DNA from: Moraxellaceae bacterium
GTDB lineage: Bacteria > Pseudomonadota > Gammaproteobacteria > Pseudomonadales > Moraxellaceae
DNA: 64,000 nucleotides
Direction: 5' to 3'
Assembly: GCA_020697295.1 (NCBI GenBank)
Contig: JAJFBF010000012.1
Location: forward strand, 1-64,000
Shown here: one piece after another, positions 1 through 64,000 of the stretch
Layout: each line of letters starts with the position of its first letter
Numbering within the stretch: position 1 is the stretch's first letter
Notes under the pieces: generated by a model
Seen by the model: the letters and a program-made list of their open reading frames with translations, nothing else
Database searches by the model: none
Told to the model about the DNA's origin: nothing
Program-made: the position numbers and the translations under genes

Positions 1-271
1 GAAGGGCAAGCTCGAGCCTGTGCGCATCTTCGAGCCGGTGGGGCCGGCGGATGCGCTTGACGACGGCACGCGTGCCACCCTGACGCAATGGGAGGCGGTG
101 CTCGCCGCCTACTGCCACCAGCAGTGGGACGAGGCCGACCGCCTGCTGGCCTCGCTGCGCCTGGGTGAGGAGCGCCCGTTGTACCGGCTTTATGCGGAGC
201 GCATCGCACAGTTCCGCGCCGTGCCGCCCCCCGCCGGTTGGGATGGTGTATATACATATACAACCAAATAG
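1..271 (+). CDS. Adenylate/guanylate cyclase, C-terminal fragment
   Basis: Only the last 89 residues are in the window; the frame is open from base 2 and ends at the TAG at 269-271. The motif PVRIFEPVG, then a helical segment with EADRLL and a tail containing PPPAGWDGVYTYTTK, matches the end of class III nucleotide cyclases of the CHASE2-cyclase type, which make cAMP from ATP at the inner membrane. The catalytic core and any CHASE2 sensor would lie upstream. The family call rests on the tail alone. Confidence 0.7.
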   Translation, partial: KGKLEPVRIFEPVGPADALDDGTRATLTQWEAVLAAYCHQQWDEADRLLASLRLGEERPLYRLYAERIAQFRAVPPPAGWDGVYTYTTK

Positions 272-323
272 TGCGCCGTAGATGCCTGCCAGCGCAGGCG
301 CTGCCTTCGGCAAGGACTCGTCC

Positions 324-1085
324 ATGAGCAAGACCACCTGGGTCTTCCTCCGCGGCATCGTGCGCCAGCACCGCCACTGGGAAGACTTTCCCGCGCGCTT
401 CCAGGCCGCCTTCCCCGACGCGCAATTGCTGCTGCCGGACTTGCCCGGCAATGGTGACTTGCACGACCACGAAAGCCGCACCAGCATCACGGAGATGGTG
501 GATGCGGTGCGCGAAGACCTGGAGGGCCGCGGCCACCACGGCCCGGTACGCCTGCTGGCAGTGTCCATGGGCGCGATGGTGGGTATCGAGTGGATGCAGC
601 GTCATCCGGAGGAAATCGAGCGCGCCGTCCTGATGAACACCTCGATCCGCGGGCTGAGCCGCTTCAGCGAGCGCCTGCGCCGCGATGCCTGGCCCGACAT
701 CCTGCGCAGCCTGCTTTTCATCCCTCAGCTGGAGCGCGAGCGCCTGTTCATCGAGCTCACCAGCAATCTCTATCCTGACAAGGAAGCGCTGGCGCAACGC
801 TGGGCCGCCTATGCCGAGGCCCAGCCCACCTCGCGCATGAATGCCCTGCGCCAGCTGTTCGCCGCCGCCACCTGGCGCGCGCCGGACGCGCGTCCGCACG
901 AGCATGTGCTGCTGCTGCAAAGCCTGGGCGACCATGTGGTGGACCCGGTCTGCACCACGCGCATCGCCGACTGCTGGCGCTGGCCGCTGGTCACCCACCC
1001 CGCCGCGGGCCATGACCTGACCCTCGACGATCCGGACTGGGTGATTGCGCAGGTCCGGCACTGGCTGGCGACCGGGGAAACGTAA
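324..1085 (+). CDS. Alpha/beta hydrolase
   Basis: A 253-residue protein with an alpha/beta-hydrolase layout. LLLPDLPGNG (about 36-44) resembles the family's D-x-P-G-x-G strand. The nucleophile elbow AVSMGAM puts the catalytic serine at about S81 (S-M-G form), and GHDLTLDDP near the C-terminus supplies the likely catalytic histidine, about H230. The substrate cannot be predicted. ATG 324 is chosen because AAGGA lies 7 bases upstream; an in-frame ATG at 282 would add 14 unconserved-looking residues. It is convergent with the alkene reductase, 35 bp away. Confidence 0.8.
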   Translation: MSKTTWVFLRGIVRQHRHWEDFPARFQAAFPDAQLLLPDLPGNGDLHDHESRTSITEMVDAVREDLEGRGHHGPVRLLAVSMGAMVGIEWMQRHPEEIERAVLMNTSIRGLSRFSERLRRDAWPDILRSLLFIPQLERERLFIELTSNLYPDKEALAQRWAAYAEAQPTSRMNALRQLFAAATWRAPDARPHEHVLLLQSLGDHVVDPVCTTRIADCWRWPLVTHPAAGHDLTLDDPDWVIAQVRHWLATGET

Positions 1086-1120
1086 AGGGGCGCCCGACAC
1101 CGGGCCCAGGTCGCCACGAC

Positions 1121-2215
1121 TCAGGCCAGCGCAGGATAGTCCGTATAGCCCTCGGCGCCACCGCCATAGAAAGTCGCCAGCACCGGTGCATTGAGCGGCG
1201 CACCGGTTTCCAGCCGGCGCGGCAGGTCGGGGTTGGCGATAAAGGCGCGGCCAAAGGCGGCGGCATCAATCAGGCCCTGCCCGAGCAGGTCCTCGGCTTT
1301 TTCTATTGTGTAATTGCCGGCGCCGATGATCACGCCGGGAAATATTTCGCGCAGCGCGCGGCGGAACTCGAGGGTGAGCGCCGGCCCGCCGGCCCAGTCC
1401 GGCTCGGACAGGTGCAGATAGGCGATGCCGCGCTCCGCGAATTGCCCGGCGAGATAGAGGCCCATCTCGAGGCCCTCGCGGTCATCGAGGCCATTGAAGA
1501 TGCCGAGGGGGGAAATGCGGATGCCCACATGGGCCGCATCCCAGGCGGCAATCGTCGCATCCAGCGCTTCCAGGGTCAGGCGCGCGCGATTTTCCAGCGA
1601 GCCGCCATAGGCATCCGTGCGGTGGTTGCTTTCCGTCGACTGGAACTGATGAAGCAGGTAGCCGTGCGCGGCATGCAGCTCGACCATGTCAAAGCCAGCC
1701 GCCCGCGCGCAGGCGGTGGCATGGCGGTAATCGTCGATCAGACCCGGGATTTCGGAGAGCTCAAGGGCGCGGGGCGTGGGGCAATCGGCGCGCTGTGGCT
1801 TGCCGCCTTCGCCGCGCACGCTGGTGCGGTTCTTGTATGGCAATGCCGAGGCCGAGACCGGCAGGCCGCCATCGGGCTGCAGCGAGGAATGCGAAACCCG
1901 ACCCACATGCCAGAGCTGGGCGCACATGCGCCCTCCCGCGTCATGAACTGCCCCGGTGATGTGCTTCCAGCCCGCCACCTGCGCGGCGCTGTAGATGCCG
2001 GGCGTGTCCATATACCCCTTGCCCTGCGGCGAGACCTGTGTGGCCTCACTGATGACCAGTCCGGCGCTGGCGCGCTGCACGTAATAGGTCGCCATGAGGT
2101 CGTTGGGCACGTCATCGGGGAAGGTGGCGCGCATGCGCGTCAGCGGCGCCATGATGACGCGATTGGGCAGCGTCAGCGCGCCGACCGCGAGGGGAGTGAA
2201 AAGCTTGCCGGGCAT
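1121..2215 (-). CDS. Alkene reductase, old yellow enzyme family (NemA-like)
   Basis: A 364-residue FMN-dependent ene-reductase. N-terminal [20 protein letters not shown] is the family's opening strand and FMN contact. [11 protein letters not shown] (about 180-190) carries the paired-histidine substrate site of the NemA subgroup, followed by [23 protein letters not shown] and [14 protein letters not shown] form the FMN-phosphate and C-terminal signature. Such enzymes reduce activated C=C bonds, maleimides, nitro groups and quinones with NAD(P)H in the cytoplasm. Length is normal for the family. No adjacent NemR-type repressor is visible. Confidence 0.92.
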
Positions 2216-2302
2216 GGAGCCTCCGTGGGTGGGTTCAAGCGCCCGAGGGTGGCATGCCCGCTGTTTGAAATGAAGTGGACAGGCCTGCTGTCCGGGATCG
2301 CC

Positions 2303-3340
2303 TCAGACGGCGCGCCCCTCTCCTTCCTTCAGCACGAGAAAAGCCGACGGATCCATGCCCCGCCTTGCCAGCGCCTCGCCGAGGTCAATGACCGGCTGCC
2401 CGATCGATTCGTCGGTCAGCTGGAAGGTATTGAAGTGGATGGCCAGCGAGGCCCGGGCATCAAGGTCGAGATGGGCGCGCACGGCGTCATCGGGATTCAT
2501 GTGCACCGGCCCCATGAACCAGTACGGCTCGTAGGCGCCGATGGGCAGCAAGGCCAGCCGCGGCGCGCCGAGGCGGGCCCGGATATCGGCAAAGTGCGGG
2601 CCGTAGCCGGTGTCGCCGGCAAAGAAGCAGCCGCCGGCCGGGGTGTCGACCCAGAGCCCGCCCCAGAGCGTCATGTCGCGATCGCGGATGCCGCGCCCGG
2701 AAAAATGCTGGGCCGGCGTGAAGTGGAGAGTGAGGTCCTTGTGCTCGACGCTGCCCCACCAGTCGAGCTCGGTGACATGGCGCATGCCGTTGGCGTGCAG
2801 CAGCGGCGCATTGCCAAGGCCGGTAACGATATGCGGGTGGTCGCGGCGCTCGAGGAACTTGAGGGTGGCGAGATCGAGGTGATCGTAGTGGTTGTGGCTG
2901 AGCAGGACGATGTCGATGCGCGGCAGGTCCTTCAGGGCCACGCCGGCGGCACGCACGCGGCGCGGGCCGAGATTCTGGAAGGGGCTGACGCGCTCCGACC
3001 ACACCGGATCGGTGAGGAGATTGTAAGGGCCGATCTGCAGCAGCACGGTGGCGTGGTTGATGAACGTCGCACGCCAGTCGCGCAGCTGCGTGGACAGGCG
3101 CGCGGGCGGCGCCGGGAACACCGGATTGTCCTCCCAGCCCGGCCAGCGCGACGGCTGCCGTGTGCGCAGCCAGGTGAAGACTTGCGTCAGCGCGCGCTCG
3201 GGATGGTGCAGGTTGTGGAACTTGTCGCCATTGCAGTGGTCGGATACCGGATAGCGCCGCGTCGGACGCGCCAGCAAGCGGTCGCGGGGCTTCTCGGTGC
3301 GCAGGTGCGGCTCGTGGCCGCGCAGTTTTTCCTTGCTCAT
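2303..3340 (-). CDS. Metallo-beta-lactamase-fold metal-dependent hydrolase (NAPE-PLD-like)
   Basis: A 345-residue MBL-fold protein. SHNHYDHLD gives the HxHxDH zinc motif, FFAGDTGYG the metal-bridging aspartate region, and MGPVHMNPDDAV plus AIHFNTFQLTDE the C-terminal metal-binding segments seen in bacterial NAPE-phospholipase-D-like hydrolases. The substrate is unknown. ATG 3340 is chosen; the frame stays open upstream, but that stretch is antisense-frame overlap with the diguanylate cyclase. It begins 22 bp after the diguanylate cyclase stop, so the two are probably cotranscribed. Confidence 0.85.
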   Translation of the reverse strand: MSKEKLRGHEPHLRTEKPRDRLLARPTRRYPVSDHCNGDKFHNLHHPERALTQVFTWLRTRQPSRWPGWEDNPVFPAPPARLSTQLRDWRATFINHATVLLQIGPYNLLTDPVWSERVSPFQNLGPRRVRAAGVALKDLPRIDIVLLSHNHYDHLDLATLKFLERRDHPHIVTGLGNAPLLHANGMRHVTELDWWGSVEHKDLTLHFTPAQHFSGRGIRDRDMTLWGGLWVDTPAGGCFFAGDTGYGPHFADIRARLGAPRLALLPIGAYEPYWFMGPVHMNPDDAVRAHLDLDARASLAIHFNTFQLTDESIGQPVIDLGEALARRGMDPSAFLVLKEGEGRAV

Positions 3341-3362
3341 GGAACGGTATCCGGTGTGGCGG

Positions 3363-4523
3363 TCAGGTCGGCGACGGGGTCCCGGCACCGGCCAGCGCGA
3401 ACTGGTAACGGTTGCGGCCGGCCTGCTTGGCTGCGCGCATCGCCGCCTCGGCCGCCAGCAGCAGGGCGTCGGGGGTGGCTGCATCGCGCGGGTAGATGGC
3501 GATGCCGATGCTGGCGCCGACCGGATAGCGATCGCCGAACTGTGGCAGCAAGGGCGACGCCAGGGAGGCGATGAGGCGCTCGGCCAACGCGCCCACACTG
3601 GCCGGCTCGGTGGTGATGGGCGTGAGGATGACGAACTCGTCGCTGCCCAGGCGGGCCAGCACATCGGACTCACGGACACGGTCGCGGAAGCGGCGCGCCG
3701 CCACGCGCAGCAGGCGGTCGCCGACTTCCTGGCCCTGCTGGTCGTTGACGTTGCGGAAGCCGTCGAGATCGACATAGAGCAGCGCCAGCTGGGTGCGCTC
3801 GCGCCGCGCCTGGGCGAGCGCGCGTTCCGTCCATTGCATGAAGTAACGGCGGTTGGGGAGGCTGGTGAGGCTGTCATGCATGGCCTCGTATTGCAGGCGC
3901 TCGCCGAGCAGGGAACGCGCACGCACGGCGCGTAGCAGCATCACGCCGGCATAGGCGAGCAATACGCCGCCCAGCCCGAGCAGCAACCACAGGCGCTGCC
4001 AGTGACTGGCGCGGGCGCGGGAAAGATCGCTGGCGACACGGCCTTCGGCGCTCTCGGTCATGGCCAGCAGTGTGTCGAGGCGGGGGGCCGGTGCCCCGGG
4101 GACTACCGCCAGGCCGGAGTCCAGCGCGGCACCGGGAGCGGGCGCCACAGGCGCCTCGCGGAAAGAAGCCGGGTAAGGAGCCGGCGTGGCGGCGGCAGGC
4201 AGAACGGCAGGAGCGGCCCGTGCCGCCTCACCCTGGGCACGCACGGCCTCGACCTGGGCCAGGGCCTCGGGATCCCGGGCATGAAGGTCGGCCAGGGCAT
4301 CGAGGTGGCGCCGGGCTTCAGCCCAGTCGGGGGCCGCGGCCGCGAGCAGGACGCGGCGCACCGACTGCAGCTCCGTACGGACATGCAGGACGCGGGACTG
4401 CTCCAGAAGAATCGCATCGAGGCGACGCGCCTCCTGCACGTAAAGCAGCGCGCTGCCGGCAAGGATGACCAGGGCCGCCACGAAGGGGGTAAGAATGCCG
4501 AAATCGCGTGAAAGCCGTTTCAT
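3363..4523 (-). CDS. Membrane-anchored diguanylate cyclase (GGDEF domain, GSDEF variant)
   Basis: A 386-residue inner-membrane protein. Membrane helices at about 10-28 and 177-197 bracket a periplasmic Pro/Ala-rich region with predicted helices. HDSLTSLPNRRYF opens a GGDEF domain. The metal-binding aspartate is in YVDLDGFRNVND (about 250-261). The active-site loop reads GSDEF at about 293-297 instead of GGDEF. An I-site RESD (284-287) sits exactly five residues before it, so product feedback inhibition is likely. It should make c-di-GMP from two GTP. The G-to-S change occurs in other members, so activity is probable but not certain. It is first in an operon with the MBL hydrolase. Confidence 0.9.
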   Translation of the reverse strand: MKRLSRDFGILTPFVAALVILAGSALLYVQEARRLDAILLEQSRVLHVRTELQSVRRVLLAAAAPDWAEARRHLDALADLHARDPEALAQVEAVRAQGEAARAAPAVLPAAATPAPYPASFREAPVAPAPGAALDSGLAVVPGAPAPRLDTLLAMTESAEGRVASDLSRARASHWQRLWLLLGLGGVLLAYAGVMLLRAVRARSLLGERLQYEAMHDSLTSLPNRRYFMQWTERALAQARRERTQLALLYVDLDGFRNVNDQQGQEVGDRLLRVAARRFRDRVRESDVLARLGSDEFVILTPITTEPASVGALAERLIASLASPLLPQFGDRYPVGASIGIAIYPRDAATPDALLLAAEAAMRAAKQAGRNRYQFALAGAGTPSPT

Positions 4524-4645
4524 GGGTATCGTCGTGTGGTGGACGGCAGGCCGGCCGTCATCCCTGCCCGAGCCTGTTTGCGCACCTTAGCAGACCGGGC
4601 GGCAAAGCCGAACGGCCGGCGCGCCCGGCCGACGGCGCGCGGCGG

Positions 4646-5722
4646 TCAGGGCCGGAGGTAGACGACGAGGCCGTCATGATCGGAGCTGGCCAGGGCGCTG
4701 TCGGGCGGCATATCCCGGCGCAGGCGGGCGCCCGCGTTACCCCGGCTCACGGCCAGGCGCGCCACGGCGGGCAACAGCGCGGGACTGGACAGCACATGAT
4801 CCAGGGCTTCGGGCCGGCAGCGATAGACAAAGGTATAACGCTCTTCCTCGGGCAGCCGCTCAAGCAGGCTGTGCAGGCCGGCCTGCTGCAGGATGCCGAG
4901 CACGTCCACACCGCCCAGCACCTCGGGAGTGGCATTGAAGTCGCCGAGGACCAGCATGCGGCGTGGCGGCTTTGCTACCAAAGCTGCCCGCAGCCAGGCC
5001 GCCAGCGCCTCGGCCTGCTGCTGGCGCTTGCGCGCAATGCGACGGGCCGCGCGCTCGTCACGATCGCTGCCATAGAGCGACTTGAGATGCACATTGATGA
5101 CCTCGATCTCACGCCCCTGCGGCGAGCGCAACAGCAGGCGCAAGGGCGGCCGGTCAAACAGCGGATGGCGATCAAGCTTCTGCCGCGCCAGCAGGGGCTC
5201 GATGGCCAGCACCTGCCAGTCGGCGCGCACCAGGAAGCCGACATCGATGCCGCCGCTGTCCTGGCCCTCGGGCGCGACCGGGCGCCAGCTGATCCCGGTG
5301 CGCGCGCGCAGGGCGCCGGCGAGGTCGGCCAGCGCCTTCTCGTGCTCGACCTCCTGCACTGCAAGCACCGCCGGCCGGCGCAGCACTTCGTCGACCTGTC
5401 GGGCGAGCTGTCCGAGACGCTGGTGATACTCCGCCGTGGGCACGACCTTGCCGATGCCATCGTCGACATCATCGAAGAGCCGCTTGAGATTTTGCGTCGC
5501 CACGGTCACTTCACCGGCGGCCGGAGCCGGCACCGGCTGCACTGTACGAGGCGGCGGCGGGCATTCGTTATCGCGCGCCTGGGCAAAGGAACAACAAAGA
5601 CAATACAGCAGAAGCAGCAAAGGGCTGGAGCGGGCCGCTAGGCTGTTGGCAGCCGGCGCGCGGGCCGGACTTTTGCCGGCGCTGATCACCAGCGCCAGGC
5701 GCGGATGACGGAGAATCTTCAT
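4646..5722 (-). CDS. Endonuclease/exonuclease/phosphatase (EEP) family protein, probably exported
   Basis: A 358-residue protein. VATQNLKRLFDD, LAVQEVEHEKAL, VINVHLKSLYG, VLGDFNATPE and the terminal SSDHDGLVVYL are the ordered metal- and phosphate-binding motifs of the EEP (DNase I-like) fold. SPLLLLLYCLCCSFAQA (about 33-49) looks like a signal-peptide core with an AQA cleavage site, but the n-region is long, so the true start may be internal (a non-ATG codon). The ATG at 5722 overlaps the start codon of the divergent lipoprotein gene. Target (DNA, RNA or phospholipid) is unknown. Confidence 0.8.
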   Translation of the reverse strand: MKILRHPRLALVISAGKSPARAPAANSLAARSSPLLLLLYCLCCSFAQARDNECPPPPRTVQPVPAPAAGEVTVATQNLKRLFDDVDDGIGKVVPTAEYHQRLGQLARQVDEVLRRPAVLAVQEVEHEKALADLAGALRARTGISWRPVAPEGQDSGGIDVGFLVRADWQVLAIEPLLARQKLDRHPLFDRPPLRLLLRSPQGREIEVINVHLKSLYGSDRDERAARRIARKRQQQAEALAAWLRAALVAKPPRRMLVLGDFNATPEVLGGVDVLGILQQAGLHSLLERLPEEERYTFVYRCRPEALDHVLSSPALLPAVARLAVSRGNAGARLRRDMPPDSALASSDHDGLVVYLRP

Positions 5723-6086
5723 GCGGGTCTACCTGTGGGCCATGCTGGCAACGCTGACACTGGCCGGCTGCCAGAGCAACCCCGCACAACGCGTAATCGT
5801 CGATACAAAAGGCATCGATCCCGCAGTTTACCAGCAGGACCTCAACGAATGCGTGGCGCTGGCCGACCAGGCCCGCCCCGGCGGCTCGGCCGCGCGCGGC
5901 GCACTTGGCGGCGCCATGCTCGGTGGCGCGCTCGGCGGCATCTTCGGCGACAGCCGCAGCGCTGCGCGCATGGCCGGTGGCGGCGCCGTAGTCGGGGGCG
6001 CCTCGCAAGCCGGCGCCGGCTATTCCGAGCGTGACCGCGTGCTGCGCAACTGCATGAGCGGTCGTGGCTACCGCGTGCTGAACTGA
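5721..6086 (+). CDS. Glycine-zipper lipoprotein
   Basis: A 121-residue protein with a lipoprotein signal ending in the lipobox LAGC (Cys about 17), so it should be acylated and outer-membrane-attached. The centre (about 55-95) is a run of small-residue repeats such as GGAMLGGALGGIFGD, a glycine-zipper membrane-inserting segment. It ends SGRGYRVLN with a cysteine in LRNCMSGRGY, as in other glycine-zipper outer-membrane lipoproteins. The Shine-Dalgarno GGAG lies about 7 bases before ATG 5721. Function is unknown. Confidence 0.8.
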   Translation: MRVYLWAMLATLTLAGCQSNPAQRVIVDTKGIDPAVYQQDLNECVALADQARPGGSAARGALGGAMLGGALGGIFGDSRSAARMAGGGAVVGGASQAGAGYSERDRVLRNCMSGRGYRVLN

Positions 6087-6131
6087 GCGATCGCCACTAT
6101 CGAGGGCGGAGCCGCGCGACAGCACCCTTGG

Positions 6132-6201
6132 CAACGCCAACGCCAACGCCAACGCCAACGCCAACGCCAACGCCAACGCCAACGCCAACGCCAACGCCAA
6201 C
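6132..6201. repeat. Hexanucleotide tandem repeat (CAACGC), about 11.7 copies
   Basis: Bases 6132-6197 are eleven perfect head-to-tail copies of CAACGC followed by a four-base partial copy. No unit differs. It lies 45 bp after the lipoprotein stop and just before the bidirectional terminator. Translated, it would give Thr-Pro (plus) or Leu-Ala (minus) dipeptide repeats, but no credible gene covers it. Confidence 0.97.
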
Positions 6202-6223
6202 AGATTTTCCTCCAATCATCCTG

Positions 6224-6258
6224 AATAAAAAAACCCGGCATTGCCGGGCTTTTTTATT
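6224..6258. terminator. Bidirectional intrinsic terminator
   Basis: The arms CCCGGC and GCCGGG around a 3-nt loop are flanked by seven A on the left and six T on the right, so the hairpin can act on both strands. It separates the glycine-zipper lipoprotein (plus) from the convergent RND pump gene (minus), whose stop is 13 bp away. Confidence 0.9.
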
Positions 6259-6270
6259 CACCAGTGCCGG

Positions 6271-9200
6271 TCACTTCCGATCAACTCCCGGCGCGGCAAC
6301 GTCACTTTCAAGCTCATGCCCCTGCAGCCTGCGCTGGCGCTCGCTACCCGGGAAGAAGCGACGCACCACCACATAGAAAACGGGCACCAGGAATACCGCC
6401 AGCACCGTGGCCGTGATCATGCCCCCCATGACGCCGGTGCCAATGGCGCGCTGGCTGGCCGAGCCGGCGCCGGTGGCGAAGGCCAGGGGCACCACGCCCA
6501 GGATAAAGGCGAAGGACGTCATCAGGATGGGCCGGAAGCGCAGGTGCACCGCCTCCAGGATGGAGTCCTTGACGCTCTTGCCCTGGGCCTGAAGATCCTT
6601 GGCGAACTCGATGATGAGGATGGCGTTCTTGGCCGACAGGCCCACGATCGCAATCAGGCCCACCTTGAAATACACATCGTCCGGCATGCCGCGCAGGGTC
6701 ACCCCGAGCACGGCGCCGAGGATGCCGAGCGGCACCACCAGGATCACCGCAAAGGGAATCGACCACGACTCGTACAGCGCCGCCAGCACCAGGAACACCG
6801 TCAGGATGGAGAGCGCATACAGCATGGGCGCCTGCGAGCCGGACAGGCGCTCCTCATAAGATTGCCCCGACCACTCATAGCCAAAGCCCGGGGGCAGCTT
6901 GCCGAACATGGCTTCCATCTCGGCCATGGCCTCGCCCGTGCTCTTGCCGGGCGCGGCGGCGCCGGCGAGCTTGACCGAGGGGAATCCGTTGTAGCGCTCG
7001 AGTCGTGGCGAGCCCATGCCCCACTTCGCCACGGCAAAGGTGGAAAAAGGCACCATGCTGCCGCTGGCGTTGCGCACGCGCAGCTCCATCACATCACCCG
7101 GCAGCATGCGGTCGGCAGCACCGGCCTGCACGATGACCTTCTGCACGCGGCCATCGCGCACGAAGTCATTCACGTAGGTCGAGCCAAAGGCGATGCCGAG
7201 GGTGCTGTTGATGTCGCCGATGGCAACACCCAGGGCCCGCGCCTTCTCGCGATCCACGTCCACCTGCAACTGCGCCGCATCTTCCTGACCTTCCGGTCGC
7301 AGACCGGTGATGAGCTGGCTCTGCGCGGCCATGCCAAGGAGCATGTTGCGCGCCTCGATCAGCTTTTCATGGCCCTGCCCGCTGCGATCCTGCAGGCGGA
7401 AATCGAAGCCCGAGGAATTGCCGAGCTCGGGAATCGGCGGCGGGTTCAGCGGGAAGATGATGGCGTCCTTTACCCCCATGAAGAAGCCGAAGGCACGACC
7501 GATCACGGCACCCACGGCGGACTCTGGCTCGGTGCGCTCGTCCCAGGGCTTGAGCGTGGTGAAGGCGATGCCGCCATTCTGGCCGCGCCCAAAAAAGCTG
7601 AAGCCGGCGACCGTGACCACCTTGTCGATGTTCGGATCTTTTTGCGTGTAGTAGCCCTCGAGCTGCTCGAGCACGTTCAGCGTGCGCTCCTGAGTGGCGC
7701 CGGAGGGCAGCATGATGACATTGAGGAAATAGCCCTGGTCCTCTTCCGGCAGGAAGGACGAGGGCAGGCGCGCGAAGAGCAGCCCCACGATGACGACGAT
7801 GACGCCGTAGATCAGCATGTAGCGCCCGGCGCGGCCGATGATGCGCTCGACCAGGCCCTGGTAGCTGCGCGAGGTACGTGCAAAACCGCGATTGAACCAT
7901 CCAAAGAAGCCGCGCTTCTCATGATGCTCTCCGGGCACCAGCGGCTTCAGCAGCGTGGCGCACAGGGCCGGCGTCAGTGACAGGGCGAGAATGGCCGAGA
8001 ACACCATCGAGGCCACCAGCGACAGCGAGAACTGCCGGTAGATATTGCCCACCGAGCCGGCAAAGAAGGCCATGGGAATGAACACGGCGATGAGCACCAG
8101 GGTGATGCCGATGATGGCGCCGGTAATCTGGCCCATGGCCTTGCGTGTCGCCTCGCGTGGCGACAGTCCTTCCTCGGCCATGATGCGCTCGACGTTTTCC
8201 ACCACCACGATGGCATCGTCGACGAGAATGCCGATGGCCAGCACCATGCCGAACATGGTGAGCACGTTGATCGAGAAGCCGAAGGCAAGCATGGCTGCCA
8301 GCGTCCCGAGCAGCGCCACCGGCACCACGATGGTGGGGATCAGCGTGGCGCGCAGGTTCTGCAGGAAGAGGTACATCACCAGGAAGACCAGGATGATGGC
8401 CTCCACCAACGTCTTCAGCACTTCCTCGATGGATATCTTGATGAACTTGGAGGTGTCGTAGGGCACTTCATAGCCCACGCCCTTGGGGAAATAGGGCGCG
8501 AGCTCGGCCATGCGCTGCTTGACGCCGTCAGCGGTGGCCAACGCGTTGGCAGTCGGCGTCAGCTTGATGCCAAGTCCGGCGACGGCATTGCCGTTGAGGC
8601 GCGCCTCCACCGAATAATCCGAGGCGCCGAGCTCTACTTTGGCCACATCGCCCAGGCGTACCACGGAGCCATCCGGATTGGCGCGCAGGATGATGTTATT
8701 GAACTGCTCGGGCGTGCTGAGGCGAGAGGCCGGCACCACGATGGTGGCGTTCAGCTGCTGGCCCTTGATCGCCGGCAAGGCGCCCAGCTCGCCGCCGGCC
8801 ACCTGCACGTTCTGGTCGCGGATGGCGGTGGTGACATCGAGCGGGGTCAGGTTGAGGCCGGTGAGGCGGGCCGGGTCGAGCCAGATGCGCATCGCGTATT
8901 CGGCGCCGAAAAGCTGCACGTCGCCAACACCGTCCACGCGACGCAGCGGATCAAGGATGCTGGCGGCGGCATAGCTGGCGAGATCGGTGCGATCGAGCGA
9001 GCCATCGGTGGACTTGAGGATGACAAACATCAGGAAATTGCGCGCGGCGCGGTCCACGCGCACGCCCTGGGCGCGCACCTCCGCCGGCAGGCGCGACTCC
9101 ACGCGCTTGAGGCGGTTCTGCACTTCCACGCTGGCCAGATCAATGTCGGTGCCCGGCTGGAAGGTCAGCGTGATGGTGGCTGTGCCCGACGACTCCGAGG

Positions 9201-9441
9201 TGGAGTACATGTTGAGCAGGCCTTCGGCGCCATTCATCTCCTGCTCGATGATGGCGGTGACCGAGTCTTCCAGCGTGCGCGCAGAGGCGCCCGGATAGGT
9301 CGCTGTCACCGCGATCGAGGGCGGCGCGATGGTGGGATATTGCGAGATCGGCAGGCTGCGGATGGAGAGCAGCCCCGCCAGCGCGATGATGAGCGCAACC
9401 ACCCAGGCGAAAACCGGGCGATCGACAAAGAAACGGGCCAT
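6271..9441 (-). CDS. RND efflux pump inner-membrane transporter (HAE1/AcrB family)
   Basis: A 1056-residue proton-driven multidrug transporter of normal AcrB/MexB length. The N-terminus MARFFVDRPVFAWV is the first transmembrane helix typical of HAE1 pumps. GILVDDAIVVVENVER carries the two TM4 aspartates of the proton relay. The two halves repeat the 6-TM plus periplasmic porter-domain plan; EAVHLRFRPILMTSFAFILG near the C-terminus is the second-half signature. It follows the adaptor gene by 12 bp in one operon. No outer-membrane channel gene or TetR-type repressor is adjacent, so the channel is probably encoded elsewhere. Confidence 0.96.
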   Translation of the reverse strand: MARFFVDRPVFAWVVALIIALAGLLSIRSLPISQYPTIAPPSIAVTATYPGASARTLEDSVTAIIEQEMNGAEGLLNMYSTSESSGTATITLTFQPGTDIDLASVEVQNRLKRVESRLPAEVRAQGVRVDRAARNFLMFVILKSTDGSLDRTDLASYAAASILDPLRRVDGVGDVQLFGAEYAMRIWLDPARLTGLNLTPLDVTTAIRDQNVQVAGGELGALPAIKGQQLNATIVVPASRLSTPEQFNNIILRANPDGSVVRLGDVAKVELGASDYSVEARLNGNAVAGLGIKLTPTANALATADGVKQRMAELAPYFPKGVGYEVPYDTSKFIKISIEEVLKTLVEAIILVFLVMYLFLQNLRATLIPTIVVPVALLGTLAAMLAFGFSINVLTMFGMVLAIGILVDDAIVVVENVERIMAEEGLSPREATRKAMGQITGAIIGITLVLIAVFIPMAFFAGSVGNIYRQFSLSLVASMVFSAILALSLTPALCATLLKPLVPGEHHEKRGFFGWFNRGFARTSRSYQGLVERIIGRAGRYMLIYGVIVVIVGLLFARLPSSFLPEEDQGYFLNVIMLPSGATQERTLNVLEQLEGYYTQKDPNIDKVVTVAGFSFFGRGQNGGIAFTTLKPWDERTEPESAVGAVIGRAFGFFMGVKDAIIFPLNPPPIPELGNSSGFDFRLQDRSGQGHEKLIEARNMLLGMAAQSQLITGLRPEGQEDAAQLQVDVDREKARALGVAIGDINSTLGIAFGSTYVNDFVRDGRVQKVIVQAGAADRMLPGDVMELRVRNASGSMVPFSTFAVAKWGMGSPRLERYNGFPSVKLAGAAAPGKSTGEAMAEMEAMFGKLPPGFGYEWSGQSYEERLSGSQAPMLYALSILTVFLVLAALYESWSIPFAVILVVPLGILGAVLGVTLRGMPDDVYFKVGLIAIVGLSAKNAILIIEFAKDLQAQGKSVKDSILEAVHLRFRPILMTSFAFILGVVPLAFATGAGSASQRAIGTGVMGGMITATVLAVFLVPVFYVVVRRFFPGSERQRRLQGHELESDVAAPGVDRK

Positions 9442-9453
9442 GGGGGACTCTCC

Positions 9454-10635
9454 TTACTTGGCCGGTGCCGCCGGCGCAGTGGCCGGGGCAGCGCCGAAGG
9501 GCACCGTCTTCACGGGCGTGCCGGGCGGGGCCTTCTGCAGGCCCTCCACGATCACCTGCTCGCCACCGGCAAGACCGCTTTCCACGATCCACTGGTCACC
9601 CTGTGCCGCGCCCACCTGCACCGGCTGCACCGCAACCTTGCCCTCCTTCACCACCATGACGAAGGCACCTTGCGGGCCGCGCTGCAAGGAGCGCTGCGGC
9701 ACCGTGATGGCGTTATCGGCTACAGCCTGGGCCAGGCGCACGCGTACATACATGCCGGGCAGCAAATCGCGGCCCGGATTGGGGAAGCGGGCGCGCAGGC
9801 TGACGCTACCGGTGGCGGGATCGACGGCCAGGTCGGAGAACAGCAACTGGCCCTTCTTTGGATACTCGCTGCCATCCTCCAGCAGAAGCGTGACCGCGGC
9901 CTCGCTGCCCGCGCGCTTGACCTTGCCGCTTTGCAGCGCCTGGCGCAGCTTGAGCAATTCCACGCTGGACTGAGTGAAGTTCACATACACGGGATCGAGC
10001 TGCTGTATCTGCGCCAGCGGCGTGGTCTCGCCCTGCCCCACCAGCGCGCCCTCGGTCACCAGGGCGCGGCCGATGCGGCCGGAAATGGGCGCGCGCACGG
10101 TCGCGAGCGCCAGGTTCAACTTGTGCAGCTGCTGGGTGGCGCGGGCAGCGGTCACATCGGCTTCTGCCTGGCGGGCGTTGGCCCGGGCAAGGTCATGATC
10201 CTGCTGGCTGATGAGCTTTTTGCCGACGAGGGCCTCGGCGCGCTCGGCCTGGGCACGGGTCTGGTCACGCTGCGCCTCGGCACGGGCCACGGCAGCGGCG
10301 GCATTGTCATAGGCGGCCTGGAAAGGGCGAGGATCGATCTGGAAGAGCACGTCGCCCTCCTTCACCTCGCTGCCCTCGGCAAACACGCGCTTGAGCACCA
10401 CGCCTGCCACCCGCGCCCGCACCTCGGCGGAGCGCACGGCCTCGAGACGGCCGGGCAGCTCACTGGTCAGGGCCAGCTCTCCGGGGCGTACCGTCACCAC
10501 CGACACTTCAGGCGGCGGCATGCCACCACCTGCGGGGCCGCCTTTGCCGGATTGCGGGTCGCCTCCGCAGGCCGCCAGCGCGAGAGCCAGCGCAAGGGTC
10601 AAAGGAAGGGCAAGGGAAATCCTGGTGCAAGGCAT
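9454..10635 (-). CDS. RND efflux periplasmic adaptor (membrane fusion protein) lipoprotein
   Basis: A 393-residue MFP of the AcrA/MexA type. ALALAACGG is a lipobox, so the mature protein is anchored by a lipidated cysteine. Residues about 50-65 (LPGRLEAVRSAEVRAR) start the first lipoyl half, a long alpha-helical hairpin rich in RAEAQRDQ follows, and TVRAPISGRIGRALV closes the lipoyl domain. A beta-barrel and membrane-proximal domain follow, with an Ala/Pro-rich tail. ATG 10635 is preceded by a good CGGAG; an upstream in-frame start (10683) lacks a signal-like sequence. It is first in the operon with the pump. Confidence 0.95.
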   Translation of the reverse strand: MPCTRISLALPLTLALALALAACGGDPQSGKGGPAGGGMPPPEVSVVTVRPGELALTSELPGRLEAVRSAEVRARVAGVVLKRVFAEGSEVKEGDVLFQIDPRPFQAAYDNAAAAVARAEAQRDQTRAQAERAEALVGKKLISQQDHDLARANARQAEADVTAARATQQLHKLNLALATVRAPISGRIGRALVTEGALVGQGETTPLAQIQQLDPVYVNFTQSSVELLKLRQALQSGKVKRAGSEAAVTLLLEDGSEYPKKGQLLFSDLAVDPATGSVSLRARFPNPGRDLLPGMYVRVRLAQAVADNAITVPQRSLQRGPQGAFVMVVKEGKVAVQPVQVGAAQGDQWIVESGLAGGEQVIVEGLQKAPPGTPVKTVPFGAAPATAPAAPAK

Positions 10636-10935
10636 GGAAGTGCTCCGGAGGGTCGAGCAGCGGTGGCGACGGCCACGCTGCAAGAGCGGCCCGGCCCGCG
10701 AACTACCTCGTTGGGAAGGGTCGCGCGCGAACAGGCCGTCTAGAAGAAACGGGACGCTAGCAGCATCCCTGTTTTAAAAAAAGCGTACCCCGGGGCCGGC
10801 AGGAAGGGGACAAGGGCTGCCAGGCACATGGCAGAACCCAGCCAGAAGGAACGCCGCCCCCTGCCAGGCCCAGGATGAAGAAAACGGGGCCGGGGGCCAT
10901 GTGGGACCGCTCGGTACCCGGGACCTGGCCCGGGC
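10636..10935. other. Intergenic region upstream of the efflux operon
   Basis: These 300 bases have no convincing gene. A 6-bp inverted repeat CTGCCA-N6-TGGCAG lies near 10828-10845, and a CCCGGG-N6-CCCGGG hairpin near 10918-10935 just past the PCu(A)C stop. A seven-base A run near 10775-10781 (T on the minus strand) may belong to a PCu(A)C terminator or to the efflux promoter. I could not place a promoter with confidence. Confidence 0.4.
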
Positions 10936-11463
10936 TCAATGCCCGTGGTGGTGCGCGTGCGGATCCGCCGCCTCGACATCCACAGCCAACGGCCTCACCT
11001 CAGCATCGATGACGATCAGGCCAGCCTTGCGAAAGCGCAGCGTCAGCGGCACCCGTTCGCCCGGCTTGAGGGCGCGCTTCATGTTGATGAGCATGATATG
11101 GCGCCCCCCCGGCTGCAGGCGCAGCTCGGCATCCGGAGCCAGCTCCATGGTGGCCTCGCGGCGCATGCGCGTGAGGCCCTTTTCCTGGCGCATCTCATGG
11201 ATCTCGGCGACTTCGGCCACCGGGGTCTCCACCGCGACCAGGGTGTCGGCGCGCGAGCCGTTGCGCAGGACGAGATAGGCGGCGTTGTGGCGTGCCGCAG
11301 GAGGCGCCTCGGCGATCCAGGCCTCGCTCACGCGAGGGCCGCCGGCCACCGTGGCCGGGGCTATTTTCATCGCAGGGGCGGATGGCACCGGCACGGTCGC
11401 GGCAGGCCCTGCCACGACCATCCCCGGCAGGAGGAGCAGCAACGGCATCAGGGGTACATTCAT
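10936..11463 (-). CDS. Periplasmic copper chaperone, PCu(A)C family
   Basis: A 175-residue exported protein with an N-terminal signal (MNVPLMPLLLLLPGMVVAG). The PCu(A)C copper site is readable as HEMRQEKGLTRM followed by PGGRHIMLINM, the H-x-M pattern that binds Cu(I). The C-terminus HAHHHGH is an extra metal-binding tail. Such proteins deliver copper to cytochrome c oxidase subunit II. ATG 11463 follows a strong GGAGGAG; an upstream ATG at 11484 is less likely. The gene lies 33 bp after the SCO gene. Confidence 0.92.
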   Translation of the reverse strand: MNVPLMPLLLLLPGMVVAGPAATVPVPSAPAMKIAPATVAGGPRVSEAWIAEAPPAARHNAAYLVLRNGSRADTLVAVETPVAEVAEIHEMRQEKGLTRMRREATMELAPDAELRLQPGGRHIMLINMKRALKPGERVPLTLRFRKAGLIVIDAEVRPLAVDVEAADPHAHHHGH

Positions 11464-11496
11464 CCAGTGACTCCTCCGGGGCAATGGGGCAGCAGG

Positions 11497-12126
11497 TCAG
11501 CGGAACAAGCTGCGATCGGCAGCCTGCAACAAACGTACATCGCCGGCGATCTCATCGGTACGCACGCGCGTATCGTAGAGCTTGCGCACATGGCCATTGC
11601 TGTCGATCAGGTAAATGTAATCACTGTGGGCAAAGCCGTAGCCGGCCGCGGAGCCGCTGTCCTCCTTGAGGTAAACCACGCCGTAGCGCGCCGCGACCGT
11701 GGCGATCTCGGCATCGTTGCCGGTGACTCCAATGAAATCCGGATGGAAGTGCTCCACGTAGCTCTTGATACCCGGCAGCTTGTCGCGGGCCGGGTCAAAG
11801 GACACGAACACCACCTGCACGCCTTCCGCATCCGCGCCCAGCGTCTTCACCACCTGGCGCAGCCGCGCCAGCACCAGCGGACAGACATCGGGACAGGAGG
11901 TGAAGCCGAAATTCAGCAGCACCACCTTGCCGCGCAGGCTGCGTGTATCCAGGGGTGCGCCCCGGCTGGACGGCAACACGAAATCGCCCCCCATGCGGGA
12001 ATTCACCGGCAGCAGTTCGAGCGCGCGCTGGCGCGCCTGCCACTCCAGGACCAGCAAAACAGCAATGACCAGTACGACAATGCCGGCAACGGGCAGGACC
12101 ACACGTTTTTGCAGCAGTGTTTTCAT
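11497..12126 (-). CDS. SCO1/SenC family copper chaperone
   Basis: A 209-residue protein with one N-terminal membrane anchor (about 11-28) and a periplasmic thioredoxin-like domain. FTSCPDVCPLVL gives the CxxxC copper/redox motif, and FAHSDYIYLID the distal histidine ligand. SCO proteins load or reduce the CuA site of cytochrome c oxidase with PCu(A)C. No oxidase genes are nearby, so this pair is a detached assembly module. The order slt, sco, pcuC on one strand with 18- and 33-bp gaps suggests cotranscription. Confidence 0.93.
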   Translation of the reverse strand: MKTLLQKRVVLPVAGIVVLVIAVLLVLEWQARQRALELLPVNSRMGGDFVLPSSRGAPLDTRSLRGKVVLLNFGFTSCPDVCPLVLARLRQVVKTLGADAEGVQVVFVSFDPARDKLPGIKSYVEHFHPDFIGVTGNDAEIATVAARYGVVYLKEDSGSAAGYGFAHSDYIYLIDSNGHVRKLYDTRVRTDEIAGDVRLLQAADRSLFR

Positions 12127-12144
12127 TTTTTTCTCTGCCCGGGC

Positions 12145-14091
12145 TCAGGGCCCCTCGATCGGCTTCGGGTTGCGCGGCGGGATGCTGCCGAGACGCGTCG
12201 CCAGCGGCACCCGCGCCTGCCCCAGGGTCATGCCGTAATGCACGGCGTTGGTCATGACCTTCTTCACGTAGTCACGGGTTTCGGCAAACGGAATGCTTTC
12301 GATATAGAGCGGCGCTTCCAGGTTGAGCTCGGGATGCTGCCATTCACGCGCCCGGCTCGGCCCCGCATTGTACCCCGCCGTGGCCAGCACCGGCTGGCTG
12401 GACAGGTTGTCCAGCACATGGCGCAGGTAGTAGGTGCCGAGGCGGACATTGACACCGGCATCGTTGACCATGCCCGGCTCATAGGGCAGGCCGACCTTGC
12501 CGGCCACCCAGCGCGCCGTGCCCGGCATCAGCTGCATGAGCCCGCCCGCGCCTACGCCGGAACGGGCGACGGAAACAAAGCGGCTTTCCTGGCGCATGAG
12601 GCCGAACACCCAAGCCTCGTCGAGGCCGGTCTGCTCGGAGTAGTCCTTCACGATGTCACGGTAGGGCGCCAGGTAGCGCAGCTCGTAGTTGTGCAGCGTT
12701 TTGGTGCGCTCGGCGGCATAGATGGCGCGGTCATACCAGCCCGCGTCGCGCGCCACCTCGGCGGCGGCCAGCAACAGCCGGTCGTCCGCGCCACGCAAGG
12801 CCCAGTTCCACTCCCGGACGGCCTCGAAGCGCAGGCCGATCTCGTTGAGCAGCAGTCCGCGCTGCAGCCCGGCATGGGCGGCCACGCGCCGGAAATCCTC
12901 GTCGATGACCTTGTAGAGCACCCGCGTCGGGCCCGCCACCGGCCCCAGCCGCTCACGCGCCAGCAGACCGTAGTAATCGTCGTCCAGGCTGAGGCCGGCA
13001 ATCAGGCGTTGCGCCTCGGCCTTGTTATCCCGCGCTTCGAGGGCGCGCGCCAGCCAGTACTGCCAGGCGCGCTCCTTCTGCTGCTCCGGCGCCATGAGCC
13101 GGATGCTGCTGGCGACGATATCCCAGTCCTGGTGCCGGATGGCGAGGCGCGTACGCCACTCCAGGGAATATTCGCTCCACTCGAGCTTGCCACTCTTCCT
13201 GAACCAGTCCTCGGCGCGCGGGTCGAGACGGAAGGCGGCCGTCGTGGCCAGGCGCCGCCAGGCATAGGACTCGACATCGGGCCCCAGCCGCGGCAACCAC
13301 TCCTGGAGGGCGGCATGGGCGGCATCGACATTGGAGCGCGCCAGGCGGGCGATGGCGAGTACCGCGAGTTCCTGCCGCAAGCGGCCATCGCCCCCGGCGG
13401 GAGACTTGAGCCAGGCAGTGGGACTGGAAACCGCCGTCTCGAGGGGCTTGGCGCCCAGCTCACTGCCCAGCCGCGCGGCCAGGCTGCGGGCGAGGCCCTG
13501 GGCGTTGTTCTCGAAGGCCAGGCGCAGACGGGCCCAGATATCATCGGTGGTGACCGTCCCGGTCGACAGCAACTGCTCCAGGACCGGGTCGCAAGGAGGC
13601 GGCAGGTCCTTGGCGGTGAACCACAGCAGGGCCCGTGCATTCGGCAGCGTGGTCTTGTCGCCCTGCGCCAGGCGGCCCTGGAGGTGGTAGCACAGGAGCT
13701 CGGTGGAGGGCGCATCGACCAGCAGGCGGTACTGCTCGCGAAACCGCGGCCAGTCGCCATTGCGGCCGAGCACGACCAGCCACTCGCCGCGCAGCTTCTC
13801 GGCCAGCCAGCTGCCCTGGTAATAGTTGAGGAAGGGCAGGAGCTGCTCGGGACCGACCTGGGACAGCTGCCGCGACAGCAGCCAGTAGCGCGGATAGATG
13901 CCCAGCGGGTCCCGCGACAGGGCCTCGGCGCGGGTCGCGACCTCCTTGAGGTCGCCCTTGCCGAGGGCCTCGCGGGCGGCCGTGAAATCGTCCTTGTTGT
14001 CCGCCCGGGCCACGGAGGCGGCCAGCAGGCAGAACAGGACGGCAATGAGCTTCTTCAAACTGCGGCTCTCCACTGACAAGGGGCGGAGCAT
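12145..14091 (-). CDS. slt: Soluble lytic murein transglycosylase (Slt70-like)
   Basis: A 648-residue periplasmic enzyme that cleaves glycan strands to 1,6-anhydro-muropeptides. A signal peptide (LKKLIAVLFCLLAASVARA) is followed by the long alpha-superhelical U and L domains and a C-terminal SLT domain. In that domain GLMRQESRF carries the catalytic glutamate, GLMQLMPGTA the substrate groove, and ATAGYNAGPSR the family signature. Length matches E. coli Slt. The annotated ATG lacks a clear ribosome site; a TTG at 14058 that starts exactly at LKKLIAV has GGAG about 9 bases upstream and may be the true start. Confidence 0.94.
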   Translation of the reverse strand: MLRPLSVESRSLKKLIAVLFCLLAASVARADNKDDFTAAREALGKGDLKEVATRAEALSRDPLGIYPRYWLLSRQLSQVGPEQLLPFLNYYQGSWLAEKLRGEWLVVLGRNGDWPRFREQYRLLVDAPSTELLCYHLQGRLAQGDKTTLPNARALLWFTAKDLPPPCDPVLEQLLSTGTVTTDDIWARLRLAFENNAQGLARSLAARLGSELGAKPLETAVSSPTAWLKSPAGGDGRLRQELAVLAIARLARSNVDAAHAALQEWLPRLGPDVESYAWRRLATTAAFRLDPRAEDWFRKSGKLEWSEYSLEWRTRLAIRHQDWDIVASSIRLMAPEQQKERAWQYWLARALEARDNKAEAQRLIAGLSLDDDYYGLLARERLGPVAGPTRVLYKVIDEDFRRVAAHAGLQRGLLLNEIGLRFEAVREWNWALRGADDRLLLAAAEVARDAGWYDRAIYAAERTKTLHNYELRYLAPYRDIVKDYSEQTGLDEAWVFGLMRQESRFVSVARSGVGAGGLMQLMPGTARWVAGKVGLPYEPGMVNDAGVNVRLGTYYLRHVLDNLSSQPVLATAGYNAGPSRAREWQHPELNLEAPLYIESIPFAETRDYVKKVMTNAVHYGMTLGQARVPLATRLGSIPPRNPKPIEGP

Positions 14092-14155
14092 ATAGCGCTC
14101 GCGGCCCGGGGAAAACCTCGGCTTTGTAGGGGGAAAGACCGTGCGTCCGGGTCGC

Positions 14156-14184
14156 TGTTACCCGGCCGGGGGCGCCGCTATAAT
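14156..14184 (+). promoter_or_regulatory. Candidate sigma-70 promoter of miaB
   Basis: A perfect TATAAT at 14179-14184, unusual in this GC-rich sequence, with a poor -35 (TGTTAC, 14156-14161) at 17-bp spacing. Transcription would start about 14191, leaving a 25-nt leader to miaB. The call rests mainly on the -10. Confidence 0.5.
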
Positions 14185-14215
14185 CGCCGGCCTTCGCAAA
14201 CACCCGTGCCCCACC

Positions 14216-15559
14216 ATGGCCAAGAAGCTCTATATCGAAACCCAGGGTTGCCAGATGAACGAGTACGACAGCTCGCGCATGGCCGACCTGCTGGGCGAGT
14301 CGCACGACCTGGAGCTGACCTCCGATCCGGCAGAAGCCGACGTGCTGCTGCTCAACACCTGCTCCATCCGCGAGAAGGCGCAGGAGAAGGTGTTCTCCGA
14401 GCTCGGCCGCTGGCGCAAGCTGAAAGAGGCCCGTCCCGATATCGTGATCGGCGTGGGCGGCTGCGTCGCCTCCCAGGAAGGCGCGGGCATCCAGAAGCGC
14501 GCACCCTTCGTCGACCTCGTCTTTGGCCCGCAAACCCTGCACCGCCTGCCCAAGATGCTGGACGCGCGCAAGAGCGGCAAGATCACCCTCGTCGACGTCA
14601 GCTTCCCCGAGATCGAGAAGTTCGACTACCTGCCCGAGCCCCGCGTCGAAGGCCACAAGGCCTTTGTCTCGATCATGGAAGGCTGCTCCAAGTACTGTAC
14701 CTTCTGCGTGGTGCCCTACACCCGCGGCGAGGAAGTGTCGCGCCCCTTCGATGATGTGATTGCAGAGGTGGCCGTGCTCGCTTCCAAGGGCGTGCGCGAA
14801 GTCACCCTGCTGGGCCAGAACGTCAACGGCTACCGCGGCGCCTTCCACGACGGCCGCATCTGCAGCTTTGCCGAACTGCTGCGCCATGTGGCCGCCGTGC
14901 CCGGCATCGGCCGCATCCGCTACACCACCTCGCATCCGCTGGAATTCAACGACGACCTCATCGCCGTCTACGCCGACACGCCGCAGCTGGTGTCGCACCT
15001 GCACCTGCCGGTGCAGTCCGGGGCCAACCGCGTGCTCGCCGGCATGAAGCGCAACCACACCGCCGCCGACTACCTCGAACGCATCCGCAAGCTGAAGGCG
15101 GTGCGTCCCGACATCCATATCTCCTCGGACTTCATCATCGGCTTCCCCGGCGAATCCGACAGCGACTTCGAAGAGACGATGAACCTGATCGCGGAGGTGG
15201 ATTTCGACCATTCCTACAGCTTCATCTACTCGAAACGCCCAGGCACGCCGGCGGCGGAAATGCCGGATGACACGCCGGACGAGATCAAGAAGCAGCGCCT
15301 GCAGATCCTCAAGGACCGCCTCACCGAGCACACGGCGCGCAAGACCCGCGCCATGCCGGGTACGCGCCAGCGCGTGCTGGTCGACCGCGTCTCCGAGCGC
15401 GAGCCCGGCCACCTGATCGGCATCTGCGAGAATACGCGCCTGGTGCATTTCCCCTGGCCGGACACGAGCCTGGTCGGAAAATTCGCCGAGGTCGACATCC
15501 TGGAGATGACCAGCATCAATGCCGTGCGCGCCGGCGCGCCGCTTTGGGTGGAAGCCTGA
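14216..15559 (+). CDS. miaB: tRNA-2-methylthio-N6-dimethylallyladenosine synthase MiaB
   Basis: A 447-residue radical-SAM methylthiotransferase that adds a 2-methylthio group to i6A37 of tRNAs reading UNN codons. The N-terminal UPF0004 domain carries the three auxiliary-cluster cysteines ([24 protein letters not shown]). CSKYCTFC is the radical-SAM CxxxCxxC motif, followed by [15 protein letters not shown]-terminal TRAM domain ends the protein. The start at 14216 ([12 protein letters not shown]) fits homologues; the frame extends upstream but without conservation. In many relatives phoH follows directly, but here about 4.5 kb intervenes. Confidence 0.97.
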
Positions 15560-15715
15560 GACGAGGCCACTCTGGCCTCGAGTTCCCGGCCAGGCTCCGG
15601 CCGCCCGTCCCACCTGGCCCGTCAACGTACTGCCCGGCTCACCCGGCGCAGCGCTCATTCGCCGCCATCACCGCGCCATGGAAAGGATGCGCCCACATCC
15701 ATCAGCACCTGCCCA

Positions 15716-15752
15716 CCATGAAAAAAGCCCGCATCGCGGGCTTTTTTCATGG
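15716..15752. terminator. Bidirectional intrinsic terminator after miaB
   Basis: A perfect 17-bp inverted repeat with a 3-nt loop. The inner arms are GCCCGC and GCGGGC, the outer arms six A and six T flanked by CCATG and CATGG. It ends miaB (plus) and the convergent CrtC-like gene (minus, stop 11 bp away). A smaller hairpin with 8-bp arms CGAGGCCA and TGGCCTCG sits right after the miaB stop (15562-15580) and lacks a T run. Confidence 0.93.
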
Positions 15753-15762
15753 CTCAAGGCGG

Positions 15763-16755
15763 TCAGGTCACCACTGGAATCCCGTGCGCAGTATCGTCGG
15801 TGAGGATTTCAAACGCGGCACGGTGCGCCGTGCGCAACTGCAGCGGCTCCCTCCCCTTGCGCTCCAGCGTGAGCTCGCAGGCGGCGATCTTGGAGTTGAG
15901 GCAGGTGTGGCTGCCGCCGGGCGGGTTGTAATAGGTGAGCCCGACAAAATCCTGCGCCTGCGCGTGGATGCGACCGTGGATGCGCACATCGCGCAGCGTC
16001 GAATCGAATTGCCAGTCGAAATAGCGCCAGCTGCCATTCGCCCCGAAGGAACGCGCCAGCCCGTTGAGCCGGTACTCCTCCTGTCCCACGCGCAAGACCA
16101 GGATGGTCAGCGGCGGCGTCCACAACGGCCCCACCTTAAGCTTTGCCGTGATCGCCTCCAGGAAGGCATCGGGCGCGTTGTCAAAGCCGGCCACCTGGCC
16201 CCAGGCGTAGGTATCCGTGTGCTTGCCACCCCAGTTATGGTTTTCGCTGCCGACCCAGTTGTCGATGACCACGGTTTCTCCATCCACTTCCAGGGTGCCG
16301 GCAAAGCGCACCAGCGGGCGCGGCGTCACCGCCTTGGCCTTGGGAAAAGGCGAGGTGTAGAGATGTTCCGGCAGGAACACGAGCGGCGTACCGCCGTCCT
16401 CATAGCGCAGGTTCCAGCGCAGGGCATGAGGCGTCTGCACCTCGCCCTGGGCCTCGCCGCTCTTGAAGGTGGCGGCGCCGATCTGTACGCCCAGGCCCTC
16501 CTTCGAGAAAAAACAGGCGCTGATCGGCAACTCCGCCTTGCCGGCGCGGATACGTCCGGACTCGCCGTCAAAGTGGATGGCCCAGAGCTCGCCTATGGCT
16601 TTTTGTGGCTGCCCCGCAGGCGCAAAGATGGTGTAGCGCAGCCAGAAGCCTTCCTTGCGCGACGGGTGGTTGGCGCGCAGGAACCAGGACTCGTAATGGC
16701 CCTTGTCCTGTCCGGTCCGGTAGCGAACCCCCTGCCAGTGCGATAGCGCGTGCAT
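15763..16755 (-). CDS. CrtC-like (hydroxyneurosporene synthase/lipocalin-type) protein
   Basis: A 330-residue protein with the look of the CrtC-like superfamily: early WYESWF-like residues (HYESWFLRANHP), a central D-N-W-V-G-S-ENHNWGGKHTDTYAWGQ block and many beta-strand segments. True CrtC hydrates carotenoids, but no carotenoid genes are here, and relatives act on varied lipids or as Diels-Alderase-like enzymes, so the reaction is unknown. ATG 16755 has AGGAG about 7 bases upstream and lies 13 bp after the preceding gene. It is third in an operon with the GMC oxidoreductase and a small unknown protein. Confidence 0.65.
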   Translation of the reverse strand: MHALSHWQGVRYRTGQDKGHYESWFLRANHPSRKEGFWLRYTIFAPAGQPQKAIGELWAIHFDGESGRIRAGKAELPISACFFSKEGLGVQIGAATFKSGEAQGEVQTPHALRWNLRYEDGGTPLVFLPEHLYTSPFPKAKAVTPRPLVRFAGTLEVDGETVVIDNWVGSENHNWGGKHTDTYAWGQVAGFDNAPDAFLEAITAKLKVGPLWTPPLTILVLRVGQEEYRLNGLARSFGANGSWRYFDWQFDSTLRDVRIHGRIHAQAQDFVGLTYYNPPGGSHTCLNSKIAACELTLERKGREPLQLRTAHRAAFEILTDDTAHGIPVVT

Positions 16756-16768
16756 GCGAATCTCCTGC

Positions 16769-17209
16769 TCAGAAGCGGCCAAAGGCTTTTTCGGCACTGG
16801 CCAGCTTCACCGCCTTGAAGGGGAAGGCCAGCATCGAATCGCGATAGGCCACTTCGGCGTGGCCGGCAATGACGCCGTCACGGAACACGGTGAGCGGACA
16901 GGTCGTCATGGAGGTCACCAGATTGCGCAGGTCATAGGTCTTCTGGCCCGCGGCATGCATCTCGCCCAGCTCCGGGTGCACGAAATCCAGTACATAGGCC
17001 GGGCCCGTCAGCTGGATGGTCAGCGTGCCCGTCACCGGCAGCTCGACGCCCGCCAGCTTCGCAACGCCCCGGAACCGCCGCGGCGCGGTCAGGCGCAGCG
17101 GCGTCGCCGTGAAGGCGCGGATGGTGAAGCTGAATTCGCGCGGGCTTTTCTCGTCATCAAGTTGCAGCCAGCCACTCATGGTTTCCTCGATCACCATGCC
17201 CATGCCCAT
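16769..17209 (-). CDS. Hypothetical protein in the GMC oxidoreductase operon
   Basis: A 146-residue protein of unknown function, acidic to neutral, without a signal peptide or membrane helix. It reads as a beta-rich single domain (FSFTIRAF, TGTLTIQLTGPAYVLDFVH, then TYDLRNLVTSMTT and GHAEVAYRD). The layout faintly recalls the small beta domain attached to some cholesterol-oxidase-type GMC proteins; this is inference from memory. The start is one of several close ATGs; 17209 has AGGGG 7 bases upstream and 17203 is nearly as good. It lies 59 bp after the GMC gene and 13 bp before the CrtC-like gene. Confidence 0.6.
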   Translation of the reverse strand: MGMGMVIEETMSGWLQLDDEKSPREFSFTIRAFTATPLRLTAPRRFRGVAKLAGVELPVTGTLTIQLTGPAYVLDFVHPELGEMHAAGQKTYDLRNLVTSMTTCPLTVFRDGVIAGHAEVAYRDSMLAFPFKAVKLASAEKAFGRF

Positions 17210-17268
17210 TTCCTTTCCCCTTTTCATTGACATCAAAACGCCGCACCGCGGCATGAATATTCGCTGGC

Positions 17269-19197
17269 TCAGGCCAGCAGGCGATCCGCCAGCCGGCTCG
17301 CGGCCCGTGCCGCCAGGGCCATGATGGTGACCTGCGGATTGGCGCCCAGCGAGGACGGCACGCTGGCGCCATCCATGACATACAGCCCCGGATGGCCCCA
17401 CACTTGATGCTCCGCATCGCAGACGCCACTTTCCGCCGTGGCGCCGATACGCGCGGTGCCGAGCGGGTGGTAGGCCGACATCAGGAAGTGCCGCGGCCGC
17501 GGCTTGCGCCGCCAGAAGGCTTCCAGTTCATCGAGATCGCGGATGACCGTCATGCGCGTCAGCCCGGGAATGATCACCTCGCGCGCGCCCGCCGCCAGGA
17601 ACATGCGCGCCAGCAGGTCGATGCCGCGCTTGAAGCGCTCGAAGTCGGGGCTGTTCAGCGAGTAGCGGATCAGTGGCAGGTCCGCATGCGGCCCCGGGCG
17701 CACCGAGCCGCGCGTGCTGTCCTTCAGCATGAAGGCAAAGTAGGCGGTTTCCTGGTAGCGCTCGGTCATGCGCACGAAATCTTCCGCCTGCAACGGATTG
17801 AGCATGCCATGGCCGGCGAAGGGCGGCGTGCCGCCCTCGAACATGAGGCCCTGCTCCTTGAGGTCGTAAAGACCGAAGCCCTGCGGAATCATCTGGCCGT
17901 TGCGGAAATTGCTCCCGGGAAACCAGCCCATGACCGCGCCACAGGGATGGATGGACAGGTTCTCGCCGAGCTTGTCGTGGCGCACGCCATTGGCGCGCAG
18001 GAAGTTGGGCGTGAGCAGGGAGCCAGTGGCGACCACGGTGGCGCGGGCCCTCACGGTCAGGGTCACGGGCGCGCCGTCCTGCCCCTTGCCGCGGGCGACC
18101 ACGCCCGTCACCTGCCCACTCACGCGCTGCAGGGTCTCGGCCTTGAAGCCGGTGAACAGAAAGGCCCCGCTCTCCAGGGCGCGCGGCACCAGGCTGACAT
18201 TGGTGGACTGCTTGGCATCGGTGGGACAGCCGAACTGGCAAAGGCCCTGGCCATCGCAGCCCACGGCGTTGCGCTGCAGGGGCCGGGCCTGGGTCAGGCC
18301 AATGCGCTTCGCGCCGCGGCTGACCACGTCGGCAATCTCGCCCACGTAACGCAACTCGGCCGGCTGCACGGAAATGGCTTGCTCGACCTGCTCGAACCAG
18401 GGCCGCATATGCTCGGGCGTGAACTCCGCCAGACCCTCGTTACGCCAGTCTGCCAGGGTGGCATCCGGCGTGCGCAGGCAGGTGCCGGAGTTGATGGTGG
18501 TGGTGCCGCCGACACTGCGGCCGATGGGAATCGGGATCAGGTTGTTGCCGATGGCGCAGGTGGCGCCGAGGCTGCGGTAGAGCTTGGGAATGACATCGGT
18601 GAGGCGGCCCGTGAAATCGCGGCGGTCGTGGTAGTGGCCCTCCTCCAGCAGGACCACCGCCAGGCCGCGGCTGGCCAGCTCCCAGGCGGCCGCCGCGCCG
18701 CCGGCGCCGGTGCCGATGACCACCACATCGCACTCCAGCTCCTGCTCGCCGCTGAGGTCGGCGGCGGCGCTGACCTGCTGGCGCCAGCGCTGCGGCTCGA
18801 TGCTGGCGGGCGGGCAAACGGCATTACCACCCTGCACGCGGGCCAGGTTCATTTCGTCCAGCAAGTAGGCGGTGCGAAACGGCAGGGACAGGGCGCGCAG
18901 CAGGCTGCCGCCCACAAGACCATCGGCCTGCGCCCGCAGGAAGGCGCTGCGCCGCTCGCGCGAAGCCCGGTGAAAGGGGCGCCCGTGGGTGAGCAGGTAG
19001 CGCCCCTCCAGCCACCAGAGCAGGCCGGTGACGCCGCGGCGCAGCCAGGCGTTCTCCTGGAGCAGGCCATCGACCGTGGCGAGCTGGGCCTGCACATCGG
19101 CGGCCGGCAAGGTGGCGCCGGCCGGAAACAGGGCCTCGATCAGGCGCTCGGCCTGCAGGCGCGTGATGCCGGTCAGGGCTGGGCGCGGGGCAGTCAT
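17269..19197 (-). CDS. GMC family FAD-dependent oxidoreductase (long-chain alcohol/sterol oxidase-like)
   Basis: A 642-residue flavoprotein. CDVVVIGTGAGGAAAAWELA (about 155-174) is the FAD-binding Rossmann motif. GRSVGGTTTINSGTCLR is the GMC PROSITE-type segment. FLMSAYHPLGTARIG carries the catalytic histidine, and LGANPQVTIMALAARAA the C-terminal FAD contact. A roughly 130-residue helical N-terminal extension precedes the FAD domain, as in long-chain alcohol oxidases. CDGQGLCQFGCPTDAKQS is a cysteine-rich stretch shared by that subfamily. It should oxidise a hydrophobic alcohol or sterol; the partner proteins downstream suggest a lipid substrate. Confidence 0.88.
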   Translation of the reverse strand: MTAPRPALTGITRLQAERLIEALFPAGATLPAADVQAQLATVDGLLQENAWLRRGVTGLLWWLEGRYLLTHGRPFHRASRERRSAFLRAQADGLVGGSLLRALSLPFRTAYLLDEMNLARVQGGNAVCPPASIEPQRWRQQVSAAADLSGEQELECDVVVIGTGAGGAAAAWELASRGLAVVLLEEGHYHDRRDFTGRLTDVIPKLYRSLGATCAIGNNLIPIPIGRSVGGTTTINSGTCLRTPDATLADWRNEGLAEFTPEHMRPWFEQVEQAISVQPAELRYVGEIADVVSRGAKRIGLTQARPLQRNAVGCDGQGLCQFGCPTDAKQSTNVSLVPRALESGAFLFTGFKAETLQRVSGQVTGVVARGKGQDGAPVTLTVRARATVVATGSLLTPNFLRANGVRHDKLGENLSIHPCGAVMGWFPGSNFRNGQMIPQGFGLYDLKEQGLMFEGGTPPFAGHGMLNPLQAEDFVRMTERYQETAYFAFMLKDSTRGSVRPGPHADLPLIRYSLNSPDFERFKRGIDLLARMFLAAGAREVIIPGLTRMTVIRDLDELEAFWRRKPRPRHFLMSAYHPLGTARIGATAESGVCDAEHQVWGHPGLYVMDGASVPSSLGANPQVTIMALAARAASRLADRLLA

Positions 19198-19406
19198 GGA
19201 CGGGCGATCTCCGAAGGTTGGGCAGGGAATGAGTCGCCGTGGGCCGGGGGCAGCGCCCCTCGGTCAATCCCCTGACTCTAGCGCCTGCACCGGCACGGTC
19301 TTGACTAATCACGACACGAGCCTCCTGTACAGGATTGGTACGCGAACTTGCCGGCCGCCCCAATCTTTCCTGCACTGCAGGAAGCCCGCCTTTCCCGGAC
19401 AGCCGC
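19198..19406. promoter_or_regulatory. Divergent promoter region, GMC operon and mgtC-like gene
   Basis: A 209-bp gap between divergent genes. It holds a TTGACT (19301-19306, plus) resembling a -35 box and a perfect 10-bp palindrome CCTGTACAGG (19324-19333). No good -10 is found at proper spacing. The palindrome may be an operator. Confidence 0.35.
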
Positions 19407-19934
19407 ATGGATCACTACCTGCAGCTCCTGCTGCGCCTGGGCGTCGCCGCCCTTTGCGGCGCCGTGCTGGGACTCAATCGAGGCCTCAAGCAGAAGCCCG
19501 CCGGGCTGCGCACGCATGCCCTGGTGGCGATCGGCGCCGCCTTTGCCGCCTGGATGGTGATCGACCTCGGTGGCGGTGACCCCACGTCGGTGAGCCGCAT
19601 CATGCAGGGCGCCATGACCGGCGTCGGCTTCCTGGGCGCCGGGGTGATCCTGCGCGACGAGGCGCGTGGGCGCGTGGAAGGCCTGACCACGGCCGCCTCG
19701 ATCTGGGTGGCCACCATCCTGGGCCTGGGCGCGGGTGCCGGCCTTTACCTCGAGTGTCTGCTGGCCCTGCTCGTGACCCTGCTGGTGCTGCTGGTCAGCG
19801 CCCGCCTGCAGGAGCAGATCATGGACCTGGTGTCGCCGCGCCGGCAGCCGCGGCAGGCCCGGCGCCGCAGCGAGACTCAAGTGCCGGAAGCCGCGCCGGA
19901 CGCGGCCCGGCCCCGGGAGGGTCGCCGGCCTTGA
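19407..19934 (+). CDS. MgtC/SapB family inner-membrane protein
   Basis: A 175-residue membrane protein. GAVLGLNRGLKQKPAGLRTHALVAIGAA is the typical MgtC opening (shown here only as positions about 14-40), followed by MTGVGFLGAGVILRD and VEGLTTAASIWVATILGLGAG. At least four hydrophobic helices are seen, then a basic Arg/Pro-rich tail of about 35 residues instead of the larger soluble domain of virulence MgtC. The role is uncertain: Mg2+ limitation response or membrane potential in relatives. ATG 19407 starts the conserved part. Confidence 0.9.
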   Translation: MDHYLQLLLRLGVAALCGAVLGLNRGLKQKPAGLRTHALVAIGAAFAAWMVIDLGGGDPTSVSRIMQGAMTGVGFLGAGVILRDEARGRVEGLTTAASIWVATILGLGAGAGLYLECLLALLVTLLVLLVSARLQEQIMDLVSPRRQPRQARRRSETQVPEAAPDAARPREGRRP

Positions 19935-20042
19935 GCCATTGCTGGCGTCCGGCGCGGTCCAGGCCGGCCTTGAATCCCGGATGGGAAACGCCATGTCAGC
20001 CTGCAACTTGTGCCAAAGGCCGGGCCGCTTTTGCCCCGACGG

Positions 20043-20071
20043 CTGACGGCTCCCCCCCTTTGCGCTATCCT
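20043..20071 (+). promoter_or_regulatory. Candidate sigma-70 promoter of phoH-ybeY-corC-lnt
   Basis: CTGACG (20043-20048) and TATCCT (20066-20071) with a 17-bp spacer match the consensus at 4 of 6 positions each. Transcription would start near 20078, 23 nt before the TTG start of phoH. Confidence 0.45.
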
Positions 20072-20100
20072 GACACCCCGATTGAGCGGCCACTCCCAGC

Positions 20101-21156
<1,056 letters not shown>

Positions 21157-21160
21157 CGGC

Positions 21161-21640
21161 ATGCAACCTGCCAGCACCACCCTGATTGACCTGCAGATCG
21201 CCTTGCCAGCGGCCGACCTGCCCGGCGTCGACGAGTTCACGCGCTGGGCCGACGCCGCCCTCGCCGAGGCCGGCCATGCCGAGCCGGTGGAAATCACCGT
21301 GCGCGTCGTCGACGCCGACGAGAGCCAGGCCCTCAACCGGGACTACCGCGACAAGGACAAGCCCACCAATGTCCTGTCCTTCCCCAATGAGCTGCCGGAA
21401 TTCCTGCAGGAAGAGCTCGACATCCTGCCGCTCGGCGACCTCGTGATCTGCGCGCCGGTAGTGGCACAGGAAGCGGCGGAGCAGGGCAAGGCGGTGCGGG
21501 AGCACTGGGCGCACCTCACCGTGCATGGTGTGCTGCACCTGCTGGGCCTCGACCATGTCGAGGACGCGGCGGCGGAAGAAATGGAAGCCATGGAAGTCCG
21601 CGCCCTGAACGCGCTGGGCATTGCCAATCCCTATGAATGA
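21161..21640 (+). CDS. ybeY: Endoribonuclease YbeY (16S rRNA maturation)
   Basis: A 159-residue metalloprotein of the UPF0054 family. [11 protein letters not shown] is the zinc motif H-x3-H-x5-[18 protein letters not shown] is the conserved substrate-side segment. YbeY takes part in 16S rRNA 3'-end processing and 70S quality control. The gene starts 4 bp after phoH and precedes corC, as in many proteobacteria. Confidence 0.97.
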
Positions 21641-21691
21641 TGCCGGGCAAAAGCCCGCAACCCCACACAACAACGAGAGATGCGACAGATC

Positions 21692-22540
21692 ATGAGCGAA
21701 GGTCGACCTAGCGGCGAGCAACCCCGGTCCTGGCTGAGCCGCCTGACCCACGCCCTGAGCGGGGAGCCGCAGAACCGCGAGGATCTCGCCGAGCTCATCC
21801 AGCACGCCGGCGAACGTGGCCTGCTCGATCCGGATGCGCTGCGCATCATCGAGGCCACCCTGCAGGTGTCCGAACGCCAGGTGCGCGAGATCATGATCCC
21901 GCGCGCGCAAATGGTGGCGGTGCGCTCCGACATGGAGCCCCGCGAGTTCCTGCCCATCCTCATCGAGTCGGCGCATTCGCGCTTCCCGGTGCTGGACGCG
22001 GACAACTCCGACGAGGTCGTCGGCATCCTCTTCGCCAAGGACCTGCTCAAGCTCATCGTTCCGGAACGCGCCGAGCGCTTCGAACTCAAGGACTACCTGC
22101 GCCCGGTATTCTTCGTGCCGGAGTCGACCCACCTCGACCGCCTGCTCAAGGAGTTCCGCTCCAAGCGCAACCACATGGCCATCGTGGTCAACGAATACGG
22201 CGGCATCGCCGGCGTGGTGACGCTGGAGGACGCGCTCGAGCAGATCGTCGGCGAGATCGACGACGAGCATGACTTCGAGGTGGATGAGGACGCCCTGATC
22301 CGCGAGATGAGCCCGCGCGAATTCAGCGTCAAGGCCATCACGCCCATCGCCGACTTCAATGAGCACTTCGGCAGCGATTTCAGCAACGACGACTTCGACA
22401 CCATCGGCGGCATCCTCATGAATGCCTTCGAGCGGCTGCCCGAACGCGACGAGGAGATCACCCTCGGCAACCTCAAGTTCACCGTACTGGCCGCCGACTC
22501 CCGCGCCATTCGCCAGATCAAGGTCGAACCGCGAAAGTAA
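21692..22540 (+). CDS. corC: CorC/YbeX, CBS-domain protein
   Basis: A 282-residue cytoplasmic protein with two CBS domains (VREIMIPRAQMVAV to about 130, then FFVPESTHLDRLLKEF to about 200) and a C-terminal CorC/HlyC transporter-associated domain (DFDTIGGILMNAFERLP). It is linked to Co2+/Mg2+ efflux and to ribosome biogenesis with YbeY. ATG 21692 gives the homologue-like start MSEGRPSG; an in-frame ATG at 21680 would add four residues. Confidence 0.94.
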   Translation: MSEGRPSGEQPRSWLSRLTHALSGEPQNREDLAELIQHAGERGLLDPDALRIIEATLQVSERQVREIMIPRAQMVAVRSDMEPREFLPILIESAHSRFPVLDADNSDEVVGILFAKDLLKLIVPERAERFELKDYLRPVFFVPESTHLDRLLKEFRSKRNHMAIVVNEYGGIAGVVTLEDALEQIVGEIDDEHDFEVDEDALIREMSPREFSVKAITPIADFNEHFGSDFSNDDFDTIGGILMNAFERLPERDEEITLGNLKFTVLAADSRAIRQIKVEPRK

Positions 22541-22600
22541 ACCCTGCCCCTGACGCCCCGGGGCAGGCCTCACCCCTGTCCCCGCACAGACCTGGACACC

Positions 22601-24121
22601 ATGCGCCGCTTCCACGCCCTGCTCGAACAACTCCGCGCCCACCGGCACCTGCCCCTGGCGATGATCGCGCTGGGCGTGCTCACGCCCTTCGCGTTCTCGC
22701 CCTTCGACCTGTGGCCCCTGGCGCTGGTCAGCATCGGCCTGGCCGGCGAACTGCTGCGCGGCCACGGCATCCGGCGCACGGCCTTCCTGGCCTGGTGCTA
22801 CGGCTTTGGCCTCTGGGGCTTCGGCACCTATTGGCTCTACGTTTCCATCCATGACTACGGCTACACGCCGCCCTGGCTGGCCACGCCCATGGTGGCGGGG
22901 CTTGCCGCCTTCATGGCGCTGTTCTTCGCCCTGATGGGTTGGCTGTACGCGCGCTTCAACCTGGCGCGCGCCTCATTGCTGACGCTGCCCGCGCTCTGGG
23001 TGCTGGGCGAATGGCTGCGCACGTGGTTTCTCACCGGCTTTCCCTGGCTGTTCACCGGCTACGCCTTTGTCGATACGCCACTGGCCGGCTATGCGCCGCT
23101 CTTCGGCGTGTTCGGCATCAGCCTGATCGCCGTGTTCAGCGCGCTCGTCCTGGTGCGCGCCCTGGCACAGCCGGGTGGCCTGCGCTCGCCGGCGCTACCG
23201 GTCGCCATCGCCCTGTGGATGGGCGGCGCCGCGCTCCAGCATGTCGAGTGGACCAGCCCGACCGGCGAAGGTCTCAGCGTCAGCATCGTGCAGGGCAACA
23301 TCCCGCAGGAATCAAAATGGCAGCTGGAATGGCGCGACAAGACCGTCGACATCTACCGCCAGCTCTCGAAGACCGAATGGGGGCGCGATCTCGTGATCTG
23401 GCCGGAGGCGGCCGTGCCGATGTTCTATCACGAGGCCATCGACGCCATGACGGAGATGGACGACAACGCCCTGGCCGGCCACTCCGCTTTCGTGACCGGC
23501 ATTCCCTGGCTGGAAGTGGACGAGGCGAGGCGCGACTTCCGCATCTACAACGCCATCCTCGCCAGCGGCGAAGGCAGTGGCGTGTACTTCAAGCAGCGCC
23601 TGGTGCCCTTTGGCGAATTCATTCCGCTGGAAAGCTGGCTGCGCGGCACGCTGCCGCTGTTCGACATGCCCATGACCAGCTTTAGCGAAGGCCCGCCGCA
23701 GCAGGCGCCGCTCACCGTGCAGAAGCTCTCGCTCGGGCCCATGATCTGCTACGAGATCGCCTACCCCGACCTGGTCCGCCGCATTGCCAGCGCCAGCGAC
23801 GTGCTGGTCACCATCTCCAACGACGGCTGGTTCGGCACGTCCATGGGCCCGCACCAGCATTTCCAGATGGTGCGCATGCGCGCCCTGGAAAACGGCCGCG
23901 AAGTGATCCGCGCCACCAACAACGGCGTCTCCGCCATCATCGACAAGCACGGCCGCGTGCGCGAGCAGGCGCCGCAGTTCGAGCGCCTGGTGCTGCGCGC
24001 GACGGTGCGCGGCTATCGCGGCAGCACGCCCTTCATGGTGATGGGCAGCCTGCCGGCCCTGCTCGCCTGCGCGGTGCTGCTGGTTATCGGCCGTCGCCGC
24101 AAGGCGGGCGACGCCGCCTGA
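22601..24121 (+). CDS. lnt: Apolipoprotein N-acyltransferase Lnt
   Basis: A 506-residue inner-membrane enzyme that adds the third acyl chain to lipoproteins. Six or more hydrophobic helices fill about the first 200 residues. A nitrilase-like periplasmic domain follows with the Glu-Lys-Cys triad in VIWPEAAVP, YFKQRLVPFGE and GPMICYEIAYP. A last helix lies near 480-498. The lipoproteins in this window (LptE, RlpA, the efflux adaptor and others) are its expected substrates. It closes the phoH-ybeY-corC-lnt run. Confidence 0.97.
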   Translation: MRRFHALLEQLRAHRHLPLAMIALGVLTPFAFSPFDLWPLALVSIGLAGELLRGHGIRRTAFLAWCYGFGLWGFGTYWLYVSIHDYGYTPPWLATPMVAGLAAFMALFFALMGWLYARFNLARASLLTLPALWVLGEWLRTWFLTGFPWLFTGYAFVDTPLAGYAPLFGVFGISLIAVFSALVLVRALAQPGGLRSPALPVAIALWMGGAALQHVEWTSPTGEGLSVSIVQGNIPQESKWQLEWRDKTVDIYRQLSKTEWGRDLVIWPEAAVPMFYHEAIDAMTEMDDNALAGHSAFVTGIPWLEVDEARRDFRIYNAILASGEGSGVYFKQRLVPFGEFIPLESWLRGTLPLFDMPMTSFSEGPPQQAPLTVQKLSLGPMICYEIAYPDLVRRIASASDVLVTISNDGWFGTSMGPHQHFQMVRMRALENGREVIRATNNGVSAIIDKHGRVREQAPQFERLVLRATVRGYRGSTPFMVMGSLPALLACAVLLVIGRRRKAGDAA

Positions 24122-24125
24122 GCCG

Positions 24126-25154
24126 CTACCCCGGCTGGCGCGCGGCCAGCAAGGCAGCCTCCAGCGCCGGCCAGTCACGGGCGACCCGGGCAATCACCTC
24201 CAGACGGCTGTCGCTGCGGGAAGGCTCGCTGTTGACCGCGGTCTCGTGACGCGTGGCATTGAAAAAAATCCAGCCCTGGTCAGTGTGGAACACGCCTTTC
24301 ACCCGCATGGCCTCGCGGATGCCGAACAGGACGTCCAGCAAGGCGTTGTGACCGAACACCCACTCGCGCGGAAACACCCAGCCGGCAATCGCGGCCTCGG
24401 GCAGGTTTTCGCTGTAATGGAAAGGCGGCTCGATTTCCGCGGCAGCGCGCCCCCCCGCCCTTCCTGCACCAGCATCCGGTCCTCCCGGCGCACCGGCCAT
24501 CACTCCCGTCGCACCTGGTGGCACATGCAACAGCGAGCGTTTCACCGGCACGGCCCGGTCCGGCAAGTCCAGCCATTCGCGCGCCAGCTCGCCGCTGGCC
24601 ATGAAAAAGACATGCGCCTTTGGCGGCAGCAGGCCTGCCGCGAAGTCGCGGGCGCGCGTACGATCGGCATCGGCCAGGACATCGTCCTTGCTGAACACCA
24701 GCACATCGGCGGCCTCGACCTGGGCATTGAACGTCTCGTGCGCCAGCACGCGCGCATCGGCGAGTTCGCGCGCATCGACCAGCGTGAGCGTGGCCCGCAC
24801 ATCCAGGGCGTCGCGCCAATGCGCCTCGCGCAAGGTCTCCAGCACCCGCGCCGGATGCCCGAGGCCGGTGGGCTCGATCAGCACGCGGTCGGGCCGCGCC
24901 CGGGTGAGCAACTGCGACAGCGCCACCTGCAAGGGCAGCTGGTTGGCGCAGCACAGGCAGCCGCCCGGCACCTCCTTGATGGCGATGCCCTCGCCGCCCA
25001 GCACAGCCTGGTCGATGCCGACCTGGCCGAACTCGTTGACCAGCACCGCCCAGCGTTCGCCGTCGCGGCGGTGCGCGAGCAGGTGACGGATGGCCGTGGT
25101 CTTGCCGGCGCCAAGAAAGCCGGTGATGAGGTTGAGGGGGACAGCACGGATCAT
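24126..25154 (-). CDS. G3E-family P-loop GTPase / metallochaperone (CobW/YjiA-like)
   Basis: A 342-residue GTPase. TGFLGAGKTT (11-20) is the P-loop, GGCLCC (64-69) the metal-binding CxCC, EPTGLGHP the Walker-B region, and VFSKDDVL in the place of the NKxD-type specificity motif. A C-terminal CobW_C-like beta domain follows a Gly/Ala-rich linker near 225-245. The family delivers Zn, Co, Fe or Ni; the metal here is unknown, and no Zur-like site was identified. Its stop lies 4 bp past the lnt stop (convergent). Confidence 0.85.
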   Translation of the reverse strand: MIRAVPLNLITGFLGAGKTTAIRHLLAHRRDGERWAVLVNEFGQVGIDQAVLGGEGIAIKEVPGGCLCCANQLPLQVALSQLLTRARPDRVLIEPTGLGHPARVLETLREAHWRDALDVRATLTLVDARELADARVLAHETFNAQVEAADVLVFSKDDVLADADRTRARDFAAGLLPPKAHVFFMASGELAREWLDLPDRAVPVKRSLLHVPPGATGVMAGAPGGPDAGAGRAGGRAAAEIEPPFHYSENLPEAAIAGWVFPREWVFGHNALLDVLFGIREAMRVKGVFHTDQGWIFFNATRHETAVNSEPSRSDSRLEVIARVARDWPALEAALLAARQPG

Positions 25155-25342
25155 GGGCGTGGCACTGGAACAAGGGGCCGATAGTCTAGCCGGACAGCGC
25201 CGCGCTGTCAGAGCGCCGGCCACCCTGCGCGCCGGTGACACGCTGTGCGCCTCTGTCCACTACCCGCCAACGCGAAGGGCGCGCTAGGCTGAAACCCGGG
25301 ACGCGCCGCTTTCCTGCCGGTCGCTGTCCCCCGGAGACAGCC

Positions 25343-29825
<4,483 letters not shown>

Positions 29826-29839
29826 GCCAGGACAACCGC

Positions 29840-30418
29840 ATGCAAGCGCACGACAACGCGACCACCCCGCGCCGGCGCCACGGGCCCGGGGTCATCCTGG
29901 TCTTCCCGCTGCTGCTGGCGCTGTCCGCCTGTGGCTTCCAGCTGCGCGGCAACTATCATGTGCCGGCCTTCCTGACCGATGTCAGCCTCCAGCTGCCACC
30001 CGGTACGCGCAGCCTCGGCACCGAGCTGCGCCTGGCCCTGGAGCGCAAGAACATCGGCGCCAACGGCGGTGACATCCAGCTCGAAGTGGCCACTGAAACA
30101 CTCAACCGCCAGACCTCGAGCGTGGACAGTCGCGCCCGTGCCGCCGAATACATCCTGGTCTACACGGTGGAGTTTCGCATCAACAGCAGTGACGGCCGCA
30201 CCATCGGGCCCTTGCAGACGCTGATCCTGCGCCGCGCCTACCAGTACAGCACCGCCAATGTCGTCGGCAAGAACACCGAAGAGGAAACACTGATGCAGGA
30301 GCTGCGCGCGGACGCTGCGCAGCAGATCGTGCGTCAGCTGGCCGCGCTTACGGTGTCGCCGGCCGCTCCCGACCCGGTCCCTGCCCCGCCGGCGGCCCCG
30401 GACGCGGCACAGCCATGA
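29840..30418 (+). CDS. lptE: LPS-assembly lipoprotein LptE
   Basis: A 192-residue outer-membrane lipoprotein; lipobox LSAC puts the acylated cysteine at residue 31, followed by GFQLRGNYHVP, the classic LptE start. LptE plugs LptD and helps insert LPS in the outer leaflet. The first 20 residues form an unusually long, His/Arg-rich n-region. The C-terminus is a Pro/Ala tail. The stop overlaps the holA start by 4 bp (ATGA). Confidence 0.93.
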   Translation: MQAHDNATTPRRRHGPGVILVFPLLLALSACGFQLRGNYHVPAFLTDVSLQLPPGTRSLGTELRLALERKNIGANGGDIQLEVATETLNRQTSSVDSRARAAEYILVYTVEFRINSSDGRTIGPLQTLILRRAYQYSTANVVGKNTEEETLMQELRADAAQQIVRQLAALTVSPAAPDPVPAPPAAPDAAQP

Positions 30419-31428
30419 AGCTGCGCTGGGACCAGCTCCCCCGCCAGGTGCGCGAGCCCCTGCAGCCCATTTACATGCTGTATGGCGACGAGATCCTGTT
30501 GCAGCAGGAAGCCGGCGACCTGCTGCGTAGCGCTGCGCGCGCGCAGGGCTTCAGCGAGCGCGAGCTCTACCATGCCGAGCGGGGTTCCGACTGGAACGAA
30601 CTGCTGGCCAGCGCCAATAATCTTTCACTCTTCGGTGACCGCAAGCTCATCGAGATCCGCTTCAGCGGCAAGCCCGACGCCAGCGCCACCGCCGCACTCG
30701 AGCGTTACGCCGCCTCGCCCTCACCCGACACCCTGCTCCTGCTGGTGTTGCCCAAACTCGATGGCACGGCACAGAAAGCCAAGTGGTTCGTGGCCTGTGA
30801 AAACGCCGGCGCCTCCCTGCAGCTGCCCCAGATCGATGCCCACACCCTGCCCGACTGGCTGCGCGCCCGCCTGCAGCAGCAGGGCCTCACGATGGAGCCC
30901 GAGGCCTTCACCCTGCTCTGCGATCGCGTCGAGGGCAACCTGCTGGCCGCCCGCCAGGAAATCGAGAAGTTGCGCCTGCTTGCGCCGGACGGCGTGCTCA
31001 GCCTCGACCTCGTGCGCAGCGCCGTCGGTGACAGTGCGCGCTTCAATGTCTTTGATCTTGCCGACAGCGCCCTGAGTGGCGACCCCGCCCGCGCCGCGCG
31101 CATGCTCAGCGGCCTGCGCGCCGAAGGCCACTCCGAGTCCAGCGTGCTGTGGGCGCTGGCCAAGGATGCGCGCACCCTTGCCGCCCTGCGCGAAGGCCTC
31201 GAGGCCGGCCAGCCCATGGGCGCACTGCTGCAGCAATGCGGCATCTGGCAAAAGCGCCAGGGGCTGTTCCAGCGCGCGGTGCAGCGCATCACGCCGGCGC
31301 TGGCCCAGCGCCTGGTCGAGGAAGTCCAGGCCGCCGACCTCGCCATCAAGGGCCAGAGCCAGGAGCGCGCCTGGGATGTGCTGCTGCGCCTGGCCCTGCT
31401 CATGGCCGGGCGCCCGCTGTTCGCCTGA
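30415..31428 (+). CDS. holA: DNA polymerase III delta subunit
   Basis: A 337-residue clamp-loader subunit. MLYGDEILLQQEAGDLLR is the conserved N-terminal segment and VEGNLLAARQEIEKL the second signature. DNAVGD-like AVGDSARFNVFDLADSA marks the central domain. It opens the beta clamp during loading. It overlaps lptE by 4 bp, the standard lptE-holA arrangement. Confidence 0.96.
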   Translation: MKLRWDQLPRQVREPLQPIYMLYGDEILLQQEAGDLLRSAARAQGFSERELYHAERGSDWNELLASANNLSLFGDRKLIEIRFSGKPDASATAALERYAASPSPDTLLLLVLPKLDGTAQKAKWFVACENAGASLQLPQIDAHTLPDWLRARLQQQGLTMEPEAFTLLCDRVEGNLLAARQEIEKLRLLAPDGVLSLDLVRSAVGDSARFNVFDLADSALSGDPARAARMLSGLRAEGHSESSVLWALAKDARTLAALREGLEAGQPMGALLQQCGIWQKRQGLFQRAVQRITPALAQRLVEEVQAADLAIKGQSQERAWDVLLRLALLMAGRPLFA

Positions 31429-31467
31429 CCCTGCTTTCCTTCACCGCCCCCGGCCGGATTCCATGTC

Positions 31468-31719
31468 ATGACCACGCCGCCCGAACGCCCGCCCCTGTCC
31501 GCGCAAATCCGCCGCGACATGGTCATCGACCTGATCGGCAACCTCGCGCTGGCGCTTGGCCTCTGGGGCTGGCTCGATGCCCGCGAGGGCGGCAGCGGCC
31601 TGCTGCAGGAGCCGGCGCTCTTCATCGCCCTTACCGCCGCCGGCCTGCTCAACCTGCTGCACCTGCCGGCGCGCCTGCGCCGGCTGCGCGACTGGCGCAA
31701 CACCCAGCCGCCGCGCTAG
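31468..31719 (+). CDS. Small hypothetical membrane protein
   Basis: An 83-residue protein with two hydrophobic stretches (about 20-38, VIDLIGNLALALGLWGWL, and 48-67, ALFIALTAAGLLNLLHL) and a basic tail. The topology suggests a small two-helix inner-membrane protein. It lies 39 bp after holA on the same strand. No family recognised. Confidence 0.6.
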   Translation: MTTPPERPPLSAQIRRDMVIDLIGNLALALGLWGWLDAREGGSGLLQEPALFIALTAAGLLNLLHLPARLRRLRDWRNTQPPR

Positions 31720-31958
31720 GCGCGCCGCCACCGAGTCCGATCGTCGCCTCCGGCTCGCCGAGCCTGGCCGGGCGCTCACCTGAACCAAGGCCCGCCGCCA
31801 CCGCCGCCCGGCCATAGCCGGCACCTGCCGCCAACACCCCAGGCCGCCCCTCCCCTGCGGGGACCGTTTATCACCTGTTACCCCTTACCCCTGTTCAGGC
31901 GGGCCACCTTGTCCCACTATTGCCGCGCCGCCCGCTTCCCGGGCATCCAGAGGACTCC

Positions 31959-32147
31959 ATGAAAAACCGACGCAAAACCGCAAGCGCCAAGGCGCTGGTC
32001 TTCTCCCCGCTGTTCCGGCAACGCCAGGAAACCGCGAAAAAAGGCAAAGGCAGCTACAACCGCAGGCCCCGCAATCAGCCCACCGATTCGGGGCCTTCCT
32101 GTTTCCGGACCCCCGGCGCCCCTCGCCCCCTGGCCGCGGTTGTCTGA
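31959..32147 (+). CDS. arfA: Alternative ribosome-rescue factor ArfA
   Basis: A 62-codon frame. SPLFRQRQETAKKGKGSYNRR (positions 16-36) is diagnostic of ArfA, which recruits RF2 to ribosomes stalled on nonstop mRNA when trans-translation fails. AGAGGA precedes ATG 31959. A terminator hairpin at 32064-32096 lies inside the frame, from codon 36 on, so most transcripts should end before a stop codon. In E. coli the same design makes ArfA a tmRNA target, expressed only when tmRNA is limiting. The functional KKGKGSY core is upstream of the hairpin; the residues after about 46 look like unconserved read-through. Confidence 0.9.
   Translation: MKNRRKTASAKALVFSPLFRQRQETAKKGKGSYNRRPRNQPTDSGPSCFRTPGAPRPLAAVV
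32064..32099 (+). terminator. Intrinsic terminator inside the arfA reading frame
   Basis: Arms AGGCCCCG (32064-32071) and CGGGGCCT (32089-32096) pair perfectly. Within the loop AATC and GATT add 4 bp past a single bulged C, leaving an 8-nt loop. TTCCTGTTT follows. It would yield arfA mRNA without a stop codon. Confidence 0.75.
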
Positions 32148-32168
32148 GACCGTCCCGCCCGGCATTAT
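32140..32168 (+). promoter_or_regulatory. Candidate sigma-70 promoter of the methyltransferase gene
   Basis: TTGTCT (32140-32145) and CATTAT (32163-32168) are separated by 17 bp, beginning at the arfA stop codon. The start would be near 32175, 22 nt before ATG 32197. Confidence 0.45.
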
Positions 32169-32196
32169 CGCAGGCACTTTGCCCCCGAGTGCCGAC

Positions 32197-33048
32197 ATGA
32201 CCTCCCGCACCGACACCTCCAGCATTTCCTTCACCGCGCATTACACCGGCTACGTCTGGCACCACTACGGTCTCTCCGACGCCCATTTCGCCACCGGCCA
32301 GGGCCGACTCTACTTTGCCCTGCTGCGGCCGTTCGAACGCCTGGCGCGCTGCCTGATCGGCAGCGACATCAAGACCACGCTGCTGCAGCGCCACTTCCTG
32401 ATTGACCGCGAGCTCGAGACCCTGATCGCCGCCCATCCCGGCCTGCAAATCCTGGAGGTTGCCTGCGGCCTGTCGCCGCGCGGGCACCGCTTTACCCGCC
32501 GCCACCCGGGACTCGTCTATGTCGAAGCCGACCTGCCCGGCATGGTGGCGCGCAAACGCGTGCTGCTCGCTGATGCCGGTTCGCTGGACGCGCGCCACCG
32601 CCTTGTCACCTGCAACATCCTGGAGCGCGACACAGCCGACAGCCTGGAGCAGGTCATCGCGCGCGAATTCGATGCGCAACAGCCGCTGGTGGTGATCACC
32701 GAGGGTCTCGTGAATTATTTCGAGCTGCCCGTCATCAGCGCCGTCTGGCAACGCCTGGCGGCGACCCTTCGCGCCTTTCCCGCCGGCACCTACCTCACCG
32801 ACATCTATCCCGAAGTCCACGGGCACCGCTTCGCCGGCGCCATCCTCGCCGCCAACCGCTCGCTCAAGGTCGCCTCGCGCAGCAGCTTCAGCATGCACTT
32901 CGCCAGCGATGCCGACATGCGCGCGCACTTCGAGACCCTGGGCTTCGACCGCGCCACCGTGTTCGATCCTGACCGGGAGCAGACCGCCGCACCGGCCGCC
33001 CGCGGCGGCGCCATCGTGCGCGTGGTGCGCGCCAGCACCGGCGGCTAG
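32197..33048 (+). CDS. Class I SAM-dependent methyltransferase, leucine carboxyl methyltransferase-like
   Basis: A 283-residue protein. ILEVACGLSPRGHRFTRRHP (about 88-107) is motif I, YVEADLPGMVARKR the acidic SAM-ribose site, and VITEGLVNYFELP the region after motif IV typical of the PPM1/LCMT-like group that includes polyketide-type O-methyltransferases. The substrate is unknown. ATG 32197 is favoured; an in-frame ATG at 32140 overlaps the arfA frame and the promoter. Confidence 0.8.
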   Translation: MTSRTDTSSISFTAHYTGYVWHHYGLSDAHFATGQGRLYFALLRPFERLARCLIGSDIKTTLLQRHFLIDRELETLIAAHPGLQILEVACGLSPRGHRFTRRHPGLVYVEADLPGMVARKRVLLADAGSLDARHRLVTCNILERDTADSLEQVIAREFDAQQPLVVITEGLVNYFELPVISAVWQRLAATLRAFPAGTYLTDIYPEVHGHRFAGAILAANRSLKVASRSSFSMHFASDADMRAHFETLGFDRATVFDPDREQTAAPAARGGAIVRVVRASTGG

Positions 33049-33114
33049 CGCCGCGGCCCCTGTTTCGCCCCGGCGGCCCTTGCGCAGAGCGAATGGCCAT
33101 GCCGTTCCGCCAAT

Positions 33115-33144
33115 AAAAAGGCCGCCCTTCGGGGCGGCCCTTTT
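33115..33144. terminator. Bidirectional intrinsic terminator
   Basis: Arms GGCCGCCC and GGGCGGCC enclose a TTCG tetraloop, with five A before and CTTTT after. It ends the methyltransferase gene (plus) and may also serve the convergent cyclic-nucleotide-binding gene, whose stop is about 110 bp further on. Confidence 0.9.
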
Positions 33145-33253
33145 CAGCGCGGCAACAGCAGGACTCAGGCACCAAGCGGCTGGGGGTAACCGGGAGTTGG
33201 CACCGCGCGATCCGGTGCCGGAAGATCCGCCAGCCCGGCTCACCGGACGGGGA

Positions 33254-33892
33254 CTAGCCGGCGGCCAGCACCTCGTTCCACTTTGCCATGAGCCCGGTCA
33301 GCGCCTGGATCTGGCGATCCAGGCTCTGCAACTCCTCGAGCGACCCCTTTTCCCCGCTGAAAGTCTCCACCTTGCCCAGCGCCTGCGCCAGCGGGTGGTC
33401 GGGCGTCTGCATGCGGTAGACGTTGAGCTTCCAGCGCGTGTTGTGGGTGACCATGCGCCAAAGCGCGAGCTTGGTGCCGAGGTGGATCTGGCTGAAATCG
33501 GTGAGCTCGCCAAAAGGCGCGAAATCCGTGCCGATCAGCTGGCAACGGCCCGACTTGGGATCGGCGACGAGGGTGGCCGTGCGCGGCGACTTGCAGAGCA
33601 GCGCCAGCACGCCCAGGGCCTGGCCGGCGGACAGGTAGTTCACCGCCTTGCGCGACTTCTTGCCGTCCGGGTAGACGATGAGCTGGCCCGAGAGCAGGAA
33701 GTAGAAGATGTTGTCGCGCGCATCCTTCTCGATCACCACCTCGCCGGGTGCCGGCTCGTAGATGCTGGAATGGCGCTTGAGGATCTCCATCTGGTCAGGG
33801 TCATTGAAGATCATGTCCTTGTAGAAGGGGATGCCCGAAAGCAGGTTATCCAGCATGTCGGAGGAGTAGGTGGTGATGGGAATGGACTTCAT
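33254..33892 (-). CDS. Cyclic nucleotide-binding domain protein without DNA-binding domain
   Basis: A 212-residue protein. Residues about 35-125 form a CRP-type cNMP-binding fold (SIYEPAPGEVVIEKDARDNIF, with residues 44-64; FYFLLSGQLIVY; AGQALGVLALL; SPRTATLVA). The phosphate-binding cassette reads AGQALGVLALLCKSPRTATL, close to G-E-L-x-x-x-x-x-x-x-R-T/S-A but with ALG instead of GEL, so ligand identity is open. The C-terminal third is helical, without an HTH. ATG 33892 has AAGGAG about 8 bases upstream. It may act as a cAMP or c-di-GMP-responsive adaptor. Confidence 0.8.
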   Translation of the reverse strand: MKSIPITTYSSDMLDNLLSGIPFYKDMIFNDPDQMEILKRHSSIYEPAPGEVVIEKDARDNIFYFLLSGQLIVYPDGKKSRKAVNYLSAGQALGVLALLCKSPRTATLVADPKSGRCQLIGTDFAPFGELTDFSQIHLGTKLALWRMVTHNTRWKLNVYRMQTPDHPLAQALGKVETFSGEKGSLEELQSLDRQIQALTGLMAKWNEVLAAG

Positions 33893-34163
33893 GTCAGGTC
33901 TCCTTGAGACCCGAGCATAAGCGACGGCCAAGGGCCAAGGCAAAATCGTCAGGCGACGCAGTCGGCCCGGGTCTCACCGGCGTTGCTGATTTTGTGCCGA
34001 AGGTCACACGCGGAGGCGGCACCAGGCCCCGTGCTGCCCCGCCCTGACGAGAGGCTGCCATCGACACAACACCCCTCGCTCCGGCAAGGCACCACAGGGC
34101 CGGCCTGGCCGGGCATCTGCCACGACGCGGTTCAACCCCGCCGTGCAGACGGCCAGCCGCGTC
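33893..34163. other. Intergenic region, nothing recognised
   Basis: These 271 bases lie between the stop of one minus-strand gene and the start of the next. No convincing frame, RNA gene or terminator was found; the promoter of the cyclic-nucleotide-binding gene must be here. Confidence 0.4.
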
Positions 34164-34919
34164 TCAGGCCCGGGGCTTCTCCAGCAGCCAGATATAGCCC
34201 GGCATCAACCAGTAGGCATAGGTGGCGATCAGATTGATCACGATGTGCTTGAGGCCGGAAGGCGGAATCATGTAGTCCACGCCGAAGCGGGCCGGATCCC
34301 GCGCCAGTGGCCGGGTGTAGTCGTGCAGGGTGAAACGGGATACCAGGCGGCGCAGTCCCCAGCAGGTGAAATGCAGCTCGTGGTAATGGCTGGCCTTGCC
34401 GGCCCAGCGCACATAGCGGTGCGCCAGCGCGCGCGGCAGCACCGACAGCAGCGGCAGGTTGTAGTGCGGCTCGTTCCACATGAGGCGGTTGCCGGCGGCG
34501 AAATAGCAGAGGCCGCCCGGCTTCAGCACGCGATGGATCTCGGCCATCATGCGCGCCGCGTCGGGCACGTGCTCGTAGACCTGCGAACACACCACCACGT
34601 CGAAGCTGGCCTCGGGAAAGTCCAGCTGCAGGGCGTCGCCCAGGCGGAGCTCGAGATTGGGACGGGAGTAGCGATCCTGCGCGAAGCGGATGGCGTTTTC
34701 GTCGATGTCGATGCCGACGACGCGACCGAAGTGCTGCGCCAGGTGGTCGTCGATGATGCCGGCGGAGCCGCCGACGTTGAGCAGGACCATGTCGCCCAGG
34801 CGATCGCCGGCGAAGTCGGCGATGACGCGGACCATGGTCTCCGCCTTGCGGGTTCGCCCCTGCACGTCGAACATGGCGTGGCTGTTGACGGAAAAATCGT
34901 ACTGGTAACCGCGGTCCAT
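34164..34919 (-). CDS. Class I SAM-dependent methyltransferase
   Basis: A 251-residue methyltransferase. VLLNVGGSAGIIDDHLAQ (about 44-61) is motif I, VVGIDIDENAIRFA the ribose-binding acidic strand, FDVVVCSQVYEHVPDAARM motif IV, and IHRVLKPGGLCYFA motif V-VI. The C-terminal 100 residues add an aromatic-rich substrate cap and hydrophobic stretch (HIVINLIATYAYWLMPGYIW), suggesting a membrane-near or lipid-linked substrate. No sugar-biosynthesis genes are adjacent. Confidence 0.82.
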   Translation of the reverse strand: MDRGYQYDFSVNSHAMFDVQGRTRKAETMVRVIADFAGDRLGDMVLLNVGGSAGIIDDHLAQHFGRVVGIDIDENAIRFAQDRYSRPNLELRLGDALQLDFPEASFDVVVCSQVYEHVPDAARMMAEIHRVLKPGGLCYFAAGNRLMWNEPHYNLPLLSVLPRALAHRYVRWAGKASHYHELHFTCWGLRRLVSRFTLHDYTRPLARDPARFGVDYMIPPSGLKHIVINLIATYAYWLMPGYIWLLEKPRA

Positions 34920-35009
34920 CCTGATCCTGCCTGCTGCCGGCCAAACGGGCGGGCGCCGGCCCCCGCGGCGCGGCGGGCCCGGCGGCCATGCTACCCCGAC
35001 CCGGCCCCC

Positions 35010-35037
35010 AAAAAGAACCGCCCCTCGAGGGGGCGGT
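35010..35037 (-). terminator. Intrinsic terminator of the hydrolase-PilZ gene
   Basis: Arms ACCGCCCC (35017-35024) and GGGGCGGT (35030-35037); on the minus strand the hairpin is followed by TTCTTTTT. It lies 5 bp after the stop at 35042. Confidence 0.85.
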
Positions 35038-35041
35038 GTCG

Positions 35042-36346
35042 TCAGCTGTAGATCGTCCGGATCTTCTGCTGCCCGCCGGTCACATCCTGTTCAGCGGGTC
35101 TCCGGAAAAAACGCTCGTCGTCGAGCAGCCCCTTGAGCTCTTCGGCCAGCTCGAAGCTGCCGTGCTTGAACAGGCAGCGCATGTGCTTGCCGTCCTGCTC
35201 GAACACCAGCATCTCGATGCGCAGTGCCGTTCCCTCGGGGCAGAGCACGAGGTCGCGGGCGTGCTTCTCCAGGGGCGAATCGGTGTGGTCGAACTCGAGC
35301 ACGCAGCCAAAGAAATTAAGGTCGCGCATGCGCACCTTCATGTCGATGGACAGCGAACCGTCGAGCTGGGAAAAGCTGATCACGCGGGCATGCGGATTCA
35401 CCGGCACGTAGCGCGGCTCGCCACGACGCTCCAGGGACTCGCACTGGTGCCGGTTCAGCACCTCGATGCCCGGCAGGGTGCGCAGGTCGTCGCCGCGCAG
35501 GAAAGCCGAGAACATGCCCACCGATTCGTCACGCTTCTCCAGCTGCGCCACGTGATCGGCGCCCTTGATGAGCGCGAAGGTGGCGTTGGGGCAGCGCGCG
35601 GCGAAGTGGGCGTTTTCATAGGGCAGCGTGAAGCTGTCGAACTCGCCCGTCGCCACCAGGGTGTCGCAGGTGGGATAGCCGAGGATGGACTCCACCTCGA
35701 GCAGGCGGCGCGCATTGATACGGTAACGGGCCTGCTCGTTCTCGTGGAAGCCACGCATCTGGCGATGGAAGAGCTTGCGCGTGATGTCGCTGATTTCCGT
35801 TTCCTTCAGGCGCGCGTGATTGACCAGGTAGAGCACCACGGCCTGGCCGAATTCGTCGAGGCGGTTTTCATCCAGTACCTTCACCGATTCCTCGAGCAGC
35901 ATGCGCCAGGACTTGCGCGGGCGTACCACGATGCCGGTGACGATGAGCTTGTGGATATGCGCGGGCCGCTTGTAGGCGTAGGTGGAGGCCACCACGGAGC
36001 CCAGCGACAGGCCCATCAGCGAGACCTTCTCGAGGCCGGCATGCTGGGTCCACTGGAACAGGAGGTCGGCGAGGTCTTCCATGCCCAGGTCGGGCGCGAG
36101 CTGGTCGTTGTTCCCGAGCGAGGGCAGGTCGACGAGGATGACGGGCACCTCGTTGAGGATCTGCTCCACGCAGTACTTGTAGGAATTGAAATTCTGGAAA
36201 GCGCCGCCCAGCACGATCAGCGGGGTCTTGTGCGCGTTTTCGGGCTGGCTGAAGGCCAGGTAGTCGACCCGCCACTTGCCGATGAAGTCCTGGCGGGGGG
36301 CCTGTTTCAGCGAGGAACGGGTATAGGGCTCGTAGCCTGCGGCCAT
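35042..36346 (-). CDS. Alpha/beta hydrolase fused to a C-terminal PilZ-like domain
   Basis: A 434-residue two-domain protein. Residues about 20-290 are an alpha/beta hydrolase: LGGAFQNFNSY as oxyanion-side loop, GLSLGS with nucleophile S114, and GADHVAQLE with H265. Residues about 305-410 look like PilZ: RRGEPRY gives the RxxxR c-di-GMP motif (R308, R312) and RDLNFFGCVLEF (342-347) replaces the usual D/N-x-S-x-x-G with D-L-N-F-F-G. c-di-GMP could therefore control an esterase or acyl-transfer reaction. Binding is inferred, since the second motif has Asn in place of Ser. The hydrolase part recalls lipid or polyester hydrolases. Confidence 0.8.
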   Translation of the reverse strand: MAAGYEPYTRSSLKQAPRQDFIGKWRVDYLAFSQPENAHKTPLIVLGGAFQNFNSYKYCVEQILNEVPVILVDLPSLGNNDQLAPDLGMEDLADLLFQWTQHAGLEKVSLMGLSLGSVVASTYAYKRPAHIHKLIVTGIVVRPRKSWRMLLEESVKVLDENRLDEFGQAVVLYLVNHARLKETEISDITRKLFHRQMRGFHENEQARYRINARRLLEVESILGYPTCDTLVATGEFDSFTLPYENAHFAARCPNATFALIKGADHVAQLEKRDESVGMFSAFLRGDDLRTLPGIEVLNRHQCESLERRGEPRYVPVNPHARVISFSQLDGSLSIDMKVRMRDLNFFGCVLEFDHTDSPLEKHARDLVLCPEGTALRIEMLVFEQDGKHMRCLFKHGSFELAEELKGLLDDERFFRRPAEQDVTGGQQKIRTIYS

Positions 36347-36659
36347 GATGGCTTCTTCCTGTTTTCGTCCTGGGTGGCCGCCATCCGGCGGTCCTGTTTT
36401 TCTTGGTCTTACCCCGAAGGGGGCGCCACCTGCGTGTGCGGCGCTTTCTTATTGCCCGGGGGGTCGATGCTATCACCGCTGTCGCAGCCTGCCCAAGGGG
36501 CCTTTCAGGCCAGGCCCCTAGCCCGAAAGGACTGACTTGACGGGCGGTTCGCCCGGTCCGACTGATGGCCGGCGGCCGGCCCAGGGACCTTCTGGCAACG
36601 GTGGGGGCGAAGGCCCGTTCCCGCTATACTTCGCCGCCTGGATTACCACCGAGGTCCTT
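36347..36659. promoter_or_regulatory. Divergent regulatory region: hydrolase-PilZ (minus) and proA (plus)
   Basis: A 313-bp gap. TATACT at 36625-36630 is the best proA -10, with no good -35. Two hairpins are seen: GGGGCCT-N8-AGGCCCC (36497-36518) and CGGGCG-GTT-CGCCCG (36541-36555). No gene is visible; the proA frame is open upstream but unlike ProA. Confidence 0.4.
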
Positions 36660-37928
36660 GTGAACAGCCCGCTTGACGTCACCGCCTACCTGCAGACCCT
36701 GGGTCGCGCCGCCCGCGCCGCCTCGCGCACCACCGCCCGCGCCAGCACCCGGGAGAAAAACGCCGCCCTCCAGGCTGTCCATGACGCCCTGGCCGCCGCG
36801 CAGGCAGAGGTCATGGCCGCCAACGCCCGGGATGTGGAAGCCGGCCGTGCCAACGGCCTCGATGCCGCCATGCTGGACCGCCTCACCATCAACGAGAAGA
36901 CCTTCGCCGGCATGCTCGAAGGCCTGCGCCAGGTCATGGACCTGGCCGACCCGGTGGGCGCCATCACCGACCTCGTCTACCGCCCCTCCGGCATCCAGGT
37001 CGGCAAGATGCGCGTGCCCCTCGGCGTCATCGGCATCATCTACGAATCGCGCCCCAACGTGACGCTGGAAGCGGCCGCGCTCTGCCTGAAGTCCGGCAAC
37101 GCCACCATCCTGCGCGGCGGCTCCGAGGCCATCCACTCCAACCAGGCCATCGCCGCCTGCATCCAGGCCGGCCTGGAGAAGGCGGGCATGCCGCGCGAGG
37201 CCGTGCAGGTGGTGGCGACCACCGACCGCGCCGCAGTCTCCGCCCTCATCACCATGCCCGAATTCGTCGACGTCATCGTGCCCCGCGGCGGCAAGGGCCT
37301 GATCGAGCGCATCTCGACCGAGGCGCGCGTGCCCGTGATCTACCACCTGGACGGCAACTGCCACGTCTTCATCGAGCGCGAGGCGGATCTCGCCAAGGCC
37401 GTGCCCGTGGCCCTCAATGCCAAGACCCACCGCTATGGCGTCTGCAACGCCATGGAATCGCTGCTGCTCGATGCGCCCGTGGCCGAGGCCGCGCTCAAGG
37501 CGCTGGCGCCGCTCTACCGTGAGAAAGGCGTGGAACTGCGCGGCTGCGAGAAGACACGCGCCTTCCTGCCCGACGCCGTGGCCGCCACGGAAGCCGACTG
37601 GTCCGAGGAATACCTGGCACCGGTACTGGCCATCAAGGTCGTCGACGGACTGGACGAGGCCATTGCCCACATCAACCGCTACGGCTCGCACCACACCGAC
37701 AGCATCCTCACCGAGAACGTGACCAAGGCGCGACGCTTCCTCAACGAGGTCGACTCCAGCTCGGTCATGGTGAATGCCTCCACCCGCTTCGCCGACGGCT
37801 TCGAGTACGGCCTGGGCGCGGAAATCGGCATTTCCACCAACAAGATCCATGCTCGCGGCCCGGTGGGCCTGGAGGGCCTGACCTCGCAGAAATGGGTGGT
37901 GCTGGGCGACGGGCACATCCGTCAGTGA
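36660..37928 (+). CDS. proA: Gamma-glutamyl phosphate reductase
   Basis: A 422-residue aldehyde-dehydrogenase-fold enzyme of proline synthesis; it reduces gamma-glutamyl phosphate to glutamate semialdehyde with [26 protein letters not shown], positions about 121-141, is the NADP-binding strand. [14 protein letters not shown] holds the catalytic cysteine, and [20 protein letters not shown] is the C-terminal signature. Start is GTG 36660 with GAGG 5 bases upstream; the length then matches E. coli ProA (417). nadD overlaps its stop by 4 bp. Confidence 0.96.
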
Positions 37929-38617
37929 TAGGGCTCTACGGCGGCTCCTTCGATCCGGTGCACCAGGGCCATGTGGCCACGGCGGCGGAGCTGCGCGAGC
38001 ATTTCGGCTTTCGCGAGATCCGCTTCCTGCCGGCGGCCCGCTCGCCCCTCAAGGGCGCGGCGACGGCCGACCGCCACCGGCTGGCGATGCTGGAGCGGGC
38101 CCTCTCGGGGCAGCCCGGCCTGGTCATCGACGCCCGCGAGCTGGACCGCCCCGCGCCCTCCTATACCATCGACACCCTGCGCCAGGTGCGCGCCGAGCTC
38201 GGCCCGGACGAGGCCCTGGTCTTTATCCTGGGCCTGGACAGCTTCCTGGAGCTGCCGCGCTGGAAGGACTGGCAGTCCCTGACCGACTTCGCCCACCTGC
38301 TCGTGATCGGCCGCCCCGGCAGCGCCTGGCCAGCCGGCCTGGCGCCCGCCGGGGAGACGGCCCCCGGCGCCGGCAGTGCCGCCGACCCCGCCCTCCTCGC
38401 CTGGCTCACGCCCCGCCTGGCGCGGGATCCGGCCCGCCTCGCCGCGGCTCCGTCCGGGACCGTGTTCCTGGCCGCCACCGCCCCGCATGACATCGCCAGC
38501 CGGCATGTCCGGGCCGCCGTTCGCGCCGGCCGGCCTACAAGTGGCTGGCTCGCCCCCGCTGTGCGGGACTATATTGACCATCACCATGTTTACTGCGGAG
38601 AAGCAGACCCCCAATGA
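37925..38617 (+). CDS. nadD: Nicotinate-nucleotide adenylyltransferase
   Basis: A 230-residue enzyme that adenylates nicotinate mononucleotide in NAD synthesis. [14 protein letters not shown] is the nucleotidyltransferase N-terminus with the HxGH motif, [11 protein letters not shown] the family signature, and [17 protein letters not shown] the substrate loop. The start is a GTG inside GTGA, overlapping the proA stop, so translation is probably coupled. Its stop overlaps rsfS (ATGA). Confidence 0.95.
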
Positions 38618-38976
38618 AAGAATACGATGCCGTGACCCAGCAGCTCCTCGATACCGCCCTCGACGCCCTCTCGGACCTCAAAGCCAAGGATGTCGTCTCC
38701 CTGGATGTCCGCGCCATGACCAGCCTGGCCGACGTCATGGTGATCGCTTCCGGCACCTCTTCCCGCCATGTGAAATCCCTGGCCGACAATGTCGTCGAGA
38801 AGATCAAGGCGGCCGGCTTCCGCCCGCTGGGCCAGGAAGGCGAGCGCGACTCCGAATGGATCCTGATCGACCTGGCCGGCGTCATCGTGCACGTGATGCT
38901 TCCCGCCACCCGCGCCTTCTATGATCTCGAGCGTCTCTGGACCCCGGCCCCGGCGGCCGTCGCGGCCCGTTCCTGA
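38614..38976 (+). CDS. rsfS: Ribosomal silencing factor RsfS
   Basis: A 120-residue protein of the Iojap/DUF143 family. [20 protein letters not shown], positions about 26-45, [13 protein letters not shown] and [18 protein letters not shown] are the conserved blocks. It binds L14 and blocks subunit joining in starvation. It overlaps nadD by 4 bp and precedes rlmH by 12 bp. Confidence 0.96.
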
Positions 38977-38988
38977 GTCGCCCCGCGC

Positions 38989-39456
38989 ATGCGCCTGCGC
39001 CTGCTGGCGGTCGGTACCCGCATGCCCGGCTGGGTTGAGGAAGGGTTTGCCGAGTACGCCAAGCGACTTTCCGGCGACATCAGCCTGGAGCTGGTCGAGA
39101 TCACGGCCGGCAAGCGCTCCAAGGGCGCCGACCTCGCCCGTCTCAAGGACCAGGAGGGCGAGGCCCTCCTCGCCGCCCTGCGCCCCCAGGAGCGCGTGAT
39201 CGCCCTGGATGTGCTGGGCCGCACGCTTTCCACGGACGACCTCGCCGATACTCTCAAGGACTGGCAGGTCGACGGCCGGCCGGCAGCCCTGCTGGTGGGC
39301 GGCCCGGAGGGCCTGAGCCGCGCCGCGCTGGCGCGGGCCGACGAGAAGTGGTCGCTTTCGCGGCTGACCCTGCCGCATCCGCTGGTGCGCATCGTCGTCG
39401 CCGAGCAGTTCTACCGGGCCTGGAGCCTGCTCAAGGGCCACCCCTACCATCGTTGA
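38989..39456 (+). CDS. rlmH: 23S rRNA (pseudouridine1915-N3)-methyltransferase
   Basis: A 155-residue SPOUT-class enzyme. The N-terminus [20 protein letters not shown], the knot loop [17 protein letters not shown], and the C-terminal [17 protein letters not shown] are diagnostic. It methylates a 23S pseudouridine in assembled ribosomes. It is last of the proA-nadD-rsfS-rlmH group. Confidence 0.97.
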
Positions 39457-39615
39457 CCGGGGCGCTGGCGCCATCCCCGCCGCACCTTCGCCGCCTGGGG
39501 TGGCTGTCACCGGGGCGCCACCGGGGCCTCTCGTCACCAAGCCACAACACAAAACGATATAGCTTTTACCAGTGGCCTTACGGACAATCGCCGGCTTGAG
39601 CGGTTTTTATTAGTT
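39457..39615. promoter_or_regulatory. Region upstream of mrdA
   Basis: 159 bp, with an AT-rich stretch at 39543-39570 that may hold the mrdA promoter. No box pair is convincing. TTTTTATTAG directly before ATG 39616 gives no Shine-Dalgarno. Confidence 0.35.
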
Positions 39616-41511
39616 ATGTCCCGATTCGACAAAAATCCCTTCACGCTGAAAGACAACCAGCAGGAAGCAGCCCTGTTCCGGCGCCGCGCCACCGTGGCCT
39701 CGGTCTTCGTGCTGCTCATGTTCGTGTTGCTCTTCGCGCGTTACTTTCACCTGCAGGTGAACGAGTTCGACACGTATTCCACGTTGTCGGAGAACAACCG
39801 CGTCCATCTGGAGGCTATCTCCCCCCCGCGTGGCTTCATCTACGACCGCAAGGGCACCCTGCTCGCCGACAACCAGCCCACCTTCACGCTCACCGTGAAC
39901 CGCCAGCAGGTACCGGACATCGAGGCCACCCTGCAGCGCCTGGTGCCGGTGCTGCAGCTCACGCCCGACGACATCACGCGCTTCCGCAATCGCCTCAAGG
40001 TGACGCGCAAGTTCGAGGAAGTCCCGGTCAAGCTGCGCCTCTCGCACGACGACATCGCTCGCTATTCGGAAATGAAGCACGAACTGCAGGGCGTCACCAT
40101 CAACGTGGAGCTTTCGCGCTTCTATCCGCACGGTGACCTTTTCGCCCACGCCATCGGCTACGTGTCGCGCATTTCCGAGAAGGAGGAAGCAACGCTGGAC
40201 CCGGTGGAATATGCCGGCACCAACCTGATCGGCAAGATCGGCATCGAGAAATACTACGAGGCGCTGCTGCACGGCAAGGCCGGCTACCAGCACGTCGAAA
40301 CCAATGCCCATGGCAAGCTCATCCGCGTGCTCAAGCGCACGCCGCCGGTGCGCGGCAACGACCTCAACCTGCATCTCGACTACCAGCTGCAGAAGATCGC
40401 GCACGACCAGCTCGCCGGGCGGCGCGGCGCCGTGGTCGCCATCGACCCGACCACCGGCGGCGTGCTGGCCTTCGTCAGCAACCCGAGCTTTGATCCCAAC
40501 CACTTCGTGGCCGGCATTCCCTACAAGATCTACGCCGGCTACCGCGACCACCTCGACCGCCCGCTGTACAACCGCGCGCTGCAGGGCATCTATCCGCCGG
40601 GCTCCACCATCAAGCCCATGGCGGCCATGGGCGTGCTGCACTACGGGCTGGCCACCTGGCAATGGAGCCTAGCGGACCGCGGCTTCTTCACCCTGCCCGG
40701 CGACTCGCACCAGTTCCGCGACTGGAAGAAGGGCGGCCATGGCATGGTCGACATGCACAGGGCCATCGTGCAGTCCTGCGATACCTATTTCTACACAATG
40801 TCCGACCGCATGGGCGTCGATCGCTACCACGACTGGATGAAGCATTTCGGCTTCGGCGAGAAGACCGGGATCGACCTGGTGGACGAGAAGCGCGGCTCCC
40901 TGCCTTCGGTGGCCTGGAAGCGCGAGCGCCTGAAGGCGCCCTGGTATCGCGGCGAGATGATGTCGGTCGGCATCGGCCAGGGCTACTTCACGGCGACACC
41001 GCTGCAACTGGCCATGGCCACGGCCATCGTCGCCAACGGCGGCAACCACATCCGTCCGCACCTGCTGCGCACCACGACCGGCACACGGCCCTTCGCGGTG
41101 GTCAACCAGCCCGACTACCGGGTGCCCTTCAGCGGCAGTGCCGAGGACTGGGCGCTCATGCGCACCGCCATGCGCGACGTGGTCCACGGCGATGGCGGCA
41201 CGGCGCGCGCCACCGGCTACAAGATCAAGGGCTATGAAATGGCCGGCAAGACCGGGACGGCGCAGGTGAAGGGCATCAAGCAGGGCGCGAAGTACGACGA
41301 GAAGACCGTCGGCGAGCGCTTCTGGGACCACGCCTGGTTTGTCGGCTTTGCCCCGGCGGAGAACCCGCGCATCGCGGTCGCCGTGCTGGTCGAGAACGGC
41401 AAGCACGGCTCCAGCGTGGCGCCCATCGCCAAGGCCCTCTTCGACTACGAGATCATGGGCCTCCTGCCCCCGCCGCCGGCGCCGGTGGCGCCCACGGAGA
41501 CCGACGAGTGA
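39616..41511 (+). CDS. mrdA: Penicillin-binding protein 2 (elongation transpeptidase)
   Basis: A 631-residue class B PBP that cross-links peptidoglycan in the elongasome with RodA. One N-terminal membrane helix (about 28-46) precedes the pedestal domain (PPRGFIYDRKGTLLADN). The transpeptidase motifs are PGSTIKPM with S330 and K333, a SCD motif in VQSCDTYFY, and KTGTAQ. The sequence before the ATG lacks a Shine-Dalgarno. rodA overlaps its stop by 4 bp. Confidence 0.97.
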   Translation: MSRFDKNPFTLKDNQQEAALFRRRATVASVFVLLMFVLLFARYFHLQVNEFDTYSTLSENNRVHLEAISPPRGFIYDRKGTLLADNQPTFTLTVNRQQVPDIEATLQRLVPVLQLTPDDITRFRNRLKVTRKFEEVPVKLRLSHDDIARYSEMKHELQGVTINVELSRFYPHGDLFAHAIGYVSRISEKEEATLDPVEYAGTNLIGKIGIEKYYEALLHGKAGYQHVETNAHGKLIRVLKRTPPVRGNDLNLHLDYQLQKIAHDQLAGRRGAVVAIDPTTGGVLAFVSNPSFDPNHFVAGIPYKIYAGYRDHLDRPLYNRALQGIYPPGSTIKPMAAMGVLHYGLATWQWSLADRGFFTLPGDSHQFRDWKKGGHGMVDMHRAIVQSCDTYFYTMSDRMGVDRYHDWMKHFGFGEKTGIDLVDEKRGSLPSVAWKRERLKAPWYRGEMMSVGIGQGYFTATPLQLAMATAIVANGGNHIRPHLLRTTTGTRPFAVVNQPDYRVPFSGSAEDWALMRTAMRDVVHGDGGTARATGYKIKGYEMAGKTGTAQVKGIKQGAKYDEKTVGERFWDHAWFVGFAPAENPRIAVAVLVENGKHGSSVAPIAKALFDYEIMGLLPPPPAPVAPTETDE

Positions 41512-42653
41512 GTACCCAGGACCGTTTCCTCCGCCACATGCCGCGCGACGGCACCGGCTTCAAGCGCAAGTTCAATATCTGGCGGATCCTGCATCTGGAT
41601 CCGGTGCTGCTGGTGGCGCTGGTGATCACGGCGCTGCTCGGGCTTTTCGAGTTGTATTCCGCTTCCGGCCAGCACCTCGACATGACGCTCAAGCAGATGA
41701 TGAGCTTCAGCATAGGCCTGGGGGCGATGTTCGTGCTGGCGCAGATACCGCCGCGCACCTACCAGGCCCTCTCGCCCTGGTTCTATGCCATGGGTGTGGC
41801 GTCGCTGGTGGCGGTGGCCTTCTTTGGCGAAGTACGCCTGGGTGCGCAGCGCTGGCTCGACCTGCCCGGCATCGGCAGCGTGCAGCCTTCCGAATTCCTC
41901 AAGCTGGCGATGCCGATGATGCTGGCCTGGTTCCTCGCCGGCCGCGTGCTGCCGCCCTCGCTCGGTGTGGTCGGCGCCTCGCTGCTGCTGATCGGCATTC
42001 CCTGGATACTGATCGCCGAACAGCCCGACCTCGGCACCTCCATCCTGGTGGCGGCCAGCGGCATGTTCGTGCTCTTTCTTGCCGGCCTGCCGTGGTGGCT
42101 GATCGGCGGCTTTGCGGCCATCGTCGCCGCCTTTGCGCCCGTCGCCTGGACCTTCCTGCACGACTACCAGCGCCAGCGCATCCTGACGCTGATCGACCCC
42201 TCCTCCGATCCGCTGGGCACCGGCTGGAACATCATGCAGTCCAAGACCGCGATCGGCTCCGGCGGCGTCCTCGGCAAGGGCTGGCTGCACGGCACGCAGT
42301 CGCACCTCGAGTTCCTGCCGGAAGGCCACACCGACTTCATCATCGCCGCCTACTCCGAGGAATTCGGGCTGGTCGGCGTGCTGCTGCTGATGGTGCTGTA
42401 CCTGGTCATCATCGGCCGCGGCATCTTTATCGCCAGCACCGCACAGGACAGCTACAGTCGCCTGCTGGCCGGAGCGATTACGCTTTCGTTTTTCGTGTAC
42501 GTGTTCGTCAACATGGGCATGGTGAGCGGCATCCTGCCCGTGGTGGGGGTTCCGCTCCCCTTCGTGAGCTACGGCGGCACGGCCATCATCACGCTGATGT
42601 CCGGCTTCGGCATCCTGATGTCGATCCAGACCCACAAGAAACTCATCGGTTAA
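41508..42653 (+). CDS. rodA: Peptidoglycan glycosyltransferase RodA
   Basis: A 381-residue SEDS glycosyltransferase with about ten membrane helices. FLPEGHTDFIIAAYSEEFG is the catalytic loop region, EQPDLGTSILVAASG and GVPLPFVSYGGTAIIT the other SEDS signatures. It polymerises lipid II into glycan, paired with PBP2. It overlaps mrdA (ATGA). Confidence 0.97.
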   Translation: MSTQDRFLRHMPRDGTGFKRKFNIWRILHLDPVLLVALVITALLGLFELYSASGQHLDMTLKQMMSFSIGLGAMFVLAQIPPRTYQALSPWFYAMGVASLVAVAFFGEVRLGAQRWLDLPGIGSVQPSEFLKLAMPMMLAWFLAGRVLPPSLGVVGASLLLIGIPWILIAEQPDLGTSILVAASGMFVLFLAGLPWWLIGGFAAIVAAFAPVAWTFLHDYQRQRILTLIDPSSDPLGTGWNIMQSKTAIGSGGVLGKGWLHGTQSHLEFLPEGHTDFIIAAYSEEFGLVGVLLLMVLYLVIIGRGIFIASTAQDSYSRLLAGAITLSFFVYVFVNMGMVSGILPVVGVPLPFVSYGGTAIITLMSGFGILMSIQTHKKLIG

Positions 42654-42694
42654 GACCGCTCGCACGCCGGGCGGTCCGGAAAGGACGCAATCCC

Positions 42695-43795
42695 ATGTTG
42701 AAATCCCTGCTCTGTTTTTTCATCAGCAGCCTGTGCGTGCCGACACCCGCGCAGGCCGGCGGCGACTTCATGGCCTACGAGGAGCTGCGCGGTGTCATCG
42801 AGCAGCTCGAGCGCGACAAGGTGTATGCGCCAGGCGAGCTGGACACGCTCTTTGCCGAGGTCGCGCGTGACGAGGGCGTACTGAAGGCCATTGCCCGTCC
42901 GGCGGAAGGCACGAAGGAGTGGCGGGATTACCGCCCCATCTTCATGACGCAGGAGCGCGTGCAGAAGGGCGTGGCGTTCTGGCAACAGCATGCCGCCGTG
43001 ATCGCGCGTGCCGAGCAGACGTATGGGGTGCCGGGGGAAATGATCGTCGCCATCCTTGGCGTGGAAACCCGCTACGGCGCCAACAAGGGCCGCAACCGGG
43101 TGGTCGATGCGCTGGCGACGCTGGGCTTCGACTACCCGCCGCGCGCCCCCTTCTTCCGCAAGGAGCTGCGCGAATTCCTCGTGCTCGCCAAGGAAAACAA
43201 GCTGGACCCGCTCAGCACCTACGGCTCCTATGCCGGCGCCATGGGCTATCCGCAATTCATGCCCTCGAGCTGGCGCAACCTGGCCGTGGACTTCGATGGC
43301 GACGGTCGCCGCGACCTCATCGACAACCCGGTGGACGCCATTGGCTCGATTGCCAACTACTTCAAGGCCAACGGCTGGAAAACCGGTGAACCGGTGGTAG
43401 CGCGCGCGCAGATCATCAACCAGGACTACGACAGCATCCTGCACAAGGACCTCGGCACCAACAGCACACTGGAGCAGATCGCCCGCAAGGGCCTGGTCCC
43501 GCGCGAACCCGGCACCTACCTGGCGTCGGCGCCGGCCTCCGCCATCCGCCTGCAGGGCGATAACGGCGGCGAGTTCTGGCTGGCCTTTACAAACTTCTAT
43601 GTGATCACTAAATACAATCGTAGCCTGCTGTATGCGATGGCCGCCTGGCAGCTCAGCGAGGAACTGAAGGTCGCCTATGCCCAGGCACTGGCGCAACCCG
43701 CACAGCCGGCCTTGCCGGACGCAACGCTGCCGGCGGCGCCTGCCACGCCCGCACTGCCGCCAGCGGTGACACCCGCCGCCGCGCCGGCGGCCTGA
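42695..43795 (+). CDS. mltB: Lytic murein transglycosylase B
   Basis: A 366-residue periplasmic MltB-family enzyme. The signal peptide (FFISSLCVPTPAQAGG) has a cysteine but no clear lipobox, so it is probably soluble, unlike E. coli MltB. GVETRYG holds the catalytic glutamate, and AGAMGYPQFMPSSWRN and DGRRDLIDNPVDAIGSIANY, positions about 210-229, are family signatures. A 35-residue Pro/Ala tail ends it. The start lies 42 bp after rodA with GGAAAGGA before ATG 42695. Confidence 0.95.
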   Translation: MLKSLLCFFISSLCVPTPAQAGGDFMAYEELRGVIEQLERDKVYAPGELDTLFAEVARDEGVLKAIARPAEGTKEWRDYRPIFMTQERVQKGVAFWQQHAAVIARAEQTYGVPGEMIVAILGVETRYGANKGRNRVVDALATLGFDYPPRAPFFRKELREFLVLAKENKLDPLSTYGSYAGAMGYPQFMPSSWRNLAVDFDGDGRRDLIDNPVDAIGSIANYFKANGWKTGEPVVARAQIINQDYDSILHKDLGTNSTLEQIARKGLVPREPGTYLASAPASAIRLQGDNGGEFWLAFTNFYVITKYNRSLLYAMAAWQLSEELKVAYAQALAQPAQPALPDATLPAAPATPALPPAVTPAAAPAA

Positions 43796-43881
43796 GGCAG
43801 GCGCTGGCGACATGCCAGCCAGCCGGCGGCCTCCCTCCGGAGCCGCCGGCGGTCATAACAATAACCGCGAGGGACACTGTC

Positions 43882-44793
43882 ATGGCACGAACGCTCCAGG
43901 GGCCCCTGCTGGCCCTGCTGACCCTGACCCTTGTCGCCTGCGCCCCCGCGCCCCGCGTCAATCCCATCACCCGCCTGCCGCCGCAGACAAAGCCGGTGCC
44001 ACCCCCGGACAAGATGCCGGCCTTCGGCACGGACGAATTCAACCGTATCAAGGACGCCTATCCGGAGGCGCCGCCCGACGTGAGCGCAGTGCCGGATGCC
44101 GAGCCGGTGGCCGAGCCGCGCGCCAAATACGGCAACCGCAGCCCCTATACAGTGCTGGGCGAAACCTATGTGCTGCTGCCCTCCGCCAAGGGCTATCGCG
44201 CCACCGGCAAGGCCTCCTGGTATGGCAAGAAGTTCCACGGCCTGCGCACTTCGAGTGGCGAGCGCTATGACATGTACAAGATGACGGCGGCGCACCGCAC
44301 CCTACCCCTGCCGAGTTATGTGCGCGTGACCAACCTGGCCAACAGCCGCAGCGTGATCGTCAAGGTCAATGACCGCGGCCCGTTCCACTCCGAGCGCATC
44401 ATGGACCTGTCCTATGCCGCCGCCGCGCGCCTCGACATCCTCAAGAGCGGCACCGGCTATATGCGCCTCGAGGCCATCGACCCCGCCGAATACCAGGCCA
44501 GCCTGCCCCGCAAGAGCAAGGGCAAGGCGGCGCCGGCCCCAGCCACGGCAGCGGCGCCGGGACCGGCGCGATTCTTTGTGCAGGTCGGCGCCTTCAGCGA
44601 GGCCGCCAATGCCGCCGCGCTGCAATCGCGCCTGATCGACCTGGTCTATGCCCCCATCGGCATCGCCAACAGCGGCTCGCCGGCGGTGAACCGCGTGCAG
44701 ATCGGCCCTTTTTTCACGCGCGAGGATGCCGAGCAGGTGTCCCGCATCATTCGTGAAAACGACCTTGGCTTGCCCATCGTGGTAGCGCGCTGA
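43882..44793 (+). CDS. rlpA: Septal ring lytic transglycosylase RlpA, lipoprotein with SPOR domain
   Basis: A 303-residue outer-membrane lipoprotein (lipobox LVAC, Cys20). The double-psi beta-barrel domain has KASWYGKKFHGLRTSSGERYD (about 112-132), MTAAHRTLPLPSYVRVTN and VNDRGPFHSERIMDLSYAAA, with the catalytic aspartate in NDRGP. A Lys/Ala/Pro linker leads to a C-terminal SPOR domain (about 228-303) that binds denuded glycan at the septum. It follows mltB by 86 bp, which include a GC-rich hairpin near 43822-43851 with no T run. Confidence 0.95.
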   Translation: MARTLQGPLLALLTLTLVACAPAPRVNPITRLPPQTKPVPPPDKMPAFGTDEFNRIKDAYPEAPPDVSAVPDAEPVAEPRAKYGNRSPYTVLGETYVLLPSAKGYRATGKASWYGKKFHGLRTSSGERYDMYKMTAAHRTLPLPSYVRVTNLANSRSVIVKVNDRGPFHSERIMDLSYAAAARLDILKSGTGYMRLEAIDPAEYQASLPRKSKGKAAPAPATAAAPGPARFFVQVGAFSEAANAAALQSRLIDLVYAPIGIANSGSPAVNRVQIGPFFTREDAEQVSRIIRENDLGLPIVVAR

Positions 44794-44827
44794 GAAACGG
44801 CCCCATCCACCCAAAGGAACTTGTCCC

Positions 44828-45661
44828 ATGTGGAGCCTGCTGGAGTTTTTCCCTGAGGATTTCCAGATCAGCATCCTCGATATCGGTGCCGCGCTCGGCG
44901 AACGGCCCTCCTATCAGGGGCTCATCGATGCCGGCCGGGCCCGTCTCATCGGCTTCGAACCCGATGCCGTCGAATGCGAACGCCTGAATCGCGAGTACGG
45001 CCCCCCCCACCGGTTTTTCCAGCATTTTGCGGGAGATGGCCAGGCAGCCACCTTTCACGAGACCAACTGGTCCCTCACCGGCTCCCTGTTCGAACCCAAT
45101 ACCGCTCTTCTGGAGAAATTCCAGAACCTTTCAGAGTTGACGACCCCTGTCGCACAGCATCCGGTCAGCACTTTCCGTATTGATGACATTGCGGAGATCG
45201 ACGACATTGATTTTATCAAGATCGATGTACAAGGCAGCGAACTGGCCGTCCTCCAGAATGCCCTGCGCGCCCTTCACCACTCGCTACTCATCCATACGGA
45301 GGTGGAGTTCCTGGAGCTCTACAAAGGACAACCCCTGTTCGCCGACGTGGACCGGTTCCTGCGCAAGCAGGGCTTCCAGTTCCATGCCTTCAACGGACTC
45401 GCTGGCCGCGCATTCAAACCCCTGGTAGTCAACGGCAACATCAGCGCCCCTATCCGGCAGATCTTGTGGTCTGATGTCCTGTATGTTCGCGACTGGATGC
45501 ATCTTGATGACTTGTCTCCGGAGAAACTGCGCAATTACGCCATCCTGGCGCATGACGTGCTGCACTCAATGGACCTTGCCCATCTGGTGCTGGCTGCCCT
45601 GGACCGGCAACGCGGCAGCGCACTGGCGCCGGCCTATTTGCTGCGCCTGATGGCGAAATAG
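44828..45661 (+). CDS. FkbM family methyltransferase
   Basis: A 277-residue protein. ISILDIGAALGERPSY is the SAM-binding motif I, LIGFEPDAVECERLN the acidic strand, and IDFIKIDVQGSELAVLQNA the FkbM signature. FkbM enzymes O-methylate sugars, polyketides or glycans, but no glycan cluster is near. Its codon use looks less GC-biased than its neighbours, and it opens the 15-kb segment that separates rlpA from dacA, so it may be acquired. AAAGGA precedes ATG 44828. Confidence 0.85.
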   Translation: MWSLLEFFPEDFQISILDIGAALGERPSYQGLIDAGRARLIGFEPDAVECERLNREYGPPHRFFQHFAGDGQAATFHETNWSLTGSLFEPNTALLEKFQNLSELTTPVAQHPVSTFRIDDIAEIDDIDFIKIDVQGSELAVLQNALRALHHSLLIHTEVEFLELYKGQPLFADVDRFLRKQGFQFHAFNGLAGRAFKPLVVNGNISAPIRQILWSDVLYVRDWMHLDDLSPEKLRNYAILAHDVLHSMDLAHLVLAALDRQRGSALAPAYLLRLMAK

Positions 45662-45744
45662 TCGCCCCGGGCCATAAGCAGGGACAGAGCGCCAGGAGCG
45701 ACAGGCCCACAGTGCCGGCGCCTGTAGCCGGGAGACGCGTAAGA

Positions 45745-47094
45745 ATGATGAATCCATCCCTTCGACTGCTGCTGTGCATCCTCCTGTCCGCCCTCGCCTG
45801 GAGTGCTGCGCCCGGCCCCCAGGACCTGCGCCTTGGCCTTGCGCTGCTGACGCTGATCGGCAGCCTGTGGATGACGCAGGCACTCGACATCACCGTCACC
45901 GCATTGCTGGTGCCGCTGCTGGCCTCGCTCACCGGCCTGCTCGAGCCGAAGTCGGCGCTGGCCGCCTTTGCCAACCCCATCATCTTTCTTTTCCTGGGCG
46001 GCTTTGCGCTGGCCACGGCGCTGCAACGGCACGGCCTCGACCGTGAGCTGGCCTACCAGGTGCTGCGCCGTGCCGGCGGCCGCCCGCGTCGGGCCGCCTG
46101 GCTGCTGTTCGCGCTGACCGCCTTCCTGTCGATGTGGATCAGCAATACCGCCACCGCCGCGCTGATGCTGCCGCTGGCGCTGGGGCTGATGAGCGGCCGG
46201 GACGGGGACGCCGATGCCGAGGCCGTCCAGCGCGACCGTATCTATCTCCTGCTCGGGGTCGCCTATGCGGCCAGCATCGGCGGCCTCGGCACGCTGGTCG
46301 GCAGCCCGCCCAACGCCATCGCCGCCGCCCAGGCCGGCATCGGCTTCGCGGAGTGGCTGAGCTATGGTCTGCCGCTCGTGTTCATCCTGATGCCCCTGCT
46401 CGTGCTGGTGCTGACACTGGTGCTGCGTCCTCGCCTGGAGGGCGTCATCCAGCAGACCACCAGAGAATTCACCTGGACCCGCGAGCGCCGGCTCACCGTG
46501 CTTATCTTCCTGTTGACGGCCGCCGGCTGGATCGGGGGCGCGCCCCTGGCGCAGTGGCTGGGCATCAAGGCCGACAGCGACACTCTGGTCGCGCTCGCCG
46601 CCATTGTGGCACTGGTGGCCACGCGCACGCTGAGCTGGGAGGAAGCCGAACGCGGCACCCAGTGGGGGATCCTGCTGCTGTTCGGCGGCGGCCTGGCGCT
46701 GGGCCTGGTCATGGAAAAAAGCGGTGCCAGTGTCTTCCTGGCGCATGGGGTGCTGGGGCTGGTGAAGGACGCGCCGCTGCTGCTGCTGTTGCCGATGGTG
46801 CTGACCTTCATCGTCTTCCTGAGCGAACTGGCCAGCAACACCGCGGTGGCCGCGCTGATGGTGCCGGTATTCCTGGGCATGGCGGGCAGCCTCGGCCTGT
46901 CGCCCGAGGCGATGGCGGTAGCCATCGCAGCCGCGGCCTCCTGCGGCTTCATGCTGCCGGTCGCCACGCCGCCCAACGCCCTGGTGTTCGGCACCGGCCT
47001 GGTGCCGCAGGCGCAGATGATGCGCGCCGGCTTCCTGCTCAACCTGGTCTGTATCGCCACCATTTCGGTGGCGGCCCTGATCTGGTTGGGCTGA
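45745..47094 (+). CDS. SLC13 (DASS) family sodium/anion symporter
   Basis: A 449-residue membrane transporter with about 11 helices. The paired substrate/sodium motifs MWISNTATAALMLPLA and ELASNTAVAALMVPV (SNT in inverted repeats) are diagnostic of the divalent-anion symporters. GTLVGSPPNAIAAAQAG and ATPPNALVFGTG are the linked re-entrant loops. The anion (dicarboxylate, sulfate or phosphate) cannot be read. The ATG pair 45745/45748 are both possible starts. The next gene starts 8 bp after its stop. Confidence 0.92.
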   Translation: MMNPSLRLLLCILLSALAWSAAPGPQDLRLGLALLTLIGSLWMTQALDITVTALLVPLLASLTGLLEPKSALAAFANPIIFLFLGGFALATALQRHGLDRELAYQVLRRAGGRPRRAAWLLFALTAFLSMWISNTATAALMLPLALGLMSGRDGDADAEAVQRDRIYLLLGVAYAASIGGLGTLVGSPPNAIAAAQAGIGFAEWLSYGLPLVFILMPLLVLVLTLVLRPRLEGVIQQTTREFTWTRERRLTVLIFLLTAAGWIGGAPLAQWLGIKADSDTLVALAAIVALVATRTLSWEEAERGTQWGILLLFGGGLALGLVMEKSGASVFLAHGVLGLVKDAPLLLLLPMVLTFIVFLSELASNTAVAALMVPVFLGMAGSLGLSPEAMAVAIAAAASCGFMLPVATPPNALVFGTGLVPQAQMMRAGFLLNLVCIATISVAALIWLG

Positions 47095-47102
47095 GAACCG
47101 CC

Positions 47103-48020
47103 ATGTCCGATGCCCTTTACCTTTTCATCGGCGTACTCTGCGCCGCCATCGGCGGCGAGCTGTTTGTGCGCGGCATCGTCGGCATGGCGCAGTGGGCGCG
47201 CATCGCTCCCGCCATCGTGGCCGCCACGGTGGCGGCCTTCGCCACCTCCAGCCCCGAGCTGTCCGTCGCGATCAATGCCGCCAGCGCCGGCCATCCCGCC
47301 ATCGCGCTGGGCGACGCCCTGGGCAGCAATGTCGTCAACATCGCCCTCATCCTGGGCATCGTGCTGCTGATCGCGGAAATGCGCAGCAGCCGCGACAGCC
47401 TGCGCCGGGATTTCCCGACCGCGCTGGTAGTCCCCGGGGTCATGGCCATCCTGCTGCTGGACGGCCTGCTGTCCAGGTTCGACGCCGTGCTGATGCTGGG
47501 CCTGTTCCTGCTGTGGCTGCGCGCATCCGCCCAGGCGGCCCTGCGCCATCGCGACGTGGAAGCCGCCGAGGCCGTGCCCCACGGGGCCGTGATCGTGCTC
47601 TGCGCAGGCGCCGGGCTGGCCCTCCTGGTGGGCGCCGGCTACCTCATCGTCACCGGCGCCAGCGGCCTCGCCACCACGCTCGGCATGGACCCCTTCCTGG
47701 TCGGCGCACTCGTGGTGGCGGCCGGCACCTCCACGCCGGAGCTGGTCACGGCCCTGGTGGCCCGACTGCGCGGGCATGCCGACGTAAGCCTGGGCACCCT
47801 GCTCGGCAGCAATATCTTCAACGGGCTGTTCATTGTGCCGGTGGCCGTGCTGATCCATCCCATCAACGTGCCGGTCAGTGCTGTGAAAGCCTCGCTGCTC
47901 TTCGGCCTCGTCGCCACCGTGCTGGTCTATCCGGTAGGCGATGGCATCCTGGGCCGCCGCCGCGGCCTGGCGCTGCTGGCGACATATGCGGCGTTCGTGG
48001 TTGTACTGCTGCAGGGCTAG
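47103..48020 (+). CDS. CaCA family calcium/cation antiporter (YrbG-like)
   Basis: A 305-residue membrane protein of the K+-independent Ca2+/Na+ exchanger type. The two alpha-repeats are visible: ATVAAFATSSPELSVAINAA with ALGDALGSNVVNIALILG, and VVAAGTSTPELVTALVA with LGTLLGSNIFNGLFIVP. Each holds the acidic residue of the ion site. It lies 8 bp after the SLC13 gene and is convergent with nirD (31-bp gap). Confidence 0.92.
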   Translation: MSDALYLFIGVLCAAIGGELFVRGIVGMAQWARIAPAIVAATVAAFATSSPELSVAINAASAGHPAIALGDALGSNVVNIALILGIVLLIAEMRSSRDSLRRDFPTALVVPGVMAILLLDGLLSRFDAVLMLGLFLLWLRASAQAALRHRDVEAAEAVPHGAVIVLCAGAGLALLVGAGYLIVTGASGLATTLGMDPFLVGALVVAAGTSTPELVTALVARLRGHADVSLGTLLGSNIFNGLFIVPVAVLIHPINVPVSAVKASLLFGLVATVLVYPVGDGILGRRRGLALLATYAAFVVVLLQG

Positions 48021-48051
48021 CCATCTCCGGTGCGGCCCGGCCTTTCCGGCG

Positions 48052-48402
48052 TCAGGCCAGCACGCAGACCCGACCTTCGCTCACCTGCACCGCCCACACC
48101 GGCAGGCGCACGCTGGCATCCTCCAGGCACTCGCCGGTGGCGAGATCGAAATGCTGCTTGTACAGCGGCGAGGCCACCACCTTGCGCCCCTTAAGGTCGC
48201 CGGTGAGGCCGCGCGAAATCACGTTGGCCCCGGAAAAGGGATCGTGGTTGCCAACGGCGAAGATGGCGCCGTCGCGCAGGCGGAACAGCGCCACCTGCTG
48301 GCCATTCACCAGGGCACAGACGCCCAGCCCGGGCTTGAGGTCGTCAAGCGCACAGATGTCGACAGCCTGGAGGGGTTCGGCAAGGTTGCTGCGAGCGTTC
48401 AT
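48052..48402 (-). CDS. nirD: Assimilatory nitrite reductase small subunit NirD
   Basis: A 116-residue Rieske-fold protein that lacks the Cys/His cluster ligands, as NirD subunits do. VALFRLRDGAIFAVGNHDPFSGANVISRG (positions about 37-65) and VVASPLYKQHFDLATGECLED are the conserved blocks. It pairs with NirB to reduce nitrite to ammonium with NADH. CGAGGAGAA precedes ATG 48402. It is 163 bp after nirB; that gap has a hairpin with one bulge (48421-48446). Confidence 0.93.
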   Translation of the reverse strand: MNARSNLAEPLQAVDICALDDLKPGLGVCALVNGQQVALFRLRDGAIFAVGNHDPFSGANVISRGLTGDLKGRKVVASPLYKQHFDLATGECLEDASVRLPVWAVQVSEGRVCVLA

Positions 48403-48565
48403 TCAGTTCTCCTCGGGAGGCCGGCTACGCAGGTGCGTAGAGCCGGGATGGAAATGTGTCCGGGCAGGATCCGGATGTGGAGCGAAAACCCGGAGGCGGG
48501 CACGGGAACTGCGCCGCCCACCGCACCGCGGCACTGCAGCACAGGTCCCGCGCCGGGCCAGGTGG

Positions 48566-51115
48566 TCAGGCCGGCACCGTCACGGTGCCGATCCGGCCCT
48601 GCTTCTCGGCCGTCGTGGCCGGGCGCACCTGGCCGCGCTCCGGCACCAGCACGACGTTGTCGTCGGGCGCGTCGCTGTTCACGAAGTGCGAGAAGCGCTT
48701 CAGCTTCTCGGGATTCTCAAGCGTGGACTTCCATTCGCACTGGTAGGTGCTGACCACGTGCGCCATGTCGGCCTCGAGATCCGCGGCCAGGCCCAGCGAA
48801 TCGTTGATGACCACGTCTTTGAGATAGGCCAGGCCACCTTCCATGTTGTCGCGCCAGACGCTGGTGCGCTGCAGACGGTCGGCCGTGCGCACGTAGAACA
48901 TCAGGAAACGGTCGATGTACTGGATCAGCGTGCCGGTATCGAGGTCGCCGGCCAGCAGTTCGGCGTGACGGGGCTTCATGCCGCCGTTGCCGCAGACATA
49001 GAGGTTCCAGCCTTTCTCGGTGGCGATCACGCCGACGTCCTTGCCCTGCGCCTCGGCGCACTCGCGGGTGCAGCCGGACACCGCGAACTTGATCTTGTGC
49101 GGTGCGCGCAGGCCCTTGTAGCGATTTTCCAGGTGGATGGCGAGGCCGACCGAATCCTGCACGCCGTAGCGGCACCAGGTCGAGCCGACGCAGGATTTCA
49201 CCGTGCGCAGCGACTTGCCGTAGGCATGGCCGGTCTCGAAGCCGGCGTCGATAAGTTCCTTCCAGATCAGCGGCAGTTGCTCCACGCGCGCGCCGAAGAG
49301 GTCGACGCGCTGGCCGCCGGTGATCTTGGTGTAGAGGCCGTACTTCTTCGCCACCATGCCGACCGCGATCAGGCCCTCCGGCGTGACCTCGCCGCCGGCC
49401 ATGCGCGGCACCACGGAGTAGGTGCCGTCCTTCTGCATATTGGCCATGAAGTAGTCATTGGTGTCCTGCAGGCCGGCGTGTTCGTCCTTGAGAATGTAGT
49501 CGTTCCAGGTCGAGGCCAGGATGGAACCGACGGTGGGCTTGCAGATGTCGCAGCCATCGCCCTTGCCGTGGCGCGCGATCATGTCGTCGAAGGAACGGAT
49601 GCCTTCCACCTTGATCAGGTGAAAAAGTTCCTGGCGCGAGAAAGGGAAGTGCTCGCAGAGATCCTTCTTGACCTCGACGCCGCGCTTGCCCAGTTCGCAC
49701 TTCAGCACCTGACCGATGAGGGCGCTGCAGCCGCCGCAGGTGGTGGCGGCCTTGGTCGCGGCCTTGATGTCGGCCACTTCCAGCGCGCCGGCATCGATGG
49801 CGCCGCAGATGTCAGCCTTGCTGACGTTGTTGCAGGAGCAGATCTGCGCCGTCATGGGCAGCGCGTCGACGCCCACGCCGACTTCGCCGGTGCCGTCGCG
49901 CACCGGCAGGATCAGCACATCCGGATATTCCGGCAGGTCCATGTTGTTCAGCATCAGCTGCAACAGGCCGCCGTAGGCATCGACATCGCCCACCATGACC
50001 GCGCCCAGCAGCTTCTTGCCGTCGGCGGACACCACGATCTTCTTGTAGATATCCTTGGCGTCGTCGATGTAGTAGTAGCTGTGCGCGCCGGGCGTGGCGC
50101 CCATGGCATCGCCGATGGAGCCCACGTCCACGCCCATCAGCTTGAGCTTGGTGGACATGTCGGCGCCGGTGAACTGCTTGGCGCCGCTCGCGGTCACGTG
50201 GTCGGCGACCACTGTCGCCATGTGGTAGCCGGGGGCGACCAGGCCGTAGATGCGGCCGCTCCACAGCGCCACCTCGCCGATGGCGTAGATGTCCGGATCC
50301 GAAGTCTGGCAGTGATTGTTCACCACGATGCCGCCGCGCGGGCCCATCTCCAGCTCGGCCTGACGACCGAGCTCGTCGCGCGGGCGGATGCCGGCGGAGA
50401 AGAGTATCAGGTCCGTCTCGAGCTTGTTGCCGCAGGCAAAGTTCATGACATGGCGGTGGGTCTCGCCATCGACGATTTCCTTCGTATTCTTCTCGGTGTG
50501 CACGCGCACGCCCAGCGCCTCGATCTTGCGCCGCAGCACCTTGGCGCCACCGTCGTCGAGCTGCACCGCCATCAGACGCGGCGCGAACTCCACCACATGC
50601 GTTTCCAGGCCCAGGTCGCGCAGGGCCTTGGCGGCCTCCAGGCCGAGCAGGCCGCCGCCCACCACCACGCCCACCTTCGACACGGCGGCGCCGGCCTGGA
50701 TGGCCTCCAGGTCCTCGATGGTGCGGTAGACCAGGCAGTGCTCGCGGTCGTGGCCAGGCACCGGCGGCACGAAGGGATAGGAGCCGGTGGCCAGCACCAG
50801 CTTGTCGTAGGCAATGGACTCGCCGGCGGCGGTGGTAACGGTCTTCGCCGCCTTGTCGATGGCCACGGCCTTCGTATTCAGCTTGAGCGCAATGCTCTTC
50901 TCGTTAAAGAAGTCGCCCTCGACCAGGCTGAGATCCTCTGCGGTCTTGCCGCTGAAATACGAGGAGAGATAAACACGGTCGTAGGCGGCGCGCGGCTCCT
51001 CGCAGAGCACGACGACCTCGAAGGCCTCGTGTCCGTTCCGGTCGGCCAGCGCCTCCAGGAACTTGTGGCCGACCATGCCGTTGCCGACAACGACGATACG
51101 GGACTTGCTGCTCAT
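48566..51115 (-). CDS. nirB: Assimilatory nitrite reductase large subunit NirB
   Basis: An 849-residue cytoplasmic enzyme with siroheme, FAD and two cluster types. VVVGNGMVGHKFLE starts the FAD domain, and VVVGGGLLGLEAAK the NAD(P)H domain. ICSCNNVSKADICGAI with TCGGCSALIG are BFD [2Fe-2S] cysteines. The siroheme/[4Fe-4S] ligands are CVGSTWCRYG and VSGCTRECAEAQGKD. It reduces nitrite to ammonium by six electrons. ATG 51115 follows GGAGG; six upstream codons are rejected. Its leader contains the two-hairpin ANTAR-type element. Confidence 0.97.
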   Translation of the reverse strand: MSSKSRIVVVGNGMVGHKFLEALADRNGHEAFEVVVLCEEPRAAYDRVYLSSYFSGKTAEDLSLVEGDFFNEKSIALKLNTKAVAIDKAAKTVTTAAGESIAYDKLVLATGSYPFVPPVPGHDREHCLVYRTIEDLEAIQAGAAVSKVGVVVGGGLLGLEAAKALRDLGLETHVVEFAPRLMAVQLDDGGAKVLRRKIEALGVRVHTEKNTKEIVDGETHRHVMNFACGNKLETDLILFSAGIRPRDELGRQAELEMGPRGGIVVNNHCQTSDPDIYAIGEVALWSGRIYGLVAPGYHMATVVADHVTASGAKQFTGADMSTKLKLMGVDVGSIGDAMGATPGAHSYYYIDDAKDIYKKIVVSADGKKLLGAVMVGDVDAYGGLLQLMLNNMDLPEYPDVLILPVRDGTGEVGVGVDALPMTAQICSCNNVSKADICGAIDAGALEVADIKAATKAATTCGGCSALIGQVLKCELGKRGVEVKKDLCEHFPFSRQELFHLIKVEGIRSFDDMIARHGKGDGCDICKPTVGSILASTWNDYILKDEHAGLQDTNDYFMANMQKDGTYSVVPRMAGGEVTPEGLIAVGMVAKKYGLYTKITGGQRVDLFGARVEQLPLIWKELIDAGFETGHAYGKSLRTVKSCVGSTWCRYGVQDSVGLAIHLENRYKGLRAPHKIKFAVSGCTRECAEAQGKDVGVIATEKGWNLYVCGNGGMKPRHAELLAGDLDTGTLIQYIDRFLMFYVRTADRLQRTSVWRDNMEGGLAYLKDVVINDSLGLAADLEADMAHVVSTYQCEWKSTLENPEKLKRFSHFVNSDAPDDNVVLVPERGQVRPATTAEKQGRIGTVTVPA

Positions 51116-51178
51116 ACCCACCTCCGAATGCACCCGCTGTGCGGGAGTTGCGTTCGACCCGATGGCTTTCCGGCAAGG

Positions 51179-51257
51179 AAAAGGCGCAAGCGGGCCGTAT
51201 CACTGCAAGCCCCGTTGCCTGCGAATCTCGATCAGAAGCCGGCAGCAGCGTTGCTGC
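51179..51257 (-). promoter_or_regulatory. Candidate two-hairpin ANTAR (NasT/NasR) antitermination leader of nirB
   Basis: On the minus strand, hairpin P1 (51257-51242) has arms GCAGC and GCTGC around loop AACGCT. After 19 nt, hairpin P2 (51222-51205) has arms GCAGGC and GCTTGC (one G-U) around loop AACGGG. Both are hexaloops with A1 and G4, the known ANTAR signature. P2 conflicts with a terminator: its GGCAACGGG pairs, with bulges, to CCCGCTTGCGCC (51194-51183), followed by TTTT (51182-51179). The nirB start is 63 bases further on. Expected behaviour: nitrate-responsive NasT or NasR holds P2 and lets transcription into nirBD. The regulator gene is not in this window. Confidence 0.65.
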
Positions 51258-51300
51258 ACGACAGAAGAATTGCCGCCCCGAATACACGACGGCGCGTTGC

Positions 51301-51327
51301 GGAATGAGCGAGAGCCTCCCTCATTCC
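51301..51327. repeat. Inverted repeat at the nasA 3' end
   Basis: GGAATGAG-N11-CTCATTCC, 8-bp arms without a T run. It lies 35 bp after the stop codon of the out-of-frame NasA domain. It may be an RNA-stability hairpin or an operator for nirB. Confidence 0.6.
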
Positions 51328-54002
51328 GACCGCCCCCCTGTCAGGGAGACGGCCCTGAAACTCAGGCGGAAGCCTGCGCCTGCCCTGCCTGGCAGCTCGC
51401 CAGGATCACCTTCAATTCCGGCTGGCAGGAGCCGCAATTGCTGCCGGCCTTGCAGCGTTGGCCGATGGCCGCCACCGACTCCAGCGTATGCGTGGCGATG
51501 GCCCGGCGAATCGTTTTCTCGCCCACACCAAAACAGGCACAAGCCGCGTTCAGGGAGGCTGCCACTGTCCGGGCCGATAAAGCACACCGACTGCAACCGT
51601 CCTTCGGCAATGACGGCCTGGCGATACACCCCACGGGCAAGGTCCACATACTCAAGCGACTCAACGGACACACCCGCCAGGTGCTGCTCACGGGAATACT
51701 TAAGCAATTCGTTTGCCAACTCCTGCCGATCCGCCGGAGCGGACTGCCCGGCCAGCTCGAAGCGCCAGAATTTCCCGCCCCGGATGGCCACCGCATAGTC
51801 CGCCGCCGGCAGTGGCAGGGCCACCGTACTGAAGAGGAAGCCATGCCACTGCGCCCCAAAACGGCGCACACGGACCGGCGTGTGCTTGCTTTCGGGCTGA
51901 CCCGAGACCGGATCCACCGCCGGGTTCACCACCGCGCCCACACGCGACGCGCTGGCCAGCACGCCGGTCCAGTGCATGGGCATGAAAACCGTGCCGGGCG
52001 CCTGGTCGGCCGTCAGTTCGGCGCGCGCCCGCGCCAGCCCCCAGCGGCTTTCCAGCTCCACCACCTCGCCGACGCTGATGCCCAGGCCTGCGGCATCGTC
52101 GGGGTGCAGGGCGCAGAAGGGCTCGCCGATATGCTGCAGCAGGCGTGCCGCCAGGCCGGTACGCGTCATGGTGTGCCACTGGTCGCGAATGCGCCCGGTG
52201 TTGAGAACGAAGGGATAGTCCTGATCCGGCGCGTGGACCGGGCCGCGCGCCCCCACCGCCAGGAAGCTGGCGCGACCATCCGGCGTGAAGAAGCCTCCCT
52301 CGCCAAAAAGGCGGGCCGGGCCTTGCGCCTCACCCTGGCGCCGCGGCCACTGAAAGGGTTCGAGATCACGGTAGCCCGCGACATCGAGCGCGGCCACGCC
52401 ACCGATATCGAAGTCGCGACGGCCGTGGGCCTCGTCATTCTCGAAGGCGGAAAGGGCGGCATGCTCGGCAAAAATATCGGCCGGCGAGGCAAAGCTGAAG
52501 GCGTCGGCAAACCCCATGCGCTTCGCCACCTCGCAGACGATCCACCAGTCGGCCCGGGCCTCGCCGGGCATGGGCAGGAAGGGCCGCTGCCGGGAAATGC
52601 GGCGCTCGGAGTTGGTGACGGTGCCGTCTTTCTCGCCCCAGCCCAGGGCCGGGAATTTCACGTGGGCCAGGCGCGTGGTGTCGGTATCGGCGATGCAGTC
52701 GGACACCACCACGAGTTCACAGCGCTGCAGCGCGGCGCGCACGCGGTCGGCATCGGGCAGCGACACCACCGGATTCGTCGCCAGGATCCAGATCGCCTTG
52801 ATGCGTCCGTCGTGCACGGCCTCGAACATGTCCACGGCCTTGTGCCCGGGCGTGGCTGCCACGGAGGGCGCGCCCCAAAAACGCTGCACCCGCTCGCGAT
52901 GCACGGGATTCTCGATCTCCATGTGCGCCGCCAGCATGTTGGCGAGCCCGCCCACCTCGCGCCCGCCCATGGCATTGGGCTGGCCGGTGAGCGACAGCGG
53001 GCCGCTGCCGGGTTTGCCGATGCGGCCGGTGGCCAGATGGCAATTGAGGATGGCATTGACCTTGTCGGCGCCGGCGGAGGACTGGTTCACGCCCTGCGAA
53101 TACAGCGTCAGCGTGCGCGGCGTGGTCGCGAACCAGCTGAAGAACCGTTCCAGGTCCAGCGCATCGAGACCAAGAGTGGCGGCGAGATGGGGGATGTGGT
53201 TGTCCTGGGCGACGGCGGTGGCCAGCGCCGCGGAAAAGCCGCGGGTATGCGCGCCAATAAAGGCATCGTCCAGGACGCCGTGCGTGGCGAGATAGGCCAG
53301 CAGCGCATTGAACAGCCGCACATCCTCGCCCGCCTTCACCGGCAGGTGCAGGTCGGCCAGCTCGCAGGTAGCGGTGCGACGCGGGTCGATGACAACGACG
53401 CGCAGGCCCGGGCGCCGCTCCTTCTCCGCCTTGATGCGCTGGAACAGCACCGGATGGCACCAGGCAGCATTGGAGCCGGTCAGCACCACGAGATCCGCCA
53501 GCTCGAGATCCTCGTAGCAGTTGGGCACGGTGTCGCTGCCAAAGGCGCGCTTGTGGCCCGCCACGGAAGAGGACATGCACAGCCGCGAGTTGGTATCGAT
53601 ATTGGCGGTGCCAATAAAGCCCTTCATCAGCTTGTTGGCGACGTAATAGTCCTCAGTCAGCAACTGGCCCGAGGCATAGATCGCCACCGCCTCCGGACCG
53701 TGCTCGCGAATGATGCGGGCAAACTCGCCGGCGACATGGCCGAGCGCCTCATCCCAGGTCCGGCGCTCGCCGCGGATCTCCGGATGCAGCAGGCGGCCCT
53801 CCAGCGCCACGGTTTCACCGAGCGCCGCGCCCTTGACGCAAAGGCGACCGGCATTCGCCGGATGCGATTCATCACCGGCAATGGTCACCGTGCGCGCTTC
53901 CACATCGGTCACCGTGGCCTTGACGCCACAGCCGACGCCGCAATACGGACAGGTGGTGCTGACGCTACAGGGGGTGGCCTCAGCCAGGGGTAGCCTCTTC
54001 AT
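51321..54002 (-). CDS. nasA: Assimilatory nitrate reductase catalytic subunit (C-terminus frameshifted)
   Basis: 893 codons in the uninterrupted frame; a molybdopterin enzyme that reduces nitrate to nitrite in the cytoplasm. CPYCGVGCGV with a later CVKG gives the four [4Fe-4S] cysteines. NTNSRLCMSSSV contains the probable Mo-ligand cysteine, TGRIGKPGSGPLSLTGQPNA is the cofactor-binding segment, and the C-terminal MopB-CT domain is intact. After LPERG (about 51545) the frame turns into unrelated sequence, while the expected [2Fe-2S] domain continues in another frame to 51362. It starts inside the upstream reductase gene (23-bp overlap). It is second of the minus-strand operon. Confidence 0.9.
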   Translation of the reverse strand: MKRLPLAEATPCSVSTTCPYCGVGCGVKATVTDVEARTVTIAGDESHPANAGRLCVKGAALGETVALEGRLLHPEIRGERRTWDEALGHVAGEFARIIREHGPEAVAIYASGQLLTEDYYVANKLMKGFIGTANIDTNSRLCMSSSVAGHKRAFGSDTVPNCYEDLELADLVVLTGSNAAWCHPVLFQRIKAEKERRPGLRVVVIDPRRTATCELADLHLPVKAGEDVRLFNALLAYLATHGVLDDAFIGAHTRGFSAALATAVAQDNHIPHLAATLGLDALDLERFFSWFATTPRTLTLYSQGVNQSSAGADKVNAILNCHLATGRIGKPGSGPLSLTGQPNAMGGREVGGLANMLAAHMEIENPVHRERVQRFWGAPSVAATPGHKAVDMFEAVHDGRIKAIWILATNPVVSLPDADRVRAALQRCELVVVSDCIADTDTTRLAHVKFPALGWGEKDGTVTNSERRISRQRPFLPMPGEARADWWIVCEVAKRMGFADAFSFASPADIFAEHAALSAFENDEAHGRRDFDIGGVAALDVAGYRDLEPFQWPRRQGEAQGPARLFGEGGFFTPDGRASFLAVGARGPVHAPDQDYPFVLNTGRIRDQWHTMTRTGLAARLLQHIGEPFCALHPDDAAGLGISVGEVVELESRWGLARARAELTADQAPGTVFMPMHWTGVLASASRVGAVVNPAVDPVSGQPESKHTPVRVRRFGAQWHGFLFSTVALPLPAADYAVAIRGGKFWRFELAGQSAPADRQELANELLKYSREQHLAGVSVESLEYVDLARGVYRQAVIAEGRLQSVCFIGPDSGSLPERGLCLFWCGRENDSPGHRHAYAGVGGGHRPTLQGRQQLRLLPAGIEGDPGELPGRAGAGFRLSFRAVSLTGGRSE
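51362..51547 (-). pseudogene. Out-of-frame C-terminal BFD [2Fe-2S] domain of NasA
   Basis: In the frame shifted one base forward of nasA, 61 codons read AACACFGVGEKTIRRAIA, then VAAIGQRCKAGSNCGSC and a Gln/Ala tail. The four cysteines (CxC and CxxC) are a complete BFD-type cluster site. In homologues I recall this domain following SLPER after roughly 30-40 residues; here it begins at once. A deletion with frame change, or a sequence error in a short-linker form, would both explain it. Confidence 0.8.
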
Positions 54003-55206
54003 GCTCTGATTTCCCGAACAGCAGGGATTCGCGCATGGACGCCACATTGCGTTGCTCACGAATCAGGTCGAAGTACCAGACACCATCGTTGGTGTCCCCG
54101 TACAGGACTGAACCGATAACGCGATCATTCTTGATCAGGAGGCGCTTGTAGACGCCTCCTGCCGGATCGCGCAAAACCAGGGTTTCCGCATCGGCATCGG
54201 TGAAGTCGCCGGCGGAATAGAGATTGACGCCGCTCACCTTGAGGGTGGTCGCGGTGGCGCGTTGCACGAAGCGGGACACGCCCTGCTCCGCCAGATGATT
54301 GGCACAGACCCGGGCCTGCTCGAAGAGCGGGGCCACCAGGCCGAACAAGGCGCCGCGGTGCTGCACGCACTCGCCGACGGCATAGATGCAGGGATCGAAA
54401 GTCTGCAGGGTGTCATTGACGAGGATGGCCTTGTCCACCTGCAGCCCGATCTTTTTCGCCAAGGCCACATTGGGGCGGATGCCGACCGCCATCACCACAA
54501 GATCCACCGGCAGCTCGCTGCCATCCTTGAACTCGATGCGCTCGAGATGCTCGCCCGTCGCGCCGTGCACGATCTGCGCACTGATGACACCGAGGCGGAA
54601 GTGCATGCCGCGCGCCTCCAGGGTATCACGCAGCATCGTGGAAGCTTCAGGATCGAGCTGGCGATTGAGCAGGTGGGGCATGTCGTGGATGACCGTCACT
54701 TCCATGCCCTGCTTGAGCAGGCCATTGGCGGCCTCGAGCCCGAGCAGGCCACCCCCGATCACCGCCACGCGCTTCTTGTGCGCCGCGGCACGCACCATGC
54801 GCTCCACGTCGTGGATGTCGCGAAAGCTCAATACATCCGGGTGCTGGTGGCCCGGCAGGGGAATAATGAAAGGAGTGGAGCCGGTCGCCAGTACCAGACG
54901 GTCGTACGGCAGCACCTGCCCGTCCGCCAGCACCACTTCCCGCTGCTTGCGCCGCACATCAGTCACCGTGAAGCCGGCCAGCAAGGTCACGCCGTGCTCG
55001 GCATACCAGCTCTCGGGGTGGGTGACGATGTCCTCGAAACGCTTTTCGCCCGCCAGCACCGGCGACAGCATGATGCGGTTATAGGCCACCACCGGTTCGC
55101 TGGAAATCACGGTGATCGCATACCGGTCCGGCGCCAGCGCGAGCAACTCCTCCACCGTCCGGATACCGGCCATGCCGTTGCCGATAACGATCAGTCTGCG
55201 CTTCAT
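53980..55206 (-). CDS. FAD/NAD(P)H-dependent reductase for nitrate assimilation (NasB-like)
   Basis: A 408-residue flavoprotein similar to the N-terminal half of NirB. LIVIGNGMAGIRTVEELL starts the FAD domain and VAVIGGGLLGLEAANGLL the NAD(P)H domain; YAVGECVQHRG is the second FAD contact. It has no BFD, siroheme or cluster cysteines of its own. It probably passes NAD(P)H electrons to NasA, presumably through the [2Fe-2S] domain that is now out of frame. ATG 55206 gives the MKRRLIVIGNG start. First gene of the operon, behind a sigma-54 promoter. Confidence 0.85.
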   Translation of the reverse strand: MKRRLIVIGNGMAGIRTVEELLALAPDRYAITVISSEPVVAYNRIMLSPVLAGEKRFEDIVTHPESWYAEHGVTLLAGFTVTDVRRKQREVVLADGQVLPYDRLVLATGSTPFIIPLPGHQHPDVLSFRDIHDVERMVRAAAHKKRVAVIGGGLLGLEAANGLLKQGMEVTVIHDMPHLLNRQLDPEASTMLRDTLEARGMHFRLGVISAQIVHGATGEHLERIEFKDGSELPVDLVVMAVGIRPNVALAKKIGLQVDKAILVNDTLQTFDPCIYAVGECVQHRGALFGLVAPLFEQARVCANHLAEQGVSRFVQRATATTLKVSGVNLYSAGDFTDADAETLVLRDPAGGVYKRLLIKNDRVIGSVLYGDTNDGVWYFDLIREQRNVASMRESLLFGKSEHEEATPG

Positions 55207-55250
55207 GGCCTGTCGCTGCCTGGTGAGTAAGGAATCATAACAGGGGTAGT

Positions 55251-55266
55251 TGCAACGCCTGTGCCA
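55251..55266 (-). promoter_or_regulatory. Sigma-54 promoter of the nitrate/nitrite reductase operon
   Basis: The minus strand reads TGGCACAGGCGTTGCA: a GG-N10-GC core with TGGCAC and TTGCA matching the RpoN -24/-12 consensus closely. The start would be near 55240, giving a leader of about 34 nt before ATG 55206. This implies control by an activator such as NtrC under nitrogen limitation. Confidence 0.8.
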
Positions 55267-55288
55267 TTCCACCCGCGACCGGCGCCCG

Positions 55289-55304
55289 CCTTGCGCCCGC
55301 AAGG
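55289..55304. repeat. Inverted repeat between the divergent sigma-54 promoters
   Basis: CCTTGC-GCCC-GCAAGG, 6-bp arms, about 25 bp upstream of the minus promoter. A possible activator site, but too close for typical enhancer use and not a clear match to the NtrC consensus. Confidence 0.5.
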
Positions 55305-55445
55305 ATGTCCGCCCTCCCGCCCCCGGCAACCGGCAGGCCCGGCGCGCACCCAAATGCAGCAGGCCAGCGCCCCAATCCCATGCGACGCACCACAAAGAGG
55401 CCTCGCTCAGGCGGGCGGCGCCCGTCGCCTCGTGCCCGACGCGGC

Positions 55446-55461
55446 TGGCATATCGCTTGCA
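55446..55461 (+). promoter_or_regulatory. Sigma-54 promoter of the nitrate transporter gene
   Basis: TGGCATATCGCTTGCA has the GG-N10-GC spacing with TGGCA and TTGCA. The start would be near 55472, giving a leader of about 75 nt before ATG 55547. It faces away from the other sigma-54 promoter, 180 bp distant; the gap is the expected place for shared enhancer sites. Confidence 0.75.
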
Positions 55462-55479
55462 GTAGCTCCCTCACATCTC

Positions 55480-55503
55480 GCCGGCAGCAACGAGGCTACT
55501 GGC
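55480..55503 (+). promoter_or_regulatory. AACG-loop hairpin in the nitrate transporter leader
   Basis: Arms GCCGGCAGC and GCTACTGGC (one C-A mismatch, one G-U) hold the hexaloop AACGAG with A1 and G4, as in both nirB leader hairpins. A second hairpin, GGCAA-GGT-TTGCC at 55507-55519, does not fit the ANTAR loop rule, and no clear terminator follows. It could be half of an ANTAR site or a single-hairpin variant. Confidence 0.4.
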
Positions 55504-55546
55504 GAAGGCAAGGTTTGCCATCCATTGCTTTCGTCCGGAGTTCGCC

Positions 55547-57025
55547 ATGTCTGTCGCCCGCAAACCGTTTCCGCTATTCACCATCGCCGAGCCACGCATC
55601 CGCGTGCTGCATTTTACCTGGCTCGCGTTCTTCATCACCTTCCTCATCTGGTTCGCCCATGTCTCGCTCATGCCTTTCATCAAGGCGGAGCTGCTGCTGA
55701 CCGACATGCAGGTGAAGGCCTTCCTGATCCTCAACGTGGCACTGACGATTCCAGCGCGCATCCTGATCGGCATCCTGGTCGACCGCTACGGCCCGCGCCT
55801 CAGCTACAGCCTGCTGCTCGCGGTCTGCGGCGTGCTCTGCATCGGCTTTGCAATGGCGCAGACCTTCGAGCAGCTCGCGGTCATGCGCTTCCTTCTCGGC
55901 CTCACCGGCGCCGGCTTCGTCATCGGCATCCGCCTCGTCAGCGAGTGGTTCCCGGCGCGCGAGCTCGGCATTGCCGAGGGCATCTACGGCGGCTGGGGCA
56001 ATTTCGGCGCGGCCATCGCCAAGATCGGCATGCCGGTGCTGGCGGTCAGCGTCTTCGGCGGCGAATTCGGCTGGCGCTACACCGTGGCGCTGATGGGCCT
56101 GATCGCCATCATCTATTCGGTGATTTTCTACCGCAACGTCAGCGACACGCCCAAGGGCGCCACCTATTTCAAGCCGAAGAAGGCGGGCGGCCTGGAAGTG
56201 ACCAGCAAGCGCGACCTTGTCTTCTATCTGCTGACCAACCTGCCCATCTACCTCATCCTCTACGTGCTGGCCTGGCGCCTGGCCCCAGCCGGCCTCAACA
56301 TCATCTCGCAGGACTTCGCCGTCCTCTGCTATGGCGTCATCACCTTCCTGCTGGTGTGGCAGTCCTGGAAAATCTGGCAGGTAAACCGCCACCTGATGAC
56401 CGAGACGGTGCCGCTGCAGCAGCGTTACCGCTTCAAGCAGGTCGCCATCCTCAACCTCGCCTATCTCGCCTGCTTCGGCTCCGAGATCGCCGTGGTGTCC
56501 ATGCTGCCCATGTTCTTCGGCGACACCTTCCACCTCTCGGCCACCGCCATGGGCCTCATGGCGGGCTCCTTCACCATCATGAATATCGTGGCGCGCCCCG
56601 CGGGCGGCTATATCTCCGACCGCATCGGCCGGCGCAAGGTGCTGGTCACCTGCCTGGCCGCGCAGACCGCGGGCTACCTGCTGCTGTCCAACGTGAACGA
56701 AAGCTGGGGCATCGTGCTGGCCATCGGCGTCACGCTGATCACCTCCGTATTCGTGCAGGCGGCCTGTGGCGCCGTGTATTCGATCGTGCCGCTCATCCAG
56801 CGCCGCATGACCGGCCAGATCGCCGGCATGGCGGGCGCCTACGGCAATGTCGGTGGCGTGCTCTTCCTCACCGTCCTTTCCTTTGTGAGCCCGAAGGTGT
56901 TTTTCTGCGTGATCGCCGGCATGTCGGCCCTGGCCTTCTTCGCCGCCAACTTCATCGACGAGCCCCGCGGCCATATGGTCGAAGTCGACGAGCACGGCAA
57001 CGTGCAAATGATCGCGGTGGAGTGA
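55547..57025 (+). CDS. NarK/NasA-type MFS nitrate transporter
   Basis: A 492-residue major-facilitator protein of the nitrate/nitrite porter family, 12 helices. The two nitrate signatures are present: GGWGNFGAAIAKIG in helix 5 and AGAYGNVGGVLFLTV in helix 11. The substrate arginines are likely in MRFLLGLTGAG and IVARPAGGYISDR. A short acidic C-terminal tail ends it. Together with NasA/NirBD it implies nitrate uptake for assimilation. A PP2C-kinase fusion starts 8 bp after its stop. Confidence 0.94.
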   Translation: MSVARKPFPLFTIAEPRIRVLHFTWLAFFITFLIWFAHVSLMPFIKAELLLTDMQVKAFLILNVALTIPARILIGILVDRYGPRLSYSLLLAVCGVLCIGFAMAQTFEQLAVMRFLLGLTGAGFVIGIRLVSEWFPARELGIAEGIYGGWGNFGAAIAKIGMPVLAVSVFGGEFGWRYTVALMGLIAIIYSVIFYRNVSDTPKGATYFKPKKAGGLEVTSKRDLVFYLLTNLPIYLILYVLAWRLAPAGLNIISQDFAVLCYGVITFLLVWQSWKIWQVNRHLMTETVPLQQRYRFKQVAILNLAYLACFGSEIAVVSMLPMFFGDTFHLSATAMGLMAGSFTIMNIVARPAGGYISDRIGRRKVLVTCLAAQTAGYLLLSNVNESWGIVLAIGVTLITSVFVQAACGAVYSIVPLIQRRMTGQIAGMAGAYGNVGGVLFLTVLSFVSPKVFFCVIAGMSALAFFAANFIDEPRGHMVEVDEHGNVQMIAVE

Positions 57026-57033
57026 GCGCCACC

Positions 57034-58782
57034 ATGACCCAGGCCCTGCCCGTTTCCAGCCGGCCGGCCGCCGGCCTGCAGGTCCGCGCCGCCCAGGCCA
57101 GCAGCGCCGGCCGCAAGCCCGAGAACGAGGACGCCGTCGGTATCCGCCTGCCAGAGGCGCCCCTGCTGGAGCGCAAGGGCGTGGCGCTGGTGCTCGCCGA
57201 CGGTGTCAGCGGAGCCGGCGACGGCCGCCACGCGGCGGAGGTCTGCGTGCAGGGCTTCCTGTCCGACTATTACTCGACACCCGACACCTGGTCGGTGCGC
57301 ACAGCGGGGGAACGCGTGCTCTCGGCACTCAACCGCTGGTTGCACGGACAAGGCCAGCAGTACTCGCAGACCCATCGCGGCTTTTTCACCACCTTTGCCG
57401 CGCTGGTACTGCGCTCGCAGTCCGTGCATCTCTTCCATGTGGGAGACAGCCGCATCTGGCGACTGCGCCAGGGCACGCTGGAACCGCTCACCACCGATCA
57501 CGCCGCGCGAGTCGGCGGCGGCAAGACCTGTCTCACCCGCGCCCTCGGCATGGACCACCAGGTGGACATCGATTTTCGCATCACCGATGCGCGGGCAGGC
57601 GACGTATTCCTGCTCACCACCGATGGCATCCACGAATTCCTCGCGCACGCCCGACTGAAAACCCTGCTGGCCAGCGCGGGCGCCGAACCGCAGGCCTGCT
57701 GCGCGGCCATTGTTGATGCGGCCCTCACAGCTGGCAGCGATGACAACCTTTCCTGCCAGCTGCTGGTGGTCGATGCCCTCGCGGCGCCCGAAGCCGACGA
57801 CAGCCGCCTGCAGGCCGCCACCCTGCCCCTGCTCCCGGACCTGGCGCCTGGCCAGCGGCTGGACGGCCTCTGCGTGGAGGCCGAACTGCATGCGACAGCT
57901 CGCAGCCAGGTCTACCGGGTACGCGACGAGGCCAGCGGCTGCCGCATGGTGCTGAAGACCCCCTCGCGACTCTGCGCCGGCGACGAAACCGCCCTCGCCC
58001 GCTTCGCCATCGAGGATTGGCTGGGCCAGCGCTTCGATCACCGCCACCTGATTCGCGGCCTGCCCGCGCCCGCGCAACGCACAGGCCTTTACCTGCTGCA
58101 GGAACACCTGGAAGGCGAGACGCTGGCCGCCTGGCGCCAACACCAGCCGTCACCGCCTCCGGTACAGACCGTGGTGGCGCTGGCGACGCAGGTGGTGAAG
58201 GGGTTGCAGGCGCTGCACCGGCGCGAGGTGCTGCACCAGGACCTGAAGCCGGACAATCTTTTCCTCTGCGCCGACGGCACCCTCAAGATCATCGACTTCG
58301 GCTCGGCGTCAGTGGCGGGCCTCGACGAGCGTCCCGCGCAGGACTGTCCGGGCGCCGCCGAATACGCGGCGCCCGAATGCATTCTCGGACTGGCCCGCGA
58401 CGAGCGCGCCGACCAGTTTTCACTGGCGGTCACGCTTTATGAACTGCTCACGGCCAGCCATCCCTTCGGCGACCCCTATGCCCGCGCCCGCACGCTCTTC
58501 GATTTCCAGCGCCTGGGCTACCGCAGCGCCTGCCGCGTCAATCCGCATGTCCCGCTATGGCTGGACGCGGCCCTGCGCAAGGCACTCTCCCTCTCCCCGG
58601 AGGCCCGCTACGACTCGCTCAGCGAATTCCTGGCCGACCTCCGCCGCCCCAACCCCGCCCTCGCCCCGGTGACCGCCCGCCCCTGGCTGGAACGGGATCC
58701 GGCCAGCTTCTGGCGTGTGCTCGCCCTGGCCATGACCGGCCTCGCGTTGATCGAGCTGGTCTGGATTTGCCGGCCCTGGTAA
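57034..58782 (+). CDS. Bifunctional PP2C phosphatase / Ser-Thr protein kinase
   Basis: A 582-residue fusion. Residues about 15-250 are a PP2C phosphatase: PENEDAVG, ADGVSGAGDG, HVGDSRIWR, TTDGIHEFL and SDDNLS hold the metal aspartates. Residues about 280-540 are a kinase: VLKTP (K308), HQDLKPDN (D403, N408; HQD instead of HRD), DFG at 421-423 and APE at 446-448. The ATP loop lacks the glycines of GxGxxG. A final membrane helix is at about 562-578. Such fusions recur beside nitrate transporters in proteobacteria; the target is unknown but transport or reductase control is likely. Confidence 0.9.
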   Translation: MTQALPVSSRPAAGLQVRAAQASSAGRKPENEDAVGIRLPEAPLLERKGVALVLADGVSGAGDGRHAAEVCVQGFLSDYYSTPDTWSVRTAGERVLSALNRWLHGQGQQYSQTHRGFFTTFAALVLRSQSVHLFHVGDSRIWRLRQGTLEPLTTDHAARVGGGKTCLTRALGMDHQVDIDFRITDARAGDVFLLTTDGIHEFLAHARLKTLLASAGAEPQACCAAIVDAALTAGSDDNLSCQLLVVDALAAPEADDSRLQAATLPLLPDLAPGQRLDGLCVEAELHATARSQVYRVRDEASGCRMVLKTPSRLCAGDETALARFAIEDWLGQRFDHRHLIRGLPAPAQRTGLYLLQEHLEGETLAAWRQHQPSPPPVQTVVALATQVVKGLQALHRREVLHQDLKPDNLFLCADGTLKIIDFGSASVAGLDERPAQDCPGAAEYAAPECILGLARDERADQFSLAVTLYELLTASHPFGDPYARARTLFDFQRLGYRSACRVNPHVPLWLDAALRKALSLSPEARYDSLSEFLADLRRPNPALAPVTARPWLERDPASFWRVLALAMTGLALIELVWICRPW

Positions 58783-58799
58783 GGGCATCGGGCGGTTCA

Positions 58800-58825
58800 C
58801 CCCCCCGAAAAGGGGGCTCGGTTTT
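58800..58825 (+). terminator. Weak intrinsic terminator
   Basis: CCCCC-GAAAA-GGGGG followed after five bases by GTTTT, 18 bp after the kinase stop. The stem is short. Confidence 0.45.
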
Positions 58826-58850
58826 CACTCAATGACAGTTCAGTTACATA
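58822..58850 (+). promoter_or_regulatory. Candidate promoter of the TRL-like lipoprotein pair
   Basis: TTTTCA (58822-58827) and TACATA (58845-58850), 17-bp spacer, in a local AT-rich patch between the terminator and the first lipoprotein gene. Leader about 58 nt. Confidence 0.35.
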
Positions 58851-58914
58851 CTGCTAAGGTCTGTGCGCCTTCACAGGGCGTAACACTTTGTCATTAAAAG
58901 AAAATGGAGTTCTT

Positions 58915-59229
58915 ATGAAGCTGCACCAGATCGCTGCCCTTACCCTTGCCACCTCCCTGCTCGGCGGTTGCGCCGTCGTCGCTTCCCCGACCACGGGCTG
59001 GCTTTACACCAGCGTTCAGGGGCCGGTAACGACAGGCAACGGTACCGATGCCAGCAAGTCTGGCAAGGCCTGCGCCACCAACGTGCTCGGTCTGATCGCC
59101 ATCGGCGACGCATCAACGGACGCCGCCAAGAAGGCCGGCGGCATCACCAACGTCGCCAGCGTGGACCATGACAGCATGAGCGTCCTTGGCCTTTTCGGCA
59201 CATTCTGTACGGTCGTCAAAGGCAACTGA
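58915..59229 (+). CDS. TRL-like family lipoprotein, copy 1
   Basis: A 104-residue lipoprotein; lipobox LGGC gives Cys about 20. The body has CATNVLGLIAIGDASTDAA, then KKAGGITNVASVDHDS and FGTFCTVVKGN, the hallmark of TRL-like proteins (a cysteine followed by LG-IA-GDAS, and a C-terminal FCTVV). TGGAG precedes ATG 58915. Function is unknown. The next gene encodes a homologue 17 bp later. Confidence 0.85.
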   Translation: MKLHQIAALTLATSLLGGCAVVASPTTGWLYTSVQGPVTTGNGTDASKSGKACATNVLGLIAIGDASTDAAKKAGGITNVASVDHDSMSVLGLFGTFCTVVKGN

Positions 59230-59246
59230 GCCACGAGGACTACATC

Positions 59247-59630
59247 ATGAATCTCCTCAAACTGGTCATGCTGGGCACACTGGCGCTGGGAATCTCCGGC
59301 TGTATGGGGCCCATGACGGGCACCAAGCTCGTGGGCGGCCGCCCCACCGCCCCAGTCTGGCACTACGGCGCTTATGTGGAAGGACCGGCGCCCTCGGCGC
59401 TCTCCTTCTACGCCGCACCGATAGATGTAGGTCCCGCCGCCATTGCCCAGCCCAGCAAGCGCGGTGAAGCCTGCATGCAGAACATCCTGGGTATAGTGGC
59501 CGTCGGCGACGCCTCCATTGATACAGCCAAGCGCAATGGTGGCATTACGCAGGTTGCCAGCGTTGAGCAACACCCGACCCGGGTGCTGACCTACTACGCC
59601 CGCTTCTGCACCGTGGTACGCGGCGAGTAA
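59247..59630 (+). CDS. TRL-like family lipoprotein, copy 2
   Basis: A 127-residue lipoprotein (lipobox ISGC, Cys about 19). Its C-terminal half (CMQNILGIVAVGDASIDTA, then KRNGGITQVASVEQ and FCTVVRGE) aligns with copy 1, while the N-terminal part has an extra 25-residue insert (about 30-55). The two are tandem paralogues, probably cotranscribed. Confidence 0.85.
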   Translation: MNLLKLVMLGTLALGISGCMGPMTGTKLVGGRPTAPVWHYGAYVEGPAPSALSFYAAPIDVGPAAIAQPSKRGEACMQNILGIVAVGDASIDTAKRNGGITQVASVEQHPTRVLTYYARFCTVVRGE

Positions 59631-59733
59631 TCGCCGCCGCAGCCGGCCCGCCCGGGCTGGCTGCATCCCCGACTTTTCCTGCCATCCGCAACAATCGCCT
59701 GACAAAGGCACAGTTCCCCCCCAAAAGGCCGAT

Positions 59734-59742
59734 GCTACAATC
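59734..59742 (+). promoter_or_regulatory. Candidate extended -10 promoter of dacA
   Basis: TGCTACAAT is an extended -10 (TGn plus TACAAT) without a clear -35. The start near 59749 leaves a leader of about 44 nt. Confidence 0.45.
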
Positions 59743-59792
59743 CGCGCCGTCTTAGCCCCTTGCCCCCCCGCCTTCTGATACAGGACTCGCTG

Positions 59793-60941
59793 ATGCGTCG
59801 CTTCCTCCTTGCCGGGATTGCCCCGCTTTTCTTCCTGGCCGCCGTTGTCCAGGCCGCCCCGCCGGCGCCGCCCGCGCTCGACAACAAGGCCTACCTGCTG
59901 GTCGACTTCGACTCCGGCCGCGTCCTCGCGGAAAAGAATGCCCATGAACGCCTGCCCCCGGCCTCGCTCACCAAGATGATGACCAGCTACATCGTCGAGC
60001 AGTCGCTGATGACCGGGCGCATCAAGGAAACCGACCCGGTGTTCGTCAGCGAATATGCCTGGTGCCGCGGCACCAGCGCCGAGTCCTGCATGTACCTGCC
60101 CCTGAACGGCCAGGCCTCGGTCATCGACATGCTGCGTGGCGTCATCATCCAGTCCGGCAACGATGCCTCCAAGGCGCTGGCCGAGCACATCGGCGGCAGC
60201 GAGCCGGCCTTTGCCGAACTCATGAACCGCGAAGCGACCCGCCTGGGCATGAAGGACAGCCGCTTCGTCAATGCCACCGGCCTGCCTTCGCCTGGCCACC
60301 TCACTTCCGCCTACGACATGGCCATCCTGGCACGCGCCATCGTCCGCGACAGCGCGCACTACTATCCGCTCTATGCCGAAAAGGAATTCACCTACAACAA
60401 CATCCGCCAGGGCAACCGCAACGCCCTGCTCTACACCGATCCCACCGTGGACGGCCTCAAGACCGGCCACACCGAGGAAGCCGGCTACTGCCTGGTGTCT
60501 TCCGGCAAGCGCGGCGGCATGCGCCTGATCGCCGTGGTCATGGGCGCCAAGTCCATGCAGGACCGCGCCGACCAGAGCCGCGCCCTGTTCAGCTGGGGCT
60601 ACGCCAACTTCGAGAATGTGAAGCCCTATGTGGCTGGTACGGTGCTGGGCACGCCGCGCGTCTGGTTCGGCAAGACCGAGCAGGTCAAGGTGGGCCTCGC
60701 CAGCGACGTGGCGCTGACCCTGGCGCATGGCGACAGCCCCCGCCTCAAGGCCGCCATGCAGATGGTGCCGGCCGTGGAGGCACCCCTGGCCAAGGGGCAA
60801 AGCGTGGGCACCCTCACCCTGACGCTGGACGGCCAGGTGGTCGCCACCCAGCCCATCGTGGCCCTGGAGCCGGTGGAAGAAGCCGGCTTCTTCACGCGCC
60901 TCTGGCATCACATCAAGCTGTTCTTCAGCTCGCTGATCTGA
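59793..60941 (+). CDS. dacA: D-alanyl-D-alanine carboxypeptidase (PBP5/6-like)
   Basis: A 382-residue periplasmic PBP. Signal peptide (FFLAAVVQAA), then the active-site SxxK in PPASLTKMMTSY, the SGN motif in IQSGNDASKALAE and KTGHTEEAGYCLV for KTG. A C-terminal beta domain and an amphipathic anchor helix (FFTRLWHHIKLFFSSLI) hold it on the inner membrane. It removes the terminal D-Ala of pentapeptides. In many relatives it follows rlpA directly; here it is 15 kb away. Confidence 0.96.
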   Translation: MRRFLLAGIAPLFFLAAVVQAAPPAPPALDNKAYLLVDFDSGRVLAEKNAHERLPPASLTKMMTSYIVEQSLMTGRIKETDPVFVSEYAWCRGTSAESCMYLPLNGQASVIDMLRGVIIQSGNDASKALAEHIGGSEPAFAELMNREATRLGMKDSRFVNATGLPSPGHLTSAYDMAILARAIVRDSAHYYPLYAEKEFTYNNIRQGNRNALLYTDPTVDGLKTGHTEEAGYCLVSSGKRGGMRLIAVVMGAKSMQDRADQSRALFSWGYANFENVKPYVAGTVLGTPRVWFGKTEQVKVGLASDVALTLAHGDSPRLKAAMQMVPAVEAPLAKGQSVGTLTLTLDGQVVATQPIVALEPVEEAGFFTRLWHHIKLFFSSLI

Positions 60942-60955
60942 GCGCGGCCCGATCA

Positions 60956-60993
60956 GGGGCGGTGGTCCGGGTAGCCGGCCCCCGCCCCTTTTT
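60956..60993 (+). terminator. Intrinsic terminator of dacA
   Basis: Arms GGGGCGG (60956-60962) and CCGCCCC (60982-60988), then five T. It starts 14 bp after the dacA stop. Confidence 0.85.
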
Positions 60994-61027
60994 CATGCCG
61001 CCTCACCCGGGCCCAGCCTCCCGCAGG

Positions 61028-61135
61028 CGGGGCTTCAGCCGGGGGCGCCCAGCCCGACTTTTCCAGACTCGCCAGACCCGGCATGCCGGGCTTCAGCCCG
61101 ACACTCCGGAACTCGTCGGGCTGTATAGCCCGACC
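61028..61135. repeat. REP-like cluster of GGGCTTCAGCC palindromes
   Basis: At least three related units: GGGGCTTCAGCC near 61029-61040, CGGGCTTCAGCCCG at 61087-61100 and GTCGGGCT-GTAT-AGCCCGAC at 61115-61134 (perfect 8-bp arms); an isolated AGCCCGAC also occurs at 61051-61058. Such units lie between genes in other GC-rich gammaproteobacteria. Confidence 0.75.
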
Positions 61136-61225
61136 TGCCGGGACGGGACGCCCTTGTAAGCGGCTGCCGCCGACTCCATATTGGCAGCCATCACCGATTC
61201 AGGCCCTTGCGGCAGGTTCTCCGCC

Positions 61226-61513
61226 ATGACCGAGTTCCGTTCCACCGACATCCAGAACGAAGCGCTGTGGGAATTCCCCATGCACTACCCGCTCAAGATC
61301 ATGGGCGAGGCCCAGCACCCGATGCGCGAGATCGTCGCCAACATCCTGCTGCGCCATGTGCCGGACTTTGATCCGTCCACGATCAGCGAACGCGGCTCCA
61401 GCGCCGGCAAATACGTGTCGGTCACCGCCACCGTCTACGTGGTGCGCAAGGAGCAGATCAACGGCCTCTACGCCGACCTCGCCGCCTGCGCCCAGATCCG
61501 CATGGTGCTGTAA
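61226..61513 (+). CDS. ybeD: DUF493 family protein (YbeD)
   Basis: A 95-residue ACT-like protein. ALWEFPMHYPLKIMGEA, positions about 14-30, and GKYVSVTATVYVVRKEQINGLY are the DUF493 blocks. It lies between dacA and lipB as in E. coli. ATG 61226 is preferred; the ribosome site is weak. Function is thought to be regulatory and is not firmly known. Confidence 0.92.
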   Translation: MTEFRSTDIQNEALWEFPMHYPLKIMGEAQHPMREIVANILLRHVPDFDPSTISERGSSAGKYVSVTATVYVVRKEQINGLYADLAACAQIRMVL

Positions 61514-61630
61514 TCCGCCAACTCCCGGGGCCTGCCTGCGACCACCGGGGTTGTGTGCCGGCGGCAACCGGCGCCTGACCGGCAAGAAACCCTGTCCGGT
61601 CACGCAAGTCCGTCCGGGCCCTTTCTGCGG

Positions 61631-61636
61631 CATAAT
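61631..61636 (+). promoter_or_regulatory. Candidate -10 box of lipB (leaderless transcript?)
   Basis: CATAAT ends only six bases before ATG 61643, where transcription would start. No -35 is clear and no Shine-Dalgarno precedes the ATG. Confidence 0.35.
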
Positions 61637-61642
61637 CCACCC

Positions 61643-62260
61643 ATGCCCATTCTCATCGTCCGCCACCTTGGCCTCGTCGACTACGTCCCCACTTGGGAAG
61701 CCATGCGCGCCTTCACCGACGCGCGCACCGCCGATACGCCGGACGAGCTCTGGCTGCTCGAGCACGCGCCCGTGTTCACCCTGGGCCAGGCCGGCAAAAG
61801 GGAACATGTGCTGGCGCCCGGCGACATCCCGCTGGTGCAGACCGACCGCGGCGGCCAGGTCACCTACCATGGCCCCGGCCAGCTCACCGGCTACTGCCTC
61901 ATCGACCTCAAGCGCCTGAACATCGGTCCGCGCGCCTTCGTCGAGGCCATCGAAGATGCGCTGGTGGAGGTGTTGCAGGCGCTCGGCATTCCCGCCCTCG
62001 CCAATCGCGACGCGCACGGCGTCTACGTGGAAGGCCGCAAGATCGCCTCGCTCGGCCTGCGCATCCGCAAGGGCTGCGCCTACCACGGCTTCTCGCTGAA
62101 CGTGGACATGGACCTGGAGCCCTTCTCGCGCATCAATCCCTGCGGCTACGCCGGACTCGCCATGACGCAGGTGAAGGATTGGCTGGGCGCGGCCACGCCT
62201 GCGCCAGAGGTGATCGGCACGCATATAGTCGCCGCGCTCGAGCGCCGGCTCTACGGTTAA
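61643..62260 (+). CDS. lipB: Octanoyltransferase LipB
   Basis: A 205-residue enzyme that moves octanoate from acyl carrier protein to lipoyl domains. [21 protein letters not shown], positions about 73-93, is the family signature. [21 protein letters not shown] (about 133-153) carries the catalytic lysine and histidine, and [14 protein letters not shown] (about 168-181) the catalytic cysteine. Start 61643 fits homologues. The usual partner lipA does not follow. Confidence 0.97.
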
Positions 62261-62414
62261 AGCGGCAGTCGCCGCGTCGCCTTGCGAGCAGCTAAGCTCC
62301 GGGGACACACTTGCCCGGGCCCGCTCCAGGAAACACAGGCCAACGCCTGCTGCCCTGCCCTAACCAGAACCGAACCGGTCGCGCCCCGCGCCCGGCACTG
62401 CCAAGAGCACCGCC

Positions 62415-62774
62415 ATGGCCTACCTGATCGCCGCCGACCTCGTGATGCTGCTGCACTACGCCTTCCTGGTATTCGCCACCTTTGGCGGCTTTCTGCTGCG
62501 CTGGTGGCCGGACGTGATGTGGTGGCACCTGCCGGTGGTGACCTGGGGGGTGACCATCGCCGCCATCGGCTGGACCTGTCCGCTCACCCCCCTGGAAAAC
62601 CGCTTGCGCGTGGCCGGGGGCGGCGAAGCCTACGAGGGCGGTTTCATCGAGTACTACCTGTTCGGGCGACTGTATCCGAACGGCCTGCCCGACAGTGTGA
62701 TGCTGGCCCTGGGCGGCACCCTGCTGCTCGTCAACCTGCTCGCCTACGGCCTCTGGCTGTACGGCCGCCACTGA
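62415..62774 (+). CDS. DUF2784 family membrane protein
   Basis: A 119-residue protein with three membrane helices: an N-terminal AADLVMLLHYAFLVFATFG, a middle one at WHLPVVTWGVTIAA and a C-terminal one at ALGGTLLLVNLLAYGLWLY. CPLTPLENRLR between them and EGGFIEYYLFGRLYP are the DUF2784 marks. Function is unknown. The LtrA-like gene starts 6 bp after its stop. Confidence 0.9.
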   Translation: MAYLIAADLVMLLHYAFLVFATFGGFLLRWWPDVMWWHLPVVTWGVTIAAIGWTCPLTPLENRLRVAGGGEAYEGGFIEYYLFGRLYPNGLPDSVMLALGGTLLLVNLLAYGLWLYGRH

Positions 62775-62780
62775 ACCGGC

Positions 62781-64000
62781 GTGAAACGCTGGCTGCTCAA
62801 CCGCAATCCGGACCTGCTCCGGTTGTCGGAGGACCGGCCCGACGAACACAACAAAGTCACCTTCGTCGAACTCTTCTTCGACCTTGTCTTTGTCTTCGCC
62901 ACCACGCAGCTGTCCCACTCCCTGCTCGCGCACTTCAGCGCCCTCGTGGCGCTGCAGACGCTGCTACTGCTGCTCGCGGTGTGGTGGGTGTGGATCTTCA
63001 CCACCTGGGTCAGTAACTGGCTGGACCCCGAGCAGGTGCCGGTGCGGCTCATGCTGCTCGCGCTCATGTTCCCGGGACTGCTGCTGTCGGCGTCGCTGCC
63101 CTACGCGTTCAATTCGCTCGGCCTCGTGTTCGCGCTTGCCTACATCGGCATGCAGCTGGGCCGCACGCTGTTCGCGATCTGGGCGCTGCACGCGCACCAC
63201 CAGGAGCTGTCGCTCAACTTCCAGCGCATGCTGGCCTGGCTGGCGGTGGCCGCGCTGTTCTGGATCCAGGGGGCGCTGCAGGAGGACATGACGGCAAGGC
63301 TGCTGTACTGGGGCGCCGCCCTGCTCATCGAATACCTCTCGCCCTCGACGGGCTTCTGGATCCCGCGCCTCGGCCGCTCCAGCACCCGGGTCTGGAACGT
63401 GGAAGGCGAGCACCTGGCCGAGCGCTGCGGGCTGTTCATCATCATTGCCCTGGGCGAATCCATCCTTGTCACCGGCGCCAACTTCAGCGAAGGCGACTGG
63501 AGCGCGACATCGCTGGCCGCCCTCGCGGTCGCCTTCGTCTCGAGCGTCGTCATGTGGTGGCTGTATTTTGACGTGGGCGCGGAACACGGCAGCCGGCGCC
63601 TGGCGCAGGCGCGCAATCCCGGCCGCCTGGCACGGCTGGCCTATACCTACCTGCACCTGCCCATCGTCGCCGGCATCATCCTGAGCGCTGTGGCCGACGA
63701 GACAGTGCTGGCGCACCCGCTGGGCGCTACCGACGCCGCATCGGCGGTGATGATCCTGGGCGGCAGCGGGCTCTACCTGCTGGGCATCATGCTGTTCAAA
63801 TGGGCGGTGGCGGGCGCCCTGCCCTGGGCACATGTGGTGGCGATAGCGGTGACGGCTGGCCTGGCGGCACTGGTCCCCTGGCTTACTCCCGTGCTTCTGG
63901 CCGCTGCCGCCGCGCTTGTGCTCCTTGTCCTCGCCGGCTGGGAACACAACAACGCCTGGCGCTGCTTCCAGAGGCCGCCGGAGATCGACACCGAACTCTA
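62781..64000 (+). CDS. Low-temperature-requirement A (LtrA) family membrane protein, runs to the window edge
   Basis: The frame is open from GTG 62781 for 406 codons to the last base. The final TA may be the first two bases of a stop codon, since the length already fits the family. KVTFVELFFDLVFVFATTQL is the LtrA N-terminus, and ERCGLFIIIALGESILVTG (about 213-231) the second signature. About 11 hydrophobic helices are seen. Its role, beyond a Listeria cold-growth phenotype, is unknown. Confidence 0.9.
   Translation, partial: MKRWLLNRNPDLLRLSEDRPDEHNKVTFVELFFDLVFVFATTQLSHSLLAHFSALVALQTLLLLLAVWWVWIFTTWVSNWLDPEQVPVRLMLLALMFPGLLLSASLPYAFNSLGLVFALAYIGMQLGRTLFAIWALHAHHQELSLNFQRMLAWLAVAALFWIQGALQEDMTARLLYWGAALLIEYLSPSTGFWIPRLGRSSTRVWNVEGEHLAERCGLFIIIALGESILVTGANFSEGDWSATSLAALAVAFVSSVVMWWLYFDVGAEHGSRRLAQARNPGRLARLAYTYLHLPIVAGIILSAVADETVLAHPLGATDAASAVMILGGSGLYLLGIMLFKWAVAGALPWAHVVAIAVTAGLAALVPWLTPVLLAAAAALVLLVLAGWEHNNAWRCFQRPPEIDTEL

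Follow-up and report, generated by a model that had tools for sequence, protein, structure and literature searches.

The window, the whole stretch of 64,000 nucleotides analysed here, carries a nitrate-assimilation cluster on its minus strand, with narK divergently oriented beside it. The gene order is nasC-nasA-[switch]-nirBD. The element that is the subject of this report is a pair of short hairpins (P1 and P2) with a competing fold. An earlier note placed it in the nirB leader; it is not at the head of the operon but internal, between nasA and nirB, and would therefore separate nirBD from nasC-nasA. The features are as follows.

48052..48402 (-): nirD
48566..51115 (-): nirB, which follows the switch
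51179..51182 (-): TTTT 3' of the competing hairpin (sequence, relatives)
51185..51223 (-): competing hairpin, a putative weak terminator sharing the P2 5' arm (sequence, folding)
51205..51222 (-): P2, the antiterminator hairpin, GCAGGC[AACGGG]GCTTGC (sequence, shuffles, relatives)
51242..51257 (-): P1 hairpin, GCAGC[AACGCT]GCTGC (sequence, shuffles, relatives)
51321..54059 (-): ORF for a nasA-like assimilatory nitrate reductase, lying upstream of the switch
51703..51718 (-): TGGCAAACGAATTGCT, a candidate sigma-54 site internal to nasA (one mismatch; suggestive)
53980..55206 (-): the cluster's first gene, for a nasC-like FAD/NAD(P)H reductase
55251..55266 (-): sigma-54 site TGGCACAGGCGTTGCA before the cluster (consensus, no mismatch)
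55446..55461 (+): sigma-54 site TGGCATATCGCTTGCA toward narK (consensus scan, relatives)
55478..55505 (+): narK-leader hairpin TCGCCGGCAGC[AACGAG]GCTACTGGCGA, a possible further NasT site (relatives)
55503..55533 (+): alternative narK-leader helix CGAAGGCAA/TTGCTTTCG, adjoining a putative ribosome site (weak)
L002 11172-11316 (-), on contig C107 of the same genome: ANTAR-type leader between nasT and nrtA

The frame of the nasA ORF is broken near its 3' end, and the C-terminal domain, in another frame, ends at 51362. Relative to three members of the genus (G002, G003 and G007), a stretch is missing at about 51530-51600 (-) together with the frame change. It sits before the C-terminal [2Fe-2S]-type domain and represents either an assembly error or a real mutation.

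Both minus-strand hairpins proposed in the earlier note, with hexaloops AACGCT and AACGGG, are found in the sequence. Each loop has A at position 1 and G at position 4, in agreement with the rule for ANTAR-target RNA loops; the dual-hairpin rule and its association with nitrogen genes have been described (PMC3369931). The P1-P2 linker is 19 nt, and the nirB ATG is at 51115. Actinobacterial ANTAR RNAs, which act by translational repression, have linkers of about 2-25 nt (PMC8164766), a range that includes the nirB-leader value. The overlap of P2 with the 5' arm of a competing hairpin, also proposed earlier, holds: CGCAGG..CGGG pairs with CCCG..CTTGCG, and CC and then TTTT follow. The competing hairpin is favoured on predicted energy (-16.5 vs -11.7 kcal/mol with P2 kept), and it was absent from the output of a simple terminator scan with a loop limit of 8. 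Folding also predicts a further hairpin around the nirB ribosome site (window 51110-51178, minus strand) in the genus leaders.

The statistics of this single sequence are modest. Shuffled sequences folded as well as P1 in 2 of 200 cases and as well as P2 in 11 of 200; the P1-P2 pair arose in 1.5% of 200 shuffles of the 260-nt stretch under a looser rule and in none under a stricter one. Folding stability is ordinary both for the 211-nt leader (z -0.94) and for the terminator segment (z -0.27, equalled by 77 of 200 shuffles). A similar dual-hairpin scan of both strands of the 64-kb window passes five other pairs, four of them at 25652 and 31359 on the plus strand and at 41176 and 41144 on the minus strand. 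The fifth, at 54097/54052 (-), falls within nasC over the codons for DTNDGV and was discounted as coding DNA. Rfam scans gave nothing credible in the window, in 50700-51700 (E up to 10) or in the nasT-nrtA stretch. The ANTAR covariance search, suggested earlier as a check on the region, thus returned no match, a result that is uninformative because Rfam also misses this genome's canonical nrtA leader.

Conservation, which had been named beforehand as a test, carries the case for the hairpins. The comparison comprised 49 genomes including this one (G000), picked by NirB score and availability from a pool in which 96 of 97 genomes had any NirB match; lower scorers were left out. The main scan required two A1/G4 hexaloop hairpins with a linker of 5-45 nt, at most 260 nt before nirB, and expectations were taken from dinucleotide shuffles. 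A pair precedes nirB in 10 of the 39 ANTAR-bearing genomes, against 0.1 expected, and in 0 of the 10 ANTAR-free genomes, against 0.03 expected. Six of the positives are members of the genus (G000, G001, G002, G003, G004 and G006) and four belong to two sister genera (G012, G020, G037 and G046). In G007 and G027 a separate scan recovers P2, and P1 was recognized by eye with one G-G mismatch. When these are included, the pair is present in all seven readable genus genomes and in all five sister-genus genomes examined; two of the nine genus members fall outside this count, G005 being fragmented and G008 yielding nothing NirB-like better than E 4e-34. G002 and G004 nearly duplicate each other. Each of the ten scan-positive genomes, as well as G007 and G027, has one ANTAR match. 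The main scan fails in 29 of the 39 ANTAR-bearing genomes, including G007 and G027. No such pair precedes nirB in G024 and G045, which share the gene order, nirB following closely on nasA.

Pairs were counted on hairpins registered by hand, since MAFFT misplaced P1 in G002, G004 and G007. P2 pairs 1-6 are standard in every one of the twelve genomes, pairs 2 and 3 varying between G-C and A-T, and P1 pairs 1-5 are standard in 12, 10, 12, 12 and 11 of 12; the hairpins were chosen by the loop rule, so that the 12/12 loop count is not independent, the stem pairs being less affected. The stems thus covary across the twelve genomes. Linkers span 16-32 nt in the ten scan positives and exceed 25 nt in four (G002, G004, G020 and G012). 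The two hairpins before nirB are real, as is confirmed by their conservation in relatives rather than by the single-sequence figures. In a wider set, limited to the best 80 of at least 592 loci (best identity 71%), nasA directly precedes nirB in none, and a dual-hairpin match was found in five (L102, L122, L158, L161 and L171); this test took in the 450 nt ahead of nirB and relaxed the linker limit to 110 nt, and some contigs were short.

The terminator fares less evenly. All seven genus members have a competing hairpin that is built on the 5' arm of P2 and is stabler than the P2 fold. The T run reads TTTT in five of the seven genus rows, including G000, TTTTTT in G001 and TTT in G006 and G007; it is TTTT or shorter in every genus member except G001, and short or broken in six of seven. 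None of the five sister genomes has a run of four T directly behind P2, although G046 has one 96 nt further on. Termination is therefore not common to all hairpin carriers. Of the terminator ending in TTTT proposed in the earlier note, the hairpin and the T residues stand, but the run is weak in the genus and missing behind P2 in the sister genomes.

The ANTAR regulator expected elsewhere in the genome was found. A single gene gives a PF03861 match (E 5.9e-19), and its product, P0001, aligned with its relatives, is a receiver-ANTAR protein of the NasT type with 191 residues and PF00072 and PF03861 domains. The nasT gene lies on contig C107 (L002 11571-12146, minus) before nrtA, which is followed by two genes recognized by eye as encoding an ABC permease and an ATPase. 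The assembly is 5% contaminated; nasT and nirB share one contig in G002 and G004, about 15-16 kb apart, which disfavours nasT as a contaminant. The nasT-nrtA leader holds a sigma-54 site and a second pair of hairpins: P1, CTCC[ACTGGC]GGAG, at 11303-11316, and P2, GGGAC[AATGGC]GTCCC, at 11203-11218, the latter overlapping a strong terminator with nine T. The P1-P2 spacing of 84 nt is far above published linkers. The P2 form GGAC[ANTGGY]GTCC recurs in 10 of the 11 other genus and sister-genus genomes (the G020 leader being outside the stretch viewed), CGGAC[AACGGC]GTCCG stands at this place in G024 and G045, and G085 has no match.

The usual arrangement places nasT and nasS side by side. No NasS-like protein was found in G000: none of its proteins is an NrtA-like cytoplasmic sensor free of a signal peptide, and the only PF13379 match is NrtA itself, with an RR-x-FL Tat-type signal motif. 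The RR-x-F-L/I motif is present in all 15 NrtA proteins compared. There is one PF13379 match each in G002, G003, G004 and G006, one weak match in G005 and none in G008; eight occur in G001 and two in G007, all beyond the first being much weaker. Other relatives did yield a PF13379 protein in this search, its start less than 100 nt behind the ANTAR domain, for example G009, G017, G022, G035, G053, G064, G065, G072, G086 and G089. A diverged NasS or an assembly gap in G000 is a possible cause of the missing match. The earlier note had nitrate as a second requirement for nirBD expression; no NasS being found in the genome, this claim is left with no identified nitrate sensor. The ANTAR loop may instead amplify nitrogen starvation, nasT having a sigma-54 site of its own.

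That nasT site, 53-109 nt upstream of the gene, was found in all seven genus members and in four of the five sister genomes. The cluster itself was proposed to be sigma-54-driven, and the exact consensus before its first gene points the same way: TGGCACAGGCGTTGCA, some 45 nt ahead of nasC, recurs in every one of the seven genus members and in four of the five sister genomes. Within the window, matches to the sigma-54 consensus with at most two mismatches number 27 against 38.9 expected, so that weaker matches carry no weight alone. Sigma-54-like sites were also seen between P2 and nirB in two sister genomes (TGGCACGACTTTTGTA in L012 of G046 and TGGCATGACTCTTGTA in L051 of G037); RNA begun there would be without the switch, the sites being downstream of the hairpins.

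The nirB leader is best read as an ANTAR-target RNA, a NasT-controlled attenuator of nirBD, with a probability of roughly 0.7. NasT binding, termination, promoter use and NtrC control are parts that we infer from sequence. The proposed mechanism runs as follows. (i) RNA would arrive from the sigma-54 promoter before nasC, and perhaps from another within nasA. (ii) Free NasT would bind both A1/G4 hexaloop hairpins on the nascent RNA, holding P2. (iii) With P2 held, its 5' arm would be unable to pair with 51185-51194. (iv) Without NasT, the competing hairpin would form and RNA polymerase would stop, at least partly, near 51179. (v) NasC and NasA would then be made whenever nitrogen is short, and nirBD would need NasT as well. 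Such an attenuator, of the NasT type and located within a nitrate-assimilation cluster, would uncouple the two enzymes, nitrite reductase and nitrate reductase. The conserved pair and the NasT gene favour the earlier claim of attenuation by ANTAR antitermination, and the weak T run tells against it; the step at the nirB leader may be one of partial attenuation or of post-transcriptional action.

The last possibility corresponds to an alternative in which the hairpins are a NasT target affecting how the nirB message is translated or how stable it is, with TTTT incidental. The weak T run in the genus, the retention of the hairpins by five sister genomes that lack it and, in the genus leaders, the predicted hairpin that surrounds the nirB ribosome site are all in its favour, and translational ANTAR RNAs are known from Mycobacteria (PMC8164766). 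Against these points stand the competing hairpin, stabler than the P2 fold throughout the genus in a classic antiterminator layout, and the strong terminator of the nrtA leader; on balance a purely message-level role is unlikely. It is highly improbable that the hairpins are due to chance or serve another role without NasT, such as intercistronic mRNA stability. The figure of 1.5% of shuffles under the looser rule, the five further pairs that pass a similar scan in the window and the whole-leader z of -0.94 speak for such a reading. Yet A1/G4 hexaloops are kept in twelve genomes as the stems change, allowing for the selection of hairpins by the loop rule, and the ten pairs against 0.1 expected have no counterpart among the ANTAR-free genomes.

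A further alternative accepts the ANTAR element and places it on a separate nirBD unit, transcribed from the internal nasA sigma-54 site; it is tentative and somewhat doubtful, and is compatible with NasT-controlled attenuation rather than exclusive of it. By pattern, TGGCAAACGAATTGCT is found in six of seven genus members, with TGGCCGATGAATTGCT at the same place in G006. The site is made of minority codons (TTG 74/521 Leu, GCA 76/772 Ala) while neighbouring residues vary, which suggests an internal sigma-54 promoter within nasA. On the other hand it is coding DNA, codon diversity is also low at KFWRFEL, a conserved stretch nearby, and the site is absent from the sister genera although they have the hairpins.

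The attenuator reading assigns the element to a known type of RNA switch, within which its internal position and the missing NasS are the unusual features. The NasS-NasT system has been described (PMC3795266); in P. denitrificans nasT is under NtrC, and NasS is present there (PMC5424462). Action of NasT on nirBD, NalA and c-di-GMP are covered by a review (PMC12830290). As that review outlines it, the Pseudomonas nalA leader (P. aeruginosa nirBD-PA1779-cobA; P. putida) likewise couples NasT antitermination ahead of nirBD with transcription from a sigma-54/NtrC promoter. It heads its operon, however, with nitrate reductase after it, whereas the position here is between nasA and nirB; the Pseudomonas system is also described with a NasS partner, and none was found in this genome. 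The Klebsiella nasF leader likewise places an A1/G4 hexaloop hairpin and a terminator before nitrate-assimilation genes (PMC3369931), but its regulator NasR senses nitrate itself via a NIT domain, in contrast to the receiver-ANTAR protein found here. EutVW of Enterococcus likewise acts on dual hairpins, which stand ahead of eutP, eutG, eutS and eutA in a single pathway (PMC3369931); pathway and signal are different, and linkers are 5-12 nt vs 19 nt here. In Bradyrhizobium diazoefficiens, NasT hairpins likewise precede narK and a nitrite reductase gene, in the leaders of narK, bjgb and nirA (PMC6759348), but the gene order is different, nasS-nasT is present and the nitrite reductase gene is nirA rather than nirBD. 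No report of NasT acting without NasS, or of such an element between nasA and nirB, was found in searches of open-licence papers.

The narK leader (window 55462-55549, plus strand) suggests, weakly, a possible translational NasT switch. The divergent sigma-54 site toward narK is present in 14 of 14 genomes examined, and just behind it a hairpin with an AACGRN loop is found in 12 genus and sister-genus genomes; the automatic scan flagged G000 only, the other 11 being recognized by eye. By pairing, this hairpin can compete with a helix beside the ribosome site. In a shuffle test of 11 leaders (G004 excluded as a near copy), the longest pairing to the region of the ribosome site was equalled in 1, 6 and 19 of 300 shuffles for G000, G003 and G002, respectively, and in the remaining leaders 16-139 of 300 were as good. 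The longest narK pairing differs from the proposed helix in G001, G003, G006 and G037.

An extension of the attenuator reading, fairly unlikely in our view, would have the genus NasT working without NasS and reading the nrtA and nirB terminators and the narK ribosome-site helix, either as an amplifier of starvation or in response to another signal, e.g. c-di-GMP. It leans on the sigma-54 sites at nasT, nasC-nasA-nirBD, narK and nrtABD. If it is true, one ANTAR protein acts on both transcription and translation, with no nitrate gate. A clade with NasT and no detectable NasS makes what NasT senses alone a testable question. The twelve leaders can also seed a model of NasT RNAs, Rfam having matched neither the window nor the nrtA leader. 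Directly behind narK, at about 57040-58782 (+), an ORF comprises by eye a PP2C-like part followed by a protein-kinase-like part, a phosphatase-kinase fusion.
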